A DNA stretch of 43,279 nucleotides from contig SUUB01000004.1 of NCBI GenBank assembly GCA_015062745.1, positions 62,323-105,601 of the forward strand, given 5' to 3'. Within the stretch, counting starts at the first letter, position 1; the number at the start of each line of letters is the position of its first letter. Below the pieces are notes generated by a model. That model was given only the letters and a program-made list of their open reading frames with translations. It did not search any database and was not told the DNA's origin. This DNA comes from Actinomycetaceae bacterium. Lineage in GTDB: Bacteria; Actinomycetota; Actinomycetes; Actinomycetales; Actinomycetaceae. Of the stretch, positions 1 through 43,279 are shown piece by piece. The position numbers and the translations under genes were made by a program.

Positions 1-2045
1 TTGCGCTGCTCATCGAAGCGGGCCTTGATCTCCACCAGTGCCAACACCTGCTTGCCCGCCTGCGCCGCCTGGATCAGCGAATCAATGATCGGAGAATCTC
101 CCGACGTGCGGTACAGCGTCTGCTTAATCGCCAGCACATTCGGGTCACTTGCCGCCTGCGCAATGAATTGTTGCACGGAGGTTGAGAATGCTTCGTACGG
201 GTGGTGCAGCAGAATGTCATGGCTGCGAATTGCCTCGAAGAAATCGGAGGGCTTCGACGATTCGACCTCAGCCAGTCCGAACGGCGTGACGGGCACGTAC
301 TTCGGGTACTTGAGGTTCGGCCGGTCCAGATCATGTATAACATTCAGACCTGTCAGATCCAGCGGTGCGGGTAGGCGGTAAACGTCCTCCTGGCGAATAC
401 CGAGTTCCCGCACCAACAGCTGCAGGACGTAGTCGGAGATTCCTTCTTCAACCTCCAAACGCACCGCCGGGCCGAAGCGCCGCCGCATCAGCTCGCGTTC
501 GAGGGCGGTGAGCAGGTTTTCGGCGTCGTCCTCTTCGACTTCCATATCTTCGTTGCGTGTCACTCGGAAGGTGTAGTACTCGACGACTTCCATACCGGGG
601 AAGAGCTGTTCGAGGTGGGCGCCGATCACTTCTTCCAGCGGCACGTACTTGGTCCGGCCCTCACTATCGATGGGAACATCTTCGGGACGGTAGGCCCTGC
701 CCTCGGAATCCACCGCGATAAATCGTGGTAGCAGCTGCGGTACCTTGACGCGTGCGAACAGGTTCTTTCCCGTTCTTGGATTTCGCACGACGACGGCGAG
801 GTTCAGCGACAGCCCCGAGATGTAAGGGAAGGGGTGTGCCGGGTCCACCGCGAGCGGTGTCAGCACCGGGAAGATCTGTTTCTTGAAGAACTTGCGCAGC
901 CGGTCGCGTTCCGCTTCGCGCAGGTCGTGCCAGTGCAAGATATCGATGCCCTCACGGGCGAGCTTCGGCTGCACATCCTCGGCGAAGACCTTCGCATGCC
1001 GCGCCATTAACTCATGAGTGCGCTCGGTGATGCCGTCCAACACCTGCCGCGGCGTCATACCCGAGGCGGCCGTAACCGCCATACCGGTGGCGATGCGACG
1101 CTTCAGACCCGCAACGCGGACCATGTAGAACTCGTCCAGGTTCGACGCGAAAATCGCCAGGAACCAGGCGCGCTCAAGGATCTGAAGACTCTGTTCCTCC
1201 GCCTGCTCCAGTACACGCTCGTTGAAGGCCAGCCAGGAAAGCTCTCGATCCGCGAAACGTCCGTCCGGCAGGGTGGACTGGTCCAGTGAACGCGAGGCCT
1301 TTTTGGCTTCGTCGCGTGCCTGCTTCGCCATTTCCACAAGCGAGGTGGTGGATACCGGTGAGCCGAGCCGCATGCGTGCCTTGGCTCGGGCTCGTTCCGC
1401 CAGGCGTTCTTCTTCGTCGACGACGATGATGTCTTCGTCGTCATCCTCTTCCTCGTCTTCGCCGCCGAGATCGCCAATCTCTTGCTCGTCGACGTCGCCA
1501 GGGCTCTCAGGGGCATCGTCAGCCGGAGTGTCATTGCCGACCTCATCGTTCTTGCTGACCTCGTTGGCCTCGTTAGCCTCGACGGTCTCGTGAGGCTCGC
1601 TGGCACCGTGAGCCCCGTCAACCCCGCGTGACTCAAGCGCGGCGTCGTCGACCCGCTCACCGTCGGCGCTGGAGGAACCGCCGCCCCCGCCGGGAGCGTC
1701 ATCTTCACCGGTCGCCTCGGCGGCGGCATTCGCATCGGCTTGCCCTTCTGCGGTATCGCCAGCGGCGCTCACATCGGCGTCATACCCTCCGGCAGGATCG
1801 CCAGCAGCATTCACATCACCCTCAACAAGTTGCGGTGAGTCTTGAAGTTGCGGCGAGTCTTGGCGCCCCTGCTCTGATGCCGGATCCACGTCTGACGCCG
1901 AGTCGGTACCTTGGGATTGATCGGCAGGCACACTCGAGGCATGATCGACGACGTCCGTAGCGACCCATTCGGAGGGCGCGGTCCCCGCGGTTGAATCCGT
2001 TGACGTCTCAGGCAGCGTTGGCTCTTCGTTCATAAAGACCATCAT
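1..2045 (-). CDS. ppk: Polyphosphate kinase (PPK1), 3' part truncated by window start, with long acidic N-terminal extension
   Basis: Minus-strand frame translated by hand from ATG at 2033 (alternative in-frame ATGs at 2042/2045): [11 protein letters not shown]...[21 protein letters not shown]...[45 protein letters not shown], the classic PPK1 N-terminus; same frame still reads RFDEQR at the window edge. Not in the supplied ORF track because it is open at the edge. Confidence 0.93.
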
Positions 2046-2587
2046 CCCATTAACTGCCAGTCCTTTACACCCCCATTTCGCGAGTTGCGCTCGCCGTCGG
2101 GGGCGGATCCGACATTGGCAGAAGGCCCGGGGCCGCATTGGCAAAGGACCCGGAGGCGCAGGGGCCTGCGCCCACCCCCGTCGAAGAAGTGGAGGGCATG
2201 GCGAGAAGTGGAGGAGAAATCACGAGCTTTCTTGAAAAACCCTCCACTTCTTGAGCCCTGGGACGACAGGCGGGCCGCGCCAACGCTGACCCCGTCTCTA
2301 CGCTCCGCTTCTTGGCTACTGGGATGACTGGCCAGAGGAGGCTTATGTGCCGATGCACCGCCTGCGGCTATCCTCTCCAAGTGCTGCACTACGATCCCGG
2401 GGCCGCCCTCCCGGATCCGCACACTGCACAGCTCTGTATCACTCGGCCGAAGTCAAGGCTGCAGTTTCGCCTGCCAAACCGCACACCTCAAGGCATTTCC
2501 GCAGCTCAAAGCGACGAGATGAACTGAAATTCCATAGCAGCTATACTGCATCCATGCGGTCTGACTCACCCGGATACGGAGGTGGCG

Positions 2588-2761
2588 ATGCTCGGCAGCA
2601 CCGGTAATCCCCCGCTCCGCACATCTCTGCAGGCGTTACGCGCCGAGGCTCCACCGGAGACCCGGCGCATGATCAGCAGCGTCCTTCGCGGTGAACGGCC
2701 GGTCCGCGATCTCATTAGTTCATCGTGGACGAGCAAGAGGCTGTGGTTCTCTTCCGAATAG
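2588..2761 (+). CDS. Small hypothetical ORF (57 aa), uncertain
   Basis: MLGSTGNPPLRTSLQALRAEAPPETRRMISSVLRGERPVRDLISSSWTSKRLWFSSE; no recognised family; could be a degraded gene. Confidence 0.25.
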   Translation: MLGSTGNPPLRTSLQALRAEAPPETRRMISSVLRGERPVRDLISSSWTSKRLWFSSE

Positions 2762-2913
2762 ACCGCTGAGCCGCAACAGCAGATAGACGCTGCGCGCAAT
2801 AGGACCAGGGGTTCCGCCAACGGCGCATTGCCCGGCGGCACCACTCCTAAGACCACTGCCACCACCGCTGCCACGACCACTGCCACCACCGCTGCCATAA
2901 CGCGGGATAACAG

Positions 2914-3879
2914 ATGAAGACCGAGAAACCCAGCAGCCAGGAACGCAAGAAGCGTCGGAGTCGCATGGTACTGGCGCTAGTGATCGTAGCCTTCGCCTCA
3001 TTCACCGTTCTAGGTCTCGTCAGAGGGGACGTCCCCGGAAGCTACAAGGACACGGTCTGGACCGTGACTTTTGCCATTACCGGAGGATGGCTCTGTGCAC
3101 CGCTCCTATTTCGAGATCCGCTGAAGTGGAAAGTACGAGCAATCATTGAAGGTGTTGCCCTCGTCCTCTACATCTCCACCGTAGTGTTCGTCCTTCTTCA
3201 CTACTCTGCTGTCTATTCCGAACTTCTCGCAACCGAAAACTCAACTCTAAAACGGGGAATCGGCAAAGTTTTAGTAGCCCCCACTGTACCCGGTCTTGTA
3301 CGTGCCTTCTTCTTTTATCTCAACGTAGCCTTCGGCCGTAAACCCGACAAACACCTCAACCCGACTCCCGAACCAAAAGCCCGACAGCAAGCAGAAATCA
3401 GGGCAAGAACACAGGACTTTCACCATTGGGGCAAGCGGTTCGGCAGCCATGCACTGATCTTCATCGCCTTCCTCTCCGCAGCGCTCGCCGTTGCCGTATT
3501 CACCAGCGGACACCTCGCAGACTCACCCACCCACCGCACCTGGGCCGCCATCTTCACCATCACCCCCATCTGGATCACCATCCTGCTCCGGTTCAGCCCG
3601 GAACACACCTGGAAGTCACGCGCTACAATCCTCGCAGTGGCTGCCTTCCTCTACGCCGTCATCGCCGTGTACGTGATCATGAACTACACAGTTATCGTAG
3701 AGACAACACCAGAAACGGGCATTCTCGCACCCTTCGAAGGACCGAAGCCAACGGTAAGCACACCATACCTACTCAGCTTCTTATGCGGATTGTCATCCTA
3801 CCTACTCTTCTCGTCCAGGCGCCGCACAAGGCGCTTCTTCGGTGTAGATCTGCCGGAACAGGACGAGGACAGTGAGTGA
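2914..3879 (+). CDS. Multi-pass membrane protein with two homologous halves
   Basis: 321 aa ORF, several hydrophobic helices, internal repeat visible by eye. Confidence 0.8.
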   Translation: MKTEKPSSQERKKRRSRMVLALVIVAFASFTVLGLVRGDVPGSYKDTVWTVTFAITGGWLCAPLLFRDPLKWKVRAIIEGVALVLYISTVVFVLLHYSAVYSELLATENSTLKRGIGKVLVAPTVPGLVRAFFFYLNVAFGRKPDKHLNPTPEPKARQQAEIRARTQDFHHWGKRFGSHALIFIAFLSAALAVAVFTSGHLADSPTHRTWAAIFTITPIWITILLRFSPEHTWKSRATILAVAAFLYAVIAVYVIMNYTVIVETTPETGILAPFEGPKPTVSTPYLLSFLCGLSSYLLFSSRRRTRRFFGVDLPEQDEDSE

Positions 3880-4149
3880 TCCCCGGCCCGGCGTTCCGTC
3901 GGCTTGACGGTATGTCTCACCGTGCTTCGACCTGCCGCGCAGATTTCCAGCGGCTGTTCACAGACTCGCCGGAGGGCCCACCAGGCAACGATCCCGCACC
4001 AAAGTGGACGAACACGGCAATTCACCACGTAGCCAGAGGCATGCTCCGGCGCATCGTATTTGCCGCGCAATCTTCCGGTGGCAGGTCACCCTCGCAGGCT
4101 CTCCGCCGCTCACTAATGTAACGCGACAGTCAAGACTCTCCACTAGGCC

Positions 4150-5280
4150 CTATCCGTAAAGAACATGCCGTTGAGCGGTGGTGAAACCCATCCTTTCGTA
4201 GAGAGACACAGCTGTCGTGTTGTCGGCGTCCGTGTACAGCCTGACCAATTTGGCACCGCGCTTGGTAATCAGCTGCAGTCCCGCCGCGGTCAATGCCGCA
4301 CCTAACCCGCGCCGTTGCGCCGTCGGCGCCACTCCAAGCACGTATAGCTCATACTCGGAAGGAACTTCCTCCGGTTTGAACCAAATAAAACCTTGCAGTT
4401 CGCCACCATCGGCCTCGGCAAGCAGGCAAAGGTCTGGATCGAACCAGTCCTGTTCGAAGCGCTGACGCATATCCGCCTCAGTCAGTTGCCCCTGTTCCGG
4501 ATGCGAAGCGAAGGCCGCAGCATTCAATGCGGTAAATGCCTCTAGATCCACACGCGGATCGAGCGCACGCAGGCGGAAGCCGCCTGCCGCCAAGACGCCG
4601 TCGGCAGTGTCGCGGGCGGAGGCGCCGCCGTCGCCAGAAGTACGGCCCTCGCCCGAAGCGCCGTCCCCATTCCCCTCCTCGCCAGCAGTTATCTCGCGCT
4701 GCAAGACAAGCAAAGCACGACGCGCAGTCAGATCGAACTCACTCGCCAACCGGGCGGCGGCAGGAAGATCGCCATGGGCCCACGCTCCTGCCACGGTATT
4801 CTCAGCGCGCGGGTCCATGCCGTGAACCTGCGAGTCACGCTCGAAAAGATCCGCATGTACCTTTCGTGCCAACGCTCGGCCATACCCCCGACGTCGGGCA
4901 TTCGGGCGCACCGCCAGCTCGACCGTGCCGGCACGCCCGAGATGCGCCAGCCCCGCCACCGCGAGTGGAGCCCCGGCCGGGGCTGGCACACTCTCCGTCG
5001 CCCGCTTCTCACACCCCTGCGTATCCGGGGCGCTCCCGCGCTCCTGCTGCGCCTTCTGCATGCCACCGTGATCTTCAGACGCCCCGGCGACGCCGGAAGT
5101 CGGGCCCACCGCGCCGTCGTCGTCAATCACCCATATGTGCGAATCCGGAGCCCCGGCAGCAACGTCAAGCAGGGTCTGCTCATCGAAGGGAGCGAACCCA
5201 TCTACCTGCTCGCACTGCCGGTTGATCGCTGCCAGCGTGTCCCGCCATGCCGCCGCAGGAAACGGCCCGCGCACCCTCAT
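4150..5280 (-). CDS. mshD: Mycothiol synthase (tandem GNAT acetyltransferase)
   Basis: Protein from MRVRGPFPAAAWRDTLAAINRQ..., two GNAT repeats (...VAGLAHLGRAGTVELAVRPNARRRGYGRAL... and ...LYVLGVAPTAQRRGLGAALTAAGL...LYERMGFTTAQRHVLYG). ORF-track start at 5400 is probably too far upstream. Confidence 0.85.
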   Translation of the reverse strand: MRVRGPFPAAAWRDTLAAINRQCEQVDGFAPFDEQTLLDVAAGAPDSHIWVIDDDGAVGPTSGVAGASEDHGGMQKAQQERGSAPDTQGCEKRATESVPAPAGAPLAVAGLAHLGRAGTVELAVRPNARRRGYGRALARKVHADLFERDSQVHGMDPRAENTVAGAWAHGDLPAAARLASEFDLTARRALLVLQREITAGEEGNGDGASGEGRTSGDGGASARDTADGVLAAGGFRLRALDPRVDLEAFTALNAAAFASHPEQGQLTEADMRQRFEQDWFDPDLCLLAEADGGELQGFIWFKPEEVPSEYELYVLGVAPTAQRRGLGAALTAAGLQLITKRGAKLVRLYTDADNTTAVSLYERMGFTTAQRHVLYG

Positions 5281-5906
5281 TCGAGCATGCCGTCTGTGGC
5301 CAACTTGCCAGCTGCTCGGAACTCGGCCGAGGTGAGCAGCATCGCGCGGTCGCGGCGGGTCACATCGGTGGCCAACGGGTGATCGCCAGTACCGATCCAC
5401 ACCGGATCAACCTCGCCGAGGAAGTTCGTCAAACGGGCGGAGTCCGTGAGCACGGCGGCGAAGTCACCTTCATATGTACCCGCCAAAACCGAATCCCACT
5501 CCTGGCGCACAGTTCCCGGTTTCGGGGTCATGGCAATCTTCTGCTCCCCGTCCGCCCCTTGGCGGCGCAGCACCTCCGCCGAAGCCTCGTAGCGCCGATT
5601 GACCTCAGCGCCCTCACGCCGGATCCATTCGCGCAGGAGGTAGCCACGCCACAGAATCCCCGGCAGGGTGTTCTCCGGCGAACGGATCCACGACTCGGCG
5701 ATCACGTCAACACCCTCTTCATCGACCAAGGCCAGAATGCGCTTGAAAGTCTCGGGATCCTCACCGCTATGATGCCGCCCCATTGGCACCAATGCCTGCG
5801 CCGAGGTGTGGGCAAGTTCCGAGTTGTAGGCGACGTCGGCCTCCCCTTCGATCGCCTCGATCTGATCCGCATCGAGCTGCGCGGGGCGCCTTGGCTTCTT
5901 GGTCAT
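5277..5906 (-). CDS. Conserved actinobacterial hypothetical protein
   Basis: MTKKPRRPAQLDADQIEAIEGEADVAYNSELAHTSAQAL...; stop overlaps the start of mshD (coupled). Start chosen at the internal Met after MLAIAPD...EEDV. Confidence 0.7.
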   Translation of the reverse strand: MTKKPRRPAQLDADQIEAIEGEADVAYNSELAHTSAQALVPMGRHHSGEDPETFKRILALVDEEGVDVIAESWIRSPENTLPGILWRGYLLREWIRREGAEVNRRYEASAEVLRRQGADGEQKIAMTPKPGTVRQEWDSVLAGTYEGDFAAVLTDSARLTNFLGEVDPVWIGTGDHPLATDVTRRDRAMLLTSAEFRAAGKLATDGMLE

Positions 5907-6483
5907 AACATCCTCCTCGTAGTCACCGCCGGTTGAGTGAACCGTTGGCGTTGTGACAGCTTTAGCGGCTGTGCCCGTCTGGATGTGACTATTCTCCCGC
6001 AGATCAGGAGCGATGGCGAGCAAATCGGAACACTACATCGATGTCCGTGGGGCAGCATCTCACACCCCGCATACTCGCACATTCCACAGGCCGTACCATT
6101 CCGGCATTCTCTGCCGTCTCCGAGCACGGGGGCCGCTTGACGAGGAGACACATAGCACCGGGCTAGAGCTGTTGCCGTCTCCGAGCGCGGGGGCACCTGA
6201 CGGACACCTACTGCTCGAAATCCGCCGCCGTCCTGCCAACTCCGCGCGTAGCACCTTTTGCCCCTCGCGCCTGCTCCATGAGGGACTCACCACTATCACG
6301 GCTCACCACCATCCCCACGGCTCACGCTAAGAACCGCAGTACCGACGGCTCGGCGCTCTGCTTTTGGCTTTTGGCGAGCACGTTTCCCGCCTCGCACCTG
6401 CTCCCCGATCCACCACAACCTCCAACCGTGCACGTCACGGTGCTCGATGTGCCTAATCCGCGCCGGACGGGTAAACTACTTGC

Positions 6484-6559
6484 GGGCCTATAGCTCAATT
6501 GGCAGAGCACCGGACTTTTAATCCGTGGGTTCAGGGTTCGAGTCCCTGTGGGCCTACCA
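6484..6559 (+). tRNA. tRNA-Lys (anticodon TTT) with encoded CCA, 3' part reconstituted by the prophage
   Basis: GGGCCTA TA GCTC...anticodon stem/loop GGACTTTTAATCC...T-arm CAGGGTTCGAGTCCCTG, acceptor TGGGCCT, A73, CCA. Confidence 0.95.
6512..6557. repeat. attL core (46 bp), GGACTTTTAATCCGTGGGTTCAGGGTTCGAGTCCCTGTGGGCCTAC
   Basis: Perfect match to 42846..42891; lies in tRNA-Lys 3' half. Confidence 0.95.
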
Positions 6560-6616
6560 CCAGAAAACAGCACCAGCACGCCGAAACAGCCCGCGCCGCC
6601 CAGCGTCCGCCGGCAC

Positions 6617-6641
6617 ACAAGGTTAGCTACAAGGTTAGCTA
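6617..6641. promoter_or_regulatory. Candidate integrase arm-type sites (left): ACAAGGTTAGCT x2
   Basis: GGTTAGCTA at 6621..6629 and 6633..6641, 12-bp spacing, same motif and spacing as at 42741..42761. Confidence 0.6.
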
Positions 6642-6730
6642 AGAGTAAGAGAAGGAGACAATTCCCACTCGACACACCCTTCCATTCCCAGCAACAGTGT
6701 CTAGACTGAAGGCAAGAGAGGAGGACAACG

Positions 6731-7249
6731 ATGTTTGATTTTAGCGGCAAGACTGTCGGCGAAATCCGGAAGGCCGCCCGCGAGCACGCCAAGCTCGTGC
6801 GGACCACCTATAAGGCACTTACAATCCCGGTCAATCCGGTCGCGGTCGCCCGCGCTATGGGGGCATCCGTTTTCATCGCCGAACTTGGCGACGACGTGTA
6901 CGGCATGCTCATTAACGACGACGCCGGTCCAAACATCTACATCGACCGAGACCAACCAGCCGTCCGGCAACGATTCACCTGCGCGCACGAAGTAGGCCAC
7001 CTCTACTCACACCTTGGCGACACCAGAACCTTCGTTGACGCCCGATCGGACGAAGGTCGCGGCACCGCGTCCGAAATCTACGCGAACGAGTTCGCTGCAG
7101 AGCTCCTCATGCCCGAAGAGGAACTACGCACTCGAATCGACCCAAACCTATCTGACCTTGATCAATATTCTGAGAACTCCCGACTTGCCAGAGAGTTCGA
7201 CGTATCACTGTCCGCACTCGTCTACCGGCGAAAGCTACTGAATGTCTGA
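6731..7249 (+). CDS. ImmA/IrrE family zinc metallo-endopeptidase
   Basis: FTCAHEVGHLYSH (HExxH) and SEIYANEFAAELLMP motifs. Confidence 0.92.
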   Translation: MFDFSGKTVGEIRKAAREHAKLVRTTYKALTIPVNPVAVARAMGASVFIAELGDDVYGMLINDDAGPNIYIDRDQPAVRQRFTCAHEVGHLYSHLGDTRTFVDARSDEGRGTASEIYANEFAAELLMPEEELRTRIDPNLSDLDQYSENSRLAREFDVSLSALVYRRKLLNV

Positions 7250-7631
7250 ACACGCCACGTCGACACCCGGCATGGACGAACCCCTCACTGACAACGCGAT
7301 GCCCGTCAGCGACGACACAAATTCGTCACCACAGGTACCGACACCCAAACAGATCGAAGAGACCCAGGACATTACAAGCGAGACAAAGTCTGAAGCGCCT
7401 AGAGACACACTTGAACGTCTCACACGACTCTACCCCTTCCTCCACCTCTTCATCGCACACGCAAAACACTGCTACCCCGACGTCACCCAACGCGAACGAG
7501 TGGAATACATGAGACGCGAACACCGCAAGTTCCACCTATGGTGCCGCATAGGAGACTACATATTCGTCTCCCTCATATGCGTCGCACTATTAGCCACCAT
7601 CGGCATCAACATCTGGAACCTAGCAAACTAA
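7242..7631 (+). CDS. Hypothetical protein with a C-terminal transmembrane helix
   Basis: Overlaps ImmA stop (ATGTCTGA); C-terminus YIFVSLICVALLATIGINIWNLAN hydrophobic. Confidence 0.7.
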   Translation: MSEHATSTPGMDEPLTDNAMPVSDDTNSSPQVPTPKQIEETQDITSETKSEAPRDTLERLTRLYPFLHLFIAHAKHCYPDVTQRERVEYMRREHRKFHLWCRIGDYIFVSLICVALLATIGINIWNLAN

Positions 7632-7664
7632 CCCACCCCGGCGCTCGCGGCCGCGGGCATCCTG

Positions 7665-7785
7665 CTGGAAAATATGCCAGCATTTATACCACTCGAGCGT
7701 CGCCCTGGAATATATACCAGCTTTTATACCACCGTCCGCGTTTCTCACGATTCCTCACGTTTTCTCTCACGGTTTCTCACACCAC
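7665..7785. repeat. Non-coding repeat module, copy 1
   Basis: CTGGAAAATATGCCAGCATTTATACCAC (7665), CTGGAATATATACCAGCTTTTATACCACC (7705), then TTTCTCACGATTCCTCACGTTTTCTCTCACGGTTTCTCACACC; close copy at 8571..8649. Confidence 0.8.
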
Positions 7786-7832
7786 TCACTTCCCATCCCT
7801 TCCCACGCCCATCATGTCGGCCCCTCACCGAC

Positions 7833-7856
7833 TGTTGTTACCAGTCGGTAACAACA
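7833..7856. promoter_or_regulatory. Perfect inverted repeat TGTTGTTACC-AGTC-GGTAACAACA upstream of lipoprotein gene
   Basis: 10-bp arms, 4-nt spacer, ~38 bp before ATG at 7894. Confidence 0.6.
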
Positions 7857-7893
7857 CCTTCCGCTTTCGTTCACCATCGGTTAAGCTAACGCC

Positions 7894-8469
7894 ATGAACA
7901 CACACATGGGCCGCAGGGCAGCGGCCATAGCAACCACAATTCCCCTTCTCCTCCTGGGCGCGTGCTCGTCCGACAACGACGACGCCACCCCAACAACTGC
8001 CGCAGCTGCGGAAACAACAGTCGAAGAAGCACTCGGCTATGACGACGACACTATCGACACAGACGACGACACAGACGACTACTCTGACACTGGAAACACC
8101 CTCATCGCGTCATGGGGCGAAACAATTGATTATGAGGACGGTGTATCGTTCTCCGTGACCAAGCCTGTGCCGACCACCGTCTCCGAGTATTACCAGGACG
8201 AGTACACGAACCCCGTCGAGATCACAATCACCGTCACAAACAACTCAAACGAAGCCTACGATGCCGGCCTGACAATCATCGACGTTACATCGGCAGGCTC
8301 ATCCGCAGAAGCTATCTTCGACACGGAAGCAGGCTACGACGGCCAATACTCCTCGATCCTGCCCGGTAAATCCCTATCCTGGAAAGCCGCGTACGATGTC
8401 GCCGCCCCAGACGACGTCACCGTAGAAGTAACAGACTTCTTCCGAGAATCCGCATACTTCACAGACTAA
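7894..8469 (+). CDS. Prophage-encoded lipoprotein with acidic Asp/Thr-rich linker
   Basis: Signal peptide with lipobox LLLGAC (…TTIPLLLLGACSSDNDD) and a C-terminal region resembling DUF4352-like extracellular domains. Confidence 0.8.
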   Translation: MNTHMGRRAAAIATTIPLLLLGACSSDNDDATPTTAAAAETTVEEALGYDDDTIDTDDDTDDYSDTGNTLIASWGETIDYEDGVSFSVTKPVPTTVSEYYQDEYTNPVEITITVTNNSNEAYDAGLTIIDVTSAGSSAEAIFDTEAGYDGQYSSILPGKSLSWKAAYDVAAPDDVTVEVTDFFRESAYFTD

Positions 8470-8570
8470 ACACCCATCCATTTCGCGGCGCGCTCCCCGG
8501 AAGCACACGGGGCAGCGCGCCGTCACGCACGTCAAGCAACGGCGGGAATGAAGTCGCGCGCAACGATGCG

Positions 8571-8649
8571 CTGGAAAACATACCGGTTTTTATACCACCG
8601 GCCCGGTTTCTCACGGTTCCTCACGTTTTCTCTCACGGTTTCTCACACC
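8571..8649. repeat. Non-coding repeat module, copy 2
   Basis: CTGGAAAACATACCGGTTTTTATACCACC...GGTTTCTCACGGTTCCTCACGTTTTCTCTCACGGTTTCTCACACC; overlaps the stop of the 8643 gene. Confidence 0.8.
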
Positions 8650-9977
8650 GCCTGGCGCATTGCTTCTGACAGTCGGTACTGTTCCGCGTCTGGCTCTTCC
8701 ACGAACTCCAAGAGGTTTCCGGCGACCTCCAATAGTGCTGTACGGACGTCTAATGGTGAGACGGCGAAGAACTCGCGTCGCTGGTTGACCAGATTCACCC
8801 TATGGTCAGCGAAGCGACGGTGTAGCTCCGCTTCAACGCCGACGGCGTCATCGGTGAAGAAGAGCGCGTGAACATCGAAGTTGAAGGGGACGGACGCATC
8901 GGATAGTTCTCGGATCCGGTCCATCGGGTCAAGCCGTCGTGTCATTCCGATCTTCACCATGTTGTCACCAAAGGATCCAAGGTTGGAGATAACGTACACG
9001 TAGCCAGCGCGAACATTGGCGGCACGGAAGTCAACGCTTTCGATTTCTTTGTTAACGTCGGCGAGCTTGGCTTCCATAGCGGCTGCTTCGTCGTCCTTCC
9101 CTTGAGCGCGGAGCTCTTCGAGGACGCGCTGGTAATGCTCGGCTTCTTTGACGAGTTTCGCTCGTTGGACCTCCAACTCCCGCTGGGCCTGTTTCTCTTC
9201 TCGCAGTTGGGCGCGTTTCTCCCGTTCTTCTTCCTTTTCCCGTTTGAGCGCATTCTGGTATTCCAGGGCGAGCTCGAGTTCCCTAATGCGGAGCTTGTGA
9301 TACGAACTCGTGATTTCCAGGCTGATCAGCTTACCGAGACTGGCGACTTGATTCCGGGTCCGCTCCAATCGCTTCTTAGCAGCTTCCCCGTTCCCCGCCT
9401 TGACGGTCAGGATACAGTTCTCTGCTTCCGCGTTATAGGCACGGAGCATCATCTTCTCCATATCCGCCACAAACTTCTGCCCTCGTGACGCAGAGCCGTT
9501 ATACGCGAAGTCCGTCGCCGCCTGAGTAGCAGTGCCCCACCTAACCGCGCGTTTAATCTTGTCACGCGTCTTAGCAAGGTCATCTTTCAACTGTACGGAT
9601 GACTCAGCAGGATGAGCGAAAGGAATCAGCCCCTTATCGACCAGGGTGACGGCTTCCTTATAAGAACCCTTAAGCTCGCCGATCTGACGGGTAAGCTCGT
9701 CCCGCTTCTGCTCAAGCTCACCAGTCTTCGCGAGCAAACTAACGTAATCATTCTCAGCTCTGGCGCGTTGCCCCTCAAGCTGGTGAACGGTCTCCCGAAG
9801 CTCCAGCGCATCACCACCCCCAACACGCTCCAACAACTCCTGCGCATGCGCAAGCTGTGTTTCAAGCTCTCGGATACGCCGACGCTTCCGGAAAAACAAA
9901 CGCCGACCAACCGCTAACAAGAAACGCTTCAACGCGGAAAACAACCGTTGAACGTATTGAGAGAACGTACTCGTCAC
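8643..9977 (-). CDS. DUF4041-like coiled-coil protein with C-terminal T5orf172/GIY-YIG nuclease domain
   Basis: Long KRE-rich coiled coil then GYVYVISNLGSFGDNMVKIGMTRRLDPMDRIRELSDASVPFNFDVHALFFTDDAVGVEAELHRRFADHRVNLVNQRREFFAV. Confidence 0.88.
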   Translation of the reverse strand: MTSTFSQYVQRLFSALKRFLLAVGRRLFFRKRRRIRELETQLAHAQELLERVGGGDALELRETVHQLEGQRARAENDYVSLLAKTGELEQKRDELTRQIGELKGSYKEAVTLVDKGLIPFAHPAESSVQLKDDLAKTRDKIKRAVRWGTATQAATDFAYNGSASRGQKFVADMEKMMLRAYNAEAENCILTVKAGNGEAAKKRLERTRNQVASLGKLISLEITSSYHKLRIRELELALEYQNALKREKEEEREKRAQLREEKQAQRELEVQRAKLVKEAEHYQRVLEELRAQGKDDEAAAMEAKLADVNKEIESVDFRAANVRAGYVYVISNLGSFGDNMVKIGMTRRLDPMDRIRELSDASVPFNFDVHALFFTDDAVGVEAELHRRFADHRVNLVNQRREFFAVSPLDVRTALLEVAGNLLEFVEEPDAEQYRLSEAMRQAV

Positions 9978-10073
9978 TACAGGCCCCTTCTTCGTAGCGG
10001 CACCAGCGCCGCTGTTCCCGACGGGGCCTAGTATGACACAGGAAACATTTAGAACGTTAATCAGACCTTGCGG

Positions 10074-10337
10074 CTAGTGAGCCTGTCCCCGCGCCTGACT
10101 AATTACGTCCCGCACGTCAAGACGGGCTAGATCGCATAGCCGAACGAACTCCTCGAGCGTAATCGTCCTCTCCCCGTTAAAGATAGCCGCTAGTCTTGTG
10201 CGACCAATGTCAGCCTTCGTGGCAATTTCGCGCCACGAATAGCCGAGCGTCGCGAGCTGCTCGGCCACAAGTTGCACTGCAATATGTTCAGTCTCACCAA
10301 CTTCTAGCGCTGATCGTCCCATGCCGCTAATCATCAC
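10074..10337 (-). CDS. HTH (Cro/CI-like) regulator
   Basis: GYSWREIATKADIGRTRLAAIFNGERTITLEEFVRLCDLARLDV; ATGA overlap with upstream gene. Confidence 0.75.
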   Translation of the reverse strand: MMISGMGRSALEVGETEHIAVQLVAEQLATLGYSWREIATKADIGRTRLAAIFNGERTITLEEFVRLCDLARLDVRDVISQARGQAH

Positions 10338-10657
10338 CGGTCAAATACCGAATGCTCCCCGGGCGACGCTTTCAAACGACGCAGGATTTCTTCGGAAAGC
10401 TCTAGGTCTGTCGCATCCGCGAGTGTTGCCGATATTCCATGGCGCGAGACCTGCTCGCGAGTAATAAAACCAAGGATGACAAGCGCCTCAATAACGTCTG
10501 CGCCGTAGGCCGTTGCAATTGCGATGACAGTATCTGGTGAGAGTGTTCCAGCATGGCGTTGACGGTTAAGCGTGCCCTGCGTGATACGGGCCTTCTTTGC
10601 GACTGTGTTCTCGGAGTCGGCTCCGACAGTCGCCTTGTACCAGTCGAGTATATCCAT
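10334..10657 (-). CDS. Putative prophage immunity repressor (HTH)
   Basis: SENTVAKKARITQGTLNRQRHAGTLSPDTVIAIATAYGADVIEALVILGFI; divergent from the Cro-like gene across an operator-rich region. Confidence 0.75.
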   Translation of the reverse strand: MDILDWYKATVGADSENTVAKKARITQGTLNRQRHAGTLSPDTVIAIATAYGADVIEALVILGFITREQVSRHGISATLADATDLELSEEILRRLKASPGEHSVFDR

Positions 10658-10711
10658 GCGCCCATCTTAACAGACGTTACTCGTGGCGCATAGCTTTCTA
10701 TGTGAAATAGG

Positions 10712-10740
10712 TTGACTCACGTCCCGCACCAGTGTATCGT
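10712..10740 (+). promoter_or_regulatory. Predicted early promoter: TTGACT-17 bp-TATCGT
   Basis: -35 10712..10717, -10 10735..10740, upstream of the Cro-like ORF. Confidence 0.6.
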
Positions 10741-10753
10741 CGAGTTATGCGAT

Positions 10754-10780
10754 ACGAGTAATCAATTACTCGTCGCGAGT
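10754..10780. promoter_or_regulatory. Candidate operator: ACGAGTAAT-CA-ATTACTCGT plus ACTCG-TCG-CGAGT
   Basis: Perfect palindrome 10754..10773; half-site TTACTCGT also at 10677..10684. Confidence 0.65.
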
Positions 10781-10790
10781 AGGAGGCGTT

Positions 10791-11036
10791 ATGGATACAC
10801 ATTCACCCGAGCTGCGGTTATCGCAGACATTTCTAGATCGTGTAACTCAAATCGGATTGACCGATGCGGCTGTCGCTGCGGCTATCGGTGTCACTCGACA
10901 GTTCTACAGCCAGGTTAAGACCGGAAAGGCGATGCCGACGGCTCGATTCATGGCTGGCGCTGTCGCTGCGGGCCTAGCATCGTCTCTCGATCAGGTCGCG
11001 ACCCTCGTCGAGGATGACACAGCGGAGGTGGAGTGA
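10791..11036 (+). CDS. Cro-like HTH regulator
   Basis: IGLTDAAVAAAIGVTRQFYSQVKTGKAMPTARFMAGAVAAGL. Confidence 0.78.
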   Translation: MDTHSPELRLSQTFLDRVTQIGLTDAAVAAAIGVTRQFYSQVKTGKAMPTARFMAGAVAAGLASSLDQVATLVEDDTAEVE

Positions 11037-11254
11037 TGGGTGGCTCAAGCGAGTGCTGGGAGTGGGAGGCTGCTCTCCTCGCGGCTGTCGACGAGGCAGA
11101 CGAACCAGGCCGGGTGGATCCGGTGCTGGTCTGGCAGGACGCACTGTACGCGTCCTACCGGCGCAGCTACCTGTCCTACCGGAAGGCTTGTCGCGCGCTC
11201 GCGTCATACAACAAGCAGCTACCCCCTGCCACAACCACCGTGGGGGTGGCGTGA
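11036..11254 (+). CDS. Hypothetical early phage protein
   Basis: MGGSSECWEWEAALLAAVDEADEPGRVDPVLVWQDALYASYRRSYLSY...; stop/start overlap with neighbours. Confidence 0.6.
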   Translation: MGGSSECWEWEAALLAAVDEADEPGRVDPVLVWQDALYASYRRSYLSYRKACRALASYNKQLPPATTTVGVA

Positions 11255-11475
11255 TGGGTGGGCGTCAGCCTGTACGGCCGGTATGGGTCTCGCGTGGACA
11301 GATCCCGGACATGTTCGGGCTTGACCCACGGACCGTGGACCGCGCACTCGCGGACGGTGCGCTGATTGTTCGCCGATTCGTGGGCAGGAAACCGGTCTAC
11401 CGGGTGGACTCGATCGACGCCTGGCTGGCGGGCTTGGACGAGGACCGGCCCGCCCCTGGGCAAGCAACCACATGA
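11254..11475 (+). CDS. Small DNA-binding (excisionase/MerR-like HTH) protein
   Basis: VSRGQIPDMFGLDPRTVDRALADGALIVRRFVGRKPVYRVDSIDAWLAGL. Confidence 0.65.
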   Translation: MGGRQPVRPVWVSRGQIPDMFGLDPRTVDRALADGALIVRRFVGRKPVYRVDSIDAWLAGLDEDRPAPGQATT

Positions 11476-11506
11476 CACCCCCTTGGAGGAGAGGAGTACG
11501 GGAGAA

Positions 11507-11773
11507 ATGGACCAGCATCGTGAGGGATGGCGTGAAGCAGTCGAGCTTGTATCACTGCTTGACGGTACGAACCCGATGAGCACAGACACCGTGATCGACC
11601 GGATCACTGCCCTTGCCTCCCTGTACGGGCTCAACGTCGTCGACAGAACCCCGGCCGAGCAGTGTAACTGGGATGTTGACCCTCACGACGCCGACGACCT
11701 TCACGGATTCCGGCGCATCCGGCTCTTCGGCGGCGTCTTCGAGTACACGAGCCGTTTCAACTCCACCAGATAA
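11507..11773 (+). CDS. Hypothetical protein
   Basis: MDQHREGWREAVELVSLLDGTNPMSTDTVIDRITALASLYGLNVVDRT..., RBS ggaggagagg upstream. Confidence 0.5.
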   Translation: MDQHREGWREAVELVSLLDGTNPMSTDTVIDRITALASLYGLNVVDRTPAEQCNWDVDPHDADDLHGFRRIRLFGGVFEYTSRFNSTR

Positions 11774-11853
11774 GCCTCCCTCTCAACAGGGACACGTAAA
11801 AGGAATGCCGCGCCCTAGTGCTAGTGGGGCGCGGCGGAACAAAGGAGAATCCA

Positions 11854-12162
11854 ATGTCTACCAACAACACTACCAGCCCCACACCGCAGGGAGAACAGTA
11901 TCCAGAGTATCCGGAGTCTAAGAAACTGTCCGCGGCCAGTGAGTATATTCTCGAGATCCTGAACTTCCTCGAATGGGCCGAAGAGCACAACATCATCCTG
12001 TCCAACAGAGACCGGTCCTATTTCTCGTATGAGAACGCCACTGAAGACCTGGTCCGCGCGTACTACGGCATCGACAAAACCCTGCTCGAAATGGAACGCC
12101 GCCACATGACCGCCCGCCTGAACGACACGCTCACCAGCATAGACGGTGGTGATGCGGCATGA
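11854..12162 (+). CDS. Hypothetical protein
   Basis: MSTNNTTSPTPQGEQYPEYPESKKLSAASEYILEILNFLEWAEEHNI... Confidence 0.6.
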   Translation: MSTNNTTSPTPQGEQYPEYPESKKLSAASEYILEILNFLEWAEEHNIILSNRDRSYFSYENATEDLVRAYYGIDKTLLEMERRHMTARLNDTLTSIDGGDAA

Positions 12163-12389
12163 AACGCATCCTCCACTATCTCGACCGGGAAACAGTCCGC
12201 GTCCTGCGCATCTTCGCCTACACGGCGATTTACGCGCTCGCGGTCCTCGCCTCCGCCTTAGCCGTGGGCGGCGGCATGACCCATAGTGCCAGCGACGTCG
12301 TACTGGGCACGGCCGGCGTGATCGCCTGCCTGCTCGCCGCCGCAGCCCTCACACCCACCACCAGGGACGGTGGTGATACCGGTGAGTGA
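12159..12389 (+). CDS. Small membrane protein (two TM)
   Basis: FAYTAIYALAVLASALAVGGGM...VVLGTAGVIACLLAAAAL. Confidence 0.6.
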   Translation: MKRILHYLDRETVRVLRIFAYTAIYALAVLASALAVGGGMTHSASDVVLGTAGVIACLLAAAALTPTTRDGGDTGE

Positions 12390-12810
12390 CATCTTCGCCG
12401 CCGCGTTATGTCGCCAGGATCCGGATGGCTGGTTCCCCGACCCGGGCCACAAAGACCAGACCGCTACGGCATGCGCCCGGTGCACGGCATGCCCGGCGCT
12501 CGCGGCGTGCCGGGAGTATGCGGAGAGTTTCCTTGCCCGGGACGTGCGCTTGTTTGGCGTGTGGGCGGGACGGTTCTACCCCGCAGGGAAGAAGGAAAAG
12601 GCGAAGCGGCCGGCCCGGTATCGCCGGGTTGCTCCGTGTATTGACTGTGGCCGGATGGTCCGGCCGCGCAGCCAGCGGTTACACGATGCGCCCGGGACGA
12701 TCGAGTACGGCGGGCCGGGGCCGCGCTGCGGCACCTGTTACAAGCGGCGCAAACAAAACGTCCCTGCACGACCTAAGGAAGGGAGCCTGTCGTGTCTGTC
12801 TACTATGTGA
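12370..12810 (+). CDS. WhiB-like Fe-S transcription factor with C-terminal zinc-ribbon-like extension
   Basis: AALCRQDPDGWFPD...CTACPALAAC...LFGVWAGRFY (WhiB cysteine pattern and G-V-W-x-G turn) then CIDC...CGTC. Actual start may be GTG 12382. Confidence 0.85.
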   Translation: MVIPVSDIFAAALCRQDPDGWFPDPGHKDQTATACARCTACPALAACREYAESFLARDVRLFGVWAGRFYPAGKKEKAKRPARYRRVAPCIDCGRMVRPRSQRLHDAPGTIEYGGPGPRCGTCYKRRKQNVPARPKEGSLSCLSTM

Positions 12811-13112
12811 CCTTCGGTGTGAAGTACGCCGACGAACCCCATCCCGTGAACGAGATTATTACTAATCGTGCCGTGGTCGCGATCGAAGCACCATCGGAAG
12901 AGTTCGCCCGCCGGGTTGCCTTCCACCATTTCGACCAGTACTGGTCGCAGCTGCTCCCCGAGGAAGAAGGCCGTCAGTATGCGGCCAAGTGGGGCTGCTA
13001 CACGGCCGCTCACGTCTTCGGCCAGTCGATCGTGTGGGCCGGTGACACCGACACAATGCTCAACCTCATCTCCACAACGCAGACCGTACCAAGGGAAGGA
13101 GCGACGTCATGA
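12792..13112 (+). CDS. Hypothetical protein
   Basis: MSVYYVTFGVKYADEPHPVNEIITNRAVVAIEAPSEEFARRVAF... Confidence 0.65.
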   Translation: MSVYYVTFGVKYADEPHPVNEIITNRAVVAIEAPSEEFARRVAFHHFDQYWSQLLPEEEGRQYAAKWGCYTAAHVFGQSIVWAGDTDTMLNLISTTQTVPREGATS

Positions 13113-13471
13113 CCGTTTATCCGAATCTTGACGGGCCAGTGGCCCGCACGTCTGACCCGGTGACGTCGTGGGAGGCCGCGCAGGCAATCAGTGACGGGCA
13201 GATGCGGGCCTCCGAGCAGGCCGTCCTGTCTGCACTGCGTACGGGTGGGGCGATGACGGATCCGCAGATCGCTGACTATGTCATCTCGCATGGTGGCCGC
13301 TGGTCCGCGCAGCGTCTGCGGAGCGCCCGCGCCGACCTCGTACGCGCCGGCCTGGTCACGCCGGCCGGTGTGGTCCGCCCGGAGGGGTCCCCGCGCCGGT
13401 ACACGATCTGGGCCGCCACCCCCACCCAGGGCACGCTCACGGACGAGGAGGCCCGCCATGCTGTGGCCTAG
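13109..13471 (+). CDS. Winged-helix-like hypothetical protein
   Basis: SEQAVLSALRTGGAMTDPQIADYVISHGGRWSAQRLRSARADLVRAGLV. Confidence 0.65.
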   Translation: MTVYPNLDGPVARTSDPVTSWEAAQAISDGQMRASEQAVLSALRTGGAMTDPQIADYVISHGGRWSAQRLRSARADLVRAGLVTPAGVVRPEGSPRRYTIWAATPTQGTLTDEEARHAVA

Positions 13472-13712
13472 AAAGAAACCGGAACGGGACCAGGGCCGGG
13501 AGGCGGTGCCTGCGTCGGCTCGGGTATGTCCCCGCCCGCCCGCTCATGTTGAGGTTGAGCTGACCGTGTCCGGTGGCCGCCGGATATCACTCATGTTGGA
13601 CCTGGTCACCGCTGAAACCATGGCCCGCAACCTGACACACGCTTGTAACACGGTCCTCGAGCACGCCTACATGCAGGACCAGGCCTCCGCTGATGGTGGT
13701 GACGTCTCGTGA
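13458..13712 (+). CDS. Hypothetical protein
   Basis: MLWPRKKPERDQGREAVPASARVCPRPPAHVEVELTVSGGRRISLMLDLVTAETMARNL...; coupled to next ORF. Confidence 0.5.
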   Translation: MLWPRKKPERDQGREAVPASARVCPRPPAHVEVELTVSGGRRISLMLDLVTAETMARNLTHACNTVLEHAYMQDQASADGGDVS

Positions 13713-13939
13713 GTCGCCTCGTCATGGTTTTCCCTGTTATCGACGGGGCCCGCGCTCTCGTGGACTTGCGTGCTGAGGCGTTGGCCCGGGCCATGGCTGA
13801 GGCCCGCCGGCACGGCTGGCGGGTCACCGGTGCCGGTGCCACCCGGTACGAGCCCGACACGCGCCGTCTACGCGCCATACTCCCCGTCCACACCCCGCAG
13901 GACCCGCCTGCAGGCGCATTCTTGGAAGGAGCCGCGTAA
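13709..13939 (+). CDS. Hypothetical protein
   Basis: 76 aa, GTG start overlapping previous stop. Confidence 0.5.
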   Translation: MSRLVMVFPVIDGARALVDLRAEALARAMAEARRHGWRVTGAGATRYEPDTRRLRAILPVHTPQDPPAGAFLEGAA

Positions 13940-14347
13940 ATGGGTACGCAGTCGATCCGTTTCATTCTCGGGCCCACCCTGTGGATGAGCGCGAACCACT
14001 CCGGCCGGGTCAACCGGCACTGGGCCGTCACCCGGCGCAAGACAGCGGACCTGCGCCGCCTGGCAGTCATGCAGGCCCGCGCCCAGCACCTCCACCCCAC
14101 CCGTGGCCGCGTGCGAGTCACGGCATGGATCCAATACCCCACCCGTGGCCGGGCCGACCCGAACAACGCGGCACCAACCACGAAAGCCCTGATTGACGGA
14201 CTGACCGACGCGGGAATATGGCCCGACGACGACCACACCCACGTGATCGGCCCAGACCACCGCCGCGCCGACGGCACCTGCCCACGCGGCCTCCACATCA
14301 TCACACTAACCATCACCGAAGAAGCCAAGGAAGGGGAACGATCATGA
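13940..14347 (+). CDS. RusA-like Holliday junction resolvase
   Basis: …VRVTAWIQYPTRGRADPNNAAPTTKALIDGLTDAGIWPDDDHTHVIG…. Confidence 0.85.
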   Translation: MGTQSIRFILGPTLWMSANHSGRVNRHWAVTRRKTADLRRLAVMQARAQHLHPTRGRVRVTAWIQYPTRGRADPNNAAPTTKALIDGLTDAGIWPDDDHTHVIGPDHRRADGTCPRGLHIITLTITEEAKEGERS

Positions 14348-15393
14348 GCCTGCGTGCCATCCTCTGGGCGATCTACGAGGCCCCCGTCGACAACCCCACA
14401 TCCCGCCTAGTCCTCGTCGGACTAGCCGACCACGCCGCCGACGACGGCACCGGAGCATGGCCTTCCCACTCCATCCTCGCCACCGCAGCCCACTGCTCCC
14501 CCCGCACGATCCGCCGACACCTCCAAGCCCTCGAAGACGCCGGCGTGATCCACCGCGGGGACCAGCGCATCGTCAACCACCTACGCGCCGACCGCCGGCC
14601 CACCGTCTGGAACCTCAACCTCGACCACGCCGGCAGCACCCCCGCCACACACGCCACACCCACACAAAACCCCGAGCCCGAACCCGTCCCGGAAAACACC
14701 CACACCGAACCTGTGGATAACCCTGTGAACAACGCTGACGGTGAGACATTTTCCGTTCAGAACGGGGGGACAAATTGTCCCCCCGTGAAAACAGGTGAAA
14801 ACACCCATAATGGCGGAATCACGCCAAAAACCAACGGGGGGTCACACGTGTCCGGGCGGACACACGGGGGGTCACACGTGTCCTACAAACCTATAGAACC
14901 TATAGATACATATAACGCGCCCGCGCGCGACACCACACCCACGACCACGGCCACGGTGGAGGTCGCGCCGCCGCCGGCGGACGCGACACCACTGCCCGAG
15001 GCGTGGACGCCCAACCCCGACCACCTGGGGCTCGCCTGCGAACGCGGCCTATCCATCACCACCGAAGCCCACCGCTTCCGCCTCCACGCCCGCGAACACG
15101 CCCGACGGGCACGCGACTGGGACGCCGCCTTCACCCGCTGGCTCCTGGACACCGCGCCCCGCCCCACGCCCCGGCCCGCACGGCAACCATCCACAGCCGG
15201 AGCGGTCGCCACTGGCATCACCGCAGCAGCCGCAGCCCAAGCCCGTGAACGCGAACGGGAACGTGACCGCGAGCGCCGCCAAGCCGAAACCGCCCTAGTG
15301 GCGGCCTCATGGGCCGACCCGGCCAAACGAGCACAAGCCACAGCGGCGAAAGCACAGATCCGTCAACTCGTGGGAAGTAGGAGAGCATCGTGA
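14344..15393 (+). CDS. HTH replication initiator/helix-turn-helix replication protein
   Basis: MSLRAILWAIYEAPVDNPTSRLVLVGLADHAADDGTGAWPSHSILATAAHCSPRTIRRHLQALEDAGVI…; ORF-track start 14218 is upstream of the likely ATG at 14344. Confidence 0.82.
   Translation: MSLRAILWAIYEAPVDNPTSRLVLVGLADHAADDGTGAWPSHSILATAAHCSPRTIRRHLQALEDAGVIHRGDQRIVNHLRADRRPTVWNLNLDHAGSTPATHATPTQNPEPEPVPENTHTEPVDNPVNNADGETFSVQNGGTNCPPVKTGENTHNGGITPKTNGGSHVSGRTHGGSHVSYKPIEPIDTYNAPARDTTPTTTATVEVAPPPADATPLPEAWTPNPDHLGLACERGLSITTEAHRFRLHAREHARRARDWDAAFTRWLLDTAPRPTPRPARQPSTAGAVATGITAAAAAQARERERERDRERRQAETALVAASWADPAKRAQATAAKAQIRQLVGSRRAS
14712..14915. other. Candidate phage replication origin inside the replication gene
   Basis: DnaA-box-like TGTGGATAA (14712..14720) and TGTGAACAA (14724..14732); 25-bp palindrome 14762..14786; ACGGGGGGTCACACGTGTCC repeats 14834..14853 and 14864..14883; ACCTATAGA x2 in AT-rich 14884..14915. 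Confidence 0.6.
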
Positions 15394-15872
15394 GTGGAGA
15401 ACCCATCGTCACCCTGATCGGCCATGTCGGAGCCGATCCCGAGATCCGGTACGTCGCGTCCGGCACGCCAGTGTGTAACTTCAACCTGGCGGTTACGCCG
15501 CGCACCCTCAACCGGCAAACGAACCAATGGGAGAACGGCACCACCGCCTGGTACCGGTGCACGATCTGGCGTGAGCATGGCGAGCATGTCGCTGAGACCA
15601 TCCAGAAAGGCATGCGCGTGATCGTGACCGGCCGGTTGACTGTCCGCACGTACGAGCACGACGGGGCCGAGCGGACCGCGCTGGAGGTCGCCGTTGACGA
15701 GATCGGCCCCACCCTGCGCTATGCGACCGCGCACGTCACCAAAACCACCAACACCAACGGCCAAGCTCACAGCCAGGTCCAGGGACAGGCGGGCGATGAC
15801 TACGACCCATGGGCCGGACAGACCAACACCCCGTCCGGTTCCGCGTTCGACACCACTCTTCCGCCCTTCTAA
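15390..15872 (+). CDS. ssb: Single-stranded DNA-binding protein
   Basis: VTLIGHVGADPEIRYVASGTPVCNFNLAVTPR...WYRCTIWREHGEHVAETIQKGMRVIVTGRL; acidic tail ...DTTLPPF. Confidence 0.95.
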   Translation: MSGEPIVTLIGHVGADPEIRYVASGTPVCNFNLAVTPRTLNRQTNQWENGTTAWYRCTIWREHGEHVAETIQKGMRVIVTGRLTVRTYEHDGAERTALEVAVDEIGPTLRYATAHVTKTTNTNGQAHSQVQGQAGDDYDPWAGQTNTPSGSAFDTTLPPF

Positions 15873-15884
15873 GGAGAGACGATC

Positions 15885-16244
15885 ATGGCCTACTATACGC
15901 AGCCCGCGCCGACCGCCTACGAGAGCATCGCCAAACAGGCCGCCGACATGCTCTACCGGCTACACGCCGACGGCCTCCTACGCGCCCCCAGCCAACGGAT
16001 AGACCCCGCCGGCGCAGACCTCCTTCGCCGCCAACTCGACGCCCTCGCCGAGGAGATATACGAGGACATGGCCGACCCCTACCAGCGGGACACAACGCAG
16101 GCTGACCAGACAGGATACCCCGTCGCGCCGTGGCGTCATGCGAGCATCCCCACCTGGCACTGCTGCCAGCTCATAGCCGCACTCCAATGGGCAGTCCAAA
16201 CTCAGTTCGACCGGCAACACGACGCGGGAGAGGAGATCAGCTAA
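15885..16244 (+). CDS. Hypothetical protein
   Basis: MAYYTQPAPTAYESIAKQAADMLYRLHADGLLRAPSQRIDPAGADLLRRQL... Confidence 0.6.
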   Translation: MAYYTQPAPTAYESIAKQAADMLYRLHADGLLRAPSQRIDPAGADLLRRQLDALAEEIYEDMADPYQRDTTQADQTGYPVAPWRHASIPTWHCCQLIAALQWAVQTQFDRQHDAGEEIS

Positions 16245-16300
16245 CCGTCCGGCTCTCAGAACCAACCACCGCCGCAACTACAACGACAAGGACATAAAAC

Positions 16301-16822
16301 ATGCCACGATTCCGCAAAAAGCCAGTTGTGATCGACGCTTTTCACTTCACCGGCAACCACTACACATTCGACCTGTTAGACGAGCTGGGCTGCCCGCCGC
16401 TCATCGGCGACGCGTCCCAGCCCGACACCCTTAAAACGGCGGACGGGCGAACCGATACCGGCTGGTATATCGACCCTGCCGACGGCGCACTGATTATCCG
16501 CACCCTCGAGGGAGACATGCGCGCCTCCATCGGCCACTACATCATCAAAGGCGTTAAAGGTGAGTTCTACCCCTGCGACCCTGATGTTTTCGCCGCCACC
16601 TACGAAACAACACATGGCAGCGAGGACGACAATCCAGACGCCGACCTAGCCGCGAAGCTCGCCGAGGCTACCGAGGCCATGCGCAACCTTTGGGCGCAAT
16701 CCAACTCCCTCATGACCTCGATCGAAAACCTCGCAAACGACACGGTTGCGCTAGGCAAGGCCCTCATAAGCCTGCAATCCGTCATCGCAACCACCACACC
16801 ACCATGGGAGAGGAACAAGTGA
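16301..16822 (+). CDS. Phage protein, MPRFRKKPVVIDAF family
   Basis: Common phage N-terminus RFRKKPVVIDAFHF…GWYIDPADGALIIRTLEGDMRASIGHYIIKGVKGEFYPCDPDVFAATYE. Confidence 0.75.
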   Translation: MPRFRKKPVVIDAFHFTGNHYTFDLLDELGCPPLIGDASQPDTLKTADGRTDTGWYIDPADGALIIRTLEGDMRASIGHYIIKGVKGEFYPCDPDVFAATYETTHGSEDDNPDADLAAKLAEATEAMRNLWAQSNSLMTSIENLANDTVALGKALISLQSVIATTTPPWERNK

Positions 16823-17211
16823 GTTACACGCCGAAACGCGTCCAGCGTCGCCGCGAGAAGGGCTACCGGACACCACTCTGTGGCTGCGGCTGCGGGAAAC
16901 CCGCCCGGTACGTCGGACGCCCCACGAAATGGGGCAACCCCGCCATAATCGGCCAACGCATGCCCGAAAGCCCCTACGAACTGCGGGAGACGCTCCCCAT
17001 CATCCGCGACGCTAAGCAGGCCGTCGAATGGTACTCCCAGTGGATGGGCAGAATCGCCGCAGGGCGCGACGCAGACGGCCACAATGCGACCCTCGACGCG
17101 CTGCGCGCCGAGCTGGCCGGGCACGACCTGGCCTGCTACTGCCCACCCGACCAGCCCTGCCACGCCGACATACTCCTAGCCCTAGCTAACCCGCAGGAGA
17201 GCCAGCCGTGA
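16819..17211 (+). CDS. DUF4326 domain protein
   Basis: VGRPTKWGNPAIIG...AVEWYSQWMGRI...LRAELAGHDLACYCPPDQPCHADILLALAN. Confidence 0.85.
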   Translation: MSYTPKRVQRRREKGYRTPLCGCGCGKPARYVGRPTKWGNPAIIGQRMPESPYELRETLPIIRDAKQAVEWYSQWMGRIAAGRDADGHNATLDALRAELAGHDLACYCPPDQPCHADILLALANPQESQP

Positions 17212-17333
17212 GGATCACTATCACGATAGACACCGACCAGTACGACGACGCCGGCGGGCCGTACGAGCAGGAGATCCCCACCCCGCCCCGCACCGTCGGA
17301 TTCCAACCCAACCAGGACGAGGAAGCTAAATGA
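17208..17333 (+). CDS. Small hypothetical protein (41 aa)
   Basis: MRITITIDTDQYDDAGGPYEQEIPTPPRTVGFQPNQDEEAK, coupled on both sides. Confidence 0.5.
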   Translation: MRITITIDTDQYDDAGGPYEQEIPTPPRTVGFQPNQDEEAK

Positions 17334-17668
17334 CCACCGAAAAACCAGAAACCCACGCCGAGGCCGCCGCCCGACTCCTCGCAGCATCCCGCACCACATC
17401 GGCAACGGACTCCTGGCGATGCCTCGCCGCCGCCGGCATCCACGCCACCCTCGAAATCGCCGACATGGGCCGCGCCATCGCACAAGCCCTCATCCTCCTC
17501 AACCAACCCACAAACAGCCCACGCTACGAAGCCCGCCTCGCCGGACTCGCAGCCACCATCGGCTACCCCGACCCCGCCGACCCATCCGGCAACCTCGCCC
17601 GCCTCCTCGACCAGCAAAACAACATCGAGCGCGCGCAACGCCACGAACAGAACGGAGACAACGCATGA
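17330..17668 (+). CDS. Hypothetical protein
   Basis: 112 aa, Ala-rich, coupled. Confidence 0.55.
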   Translation: MTTEKPETHAEAAARLLAASRTTSATDSWRCLAAAGIHATLEIADMGRAIAQALILLNQPTNSPRYEARLAGLAATIGYPDPADPSGNLARLLDQQNNIERAQRHEQNGDNA

Positions 17669-18150
17669 CCACCCTCGCCGTCGCATACCACCGCATCGCA
17701 GACCTCGAACCCGACCGAGCCCAAATCCGCGAAGGCGTCATCCAAGGACTCGCCGTCGACTACTGGGAAGGCTACGAAACTGCCATCCACGACGCCCTCC
17801 ACGTGATCCGCCAACTCGCCAAAGACACCCGACCACCCATCGACACCACCCCACCCGAATCACCCGCCGCACACCTCACCACACGCAACCCCGCCGACGA
17901 CCCCATCAACCCCGACGACGAATACGACGTCGTCGCCTGCACCCTCTCCTACCACCACCTCACAACCAACGGAGCCACCATAACCTGCACATGCGGCCAC
18001 AAACCCCCGGCCAACAGGACACCCTCCGGGCAACGCCTACAAGACGCCATCACCGACCACGTCGACCACGCCACCCGACACATCCTCCAAGCACTCGCGG
18101 CCCTCTACTCCAGACCCTCGGGAGACGCTCATGTGGACAGCGACGACTAG
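17665..18150 (+). CDS. Hypothetical protein
   Basis: MTTLAVAYHRIADLEPDRAQIREGVIQGLAVDYWEGYETAIHDALHVIRQL... Confidence 0.6.
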   Translation: MTTLAVAYHRIADLEPDRAQIREGVIQGLAVDYWEGYETAIHDALHVIRQLAKDTRPPIDTTPPESPAAHLTTRNPADDPINPDDEYDVVACTLSYHHLTTNGATITCTCGHKPPANRTPSGQRLQDAITDHVDHATRHILQALAALYSRPSGDAHVDSDD

Positions 18151-18322
18151 CACTGGTGCCGCCGACACCACAGGCGGGGATCCGTTATCCGTCCCGCAGC
18201 TCTGGAGGACAGCCCGGGTTCCACTACCAGGCCTCGCCCGGCCTCTCCCGGAGCTCAGCGCGCTACTCGCCCCGGCAGAAGCGTTCGCCGGGACCCCCAT
18301 CTACTACCGGACCGTAGATTAA
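18131..18322 (+). CDS. Small hypothetical protein
   Basis: 63 aa ORF overlapping the end of the previous gene. Confidence 0.4.
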   Translation: MWTATTSTGAADTTGGDPLSVPQLWRTARVPLPGLARPLPELSALLAPAEAFAGTPIYYRTVD

Positions 18323-18337
18323 TCGCAGGAAGGACCC

Positions 18338-19108
18338 ATGGCAGATAAGCTTGCCGCACAGCTTCAAGACGTCATCCGTCTCGCGAACACGATGCCGGAC
18401 CCGCACCGGGTATGGTCACCAGTGCATGCCACCGACCCGTCACGTCCCGCCACCAGCGGCGGGCACCGCACAGACGTGTTGCCCTTCGGTCTGTCCAACA
18501 TGCTCGACTATTGGGATACCCCGCCTGTTGACCCGGCCGGGATCCGCTCACGAGACGGCCTCAACCAATGGGCCCAAGCGTGGGCGACGGCGTGGTGGAC
18601 ATGGCGAGACACCCCAAGCGAACCCAAACCCACCGGCCAGCCGCTGCTGTGGCTGCACACCAACCTCCCCTGGGCCGAGTTATCCTACCCGGCCATGGAT
18701 CAATTCGCCGACGAACTCGACACCGTCTATCACATCCTCCAGCGGGCCTGCGGACTCGCCCCGGTCCCGACCGACCGGCACTGTCCCACCTGCGGGACTG
18801 TCCTCGTTCACCCGGTAACAGCCCACGGTGTCGCCGACACCTACCACTGCCAGGACTGCGACACCGACTGGACCACGGCGGGTATCGCCGAATACCAACG
18901 GCTGCGCATCCAAGCTGCTAACCCACGGGTCTCCCGGGCCGAGGCTGCGCGTCTCCTGCGCATTCCACGCCGCCGTATCCGCGTCTGGATCGCCAGGGGA
19001 CAACTGACCCCCGGCCCTGACGGCCTGATCTCACTCGCTGCCGCCTGCCGTCTCACGGCTGCCGACACGCCCACACCGGCCACGCTTGACCCGGGGGACG
19101 AATCGTGA
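18338..19108 (+). CDS. Phage protein with zinc ribbon and HTH
   Basis: CPTCGTVLVHPVTAHGVADTYHCQDCDTDW then VSRAEAARLLRIPRRRIRVWIARGQL. Confidence 0.75.
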   Translation: MADKLAAQLQDVIRLANTMPDPHRVWSPVHATDPSRPATSGGHRTDVLPFGLSNMLDYWDTPPVDPAGIRSRDGLNQWAQAWATAWWTWRDTPSEPKPTGQPLLWLHTNLPWAELSYPAMDQFADELDTVYHILQRACGLAPVPTDRHCPTCGTVLVHPVTAHGVADTYHCQDCDTDWTTAGIAEYQRLRIQAANPRVSRAEAARLLRIPRRRIRVWIARGQLTPGPDGLISLAAACRLTAADTPTPATLDPGDES

Positions 19109-19357
19109 AACGCTTTTTGGTGACGAACTATGCCCCGAGGGGAAACAAGCACCCCCTCTCACCAACAAAACCCCCTACCCCACAAGTGGACGCCCCCTTC
19201 GTCGAAACGTGCCCCCACGCCGCGAAAACACCCCGCCGCCCCAGAACAAGCACGCCCCGACCAGACGACCCTCCACACGCCACACGCGCCACTCATGGTC
19301 ACGGCAAACCCTGCGGCCGACCTGGCCGGTCATCCACACAACCCAGGACGCTTCACA

Positions 19358-19663
19358 ATGACCACCAGTCGCACCGGAACCGCCTCCCATCGAAAATGGC
19401 GAGAGCACGCACTCACCGAAGCGAAGAACAACGGACAAACACACTGTCCGCTTTGCGGAACACGCCTGAACTACACGACAACCAGGCAACCGAACTCGGC
19501 CGAACCCGACCACATCACCCCATACGCACACGGCGGCACCAACACCCCGGACAACGCCCGCATCATCTGCCGTCAATGCAACCAACGACGCGGCGCCCAC
19601 ACCACACGCCACCACACGGACACACTCCAGCCCTCCACAACCACCACGCTCCTCGCCTGGTAA
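19358..19663 (+). CDS. HNH endonuclease (packaging-associated)
   Basis: HCPLCGTRLNYTTTRQPNSAEPDHITPYAHGGTNTPDNARIICRQCNQRRG. Start uncertain (frame open from 19130). Confidence 0.85.
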   Translation: MTTSRTGTASHRKWREHALTEAKNNGQTHCPLCGTRLNYTTTRQPNSAEPDHITPYAHGGTNTPDNARIICRQCNQRRGAHTTRHHTDTLQPSTTTTLLAW

Positions 19664-19854
19664 CCAGTCCTTCACGCCACCAGCCCCGCCCTGACCGGCC
19701 ATCAGCCCGCCCTGACCGGCCAGCCGAGCCTCGCACCGCAAAAAACGGGGGCATATGCCCCTCCCCGGCCCGTCCTGCACACCCGGAGCGCATAGCGAGA
19801 TATCTCCCCGATCGATTTTCCACAACCCCTATATAGGCCCGAGAGGTGACCATC

Positions 19855-20163
19855 ATGCCCGCTCGTCGTCTCCAACCGGTCCCGGCAGCAGGCCCGGACA
19901 CCAAAACGCCCCGGAAGACCACAACGCGCCGGTCGGTAGCCAAGGCAGCGGATGAAGGCACCCAGTTGGAGCTCCTGCTCGTGCTGCGGAACCGTCTCGC
20001 GAAAGCAATTGACGACAAGGCCACCCCGCCGCGTGACCTGTCCTCGCTCTCGCGCAGGCTCATGGAGGTGTCCCGGGAGATTCAGGCGTTGGAGCGACAG
20101 GAGGCAGAAGATGCCGACCAGACGGACCACGGGGACGACGCCTTCGACCCCTCGACTGTCTGA
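19855..20163 (+). CDS. Terminase small subunit
   Basis: MPARRLQPVPAAGPDTKTPRKTTTRRSVAKAADEGTQLELLLVLRNRLAKAIDDKATPPRDLSSLSRRLMEVSREIQALE; immediately before TerL. Confidence 0.75.
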   Translation: MPARRLQPVPAAGPDTKTPRKTTTRRSVAKAADEGTQLELLLVLRNRLAKAIDDKATPPRDLSSLSRRLMEVSREIQALERQEAEDADQTDHGDDAFDPSTV

Positions 20164-21616
20164 CGTCGCGAAACGCCTCTGCGTCCCCGCGGGGATCGTC
20201 ACAACCGGGTGGGGTGCGGTGGAACGCAAATGCGCCCGGCTGGGGATCCACTTCGACACGTGGCAGACCGGTCTCGGCTCGCTGATCCTCGCAAAACGGG
20301 ACGACGGCCAATATGCGGCCGGCGTGGGCGGCGCGGTCATGTCAATTCCCCGGCAGACCGGCAAAACCTATCTGGTCGGATGGATGGTCTTCGCCCTATG
20401 CCTGCTCCACCCCGGGCTGACAGTGATTTGGACAGCCCACCGGGTACGCACCAGCCAAGAAACGCTGGGAAAGATGGCGGCCATGGCGGACCGGCAAACC
20501 GTCGCCCCGTCAATCGCGACGGTGCGCACGGCGAACGGCAAGGAAGCGATCATCTTCCGTAATGGTGCCCGGATCCTATTCGGTGCTCGGGAGTCCGGGT
20601 TTGGTCGCGGCTTCGACAAGGTTGACCTGCTCGTGCTGGACGAAGCACAGATCCTTACAGAGGCGGCCCTGTCGGACATGGTCCCGGCGACGAACGCCGC
20701 ACCAAACGGTCTCGTGGTGATGATGGGCACACCGCCCCGTCCGAAAGACCCGGGCGAAGCGTTCCTAGCCCGCCGACGCGAAGCACTCAGCGGAGACAAA
20801 GACACGCTGTATGTCGAGTTCGGCGCGGACGATGACACACGCCCGGAAACATGGCCCGCCGGTCATATCGACTGGGGACAAGTCGCACGCGCGAACCCGT
20901 CCTATCCGCACCGCACATCCAAGCAAGCCATACAACGTATGGCCAAGCTTGTCGGCTCTATGCAGAACTTCCGACGGGAAGCCCTCGGCCTGTTCGACGC
21001 GAAAGGCACCCGCCGGCTCATCTCCCAGCACGAATGGGACTCCACCGGTGTTACGGCCGCGCCGGACGGCCTGGACGACGGACTGAAATGCTTCGGCGTC
21101 GCATTCAACCTGGACGGTTCCCGCCTGTCACTTGCCGGCGCGATTAAGTACACGGCCGGCACTCACGTGGAGCTGATCGGCTCCTGGTCCGGCCCGTCGG
21201 ACGGCGGCATGACCGCGCTGGCGGACTGGCTGGCTGACCGGTGGAAACAGGTCGGGATGATCGCCCTGTCTGGCAGGTCTGGCTCGACCGCGTTGGAGGG
21301 CCTGCTGCGGGATCGTGGCGTCCCGGCAACGGTGATCCGTGGAGCGACCACGAGCGAGTACTACAAGGCGTGCGCACTGTTCTATTCCGCCATCCAAGAA
21401 CGCACGGTCACACACCCGGTAGGACAACCGGGCGACGCATTGAACATGTCGGTCGAAGTGTGTGACGCGCGCCGTCGCGCCTCGGACGGGGCATGGGGAT
21501 GGCATGCAACCACGGACGATGGGGACGACACGCCCCTGGAAGCCGTATCACTGGCCCACTGGGCCACACGAACAACTAGACGACGACCAGGACGACGAAC
21601 AGGAGGCATGTCGTGA
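20111..21616 (+). CDS. Terminase large subunit
   Basis: MSIPRQTGKTYLVGWMVFALCLL (Walker A-like), VDLLVLDEAQIL (Walker B), nuclease-domain region. Likely ATG 20111. Confidence 0.93.
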   Translation: MPTRRTTGTTPSTPRLSDVAKRLCVPAGIVTTGWGAVERKCARLGIHFDTWQTGLGSLILAKRDDGQYAAGVGGAVMSIPRQTGKTYLVGWMVFALCLLHPGLTVIWTAHRVRTSQETLGKMAAMADRQTVAPSIATVRTANGKEAIIFRNGARILFGARESGFGRGFDKVDLLVLDEAQILTEAALSDMVPATNAAPNGLVVMMGTPPRPKDPGEAFLARRREALSGDKDTLYVEFGADDDTRPETWPAGHIDWGQVARANPSYPHRTSKQAIQRMAKLVGSMQNFRREALGLFDAKGTRRLISQHEWDSTGVTAAPDGLDDGLKCFGVAFNLDGSRLSLAGAIKYTAGTHVELIGSWSGPSDGGMTALADWLADRWKQVGMIALSGRSGSTALEGLLRDRGVPATVIRGATTSEYYKACALFYSAIQERTVTHPVGQPGDALNMSVEVCDARRRASDGAWGWHATTDDGDDTPLEAVSLAHWATRTTRRRPGRRTGGMS

Positions 21617-23049
21617 AGTACGGACGTGACATACTATCCGCGCCGATCGCGTTTAGTCCTCCTCGCGTGGCGGGCCTACCGGACGACCTGCAGGACCAAC
21701 TGACTGAGCTGGTGGTGTTGTGGGCGCGGAAACGGCCACGGAACCAGCTCCGACAGCTGTATGTGGATGCACACCACCTGGTGGAGAACCTGAATCTGGC
21801 TGTGCCGGCGGACATTGCGGCACGCCTGTCCATCGTGTCGTCCTGGCCAGAAAAGGCCGTGTTCGGCCTGTCTCACTTGTGCATGTGGGATGGTGTTGTG
21901 GCCCCGTCCGGGGATGAGGATCCGTTCGAGTTGGGAGAGGTCCTTCGGGAGAACCGGTTCGACGTTGAAATGCCTCAAACGGTCGCGTCCTCGATGACGC
22001 ATTCTGTGACGTTCATTTCGACGTCGGTGGGAGATGTGGCGTCTGGTGATCCTGACGTGTTGATCTTGTCGCATTCTGCCCAGTGGGCGTCAGCGGTCTG
22101 GGACCGGCGAACGAGGTCACTGCGTTGCGGCCTGGTCATTAACGATATTGACGACTTGGGTCGTCCGACCATGCTCACACTGTTGACCCCGGAGCAGGTG
22201 ATCACGTGTCGGACGAATGGTGTTGGGTGGTTCGTTGACTGGCACGCCCCACACGGGCTTCGCCGGGTACCGATGGAAGCGCTGCCGTTCCGGCCGACGT
22301 TGGATAGGCCTTTTGGCCGGTCCCGGATTTCCCGTCCGGTGATGACGATTACGGACCGTGCTATGCGTGCCGCGCTGCGCATGGACGTAGCGTCCGAACT
22401 GTTTACCGCTCCGGGCCTGCTGATTCGCGGGTTGACGGAGGAGCAGTGGGAAGATGTGAAACAGTGGTCCTGGAAGCTCGGAACGGTACGCGGACTCACA
22501 AAAGACGAGGAAGGGGACCTGCCCGAAGTGGACAGGATCCCACAGCAGTCTATGCAACCGTTTGTCGAGCAGTTGCGTGAGCTCGCGGCGGAGTTCGCCG
22601 GCGCAACGTCCCTGCCCCTGTCCGCGCTTGGTATCGTGCAGGACAATCCGTCGTCGGCGGAAGCAATCTATGCCATGAAGGAGGACCTGGTCAGTGAGGC
22701 AACTGCGGCGAACCGGATCTACGGGTATGCGTTGAACCGTGTTTATCAGAATGTTGTCATGCTGCGTGACGGCCTGGATGAGCCGTCCGGGGAGCTGGCT
22801 GGCCTGTCGACCCGGTGGCGGAATCCGGCTATGCCGTCCATCGTGTCCCAATCCGACGCCATGGTTAAGCAGATTTCTGCGATTCCGGGCTTGGCGGAGA
22901 CCGACGTGGCGTTGGAGGAGCTGGGCTATTCGGCGGAGCAGATCTCCCGTATTCGCGCGCAGATGGCACGGTCACAGGCCAGGCAGAGCCTCATGGAGGT
23001 CCTAGCTGATCCAGGCAACAGTGGTGACGTTGGGGGTGACGGCGTGTGA
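21613..23049 (+). CDS. Portal protein (SPP1 Gp6-like)
   Basis: LPQ-type portal features: ...EFAGATSLPLSALGIVQDNPSSAEAIYAMKEDLVSEATAANRIYG... Confidence 0.88.
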   Translation: MKYGRDILSAPIAFSPPRVAGLPDDLQDQLTELVVLWARKRPRNQLRQLYVDAHHLVENLNLAVPADIAARLSIVSSWPEKAVFGLSHLCMWDGVVAPSGDEDPFELGEVLRENRFDVEMPQTVASSMTHSVTFISTSVGDVASGDPDVLILSHSAQWASAVWDRRTRSLRCGLVINDIDDLGRPTMLTLLTPEQVITCRTNGVGWFVDWHAPHGLRRVPMEALPFRPTLDRPFGRSRISRPVMTITDRAMRAALRMDVASELFTAPGLLIRGLTEEQWEDVKQWSWKLGTVRGLTKDEEGDLPEVDRIPQQSMQPFVEQLRELAAEFAGATSLPLSALGIVQDNPSSAEAIYAMKEDLVSEATAANRIYGYALNRVYQNVVMLRDGLDEPSGELAGLSTRWRNPAMPSIVSQSDAMVKQISAIPGLAETDVALEELGYSAEQISRIRAQMARSQARQSLMEVLADPGNSGDVGGDGV

Positions 23050-24242
23050 CGACGCTGCGGGACGTGCAGCGCCTGCGCGGGGCCACAACTCAGGTCACGC
23101 TGTTGGCTCGGCGGGATCTGCGGAGATTCTGGGCACGTCTCGATCTGACGCAGCCGGAGCTGGTCCGTGACGCGCTGATCAACTACATGCCCGTCCTTGT
23201 GGACCGGTACGGTGATGTTGCCAGCGCGGTCGCTGTCGAATGGTACGAGGACGTGCGTGAGAAGGTCGCGGGCCTGCCACGCTACGCGCCGGTCATCGGC
23301 CAGAACATCCCCGACGAGGCCATCGTGGAAACAACCAAGTGGGCCGCCGGCCACCTATGGGGTGACGACCCTGCGGACACGCTGCGTGTCCTACAGGGGA
23401 GCATGGACCGGTGGATGAAATACTCCAGCCGGGACACGATCCGACGGTGTATCGACGCGGATCCGGCCAAGCCCCGCTGGGCACGCGTCCCGCAGGGAGC
23501 GAAAACCTGCGCTTGGTGCACAATGCTCGCATCCAGGGGCTGGGTGTACGAATCCCCGAAAAAGGCCGGCGACGCATCCCACAGGTTCCACGACCACTGC
23601 GACTGCGAGATCGTACCCGAATGGGACAGGAGGGCCGTCCACCTGGAAGGGTACGATCCGGACCGGTATTACGCCCTGTACGCGGAGGCCAGGGAGTCTG
23701 TTGGCGGGCCGAATCCAAGCCTGAACGATATTGCGGAGAGGATGCGTGTACTACATCCCGAGCAGTACACGGATGGCAAATGGCCGAAGCTCCCTACCGG
23801 GGCCAGCTCGGATGGGACGCTACAGGCCAGCGTGTATGAGCAGTGGCGACGCGACATGGCATTCATCCGCCCGCCAGGGGCGGATACGACACGATTCAAA
23901 ATCCCACCCGAACGCATGTCAGAAATCCCGGGCGGCTGGCCCTCCGACCTCCCACCGCTACGTGTCCGCGAATGGAACCACATCCTGTACGGTAATGCTC
24001 AAGGAGGTGGGCATCTCGCAGGTTACGGGTGGACGCACGACAGGCCAGAGTTTCCTGTTGACTGGACGCCACAGGACGTGCGGGATGCCATGGAAACGGT
24101 CCTCCGGGAGAATCCTCTCGCGTCCCGTAAAGGGCGGGGCGTGAAGCGAAGCGAAGGTACAGTCAAAGGCGTTACGCTTCGCGTGTATACAGCCACAAAA
24201 CGAGGTAACCTACATATATCAGGAGTGTTCCCCGTCGAGTAG
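23046..24242 (+). CDS. MuF/VG15-type minor capsid protein with C-terminal EndoU-like ribonuclease toxin domain
   Basis: N-terminal phage head module with AKTCAWCTMLASRGWVY...HDHCDCEIVPEWD; C-terminus REWNHILYGNAQGGGHLAGYGWTHDRPEFPVDWTPQDVRDAMETVLRENP...GTVKGVTLRVYTATKRGNLHISGVFPVE. Confidence 0.85.
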   Translation: MTTLRDVQRLRGATTQVTLLARRDLRRFWARLDLTQPELVRDALINYMPVLVDRYGDVASAVAVEWYEDVREKVAGLPRYAPVIGQNIPDEAIVETTKWAAGHLWGDDPADTLRVLQGSMDRWMKYSSRDTIRRCIDADPAKPRWARVPQGAKTCAWCTMLASRGWVYESPKKAGDASHRFHDHCDCEIVPEWDRRAVHLEGYDPDRYYALYAEARESVGGPNPSLNDIAERMRVLHPEQYTDGKWPKLPTGASSDGTLQASVYEQWRRDMAFIRPPGADTTRFKIPPERMSEIPGGWPSDLPPLRVREWNHILYGNAQGGGHLAGYGWTHDRPEFPVDWTPQDVRDAMETVLRENPLASRKGRGVKRSEGTVKGVTLRVYTATKRGNLHISGVFPVE

Positions 24243-24258
24243 AAGAAGGTGACATGCT

Positions 24259-24513
24259 ATGGACATACTCTCGGTTATCCGTGAAATGCTTGTCTACTGT
24301 CCCGACATGGAAGGAATTATCCTTGAACTCGCTGACGGAGATCCCGCAGCCGCTCTCGCGTCGCTGATGGACCAGTTCTACGAGGACAGGATCCGCATCT
24401 CAGATGATCTTCTCCAACATCTCCGTAGTCTTTCTGTCGGTGATTATTATCTGGAGGAAAGCTATCTTGATCTTGCCGAGCTGCAGAAAGAACTTGCGGC
24501 TGACGCCGCCTAA
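24259..24513 (+). CDS. Small acidic protein, candidate immunity protein for the EndoU domain
   Basis: MDILSVIREMLVYCPDMEGIILELADGDPAAALASLMDQFYEDRIRISDDLLQHLRSLSVGDYYLEESYLDLAELQKELAADAA; directly downstream of toxin domain. Confidence 0.6.
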   Translation: MDILSVIREMLVYCPDMEGIILELADGDPAAALASLMDQFYEDRIRISDDLLQHLRSLSVGDYYLEESYLDLAELQKELAADAA

Positions 24514-24537
24514 CACACTCTGCTAACCCCCGGCTTT

Positions 24538-24567
24538 AAGCCCTACACGTACCGTGTGGGGCTTTTC
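24538..24567 (+). terminator. Rho-independent terminator after candidate immunity gene
   Basis: AAGCCCTACAC-GTACC-GTGTGGGGCTTTTC. Confidence 0.75.
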
Positions 24568-24683
24568 TCATGCCCGAAAGCATGACCCCCAGTGCGTACC
24601 GCACGGCACGTACACCCCTCATTGTCACCCCTCTGGCAGGCCCGCACGGACCTACCTTTGATTCCCGCACGGGAAGGAACCTG

Positions 24684-25241
24684 ATGGACACCACACACAC
24701 GACACCCACTAACAACCAGCCTCCCGCCAATACTCCGTCCCCGTCGCAGGCTGCTGCACAGCAGTCCTCGCAGGATACGACCGACTGGAAGGCCGAGGCT
24801 CGGAAGTGGGAAGCCCGCGCGAAAGCGAATAGTGACGCCGCGGACCGCCTCAAGAAACTGGAGGACGAGCAGAAAACCGAAGTGCAACGCCAAGCCGACG
24901 CGCTCGCTGCGGCACAAGCCGCCGAAAAAGCCCTCCAGGCCAAGGTCGCAGTGTTTGAAGCAGCGGCCCGTCTCGGCGTTCCCGCCGATCTGCTCGCAGG
25001 CCCGCAAGACGACGATCTGGACGCCTACGCGGAGAAACTTTCCCAGTGGAAAGCCAAACAAACACCTACTACTGATACGACGACCGGTGACGGGAAACCT
25101 GCAGGTAGCCCGGCACCATCCCTTGGCCGTACACCAGCGGGTACCGGTGTCCTGTCCATCGACGAGCAGATCGCCGCAGCTGAAAAAGCTGGCAACGAAA
25201 CGCTTGTGAAAACACTCAAAGTGCTGAAACTCGGCAAATAA
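24684..25241 (+). CDS. Scaffold protein
   Basis: Coiled-coil DWKAEARKWEARAKANSDAADRLKKLEDEQKTEVQRQADALAAAQAAEKALQAKVAVFEAAARLGVPADLLAG; directly before capsid. Confidence 0.85.
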   Translation: MDTTHTTPTNNQPPANTPSPSQAAAQQSSQDTTDWKAEARKWEARAKANSDAADRLKKLEDEQKTEVQRQADALAAAQAAEKALQAKVAVFEAAARLGVPADLLAGPQDDDLDAYAEKLSQWKAKQTPTTDTTTGDGKPAGSPAPSLGRTPAGTGVLSIDEQIAAAEKAGNETLVKTLKVLKLGK

Positions 25242-25289
25242 CCAGTATCAGCACACCGTTCACTCCCTCATGGAAGGAAGGTCATTCTC

Positions 25290-26255
25290 ATGGCTGGAAT
25301 CACCGGGCAGGGCACAACCTACAACCTGCCGAACTACGTCGGCGAACTATTCGCCGCCTCCCCGGAAGACACCCCGCTGCTCGCCTCTATCGGCGGGCTA
25401 ACCGGTGGCGTCTCCACGAAGTCCCCGATCTTCACCTGGCAGGGCTACGACCTGCGCGACGCCGAGGATACCCGGCAGCGCAAGGAAGGAGAGGCCGCGC
25501 CGGACGGCACTGCCCGTAAGCGATACTCCGTGTCCAACGTGGTGGAAATCCACCAGGAAGCTGTGGAACTGTCCTACTCCAAGCAGGCATCCACCGGGCA
25601 GATCACCACGGACGGGGCGGCCACCGTCCAAGTAGGACAGGCCGTGATCCCCGCCGATGAAATGGCCTGGCAGATCGATCAACAGCTCAAGCAGATCGCC
25701 CGCGACGTGGAGAAGACGTTCCTCACGGGCACCTACCAGCTGCCTGCCGACAACACGCAGCCCCGCAAGACACGCGGCCTGCTCCAGGCAATTACGACGA
25801 ACGTGGCGACCACGACCCACACGGCAGCGAACCTGGAAGGCGACGACGTTCTGGACTTGATGCAAAAGGTCTGGGAATCCGGTGGCCTGCAAGAGTCGGA
25901 AACCCGCACGCTTATCGTGAACGCGACACTGAAGCGTGCCCTGACCCGGATCTTCATCAAGGACGCCAACTACAAGGAGGAATCCCGTAACGTCGGCGGC
26001 GTGAACCTGCAAACGTTCGAAACTGATTTCGGACGGTGCAACATCATGCTCAACCGGTACATGCCAGCCACCGAGCTGGTTGTCGCATCTCTGGAGCAGC
26101 TCAAGCCCCGCTTCTTGGAGATCCCGGGTAAGGGGCACTTCTTCGCGGAGCCTCTGGCGAAGACTGGTGCGGCTGACAAGGTCCAACTGTACGGCGAAAT
26201 CGGGCTGGAGTACGGCGCTGAGACAGCGCACGGCAAGCTGACCGTCGCCGCCTAA
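25290..26255 (+). CDS. Major capsid protein (SU10/DUF5309-like)
   Basis: 321 aa; MAGITGQGTTYNLPNYVGELFAASPEDTPLLASIGGL...; position after scaffold. Confidence 0.88.
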   Translation: MAGITGQGTTYNLPNYVGELFAASPEDTPLLASIGGLTGGVSTKSPIFTWQGYDLRDAEDTRQRKEGEAAPDGTARKRYSVSNVVEIHQEAVELSYSKQASTGQITTDGAATVQVGQAVIPADEMAWQIDQQLKQIARDVEKTFLTGTYQLPADNTQPRKTRGLLQAITTNVATTTHTAANLEGDDVLDLMQKVWESGGLQESETRTLIVNATLKRALTRIFIKDANYKEESRNVGGVNLQTFETDFGRCNIMLNRYMPATELVVASLEQLKPRFLEIPGKGHFFAEPLAKTGAADKVQLYGEIGLEYGAETAHGKLTVAA

Positions 26256-26263
26256 CAAGGCCA

Positions 26264-26311
26264 GGGTGGGGCCGTCACCGATTGATGCGCTGGCCGGTGA
26301 CGGTCTCACCC
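26264..26311 (+). terminator. Long stem-loop after capsid gene
   Basis: GGGTGGGGCCGTCACCG / CGGTGACGGTCTCACCC, 17-bp stem with two G-T pairs, 14-nt loop; no T-tract. Confidence 0.55.
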
Positions 26312-26333
26312 ACTCACACAAGGAGGATCCAAC

Positions 26334-26585
26334 ATGATCGTACGATCGACTATCTATCCGAGCCTGCTGGTGACCGACCTCGGCGTGCAATTCCAGGACG
26401 GGAAAGCCGAGGTAGACGAGGCAACCGGCAAACAGCTACTGCGACTACCCGGCATCGAACTAGAGGCTGAACCGGAACCGGAACCGGAGGCCGAACCGGA
26501 ACCGGAGGCCGAACCGGAACCGGAGGCCGAACCGGAACCCGAACCGGGGCCGGTGAGGAAGGCTCGGCGTAAGACCAATGGATAA
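26334..26585 (+). CDS. Phage protein with EPEPEA tandem repeats
   Basis: MIVRSTIYPSLLVTDLGVQFQDGKAEVDEATGKQLLRLPGIELEAEPEPEPEAEPEPEAEPEPEAEPEPEPGPVRKARRKTNG. Confidence 0.7.
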   Translation: MIVRSTIYPSLLVTDLGVQFQDGKAEVDEATGKQLLRLPGIELEAEPEPEPEAEPEPEAEPEPEAEPEPEPGPVRKARRKTNG

Positions 26586-26967
26586 CGCGTTTGCCACGGT
26601 CGCGGACCTGGAGGCCCGGTGGCGGCCCCTGACCGACACGGAGCGCGCACGCGCGGAAACCCTGCTGGTGGACGCGGCATCCCTGATCCGTGACACGTGT
26701 CCGGCGACATGGCAGGCGGCAGGCGAGGCGACTCTGCGCCGCGTCTCCTGCGCCGTGGTCAAGCGGGCCATGGTCGCCCCTGCCGGGGACATGGACCTGA
26801 TCGGGGTGGCGTCCCAGCAGGCAACCGTCGGACCGTTCTCCCAGCAGATCACGTTCAGGGATCCTGGCGGCGACCTGTACCTGACGGCCGCCGAGAAACG
26901 CTCCCTCGGGAAGGGACGGCCCGCCGCGTTTGAGGACAACGTCCTGGCACGTCTCACAGGAGGCTGA
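26578..26967 (+). CDS. Head-tail connector (Gp6-like)
   Basis: MDNAFATVADLEARWRPLTDTERARAETLLVDAASLIRDTCP... Confidence 0.8.
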   Translation: MDNAFATVADLEARWRPLTDTERARAETLLVDAASLIRDTCPATWQAAGEATLRRVSCAVVKRAMVAPAGDMDLIGVASQQATVGPFSQQITFRDPGGDLYLTAAEKRSLGKGRPAAFEDNVLARLTGG

Positions 26968-26969
26968 CC

Positions 26970-27320
26970 ATGGTGTTCGCACTCGAGGCCTTGCCGCAGG
27001 CCTGGAAAACGACGGTGACTCGCATATCTGGTGCGGGCCGTGACCTGCGCGGCAACAAAATCCCGGGTGTAGAGAGCACCGTGGATGGTTGCCTGCTCGC
27101 ACCGAACACGACGGAAGAAGACAGATCCCTATCGGACATAACGACGACCCGGGCCACCCTGTACGCTCCCGTGGAATCCACGTGGGCGACCGGTGACCAG
27201 GTCATCACACCGGCCGGGTCCATTCTTCCCGGCCGGTGGGACGTCGACGGGGACCCTATCCGGTGGCCTGCCGGATGGAGGATCAACCTCGTCCGGCACA
27301 CACCCACAGGGGGTCTCTAA
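26970..27320 (+). CDS. Head closure/connector protein
   Basis: 116 aa; synteny; ...STWATGDQVITPAGSILPGRWDVDGDPIRWPAGWRINLVRHTP. Confidence 0.65.
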   Translation: MVFALEALPQAWKTTVTRISGAGRDLRGNKIPGVESTVDGCLLAPNTTEEDRSLSDITTTRATLYAPVESTWATGDQVITPAGSILPGRWDVDGDPIRWPAGWRINLVRHTPTGGL

Positions 27321-27697
27321 TGGCCAAAGATTTCCTGACCGCGCGGAAGTATCAGCCGGACCGTGACGGCATGGTCGAACTGGCCACGTCGAAAGACATG
27401 AGGGATTTGATGTCTCGTGTCGCGTCCCGCGCGAAAACGATCGCCGGGGAACTCTCCGCCGGCTACTACGACCGGAAAGCCGGAAGCCCCGGGGCATATT
27501 CGGACTCGTTCACCGTGGACGACACGGAGACCGAGTTGCCGCCGGCATACCGGAGAGGAACATCGTCCACGCGACGTGCCGCGTCCGTCCTCAGCTCCAC
27601 CCATCCGGCCCGCCGGCGCATGGAAAGCTGGTACGAGATCATGTCTGATGCTGTCCAGCTTGCCGCCGAGGACATCCTCACGGGAGGTGACGATTAA
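27320..27697 (+). CDS. Head-tail/neck protein (HK97 gp10-like position)
   Basis: MAKDFLTARKYQPDRDGMVELATSKDMRDLMSRVASRAKTIAGELSAGYYDRKAGSPGAYSDSF... Confidence 0.6.
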   Translation: MAKDFLTARKYQPDRDGMVELATSKDMRDLMSRVASRAKTIAGELSAGYYDRKAGSPGAYSDSFTVDDTETELPPAYRRGTSSTRRAASVLSSTHPARRRMESWYEIMSDAVQLAAEDILTGGDD

Positions 27698-28080
27698 TGG
27701 CTGGACGATTCCCGGACGCGCTCGACGCTATCGAGCACATCCTCGCGGGTCTCGTGGCCACGGTGCGGTGGATGCCGGCGCAGCTTGACGTCCTGCCGGT
27801 CGCCCATATACGTCGCAGGTCCGGCCAGTCCCCGACAGTGACCTGGCAGCGCACCGTCCGCGTCCAGGTCGACGTGTACGGACAAGACCGCGACGCGACC
27901 GAACTGGTAGCCGAGCAGGTCCGTGACCGTCTGGAAAACCACGGCGGCCCACACATCACCCCCGCAGGGGTGATCGACCGGATCACGGTCGACCTCGAAC
28001 CGGCAGACACTCCGTTCATCGCGGATGACCTGTCATTGATCACGCTGACAGTATCCGCTGTCTGCCGTGCCACCCACTAA
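27697..28080 (+). CDS. Tail terminator-like protein
   Basis: MAGRFPDALDAIEHILAGLVATVRWMPAQL...VTWQRTVRVQVDVYGQDRDATELVAEQVRDRLEN; synteny. Confidence 0.65.
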   Translation: MAGRFPDALDAIEHILAGLVATVRWMPAQLDVLPVAHIRRRSGQSPTVTWQRTVRVQVDVYGQDRDATELVAEQVRDRLENHGGPHITPAGVIDRITVDLEPADTPFIADDLSLITLTVSAVCRATH

Positions 28081-28103
28081 ACCCGCAGAAAGGTCCATTT
28101 CCC

Positions 28104-28760
28104 ATGCCCACATTTGCCGAGCTGAAGAATCAAGCCGATACCACGTCCGAGGTCCGGAAGATCCTCGAACAAATGGTCTGGCTCGCCCCCATCACGGCGG
28201 ATCCGATCGATTCTCTGACTGACGAGAACGGCGCACTGAAAGCCCTACCGGAGGGCTACTGGCCGGTCGGTATCATCACAACCGACGGATCCACGCTCGC
28301 CACCGACGTCAACGTTGAGGACGTCGAAGGCTTCGGGTACGCCCAACCCGTGCGCCGTGACATTACCTCTGCCACGCAAACTGTCACCGTCACCTGCCTG
28401 GAGACATTCCGCAAGAACGTCATCTCCCTGGCATACATGATGTCTCTCGAAGACGTCGAACAGGCATTGAACGGTGAGATTGTGTTTGATCGTCCCTCAC
28501 TGCCGGAAAAGCAGTTCTACCGGATGATCCGCATCGGCCGTGACGTGACTGCCAACGGTGACATCTACCGTGCCAAGTTCTACCCGCGCGTCTATTCCGT
28601 ATCTATCCCCGAGGAGGCCTGGACGACCGACGCCGTTACCTTCCCGTTGGAGCTCACCCCGGAGGTCGACAAGGCGCTGGGCACCGCCGAGCGCAACTTT
28701 ATTGCCGGTCCGGGGGCGAAGGCTGCAGCAGCCTCTCTCGGGTTCAAACAGGGCGCCTAG
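28104..28760 (+). CDS. Major tail protein
   Basis: 218 aa; synteny and composition (RRDITSATQTVTVTCLETFRKN...IGRDVTANGDIYRAKFYPRVYSVSIPEEAWTTDAVTFPLELTPEVD). Confidence 0.8.
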   Translation: MPTFAELKNQADTTSEVRKILEQMVWLAPITADPIDSLTDENGALKALPEGYWPVGIITTDGSTLATDVNVEDVEGFGYAQPVRRDITSATQTVTVTCLETFRKNVISLAYMMSLEDVEQALNGEIVFDRPSLPEKQFYRMIRIGRDVTANGDIYRAKFYPRVYSVSIPEEAWTTDAVTFPLELTPEVDKALGTAERNFIAGPGAKAAAASLGFKQGA

Positions 28761-28766
28761 TAAGCC

Positions 28767-28818
28767 GGGTGGTGGGGTGTTTCCTTTTGATGTGTGTTTC
28801 CTTTCCACCCCACCACCC
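28767..28818 (+). terminator. Stem-loop after major tail protein gene
   Basis: GGGTGGTGGGGTG / CACCCCACCACCC, perfect 13 bp, 26-nt T-rich loop. Confidence 0.55.
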
Positions 28819-28872
28819 CGACCAGTGAAGGGAAACACGTGCCAACCACGTCCTAGGAAGGAGCCATGTCTC

Positions 28873-29025
28873 ATGGCCACGTACACGCTGGAGAAAAACG
28901 GTCACACAGTGACCACGTCCGACCCGACCGAGAAAACACAACTCGTCGCCGCCGGGTACACGGTCCGTCAACCCGTATCGAAGAAACCGGACCCCAAACC
29001 CGCAGCGACAACCGCTAAGAAGTAA
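28873..29025 (+). CDS. Small phage protein (50 aa)
   Basis: MATYTLEKNGHTVTTSDPTEKTQLVAAGYTVRQPVSKKPDPKPAATTAKK, RBS upstream. Confidence 0.6.
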   Translation: MATYTLEKNGHTVTTSDPTEKTQLVAAGYTVRQPVSKKPDPKPAATTAKK

Positions 29026-29049
29026 CCCCTAGTTGAAAGGAAACCCATC

Positions 29050-29400
29050 ATGACGACCCCGAACCAGAACACGACAGTCCTCACCCTGGCGACGATCCGG
29101 AAGGACGCACCCAAGCCAGCCGAGGAACGAACCTTCGTCTTCCGCATCGGACCCGGCAAAGAAATCACTTTCGGTGACGCGCTGCGGTGGACCGGCGAAC
29201 GGGCCCTCCGCGCGAAGCCGCTGATCGACGCGCTGACCGGCGACGGTGCAGAACTCGGTGTCAACCAGGCCATGAAGTACTGGCTGTCCGACGAGGACTA
29301 CGCGGAGCTCGCCGCGGCGGACATGTCCGCCATCGACCGGCTCACACTGTTTAAGCAGGTCGTGTCTTGGGCGACCGCCGGATTGTCGGTGGGGGAATAA
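29050..29400 (+). CDS. Tail assembly chaperone, upstream (G-like) frame
   Basis: 116 aa before tape measure; overlaps downstream ORF in the -1 frame. Confidence 0.8.
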   Translation: MTTPNQNTTVLTLATIRKDAPKPAEERTFVFRIGPGKEITFGDALRWTGERALRAKPLIDALTGDGAELGVNQAMKYWLSDEDYAELAAADMSAIDRLTLFKQVVSWATAGLSVGE

Positions 29401-29855
29401 GACGGCTCGGCGATCTGCTGTCCCGGTGGGAGCCGCAGATCCGAGCCGACCTCGCCTCCGAATATGCCGCTGACCTGTCCCAGCTGGTCGAAGATTCCCG
29501 CTACCGGCACCTACTCGTCCTCATCGACCAACTACCAGCCACTGCCCGGGTACGGGCAGCCATGTTGGACGATGACGACTACGTGGCCGGCCTGCCCGAC
29601 CCTGCCTCAGGGGATACGCCGAGCAGGCCAGCCATATACGGGTGGACGCAGGAGACGGAACTGCTCGCGTCCCTGCTGGACACGATGCGTAGCCTGCAGC
29701 AGGTCGTCGTCCGCGCGTTCGGCGGGCAGGGACGCCGGCCGGACCCGATCCCCCGCCCCGAAACCGCGTGGGACAGACGCAGGAACGCGACCCCGCAAGC
29801 CTCGCAAGACCTGGTGGACATGTTCACCCGAGAGACAGGAGACGGTGTCCCATGA
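29367..29855 (+). CDS. Tail assembly chaperone, downstream (T-like) frame made by -1 frameshift
   Basis: ...GGIRRLGDLLSRWEPQIRADLASEYAADLSQLVEDSRYRHLLVLIDQLPATARVRAAMLDDDDYVAGLP; slippery GGGGGAA at 29391..29397. Confidence 0.75.
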   Translation: MGDRRIVGGGIRRLGDLLSRWEPQIRADLASEYAADLSQLVEDSRYRHLLVLIDQLPATARVRAAMLDDDDYVAGLPDPASGDTPSRPAIYGWTQETELLASLLDTMRSLQQVVVRAFGGQGRRPDPIPRPETAWDRRRNATPQASQDLVDMFTRETGDGVP

Positions 29856-32800
29856 CCCGTATCGGCATCGCGACAGTCCAAATCCAACCCTCATTCAAGG
29901 GATTCCAGGCATCGGCGAAGAAATCCATCCTTGCAGAACTCGGCCCCCTCGGTAAGGAGATCGGGGATGGCACGGGAGGCCGGTTCGGAACACATATCCT
30001 GTCCTCTGCAGGCCAGAAACTAAAGGCTGGTGCTGCTAAGGTCGCGAAGATTGGCGGCGGCCTGTTCGCTACCGGGCTGACCGTCTCCCTGACGAAGGGA
30101 TTCACCCGGTCAAAAGCGATCGAGGAGGCAGAAGCGAAACTGCGTGGCCTGGGGAAGTCCACGCAGGAAGTTTCCGCGATCATGGACGATGCCCTGAAGT
30201 CCGTGCAGGGCACCGCCTACGGCTTAGATGAAGCGTCCACCACTGCTGGCATCCTCGTCGCCGCCGGCGTCAAATCCGGTGAAGAGCTCGAGAAGACGTT
30301 GAAGCTTGTCGCGGACTCCGCGACGATCGCCGGCCGAGACATGGGCGATATGGGCCTGATCTGGAGCTCCGTCGCATCCCAGGGCAAACTGCAGGGCCAG
30401 GACGCCATGCAGCTCATGCAGTCCGGCATCCCGATTTGGCAGATGGTCGGCGACGTCATGGGCGTCACCGCCGCCGAAGCCCAAGAACTCGGCTCCAAAG
30501 GACAAGTGTCCTTCGAGATCTTCCGGAAAGCCATGGAAGAAGGCGTGGGCGGGGCAGCCCTGTCCGCCGGTGAAACCACGACCGGCGCGTTCAAAAACTT
30601 CATGGCGTCCGTATCCCGCTTCGGTCAGACCCTGCTGCAAGACATTTACCCGATGATCGGCCCCGCCCTGAAAAGCCTCACATCATGGGTTGACGGCCTG
30701 GCCGGTAAGGCCGGCCCCGCCATCGAAAACGTGATCGACGGCCTACGAGGCGTCGCCAGCATCCTCTTCAAAGGCGACTTCACCGGATCCTTCTGGGGAC
30801 TAGAAGAAGACTCTCCTGTCATCGGCTTCCTGTTCAGGCTGAGGGAAACCGCGATTGACGTGTTCGGCCGCCTCCGCTCCGGCCTGGCGTCCTTCGCTGA
30901 GGGTGTGAAAGGAATCTTCAATATCCTCGTGCGAGGAGATTTCACGTCCTTCTGGGGAATGGAAGAAGACTCCCCGTTCGTGGACGCCCTGTTCAAGGTA
31001 CGGGAGTTTATCGGCTCCGCGTGGGACACAATCCGCGACGTCGTACCAAAAATCGTATCCATCGTCCGAGAGCAAGTATTCCCCGCGATCAAAGATACGA
31101 TCGTCTGGCTATGGGACCACAAAGACTGGGTCGCCGCCTGGGTGGCCGCGCTCGCTGGCGCGTTCGCCGCCTACAAGATCGGGAAGAAGATCACCGAAGT
31201 TGTCACGGCACTCGGTAAGATCGCGCCTGCGATATCCAAGGCGATGAAGGTACTCATGGCGAACCCGGTCGTGCTGATCATCGCCGCGATCGTCGGCGTC
31301 CTCATCCTCTTGTGGACCAAATGTGAGGCGTTCCGGGACGCTGTGAAGACGATCGTTGCCACGATCGGCCGGATCGTGAAAACCGTCTGGGAGAACGTCA
31401 TCCGACCCGCGTTCGAAGCGGTCCGTTCGTTCATCATGGATACGCTCGTCCCGGCCCTGACATCGTTCTGGCAGAACACGGTCCAACCGATCATCACGAA
31501 GGTCGGGGAGATCCTTCGGAACGTGTGGGAAGGCGTGATCCGGCCGGTGATCGCCGCGCTGATTGAGTTCGTGACCGAGCGGCTGATTCCCACCGTCATG
31601 TCCCTGTGGCGGAACGTCATCCAGCCGGTCGTGACCGCCATCATGGGGTTCATTAAGGGCGCGTGGGAGAACGTTATCCAGCCTGTGTTCGCGACGATCA
31701 AGAACGTTATCTCCAACGTGCTCGGCCCGATTTTCACCTGGCTGTACGAGACGATCATTCGCCCAGTGTGGGACAAGATCACCGAGGCGATCCGTATCGC
31801 ATGGGGCATTATCCAGATTATCTGGGACACGATCAAATGGACGATTGATAACGTGCTCGGCCCCGTGTTCACCTGGCTGTGGGAAAAGGTCATTCAGCCG
31901 GCCTGGGAAGGGATTTCCGGGGCGATCAGCTGGGCGTGGGAGCATGTTATTTCACCCGCGTTTGAGGCGGTCAAGGACGCTGTCGGCCTGGTCGGTGAAG
32001 CGTTCGAAACCGTGAAAGATGTCGTGGTGGGCGCGTGGGAGACCATGGTGAACCTGCTGGTCAAGCCGATCAATTTCGTGATCGGCACCGTGTACAACAA
32101 CGGTATCCGGAAAGCGTTCAACTGGGTCGCGCAGGCTGTCGGCTCGTCCATCCGGTTGGAGGAAGCCTCAACGATTAACCCGTTCCCATCCCAGTCCACG
32201 TCGAAACCGTCAACGTCGGGAAGGCTGGCTGCTGGCCCGCTGAACTGGGAGGCGCGTGCGAAAGGCGGGTGGACCCCTCCCGGGTGGACCCTGGTCGGTG
32301 AGGAAGGCCCCGAGCTGGTGAACTTTTCCCGGCCGTCCCGCGTGTACACGGCCGAGGAAACAGCGGCAGCCCTGGCAGGTGCGGATATCTCCCCGTATCT
32401 GCGGCCGGACCGCATGTACACCCCGGATGAAGCCTGGACCGCGATCCACGCGTTGAAAACGGGTGACCAACGCCTGTTGCAGGGCGCGCTCGGGCCGTCC
32501 CCGTCGCAGTCCCTGCTGCCGATTGGTGGATTCTGGGACAGTCTCGGTCATGCTTGGTCGAAAACGTGGCGGGGCGTGAAAGATTTCGTCGCCGATGGGA
32601 TCTCCTGGGTGCGTGGCCGCTTGGCCGACGCCGCCGGACTCGTCCTCAACCCGATCAAAGAACAGATCGCGTCCATGGTCGAAGGCCACGGCACGATTTC
32701 CGACATGGTCGGTGATGCGTTCCGCCGTACGATCGACAACCTGCTCGAGTGGGTGCGCGGCGTCGACGAGGAGTCCAACGAGTCCGGGGAGACCTCGGAA

Positions 32801-33520
32801 GCGAAGAACAATGCGGCGGCCATGAACGAGGCTGCCGTCTCCGGCGCGGACCTGAAGGAACTCCAACGCAATGCTGTCGTTCTGGGTGGGGTGACGCGTC
32901 GCCCTGTTAAGGGTGGCGTGCTCACGTCGACGTTCGGCGTTTCCCGCTACGGCGGCTACCATGCGGGCATCGACCTGGCCGCACCGACCGGCACTCCGGT
33001 GTATGCGTACCGGTCCGGCACCGTGCTCGGCACCGGGTGGAACGTCCTGGCGGGCCGGTCCGGGATCGGCATCATGCTGTCCCATGGCCAGTATGGCGGC
33101 TCCTACTACGGTCATTTGTCCGCGTCGAAGGTTCACCGGGGCCAGGCGGTCACCGCCGGCCAACTGATCGGCCTGGTCGGCGCGACAGGTAACGCGACCG
33201 GCCCCCACTTGCACTGGGAGCTGAACAGGGGCAACTGGCAATCCCCGTACAATCCGTTGCCGTTCCTCCCAGCATATGACCAGGGCGGTTGGCTCCTGCC
33301 TGGTATGGGCACGGTCGCGAACCTGACCGGCAGCCCAGAGCCCGTCCTCACCCAGGCCCAGTGGGATGCGATCTCGACCCTGGCGGCACGAGGTGCCGGG
33401 GTTGGTCTGCCGGACCGGGTGACCCTCGTGGATGCGGACGGGTCAATCCTCGCACGGGCCCGCGTGGTCGCCGGTGAGGTTGTCGAGCGGGCAGCCGACG
33501 AGGCTGCACGATGGGAGTAG
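29852..33520 (+). CDS. Tape measure protein with C-terminal M23 metallopeptidase domain
   Basis: 1222 aa; hydrophobic/W-rich repeats; GGVLTSTFGVSRYGGYHAGIDLAAPTGTPVYAYRSGTVL...GHLSASKVHRGQAVTAGQLIGLVGATGNATGPHLHWEL. Confidence 0.92.
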   Translation: MTRIGIATVQIQPSFKGFQASAKKSILAELGPLGKEIGDGTGGRFGTHILSSAGQKLKAGAAKVAKIGGGLFATGLTVSLTKGFTRSKAIEEAEAKLRGLGKSTQEVSAIMDDALKSVQGTAYGLDEASTTAGILVAAGVKSGEELEKTLKLVADSATIAGRDMGDMGLIWSSVASQGKLQGQDAMQLMQSGIPIWQMVGDVMGVTAAEAQELGSKGQVSFEIFRKAMEEGVGGAALSAGETTTGAFKNFMASVSRFGQTLLQDIYPMIGPALKSLTSWVDGLAGKAGPAIENVIDGLRGVASILFKGDFTGSFWGLEEDSPVIGFLFRLRETAIDVFGRLRSGLASFAEGVKGIFNILVRGDFTSFWGMEEDSPFVDALFKVREFIGSAWDTIRDVVPKIVSIVREQVFPAIKDTIVWLWDHKDWVAAWVAALAGAFAAYKIGKKITEVVTALGKIAPAISKAMKVLMANPVVLIIAAIVGVLILLWTKCEAFRDAVKTIVATIGRIVKTVWENVIRPAFEAVRSFIMDTLVPALTSFWQNTVQPIITKVGEILRNVWEGVIRPVIAALIEFVTERLIPTVMSLWRNVIQPVVTAIMGFIKGAWENVIQPVFATIKNVISNVLGPIFTWLYETIIRPVWDKITEAIRIAWGIIQIIWDTIKWTIDNVLGPVFTWLWEKVIQPAWEGISGAISWAWEHVISPAFEAVKDAVGLVGEAFETVKDVVVGAWETMVNLLVKPINFVIGTVYNNGIRKAFNWVAQAVGSSIRLEEASTINPFPSQSTSKPSTSGRLAAGPLNWEARAKGGWTPPGWTLVGEEGPELVNFSRPSRVYTAEETAAALAGADISPYLRPDRMYTPDEAWTAIHALKTGDQRLLQGALGPSPSQSLLPIGGFWDSLGHAWSKTWRGVKDFVADGISWVRGRLADAAGLVLNPIKEQIASMVEGHGTISDMVGDAFRRTIDNLLEWVRGVDEESNESGETSEAKNNAAAMNEAAVSGADLKELQRNAVVLGGVTRRPVKGGVLTSTFGVSRYGGYHAGIDLAAPTGTPVYAYRSGTVLGTGWNVLAGRSGIGIMLSHGQYGGSYYGHLSASKVHRGQAVTAGQLIGLVGATGNATGPHLHWELNRGNWQSPYNPLPFLPAYDQGGWLLPGMGTVANLTGSPEPVLTQAQWDAISTLAARGAGVGLPDRVTLVDADGSILARARVVAGEVVERAADEAARWE

Positions 33521-33523
33521 CGG

Positions 33524-34261
33524 ATGATCAGTGCGTCTCTTGTACGTGATGACATGGCACTGGTGGATCGGATCGTGCTGGCCGGGCTGACCCCCGGCCA
33601 GCCCGTCACGGGCCGCACGGCAGACGGGACGTGGGAGTGGACCGTGGCCACATCGCCCGCCGGAGTCTCACTCGTGGACCCGCTGGCACCGATCGGCACC
33701 GACGTCGTCTACACGCAGGGCGGGCAGGACACCGTCCCTATCCGCCGGGACGCCGCCATGTACGGGGCGGTCACGTCCCTCGACGGCCGCACGGCCGTCC
33801 CGGCCATCCTGCCGCACAAGTGGGAAGACGACGACGCGCCGGACGTGACCGTGCACCAGGCCGGCGGCCGTGCCTGGCCAATCTACGGCCAATTCGCTTC
33901 GCATGCTGAGACGTCCATCGAACTCCGTGTCGAAGGAATACATGTGCGGACCATGCGCCGCCTAGTCCGCGCCCAGCAGCCCGTCATCGTCCACCACGTG
34001 GCCTGCCCCGTCCCGGAATGCATCGTCCCACCGGCACGAGCCGGAATCATTCGCGCCGTGACATCCGCCGTGACGGCCCGGAAGGACCTCGGAGAAATGC
34101 TGTACACGGTCACCTTCCGGGCCGTCGACCTGACCGACGTGCGCCCGGCGGGTGTGCCGGCAGCGACCTGGTGGGATGTCAAGCAGCGGTTCCCCTCCGT
34201 GTGGGACCTGCAATCAGAAACAGCGTGGACACTCGCGGAGGGTGGGTGGAATGCGGACTGA
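33524..34261 (+). CDS. Distal tail protein
   Basis: 245 aa; synteny after tape measure. Confidence 0.7.
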   Translation: MISASLVRDDMALVDRIVLAGLTPGQPVTGRTADGTWEWTVATSPAGVSLVDPLAPIGTDVVYTQGGQDTVPIRRDAAMYGAVTSLDGRTAVPAILPHKWEDDDAPDVTVHQAGGRAWPIYGQFASHAETSIELRVEGIHVRTMRRLVRAQQPVIVHHVACPVPECIVPPARAGIIRAVTSAVTARKDLGEMLYTVTFRAVDLTDVRPAGVPAATWWDVKQRFPSVWDLQSETAWTLAEGGWNAD

Positions 34262-35300
34262 CACCCCCACACCAGACGAGCTGTCCGGTGCACGATTCTG
34301 GGCCACGGCCCGCATCACCCTCGGCCGGCAGGCCGTCGTCTTGCCCGTCATGGCAGGGCACATTATCTGGCAGGCCGATCAATCCCCGTCCGTGCAAGTC
34401 ACCGGGCTGCGCCTGCCCATACTCACAGAGACCGGGGAGAACGTCATTATGACGGGCCTGGTCGGCTCGGAAGGGCACCGGGTCCACATCGACTGCCACG
34501 CCAGATCTGGTGCGGCCGTCTGGGACTGGCCTATGGGCACCTACCAGATCAGCCAGGTGCGCCGCCAGGACGGCGGCACGATCGACGTGACCGGCCAACT
34601 CCTCACCGCCGCCATTGCGGATCACAAGTACGCGTCCGCGAAACCGGTGAACGTCCGCCAATCCGCCCTGACCGTCCTCCAAGCCCTCGCCGTTGAAGAC
34701 GACATTCACTTGGACTGGTCAGACGACCTTGTCGCCCGGAGAATCCCGTCCGATTACACGATCGGCACGGACCGGGGCGAAGCCTGGGCCGCCCTCCTCG
34801 AAGCAATCGGGGCGTATGCGACGTTCAGCCCGCACGCTGACGTGCGCATACGCCCCGTCCCCGAGCCGACAGGAACCCCGGTCGTCACGGTCACCGGCGG
34901 GCTCGGCGGCACGGTCGTGGACGCCGAGATCACGTTAGACCGCGCCCAGATCTTCAATCACATTATCGTCCCGGTGAAGGACTCCGACCAGGTCGCCGAG
35001 GTCGCTCAACGGGACGGCCGGTACGCCGTCGACCGGTGCGGCTGGCGGTCCAAAGAAATCTCCGGCGCGGACGTACCCAATATGGCGCAAGCCTCGCTCG
35101 TGGCACGCGCCGAGCTGACGAAAAGCCTCGCCCGTGCCGTGACAGTACCCGTCGAACTGATCCCCGATTGGCGGATCGAACCGTACGACCTGGTCCGCGT
35201 CACCGTAAACGACGTCGCCCGCATGGGACTCGTCACCGGGGTCGACTGGCCACTCACCCACGCCGACACGATGGTCATCGATATCGCAACGGAGGTATAA
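34251..35300 (+). CDS. Minor tail protein (baseplate/tail-hub type)
   Basis: MRTDTPTPDELSGARFWATARITLGRQAVVLPVM...; synteny. Confidence 0.65.
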   Translation: MRTDTPTPDELSGARFWATARITLGRQAVVLPVMAGHIIWQADQSPSVQVTGLRLPILTETGENVIMTGLVGSEGHRVHIDCHARSGAAVWDWPMGTYQISQVRRQDGGTIDVTGQLLTAAIADHKYASAKPVNVRQSALTVLQALAVEDDIHLDWSDDLVARRIPSDYTIGTDRGEAWAALLEAIGAYATFSPHADVRIRPVPEPTGTPVVTVTGGLGGTVVDAEITLDRAQIFNHIIVPVKDSDQVAEVAQRDGRYAVDRCGWRSKEISGADVPNMAQASLVARAELTKSLARAVTVPVELIPDWRIEPYDLVRVTVNDVARMGLVTGVDWPLTHADTMVIDIATEV

Positions 35301-35303
35301 GGA

Positions 35304-37004
35304 ATGGTACGGAAAACAGAGCTGACCACAGCTCGCCGGCAGGCAGCGAAAAAGACGGCTGGCGGGGATCCGCGCACGGTCATGCCGGTACGCACCGCCA
35401 CACTCGTCTCGCTCACGGACGACGATGGGAAAGTCGTCGTGTCCATGGGCGGTGAAGAACTGACCCTGCCAGCAGCCCCTGGCGCGTACGTCGAGGACGG
35501 CCGCGTATCCGTCCTCGTGGACACCGCTGGGCGTCCCTACCAGGTGCTAGGACCACTCGAGGCACACCCGGCGAACCTGGACGCCGACATCCAACCGGTG
35601 AAGCGGATCGTACTGCCCGAACTGGCCGGCGACCTGGACGCCGCAAAACACGAGCTCGAGCAAGCCGGCGCAGCACGCGATGAACGGATCGCGCAGGCTG
35701 AGGAAGCACTACGCCAAGCGGCAGCAACACTGGAAGCAGTCAAAGCCGGTGACATTGAACCTACGGCCGAGCTGTGGCTGAAGTTGCTGCGGGTGGCGGG
35801 TGATGCGACGATCGGCGGTAACCTGCTCGTCCTCGGGGAGATCAACGCGGCCGACCTGACGGTGACCGAGGACCTATGGGCCAAACTCGCCGCCTTCGTC
35901 AAGGTGACCACGGATATGCTGGTCGCCGGGCGTGCGACGATCACCAACGAACTGCTGGTGGATACGCTGCGGGGTAAAACCTTGGTCGGCGTGCAAGTCC
36001 TCGGCGGCCTGTTTGAGTTACTGTCGGCGGTGGAACGCTCAGCGGGCTGGGATCAGTCCCGGTACAGTCAGGCGGTGGAGACGGATTGGCGTGCCACATC
36101 GACCATGATCGAGGATGGCGTATCCGTTGCCGTGCGTTTGGCGGTCCCTGCGGCGTGGCAGTTCGAGCAGGATTGGGACGGCGTCATCTGGCTGAACTAC
36201 CAGCTCGACGCGGCCACAGACCCCGACCGGGCCGTGTCCTTCACCCTCGAATCCACGGCGCACCTGTCGGGAAAGATTGAATGCGGCGGCGACATAACGC
36301 CGATCACCCTACAAAAGGGCACGCCGCAAACCGTGACGTTGGCCGGGGAGCACGTCACCGGCCTACTCCGGATCAAGCTCACCCCGGCCCGAAACCAGAA
36401 CAGCTTCACCGTCTGCATGACTGGCCTCACGGACTCGTACCATGACTACCTGCCCACCGGGCTACGCATCGACCGAGACGACGCCGGGATCGCCCAGCTG
36501 GTCTACACGTCCCCCGCCGGCACATGCGTCCTCAACCCGCTGGGGATTTCGTACACGCCGGCCGGCGGCACCGGTCGCACGGTCGAATGGGGAACCTTCG
36601 TCAACCCGCCCGTGGCTATCGCGTCCCGCACGTCGAACCGTGCCCTGGGCAACGGGAACTGGTACAACGCCGTCTTAGACGCGGCCACCGCATATACGGT
36701 CGGCGGCTTCATCTACGACGACGGCAGGCTCACCGCGCCCGTCTCGGGAGTCTACCGGCTCGGCGGCCTCGGCAAATTCGCGCACCACACCACGGGCCGA
36801 CGCGGCGTCGGCTTCTCTATCAATGATGGCAGTCCGGACACGAACACCGTCTCCGCTGCCGTGTCGGGAACATCGGTCGTCGAGTGTAACGCGCTGGTCC
36901 GGCTGAACGCCGGAGACCGGATCAAACTCATGCTCTACCAGGACTCCGGGACGACACTCGCATCCACGGCCGCCGAGTTCTCCGCCCAATACGTCACCGC
37001 ATAA
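35304..37004 (+). CDS. Minor tail/receptor-binding protein with C1q/TNF-like C-terminus
   Basis: Coiled coil then ...GRLTAPVSGVYRLGGLGKFAHHTTGRRGVGFSINDGSPDTNTVSAAVSGTSVVECNALVRLNAGDRIKLMLYQDSGTTLASTAAEFSAQYVTA. Confidence 0.7.
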   Translation: MVRKTELTTARRQAAKKTAGGDPRTVMPVRTATLVSLTDDDGKVVVSMGGEELTLPAAPGAYVEDGRVSVLVDTAGRPYQVLGPLEAHPANLDADIQPVKRIVLPELAGDLDAAKHELEQAGAARDERIAQAEEALRQAAATLEAVKAGDIEPTAELWLKLLRVAGDATIGGNLLVLGEINAADLTVTEDLWAKLAAFVKVTTDMLVAGRATITNELLVDTLRGKTLVGVQVLGGLFELLSAVERSAGWDQSRYSQAVETDWRATSTMIEDGVSVAVRLAVPAAWQFEQDWDGVIWLNYQLDAATDPDRAVSFTLESTAHLSGKIECGGDITPITLQKGTPQTVTLAGEHVTGLLRIKLTPARNQNSFTVCMTGLTDSYHDYLPTGLRIDRDDAGIAQLVYTSPAGTCVLNPLGISYTPAGGTGRTVEWGTFVNPPVAIASRTSNRALGNGNWYNAVLDAATAYTVGGFIYDDGRLTAPVSGVYRLGGLGKFAHHTTGRRGVGFSINDGSPDTNTVSAAVSGTSVVECNALVRLNAGDRIKLMLYQDSGTTLASTAAEFSAQYVTA

Positions 37005-37028
37005 CCAACCAGAGGAAGGACACGGGTT

Positions 37029-37517
37029 ATGGCTGTCGAGATAGACCTGACGACCATTAGTGAGACGGAGTGGGGTGATTTCTATGCCGCCGTGCTGCGA
37101 GAGCAGCAACGACGGCTTCTCCTCGCCACCGCCGCCCAACAAGCCGAAACACTCGCGGCGCAGTACGCGGCCGCCGTTGAGACGCAGCCGGCACGCCAGC
37201 TCGCCGACATCCCCACCACGGGCGCGGTCGGCCCCGGCGAGAAAGTCATCATCGACGGCATCACGTGGGAGAACGTGTCTGGGGCGTGGCTCTCCCCACA
37301 CACGGCAGGACCGGACGTGTACCCGCTGGGCTGGCGCAACACGGCCCTCGCCGCACCAGGCGCGGGAGACGCCTACCCGGCATGGGCCGTCGGCGTCGCC
37401 TACACGACTGGCACGCTGGTGACCTATCAGGGCACCGTGTACCGGTGCGTCATCGCCCACACATCACAAGCCGACTGGACACCACCGGTCGTGCCCGCAC
37501 TCTGGACCATCGCATAA
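37029..37517 (+). CDS. Tail protein with CBM5/12-type carbohydrate-binding module
   Basis: YPAWAVGVAYTTGTLVTYQGTVYRCVIAHTSQADWTPPVVPALWTIA. Confidence 0.78.
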   Translation: MAVEIDLTTISETEWGDFYAAVLREQQRRLLLATAAQQAETLAAQYAAAVETQPARQLADIPTTGAVGPGEKVIIDGITWENVSGAWLSPHTAGPDVYPLGWRNTALAAPGAGDAYPAWAVGVAYTTGTLVTYQGTVYRCVIAHTSQADWTPPVVPALWTIA

Positions 37518-37528
37518 GGGAGATTCCA

Positions 37529-38206
37529 TTGCCCATCATCGACCTGTTTAAGCGTGTCCTCCCGAAGGTTGGGACATCCGCCGCCGACTCTGACGGCCCC
37601 GTCAACATTCAAACCGTGTTCGAGGATTTCTCGTCGTCCCTGCACTCCCCGATCCCCGTCGCAGACCAGACAGAGGCAGATCAGATCGCCTCCGCCGCAC
37701 CCGCCACCGCCTTCCCACTGTTCGTGTTCAACCAATCGACCGTCACATTAGACGTCATGGCACAGCAGGGCGGCGCGTGGGACATGGTCGGTGGTCGCCC
37801 CCACGGGCTGACCGCCACCCTGTACCAGACCAACCTACCCAACGGCGTCGTGAAAAATCTCGGCATCGGATCCATCACCCGGCAAACCGAAGGGTGGGCA
37901 CTGTCGTCCGATAACGTCCGCCTGACCGTGCCCTCCACTGGCCTGTATCTCGTCCAGGCGAATATCAATGTGTCCGGCGACTCACAAACCCTCGGCAGAG
38001 TCTTCACAGAGTTCGAGGTCGAGGGGCAGAAGTATCGGACGGGATCGGCCGCCGAAGACCAGATGAATTTCATGGCAGTGATTCCTATAACCGCAGGGTC
38101 CACCATCGCCACCTACTTCTACCACTCGGCCGGTGGCACCCGATCCGTCCAACAGGGCGTACTCACGGTCGTTCAGACACTCGCACCCCGGTGGAAGCGA
38201 GGCTAA
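37529..38206 (+). CDS. Tail protein with C1q-like fold C-terminus (TTG start)
   Basis: LPIIDLFKRVLPKVGTSAADSDGPVNIQTVFEDF...VPSTGLYLVQANINVSGDSQTLGRVFTEFEVEGQKYRTGSAAEDQMNFMAVIPITAGSTIATYFYHSAGGTRSV. Confidence 0.65.
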   Translation: MPIIDLFKRVLPKVGTSAADSDGPVNIQTVFEDFSSSLHSPIPVADQTEADQIASAAPATAFPLFVFNQSTVTLDVMAQQGGAWDMVGGRPHGLTATLYQTNLPNGVVKNLGIGSITRQTEGWALSSDNVRLTVPSTGLYLVQANINVSGDSQTLGRVFTEFEVEGQKYRTGSAAEDQMNFMAVIPITAGSTIATYFYHSAGGTRSVQQGVLTVVQTLAPRWKRG

Positions 38207-38207
38207 C

Positions 38208-38696
38208 ATGCCCTCTCCTTTGCTTGATACTGCTGTGATTGTTGCCGTGGTCGCCATGATTGGCGGTGTTGTCACCGCGGGGATTTCCGCACTCGTGCAG
38301 CGGCGGAACGCCCGCGCAGACTACAGTCTCGCCGTGCTGGCCCGTACCGTAGACGAGCTACAAGAGCAGGTACGGGACGCCGAGACCCGGACGACCAGGC
38401 TACGGGAAAGCCTGGACCAGATGGACGCCAAATTCTCCCGCCTGCGCCGCGAACTAGGACAAGCCAGGGATCACGAGCTCGCACTGTCCCAGCAGGTAGG
38501 CGTCTGGCAAGACCACGTCTCCCGGCTGGAACGGCATATCAATCTGCAACTACCACCCCCGCCGCCGGCACGGCCCTTGGCTGCTGTCGCCCAATCCGAC
38601 CGAGGCACAAGACTCGCATCAGTTCCGGCTCACGACGACAACGGCGAGATCCCCAATGATGACAGCGACGACGACGAAGAAGGAGACCAAGCATGA
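38208..38696 (+). CDS. Membrane-anchored coiled-coil protein (lysis region)
   Basis: N-terminal TM VIVAVVAMIGGVVTAGISAL then coiled coil and acidic tail. Confidence 0.65.
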   Translation: MPSPLLDTAVIVAVVAMIGGVVTAGISALVQRRNARADYSLAVLARTVDELQEQVRDAETRTTRLRESLDQMDAKFSRLRRELGQARDHELALSQQVGVWQDHVSRLERHINLQLPPPPPARPLAAVAQSDRGTRLASVPAHDDNGEIPNDDSDDDEEGDQA

Positions 38697-39598
38697 CAAG
38701 CATTCTGCATGGCGTGGATGTGCACGCCCGTTACCAAGCCGGATGGCCGCAGTCGAGCGTGCCCGGCGTGGATTTCGTGATCGCGAAGGCCACCGGCGGC
38801 ACATCGCTGGTGATCTCCGGCTGGAAATCCATGCTGGCCGGAGCTGCCCGTACCGGTGTCTACCATTACGCCCGCGAACGCGGCCGGGCAGGAACACCTG
38901 CAGCGGAGGCCGCGAACTTCATCCGGCAAGCAGCCCTTGCCCCGTCTGACGCGCTCCTCGTCCTCGACTGGGAGGAAGCATCCGGGAACAACCTCGGTGA
39001 CGCGGACTGGATCCTGGAATGGATGCGGCTGGTCGAGCAGGCCCTCGGCCGACGTCCTATCTTCTACACGTACCGGGCCACTCTGCTTGCCCACCCGTCC
39101 CTACGCCGCGTCCAGCAGGCCGGATATCCGCTCTGGTACGCCCGGTACCCGTACAGTGCCCCGGTCGGCTGGAAATCCTATGCGCAGCCGACCGACGTGC
39201 CCTACTGGGGCCGACCAGCCATCTGGCAGTACTCGTCGGCCGGAGGGGTTCCCGGCTGGCAGGGAGCACTGGATCTGAACATTTTCTACGGTGGGGCCGC
39301 TCAGTGGGCGGCCCTTACTGCTGCTAAAGCCGTCACGGCAGCAACCACACGACACAACACACGAGGAGGGATTTTCGGCGACATGTACACCCACATCATC
39401 TTCCAGGTCGGCAACGCCATCTGCATCGCCAACGTCGCGGCAGGCACGTGGCGACGCATGCCCAACACGCAGACCTTTACCGAGACGGTCACCATGCTGC
39501 AACGCGCCAAAGCGACCATGGTCGAATGGCGGCATATCAACGCGTCCAAATCCAACAACGTAGTGAATCCTGCCGTGTTCGGCGTGGAGGTGAAATGA
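38693..39598 (+). CDS. Endolysin, GH25 muramidase
   Basis: HGVDVHARYQAGWPQSSVPGVDFVIAKATGG...TGVYHYARERG...ALLVLDWEEASG...PIFYTYRATL...PLWYARYPY...IWQYSSAGGVPGWQGALDLNIF. Confidence 0.93.
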   Translation: MTSILHGVDVHARYQAGWPQSSVPGVDFVIAKATGGTSLVISGWKSMLAGAARTGVYHYARERGRAGTPAAEAANFIRQAALAPSDALLVLDWEEASGNNLGDADWILEWMRLVEQALGRRPIFYTYRATLLAHPSLRRVQQAGYPLWYARYPYSAPVGWKSYAQPTDVPYWGRPAIWQYSSAGGVPGWQGALDLNIFYGGAAQWAALTAAKAVTAATTRHNTRGGIFGDMYTHIIFQVGNAICIANVAAGTWRRMPNTQTFTETVTMLQRAKATMVEWRHINASKSNNVVNPAVFGVEVK

Positions 39599-40080
39599 TG
39601 ACAACCCTCGACATGCAAACGGAGATCTTCACCGGCATCGCTGCGGCCGCTGCCCCTTTTATCACGGCCTTGTTCCAACGCGTGCACTGGTCCTCAGCAG
39701 TGAAGCGGATCGTCGCCCTCGTCGTCTCCGTGGTCCTGGCCACGGTGACCGTCATAGTCAACGGGGTGACGGATTGGTCGGATATTCTCACGGTTGCTGC
39801 CATGGTGATCGCAGGATCCCAGGTGATCTACTCGGCAGTCTACCCGGCAGCGAAGGCCGTCACCCGAGCCGCAACCCCAACCGTGACGACGGAAACCACA
39901 GACCTGCGCCAAGACGCAGGAACGGAAAACATGCCGGACTATGCGACAGCCTCGCTCGACGACACTATCGCAGCAGTGTTGGCCGAAGCCCGGCTGACCG
40001 TCGCCGCTGAAACCGACGACGGCGACGTCGAACTGGTCGAGGATACCGCAGACGTAACAACTGTCCAGGACAACGTTTAG
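39595..40080 (+). CDS. Holin
   Basis: Hydrophobic N-terminal segments IVALVVSVVLATVTVIVNGVTDWSDILTVAAMVIAGSQVIYSAVYPAAKAV; adjacent to endolysin. Confidence 0.75.
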   Translation: MMTTLDMQTEIFTGIAAAAAPFITALFQRVHWSSAVKRIVALVVSVVLATVTVIVNGVTDWSDILTVAAMVIAGSQVIYSAVYPAAKAVTRAATPTVTTETTDLRQDAGTENMPDYATASLDDTIAAVLAEARLTVAAETDDGDVELVEDTADVTTVQDNV

Positions 40081-40099
40081 TCCGCCTATGTTCAAGCAG

Positions 40100-40136
40100 A
40101 TTGGCCCCACCCTTGCCGGGTGGGGCCAATCTTTTT
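40100..40136 (+). terminator. Strong rho-independent terminator ending late operon
   Basis: ATTGGCCCCACCC-TTGCC-GGGTGGGGCCAATCTTTTTG. Confidence 0.92.
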
Positions 40137-40140
40137 GTTT

Positions 40141-40560
40141 CTAGGCGGCGTGACCGCCCGTGTCGTGCGACACCGCCGTCGCGGGAATAAACCATGTCTT
40201 GCCGACCTTCGTCGCCGCCAGTACCCCGGTGTGGATCCTGTGCAGCACTCCCTGCCGTGACAGCCCCAGGACGTCAGCCGCCTGCGATACTGACAGCAGC
40301 TCCGGCAGCGGCTCCAGGCCGTGTATCCGGTCAAACTCCTCACTCGTCCGGACGGTCAGCGCTCGCGGTTCGCCGACCGTGCTAGCGACGGCAAGCAGTG
40401 TCAAGATGGCCTGCTGCAGGCTGTCAGCGGGCAGTGACAGGGTAACGCTCCACCCGTGAGGCGCGGGACCGACAGCGGCGTGATAGTCCGCCAGGCGCTC
40501 GAGCAGATCCTCGTCGCTAAGCGTTGTCGTGATGGTAATAACGCCTGTGTACTCCACCAT
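40141..40560 (-). CDS. HTH (excisionase-family) protein, putative antitoxin partner
   Basis: MVEYTGVITITTTLSDEDLLERLADYHAAVGPAPHGWSVTLSLP...LLSVSQAADVLGLSRQGVLHRIHTGVLAATKVGKTWFIPATAV. Confidence 0.65.
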   Translation of the reverse strand: MVEYTGVITITTTLSDEDLLERLADYHAAVGPAPHGWSVTLSLPADSLQQAILTLLAVASTVGEPRALTVRTSEEFDRIHGLEPLPELLSVSQAADVLGLSRQGVLHRIHTGVLAATKVGKTWFIPATAVSHDTGGHAA

Positions 40561-40585
40561 TTCGCGGTATCCTTTCTGTGTGTGG

Positions 40586-40617
40586 GTGGCTACCCGGTTG
40601 TTACACCGGGTAGCCAC
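40586..40617 (-). promoter_or_regulatory. Hairpin between the two TA-like genes
   Basis: GTGGCTACCCGG / CCGGGTAGCCAC, perfect 12-bp arms, 8-nt loop, no U-tract. Confidence 0.6.
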
Positions 40618-40622
40618 TCGGC

Positions 40623-40823
40623 CTATCTGCGGAAGCCCGCTCGCCTCAGGTACGCCATCGCATTCTTCAGCGACCGCGACGAGGACGGAGTGCCCGGCAG
40701 TGTCGTGATCAGCGTGCCATCCCGGTACACCTTCACGTGGCCACGGGACGTGCGCTCCGTCGTGAACCCTGCCGCTTCCAGCTCCTTTACGAGCTTCCGC
40801 ACTTCCTTGTCCATTCTAACCAC
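40623..40823 (-). CDS. HicA-like mRNA interferase toxin
   Basis: MVRMDKEVRKLVKELEAAGFTTERTSRGHVKVYRDGTLITTLPGTPSSSRSLKNAMAYLRRAGFRR; HicA-like G-F...GHxKVY...LPGTPSSxRS. Confidence 0.75.
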   Translation of the reverse strand: MVRMDKEVRKLVKELEAAGFTTERTSRGHVKVYRDGTLITTLPGTPSSSRSLKNAMAYLRRAGFRR

Positions 40824-40844
40824 CTCCTTCCGTTTGACACTAAT

Positions 40845-40873
40845 ATTCTATCCAATTATTTGTCAATTGACAA
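40845..40873 (-). promoter_or_regulatory. Promoter TTGTCA-17-TAGAAT with overlapping palindromic operator TTGTCAATTGACAA
   Basis: Palindrome 40860..40873 covers the -35 (40873..40868); -10 at 40850..40845. Confidence 0.6.
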
Positions 40874-40926
40874 GCGGAAGGGTGTGGGGCAGTTGTGTGT
40901 TCTGCCACGTTCCAACTATTGCCCGG

Positions 40927-41178
40927 CTAGGGTGTGAGTTGTTGCTGCGCGCGCTTCACGACGGTTGCCATTGGTAACCCGAGCGCCTCGGCTAGTGCCA
41001 CCACGTCACGCGCATAAAATGGTCTCTGCGCCGCAAGGATCAGATACACCCGGGTCGGAGCTAGGTTTGCTTGGGCAGATACCGTCCGATAGGAGACCCC
41101 TTGCCGAATCATCTCGCTCGTAAAAACTGCCGCGAGTGCACGATCAATAGCCCCTGCCGTAACAGACGTGCGTGCCAT
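40927..41178 (-). CDS. HTH regulator
   Basis: EMIRQGVSYRTVSAQANLAPTRVYLILAAQRPFYARDVVALAEALGLPMATVVKRA. Confidence 0.7.
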   Translation of the reverse strand: MARTSVTAGAIDRALAAVFTSEMIRQGVSYRTVSAQANLAPTRVYLILAAQRPFYARDVVALAEALGLPMATVVKRAQQQLTP

Positions 41179-41454
41179 TCACAACTCCTCGTCACGTTGG
41201 CCTGCGGACTCCATATGCGCCTGGACCTGTTGTAACACGGTGGCGGCATCTAGCTCGAAAGCGTCCGTGAGTCTCTGGACATCGCCGACGTAAAACGGTG
41301 CTCTACCAGCCAGCAGGCGGTGGGCTCGTGTGCGTGAGACCCCCGATAGGGCACTAATCTGATCGTAGGTGTACGCATGTCGCTGCATCTCGCTAAGGAA
41401 GACCCGTGCGAACGCGTGATCAAGCGGGCCGGAGGTCATTGCTGCTCGTACCAT
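41179..41454 (-). CDS. HTH regulator, tandem paralog of 40927..41178
   Basis: EMQRHAYTYDQISALSGVSRTRAHRLLAGRAPFYVGDVQRLTDAFELDAATVLQQV. Confidence 0.7.
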   Translation of the reverse strand: MVRAAMTSGPLDHAFARVFLSEMQRHAYTYDQISALSGVSRTRAHRLLAGRAPFYVGDVQRLTDAFELDAATVLQQVQAHMESAGQRDEEL

Positions 41455-41479
41455 CGTTTAACTCTACCCCGACGGCGGG

Positions 41480-42718
41480 TTATGGTTGCAGATTCGGCAG
41501 CAGCGTCGTCATGTACTGGTCATAGGCGGCAACGGCGTCGAGCTGATCTTCGACTTCGCGGTGCGTGTAGTGGGCGGTCATGTCCTCAGACGAGTGGCCC
41601 ATGATCTCTTGTCGTGTCCGGTCGGCGATGCCGGCGGCCCTCATGAGCGTCGCGGTGGAGTGTCGCAGCGCGTACAGCGGGTAGTGCGGCAGGGCGGCTC
41701 GCTCCAGCATCTCACACCACATGTCATAGTCCCGGCGCGGATGCACCGGCACCCCAGGAGATGTTTCGAACACGAACCGGGCCGGCGGAACGTCAAGCAC
41801 CTCAAAATACCTGGTCATAACCTGTACCGCGAGCGCACCAAGAGCGATCGGCCGGGTTGATCGGACGGACTTGGGTGGGAGGAGCCAGAGACTACCATGC
41901 ACCTGCTCGGCGTCGAGGTGGTCGGGGACGTGGAAGCGGCGGGCGGGACAGTCAGCGGCCCGCTTGCGGCCGCAGGTGTTATGGCAGCCGTGGGCGTACG
42001 ACAGGGCGGCGAGTTCGCGGGTGAGGGATACCCAGGCGGCTCCTGGCGTCAGGTCGAGGCGGTAGAGCTCGAGACCGAGTATCTCACCCTGTCGGGCGGA
42101 GGTGAGCAGGGCGAGGATGACACGGGCAAGGTAGGGCTGGTCCGCGTTGGCGGTGATGAGCTGCACGAGGTGCTCTGGCGGCATGGCGTCCCGGCGGCCT
42201 GTCTTCGCGCGGGGAGCATCGGCGGCGCGCACCGGGTTCCGGCGGATAAGCCCCTTCCTTTCGGCGTCGGCGAAGGCGCGGCCGAGGATCCGATGTGTTT
42301 GGAGTGCGCTCGCGGCGGCCCCGCCGCTGTCGATGATTCCGGCGGTTACGCGCTCGATATCGAGTGGCGTGATTTTGTCGAGGTGCCGCCGGCCGATGAC
42401 GGGCAGGACATGTAGCTCGATCTTGGATCGGTATCCGTCCCACGTGGAGGGTTTGAGCGTGGTGCGGCGTAGGGTGAGCCAGTCGGTGAGGTAGGTGGCC
42501 ACGGTCGGTGTTTGGGTGGCGAGGTCTCCGGCGGCGTCGAGCTCGCGGCGCATCTCCGCCAACTTTCGCTGCGCGACGCTTTTGGTCCGGCCGGTGCGTA
42601 CCTTCCGGCGCTGCTTCCCCGTGAGCGGATCGGACGGGAGGGTGAGGGCAGCGCACCACTTACCGTCGGCCCGCTGGTAGATCGATCCGGATCCGGCGTC
42701 CCGACGCTTCGTCGCCAT
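41480..42718 (-). CDS. int: Tyrosine-type site-specific integrase
   Basis: N-terminal SAM-like arm domain and catalytic LYALRHSTATLMRAAGIADRTRQEIMGHSSEDMTAHYTHR; adjacent to attR. Confidence 0.95.
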   Translation of the reverse strand: MATKRRDAGSGSIYQRADGKWCAALTLPSDPLTGKQRRKVRTGRTKSVAQRKLAEMRRELDAAGDLATQTPTVATYLTDWLTLRRTTLKPSTWDGYRSKIELHVLPVIGRRHLDKITPLDIERVTAGIIDSGGAAASALQTHRILGRAFADAERKGLIRRNPVRAADAPRAKTGRRDAMPPEHLVQLITANADQPYLARVILALLTSARQGEILGLELYRLDLTPGAAWVSLTRELAALSYAHGCHNTCGRKRAADCPARRFHVPDHLDAEQVHGSLWLLPPKSVRSTRPIALGALAVQVMTRYFEVLDVPPARFVFETSPGVPVHPRRDYDMWCEMLERAALPHYPLYALRHSTATLMRAAGIADRTRQEIMGHSSEDMTAHYTHREVEDQLDAVAAYDQYMTTLLPNLQP

Positions 42719-42740
42719 AATCGCCTCACGTCCCCTCGTT

Positions 42741-42761
42741 GGTTAGCTAAATGGTTAGCTA
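42741..42761. promoter_or_regulatory. Candidate integrase arm-type sites (right): GGTTAGCTA x2
   Basis: 42741..42749 and 42753..42761, 12-bp spacing, same as left end. Confidence 0.6.
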
Positions 42762-42845
42762 GACCCAGTCTAGACCAGTCAAGACTGGACATCCTAGAAT
42801 GGCGGAATCTCGCGGTTTTTGTCGGTATCAGTATACCGCACCCAT

Positions 42846-42891
42846 GGACTTTTAATCCGTGGGTTCAGGGTTCGAGTCCCTGTGGGCCTAC
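42846..42891. repeat. attR core (46 bp), tRNA-Lys 3' remnant
   Basis: Perfect copy of 6512..6557. Confidence 0.95.
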
Positions 42892-43089
42892 AGAACGTCG
42901 GCGGGTGAAGAACTACGGGCGATTCGGAATTCTTGCCCTGTGTGCGCACCATCAGACAGCAGAATCACCGCGCCGAAACAACCTGCGGCGTGCGCCTCTC
43001 GTCGGCATACATGGTGAGCTATTTCGCTGGCATACACGGTGAGCTGCGAGGCGTCTCAGAGCTCCGGCCTCGGAACTCAGGGTTCCTGG

Positions 43090-43147
43090 CCCAGGATTCC
43101 AAACCTAGGCCTCCCAACCCAAGACTCCAAACCCGGAACTCCGAACC
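43090..43147. repeat. Degenerate 14-bp tandem repeat (about 4 units) in host flank
   Basis: CCCAGGATTCCAAA / CCTAGGCCTCCCAA / CCCAAGACTCCAAA / CCCGGAACTCCGAA. Confidence 0.6.
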
Positions 43148-43263
43148 AATTTCACGCGACTTTCTGCGTATAAGTGCAGCTTGGGACCATCGTGTGCCGT
43201 CGCCCACTTGTGGCTTCGTAGGCTGGTTGTACACGCAAGACAACAGGACGAAGGAGTTTCCTC

Positions 43264-43279
43264 ATGTCAACGCAAGTTC
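43264..43279 (+). CDS. Start of a CDS truncated by window end
   Basis: RBS-like gaaggag then ATG TCA ACG CAA GTT C (MSTQV...). Confidence 0.45.

Follow-up and report, generated by a model that had tools for sequence, protein, structure and literature searches.

A putative phage replication origin carried inside its own initiator gene, with relatives across an HTH_36 initiator family

The stretch of DNA analysed here (the window, 43,279 bp in all) contains a gene for a phage-type replication initiator whose central part is densely packed with repeats. We read this cluster, with a probability of roughly 0.88, as the place where an integrated actinobacterial phage starts its replication, an origin lying within the phage's own initiator gene and used by the mechanism proposed below. 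The actinobacterial setting is deduced from relatives. It is sequence comparison that reveals the anatomy of the cluster, its conservation at the DNA level, the order of its elements and the covariation of residue 58 of the initiator with base 4 of its sites, and such comparisons find this layout again in hundreds of phage genes that are only distantly related.

The initiator gene and its repeat cluster

In a profile search, the product of the gene starting at 14344 matched HTH_36 (E=1.7e-10, 41 bits against a cut-off of 25), and its best PHROG was phrog_1032, replication initiation protein (E=1.6e-35), so that the protein falls within both profile families. An AlphaFold model of the product has a confident winged-helix in the first 90 residues (pLDDT >90) with the recognition helix at residues 53-65, a linker of pLDDT <50 over most of residues 100-197, and a confident helical part at about residues 211-270; it is in this predicted disordered linker that the cluster is encoded. 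A fold search with the same protein returned weak generic winged-helix matches only (E 0.02 or worse). The C-terminal part resembles the DnaT domain below threshold (E=0.096; E=0.0043 in one relative, L168), which is at most a pointer to helicase loading. Among the early-region proteins scanned, none was recognisable as a helicase or as a loader of one. The features of the region are as follows.

13940..14347, plus strand: RusA-like Holliday junction resolvase, the upstream neighbour (phrog_34, E=4.1e-24)
14344..15393, plus strand: initiator gene, 349 aa, with an N-terminal winged-helix, a disordered linker and a helical C-terminal region
14515..14517, plus strand: codon CGA, encoding Arg58 of the recognition helix (53-65); this residue covaries with half-site base 4
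14712..14720, minus strand: DnaA box TTATCCACA, from a motif search of the window
14724..14732, minus strand: second DnaA box TTGTTCACA, 3 bp from the first, from the same kind of search
14762..14786, no strand assigned: palindromic iteron 1, formed by a head-to-head pair of GGGGGGACA half-sites
14834..14853, plus strand: iteron 2, ACGGGGGGTCACACGTGTCC, exact repeat of 20 bp
14848..14863, no strand assigned: inverted repeat GTGTCC-GGGC-GGACAC, joining iterons 2 and 3
14864..14883, plus strand: iteron 3, ACGGGGGGTCACACGTGTCC, exact repeat of 20 bp
14881..14917, plus strand: AT-rich tract, a putative unwinding region; it contains two copies of AACCTATAG at period 9 and occupies the place where the family has its phased GAACCRTC repeats
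15390..15872, plus strand: single-strand DNA-binding protein, the downstream neighbour (SSB, E=4.8e-28)

The cluster had been described in an earlier note made from the letters of this DNA, and window-wide counts together with synonymous shuffles confirmed that the whole of it is present and exceeds chance. That note had placed a perfect DnaA box on the complementary strand with a second, degenerate one 3 bp away; both were recovered (14712-14720 and 14724-14732), and TTRTNCACA has no other match in the 43,279-bp window. The note had also listed a 25-bp palindrome, ACGGGGGGACAAATTGTCCCCCCGT; it is found at 14762-14786 and is the window's only perfect inverted repeat with arms of at least 10 bp and a loop of at most 3. 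When the linker was recoded by synonymous-codon shuffling with peptide and codon usage fixed, arms of at least 12 bp appeared in 4 of 2000 shuffles (p = 0.0025). The whole window holds four GGGGGGWCA half-sites, all of them within 14764-14874. The 20-bp exact repeat ACGGGGGGTCACACGTGTCC, claimed at a 30-bp period, lies at 14834-14853 and 14864-14883, a length of direct repeat attained in 0 of 300 synonymous shuffles (maximum 19), and the GTGTCC-GGGC-GGACAC element said to separate its copies was located at 14848-14863. The AT-rich tract does stand out as reported, with 71% AT in the 34 bp tested, which places it among the two most AT-rich 34-bp tracts of the window. The repeat described within it is indeed present in two copies, but its unit had to be corrected to AACCTATAG, at period 9 (14888-14896 and 14897-14905).

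The other, equally AT-rich tract of the window (40827-40876) is near the integrase (41480-42718, minus strand), and the window's AT-tract repeat also occurs on a viral contig (L084), where ACCTATAGAACCTATAGA is present in three head-to-tail copies at 2920-2973. Elsewhere in the window, a 416-aa protein (4150-5400, minus strand) that adjoins the early region has a C-terminal GNAT acetyltransferase domain (about residues 308-406), and the C-terminal part of the 1250-aa tape measure protein (29768-33520) is peptidase- or endolysin-like, with PHROG tail and lysis matches. Searched against phages by megablast, 22 kb of the window gave no match.

Conservation in relatives and across the family

A first protein scan with the full-length window protein found no relative in genome contigs; relatives there were recovered with an alignment of the DNA-binding domain instead. 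The nearest relatives are L004, which is identical to the window in the initiator gene, and L005, whose protein is 78% identical to that of the window over the aligned protein (74% in the best tblastn segment). L005 retains the 25-bp palindrome and 45 nt of the AT tract without change. The centre of iteron 2 reads CATATG for the window's CACGTG, a paired change that keeps the dyad and replaces Val with Met, and iteron 3 has an improved dyad (GGACAC with GTGTCC). Both DnaA boxes are missing, the stretch that carried them being gone. The suggestion that the cluster would be conserved while the encoded linker is not was therefore borne out for the palindrome and the AT tract, which were kept as the flanking linker diverged, but not for the DnaA boxes. 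Synonymous changes between the window and L005 were not significantly rarer in the cluster (7/61) than elsewhere (42/201; p = 0.13), and since this pairwise signal is weak, the case for conservation is made from the family. A third genome copy of the repeat in L003, with 3 mismatches, was rejected as a chance match that sits in a long oxidase-like reading frame.

Across 85 dereplicated relatives, found by protein similarity and supplemented with phage records, the number of linker bases in inverted 7-mer pairs averaged 56, compared with 22 in synonymous shuffles. An excess of inverted repeats at p 0.05 or less was observed in the linker of 46 of the 85 genes, in the N-terminal part of 7 and in the C-terminal part of 4, where about 4 would be expected. 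In addition, GGGG plus a 5-mer was repeated in the linker of 135 of 204 genes (21 expected), a set about half of which came from a DNA scan for the AACC-type repeat. Linker repeats beyond those of synonymous shuffles across the family agree with the prediction that the cluster is conserved in related genes at the DNA level. The commonest half-sites in the family are GGGGTGACA and GGGGTGCAN, and those of the window are of the GGGGGGACA type. A blind scan with the window's own iteron pattern, ACGGGGGGWCAN{2,5}TGTCC, retrieved 47 viral contigs, in 8 of which the pattern lies in the initiator gene; two of these 8 belong to the window's own lineage. The initiator genes of six otherwise distant viruses, L036 (IMGVR_UViG_2784132099_000001), L039, L048, L052, L071 and L077, match the window iteron pattern exactly, the initiators of L052 and L077 being near-identical to one another.

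For a second repeat, AACCRTC, the 85 linkers contain 87 copies against 17 expected, and a single one on the opposite strand; the commonest spacing is 11 bp, and all three reading frames are used (48, 26 and 19). When 2.9 million viral contigs were scanned blind at the DNA level for GAACCRTCNNTGAACCRTC, at least 120 contigs matched, compared with 24 for the reversed pattern. Among the matches listed, 104 of 127 sites lay in the sense orientation inside ORFs with the initiator domain (0 of 26 for the reversed control), and a good part of the remaining listed sites resemble initiators cut by contig ends. The domain model used for this assignment is independent of the AACC repeat, because it was built from the protein-found set. 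The consensus GAACCRTC is common, not universal, in the family, and the window itself carries in the same place the degenerate AACCTATAG, twice at period 9, rather than the consensus at 11.

The linker is repetitive as a peptide as well (NGGS, GGSHVS), and many relatives share peptides of the EPSLN type, as would be expected if a low-complexity linker were constrained at the protein level and its motifs were important as peptide. We give this explanation very little credence: the repeats exceed those of shuffles that preserve the peptide, AACCRTC units fall in every reading frame, paired changes keep the DNA dyad and alter the amino acid, and the linker is predicted to be disordered. The EPSLN-like peptides repeated in many phage proteins are translations of the DNA repeat in different frames.

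The elements also keep an order. In the protein-found sets, the AACC block was 3' of the iterons in 31 of 31 scorable genes, and DnaA boxes were 5' of them in 19 of 19. TTRTCCACA was counted 33 times in the linkers of 234 dereplicated genes, spread over 26 of them, where about 2 occurrences were expected. The window has two DnaA boxes and the family is enriched in them, yet they are absent in L005; judged from these counts, DnaA boxes are a recurring but optional component of the putative family origins. The order that emerges from the comparison is fixed: optional DnaA boxes, palindromic iterons, and then the strand-specific GAACCRTC repeat at about 11-bp spacing. Many matches to initiators of the GIANHDGDGG type (L416-L495) are on contigs of about 15-17 kb, which perhaps represent a group of small phages, satellites or plasmids that share this kind of origin.

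Within the origin reading, it is possible, if somewhat doubtful, that the AT tract and AACC repeats form a second binding array, for the initiator or for a host protein, rather than a melting site. With a mean of 49% AT in the 39 nt around the motif, the family repeat is no more than moderately rich in AT; it is also strand-specific, with near-helical spacing, and all of this would suit such an array. The window version, by contrast, reaches 71% AT and the AT maximum of the gene falls within residues 95-205 in 81% of relatives, which favours melting.

Residue 58 of the initiator and base 4 of the half-site

In an earlier class listing, half-site classes had sorted by residue 58. With base 4 defined as the fourth base after GGGG in the half-site, 57 dereplicated genes divided into 30 with Arg and C and 27 with another, uncharged residue and A, with none in either mixed class (Arg/A 0, other/C 0); the association has a Fisher value of 7e-17, uncorrected for relatedness, and the next-best alignment column 5e-4. 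On a tree, each trait changed 10 times, and the independent contrasts on well-supported branches numbered only 3, all of them concordant, with the alignments being short. We then turned to 31 new genes less than 85% identical to the training set, among which Arg was paired with C in 21 of 21 cases, N, S, T or Y with A in 4 of 4 and, unforeseen, Lys with C in 6 of 6. A half-site could be called in 94 of 204 training genes and 52 of 160 test genes. The rule as it had been preset, Arg if and only if C, failed in its second half for Lys (6 genes), and Lys is treated as ambiguous because two genes in the earlier class listing pair Lys58 with A. The window, with palindromic iterons in its linker, combines Arg58 with C at base 4.

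That a base of the half-site tracks a residue of the recognition helix is comparative evidence pointing to an initiator that reads these sites, and the simplest interpretation of the Arg58-C pairing would be an Arg-guanine contact, of a kind familiar from protein-DNA recognition in general.

Proteins of this winged-helix fold are mostly transcription factors, and the covariation at residue 58 bears on site recognition and not on replication. The palindromes could on that account be operators through which the protein autoregulates its own operon, with the origin elsewhere. We consider this unlikely, given that the sites lie some 420-540 bp inside the gene and not at its start, that they are followed by an ordered AT-rich/AACC block and preceded by DnaA boxes, as an origin would have, and that the top PHROG for this protein is annotated as replication initiation. 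Less probable still is a role in RNA, in which the cluster would fold into hairpins for attenuation or processing of the early transcript. A perfect 25-bp palindrome would indeed pair strongly as RNA too, but no run of T follows it, and a hairpin leaves both the DnaA boxes and the base-by-residue match with the recognition helix unexplained.

Proposed mechanism and known in-gene origins

Under the preferred reading of the cluster as an origin, we infer a course of events in which dimers of the 14344 product would occupy the three palindromic GGGGGGWCA sites through the winged-helix domain, and Arg58 would directly contact the G opposite base 4 (C) in every half-site. DnaA at the two boxes just upstream would assist assembly, and the assembly would melt the AT-rich AACC-repeat tract just downstream of the iterons, where helicase would be loaded and replication would start. 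The linker peptide, being unstructured, would tolerate whatever the DNA signals happen to encode. These steps (initiator binding, optional DnaA, AT opening and helicase loading) follow precedents in lambda and P1 (PMC7466680, PMC5043065, PMC9948254).

Origins inside initiator genes are already known from lambda, Stx phages, P1, TP901-1 and Tuc2009. Lambda has its ori within O, where the iterons adjoin an AT-rich tract that unwinding requires (PMC7466680). The window has the same arrangement of palindromic iterons mid-gene followed just 3' by an AT-rich tract, so that the lambda O/ori-lambda comparison drawn in the earlier note stands as a likeness in manner of working. It needs one refinement, in that the window protein lies outside the Phage_rep_O family: lambda O matches PF04492 at 5.7e-36, whereas the window protein is an HTH_36 protein with no PF04492 match. 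Lambda O was not reported by the family HMM, and the two systems differ in iteron sequences, spacing and AACC repeats. Bridging PHROGs, phrog_391 and phrog_678 for example, match both the window-type protein and Phage_rep_O. From its sequence, the 14344 protein appears to work like lambda O without being a member of that family.

P1 RepL/oriL likewise has its origin inside the initiator gene and requires an AT tract in the coding sequence: synonymous changes in the internal AT tract of repL block replication, whereas changes in the DnaA boxes do not (PMC9948254). The RepL winged-helix domain is distantly similar to the window family (E about 1e-5), and no tandem AACC repeats were found in P1 repL. 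For the lactococcal phages TP901-1 and Tuc2009, PMC8965321 reports a replisome organizer that recognises direct repeats lying in its own gene, and these repeats function as the origin of the phage; by that description, they resemble the window in having repeats inside their own initiator gene.

Closer in sequence are the initiators of Arthrobacter, Gordonia and Bifidobacterium phages (the phrog_1032 group), which are annotated as helix-turn-helix or replication initiation proteins. Those of Arthrobacter and Gordonia phages share a homologous winged-helix domain with 48-60% identity to the window, and Arthrobacter phages, like the window, have RusA next to the initiator. Many relatives in the phrog_1032 group have linker iterons, with half-sites mostly of the GGGGTGACA or GGGGTGCA types, and no origin was annotated in the stretches viewed of the Arthrobacter, Gordonia and Bifidobacterium phage records. 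Relative to the known in-gene origins, the apparently new components are the GAACCRTC element and the residue-58 rule: in the open library searched, which is not proof of novelty, we found no description of the element and no paper describing the rule.

More broadly, we lean towards the view that HTH_36 initiators, in phages and prophages of several bacterial groups, define a large class of origins that are self-contained and built to a fixed plan. Each would combine palindromic iterons, in which residue 58 dictates base 4 (C for Arg, A for a small or polar residue), with DnaA boxes in some cases and with a strand-specific GAACCRTC repeat, spaced at about 11 bp, that acts in strand opening or helicase loading. 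If this is true, the specificity of an initiator could be read, and its origin located, from sequence alone. The window has lambda's arrangement in an initiator family without an annotated origin in the phage records viewed. One 19-base pattern, with about 80% of its listed sites in initiator genes, gives a practical means of finding phage origins, and the pairing of residue 58 with base 4 offers a testable one-residue, one-base recognition rule. The linker, finally, illustrates how the peptide of a coding region can be for the most part a side effect of signals in the DNA.
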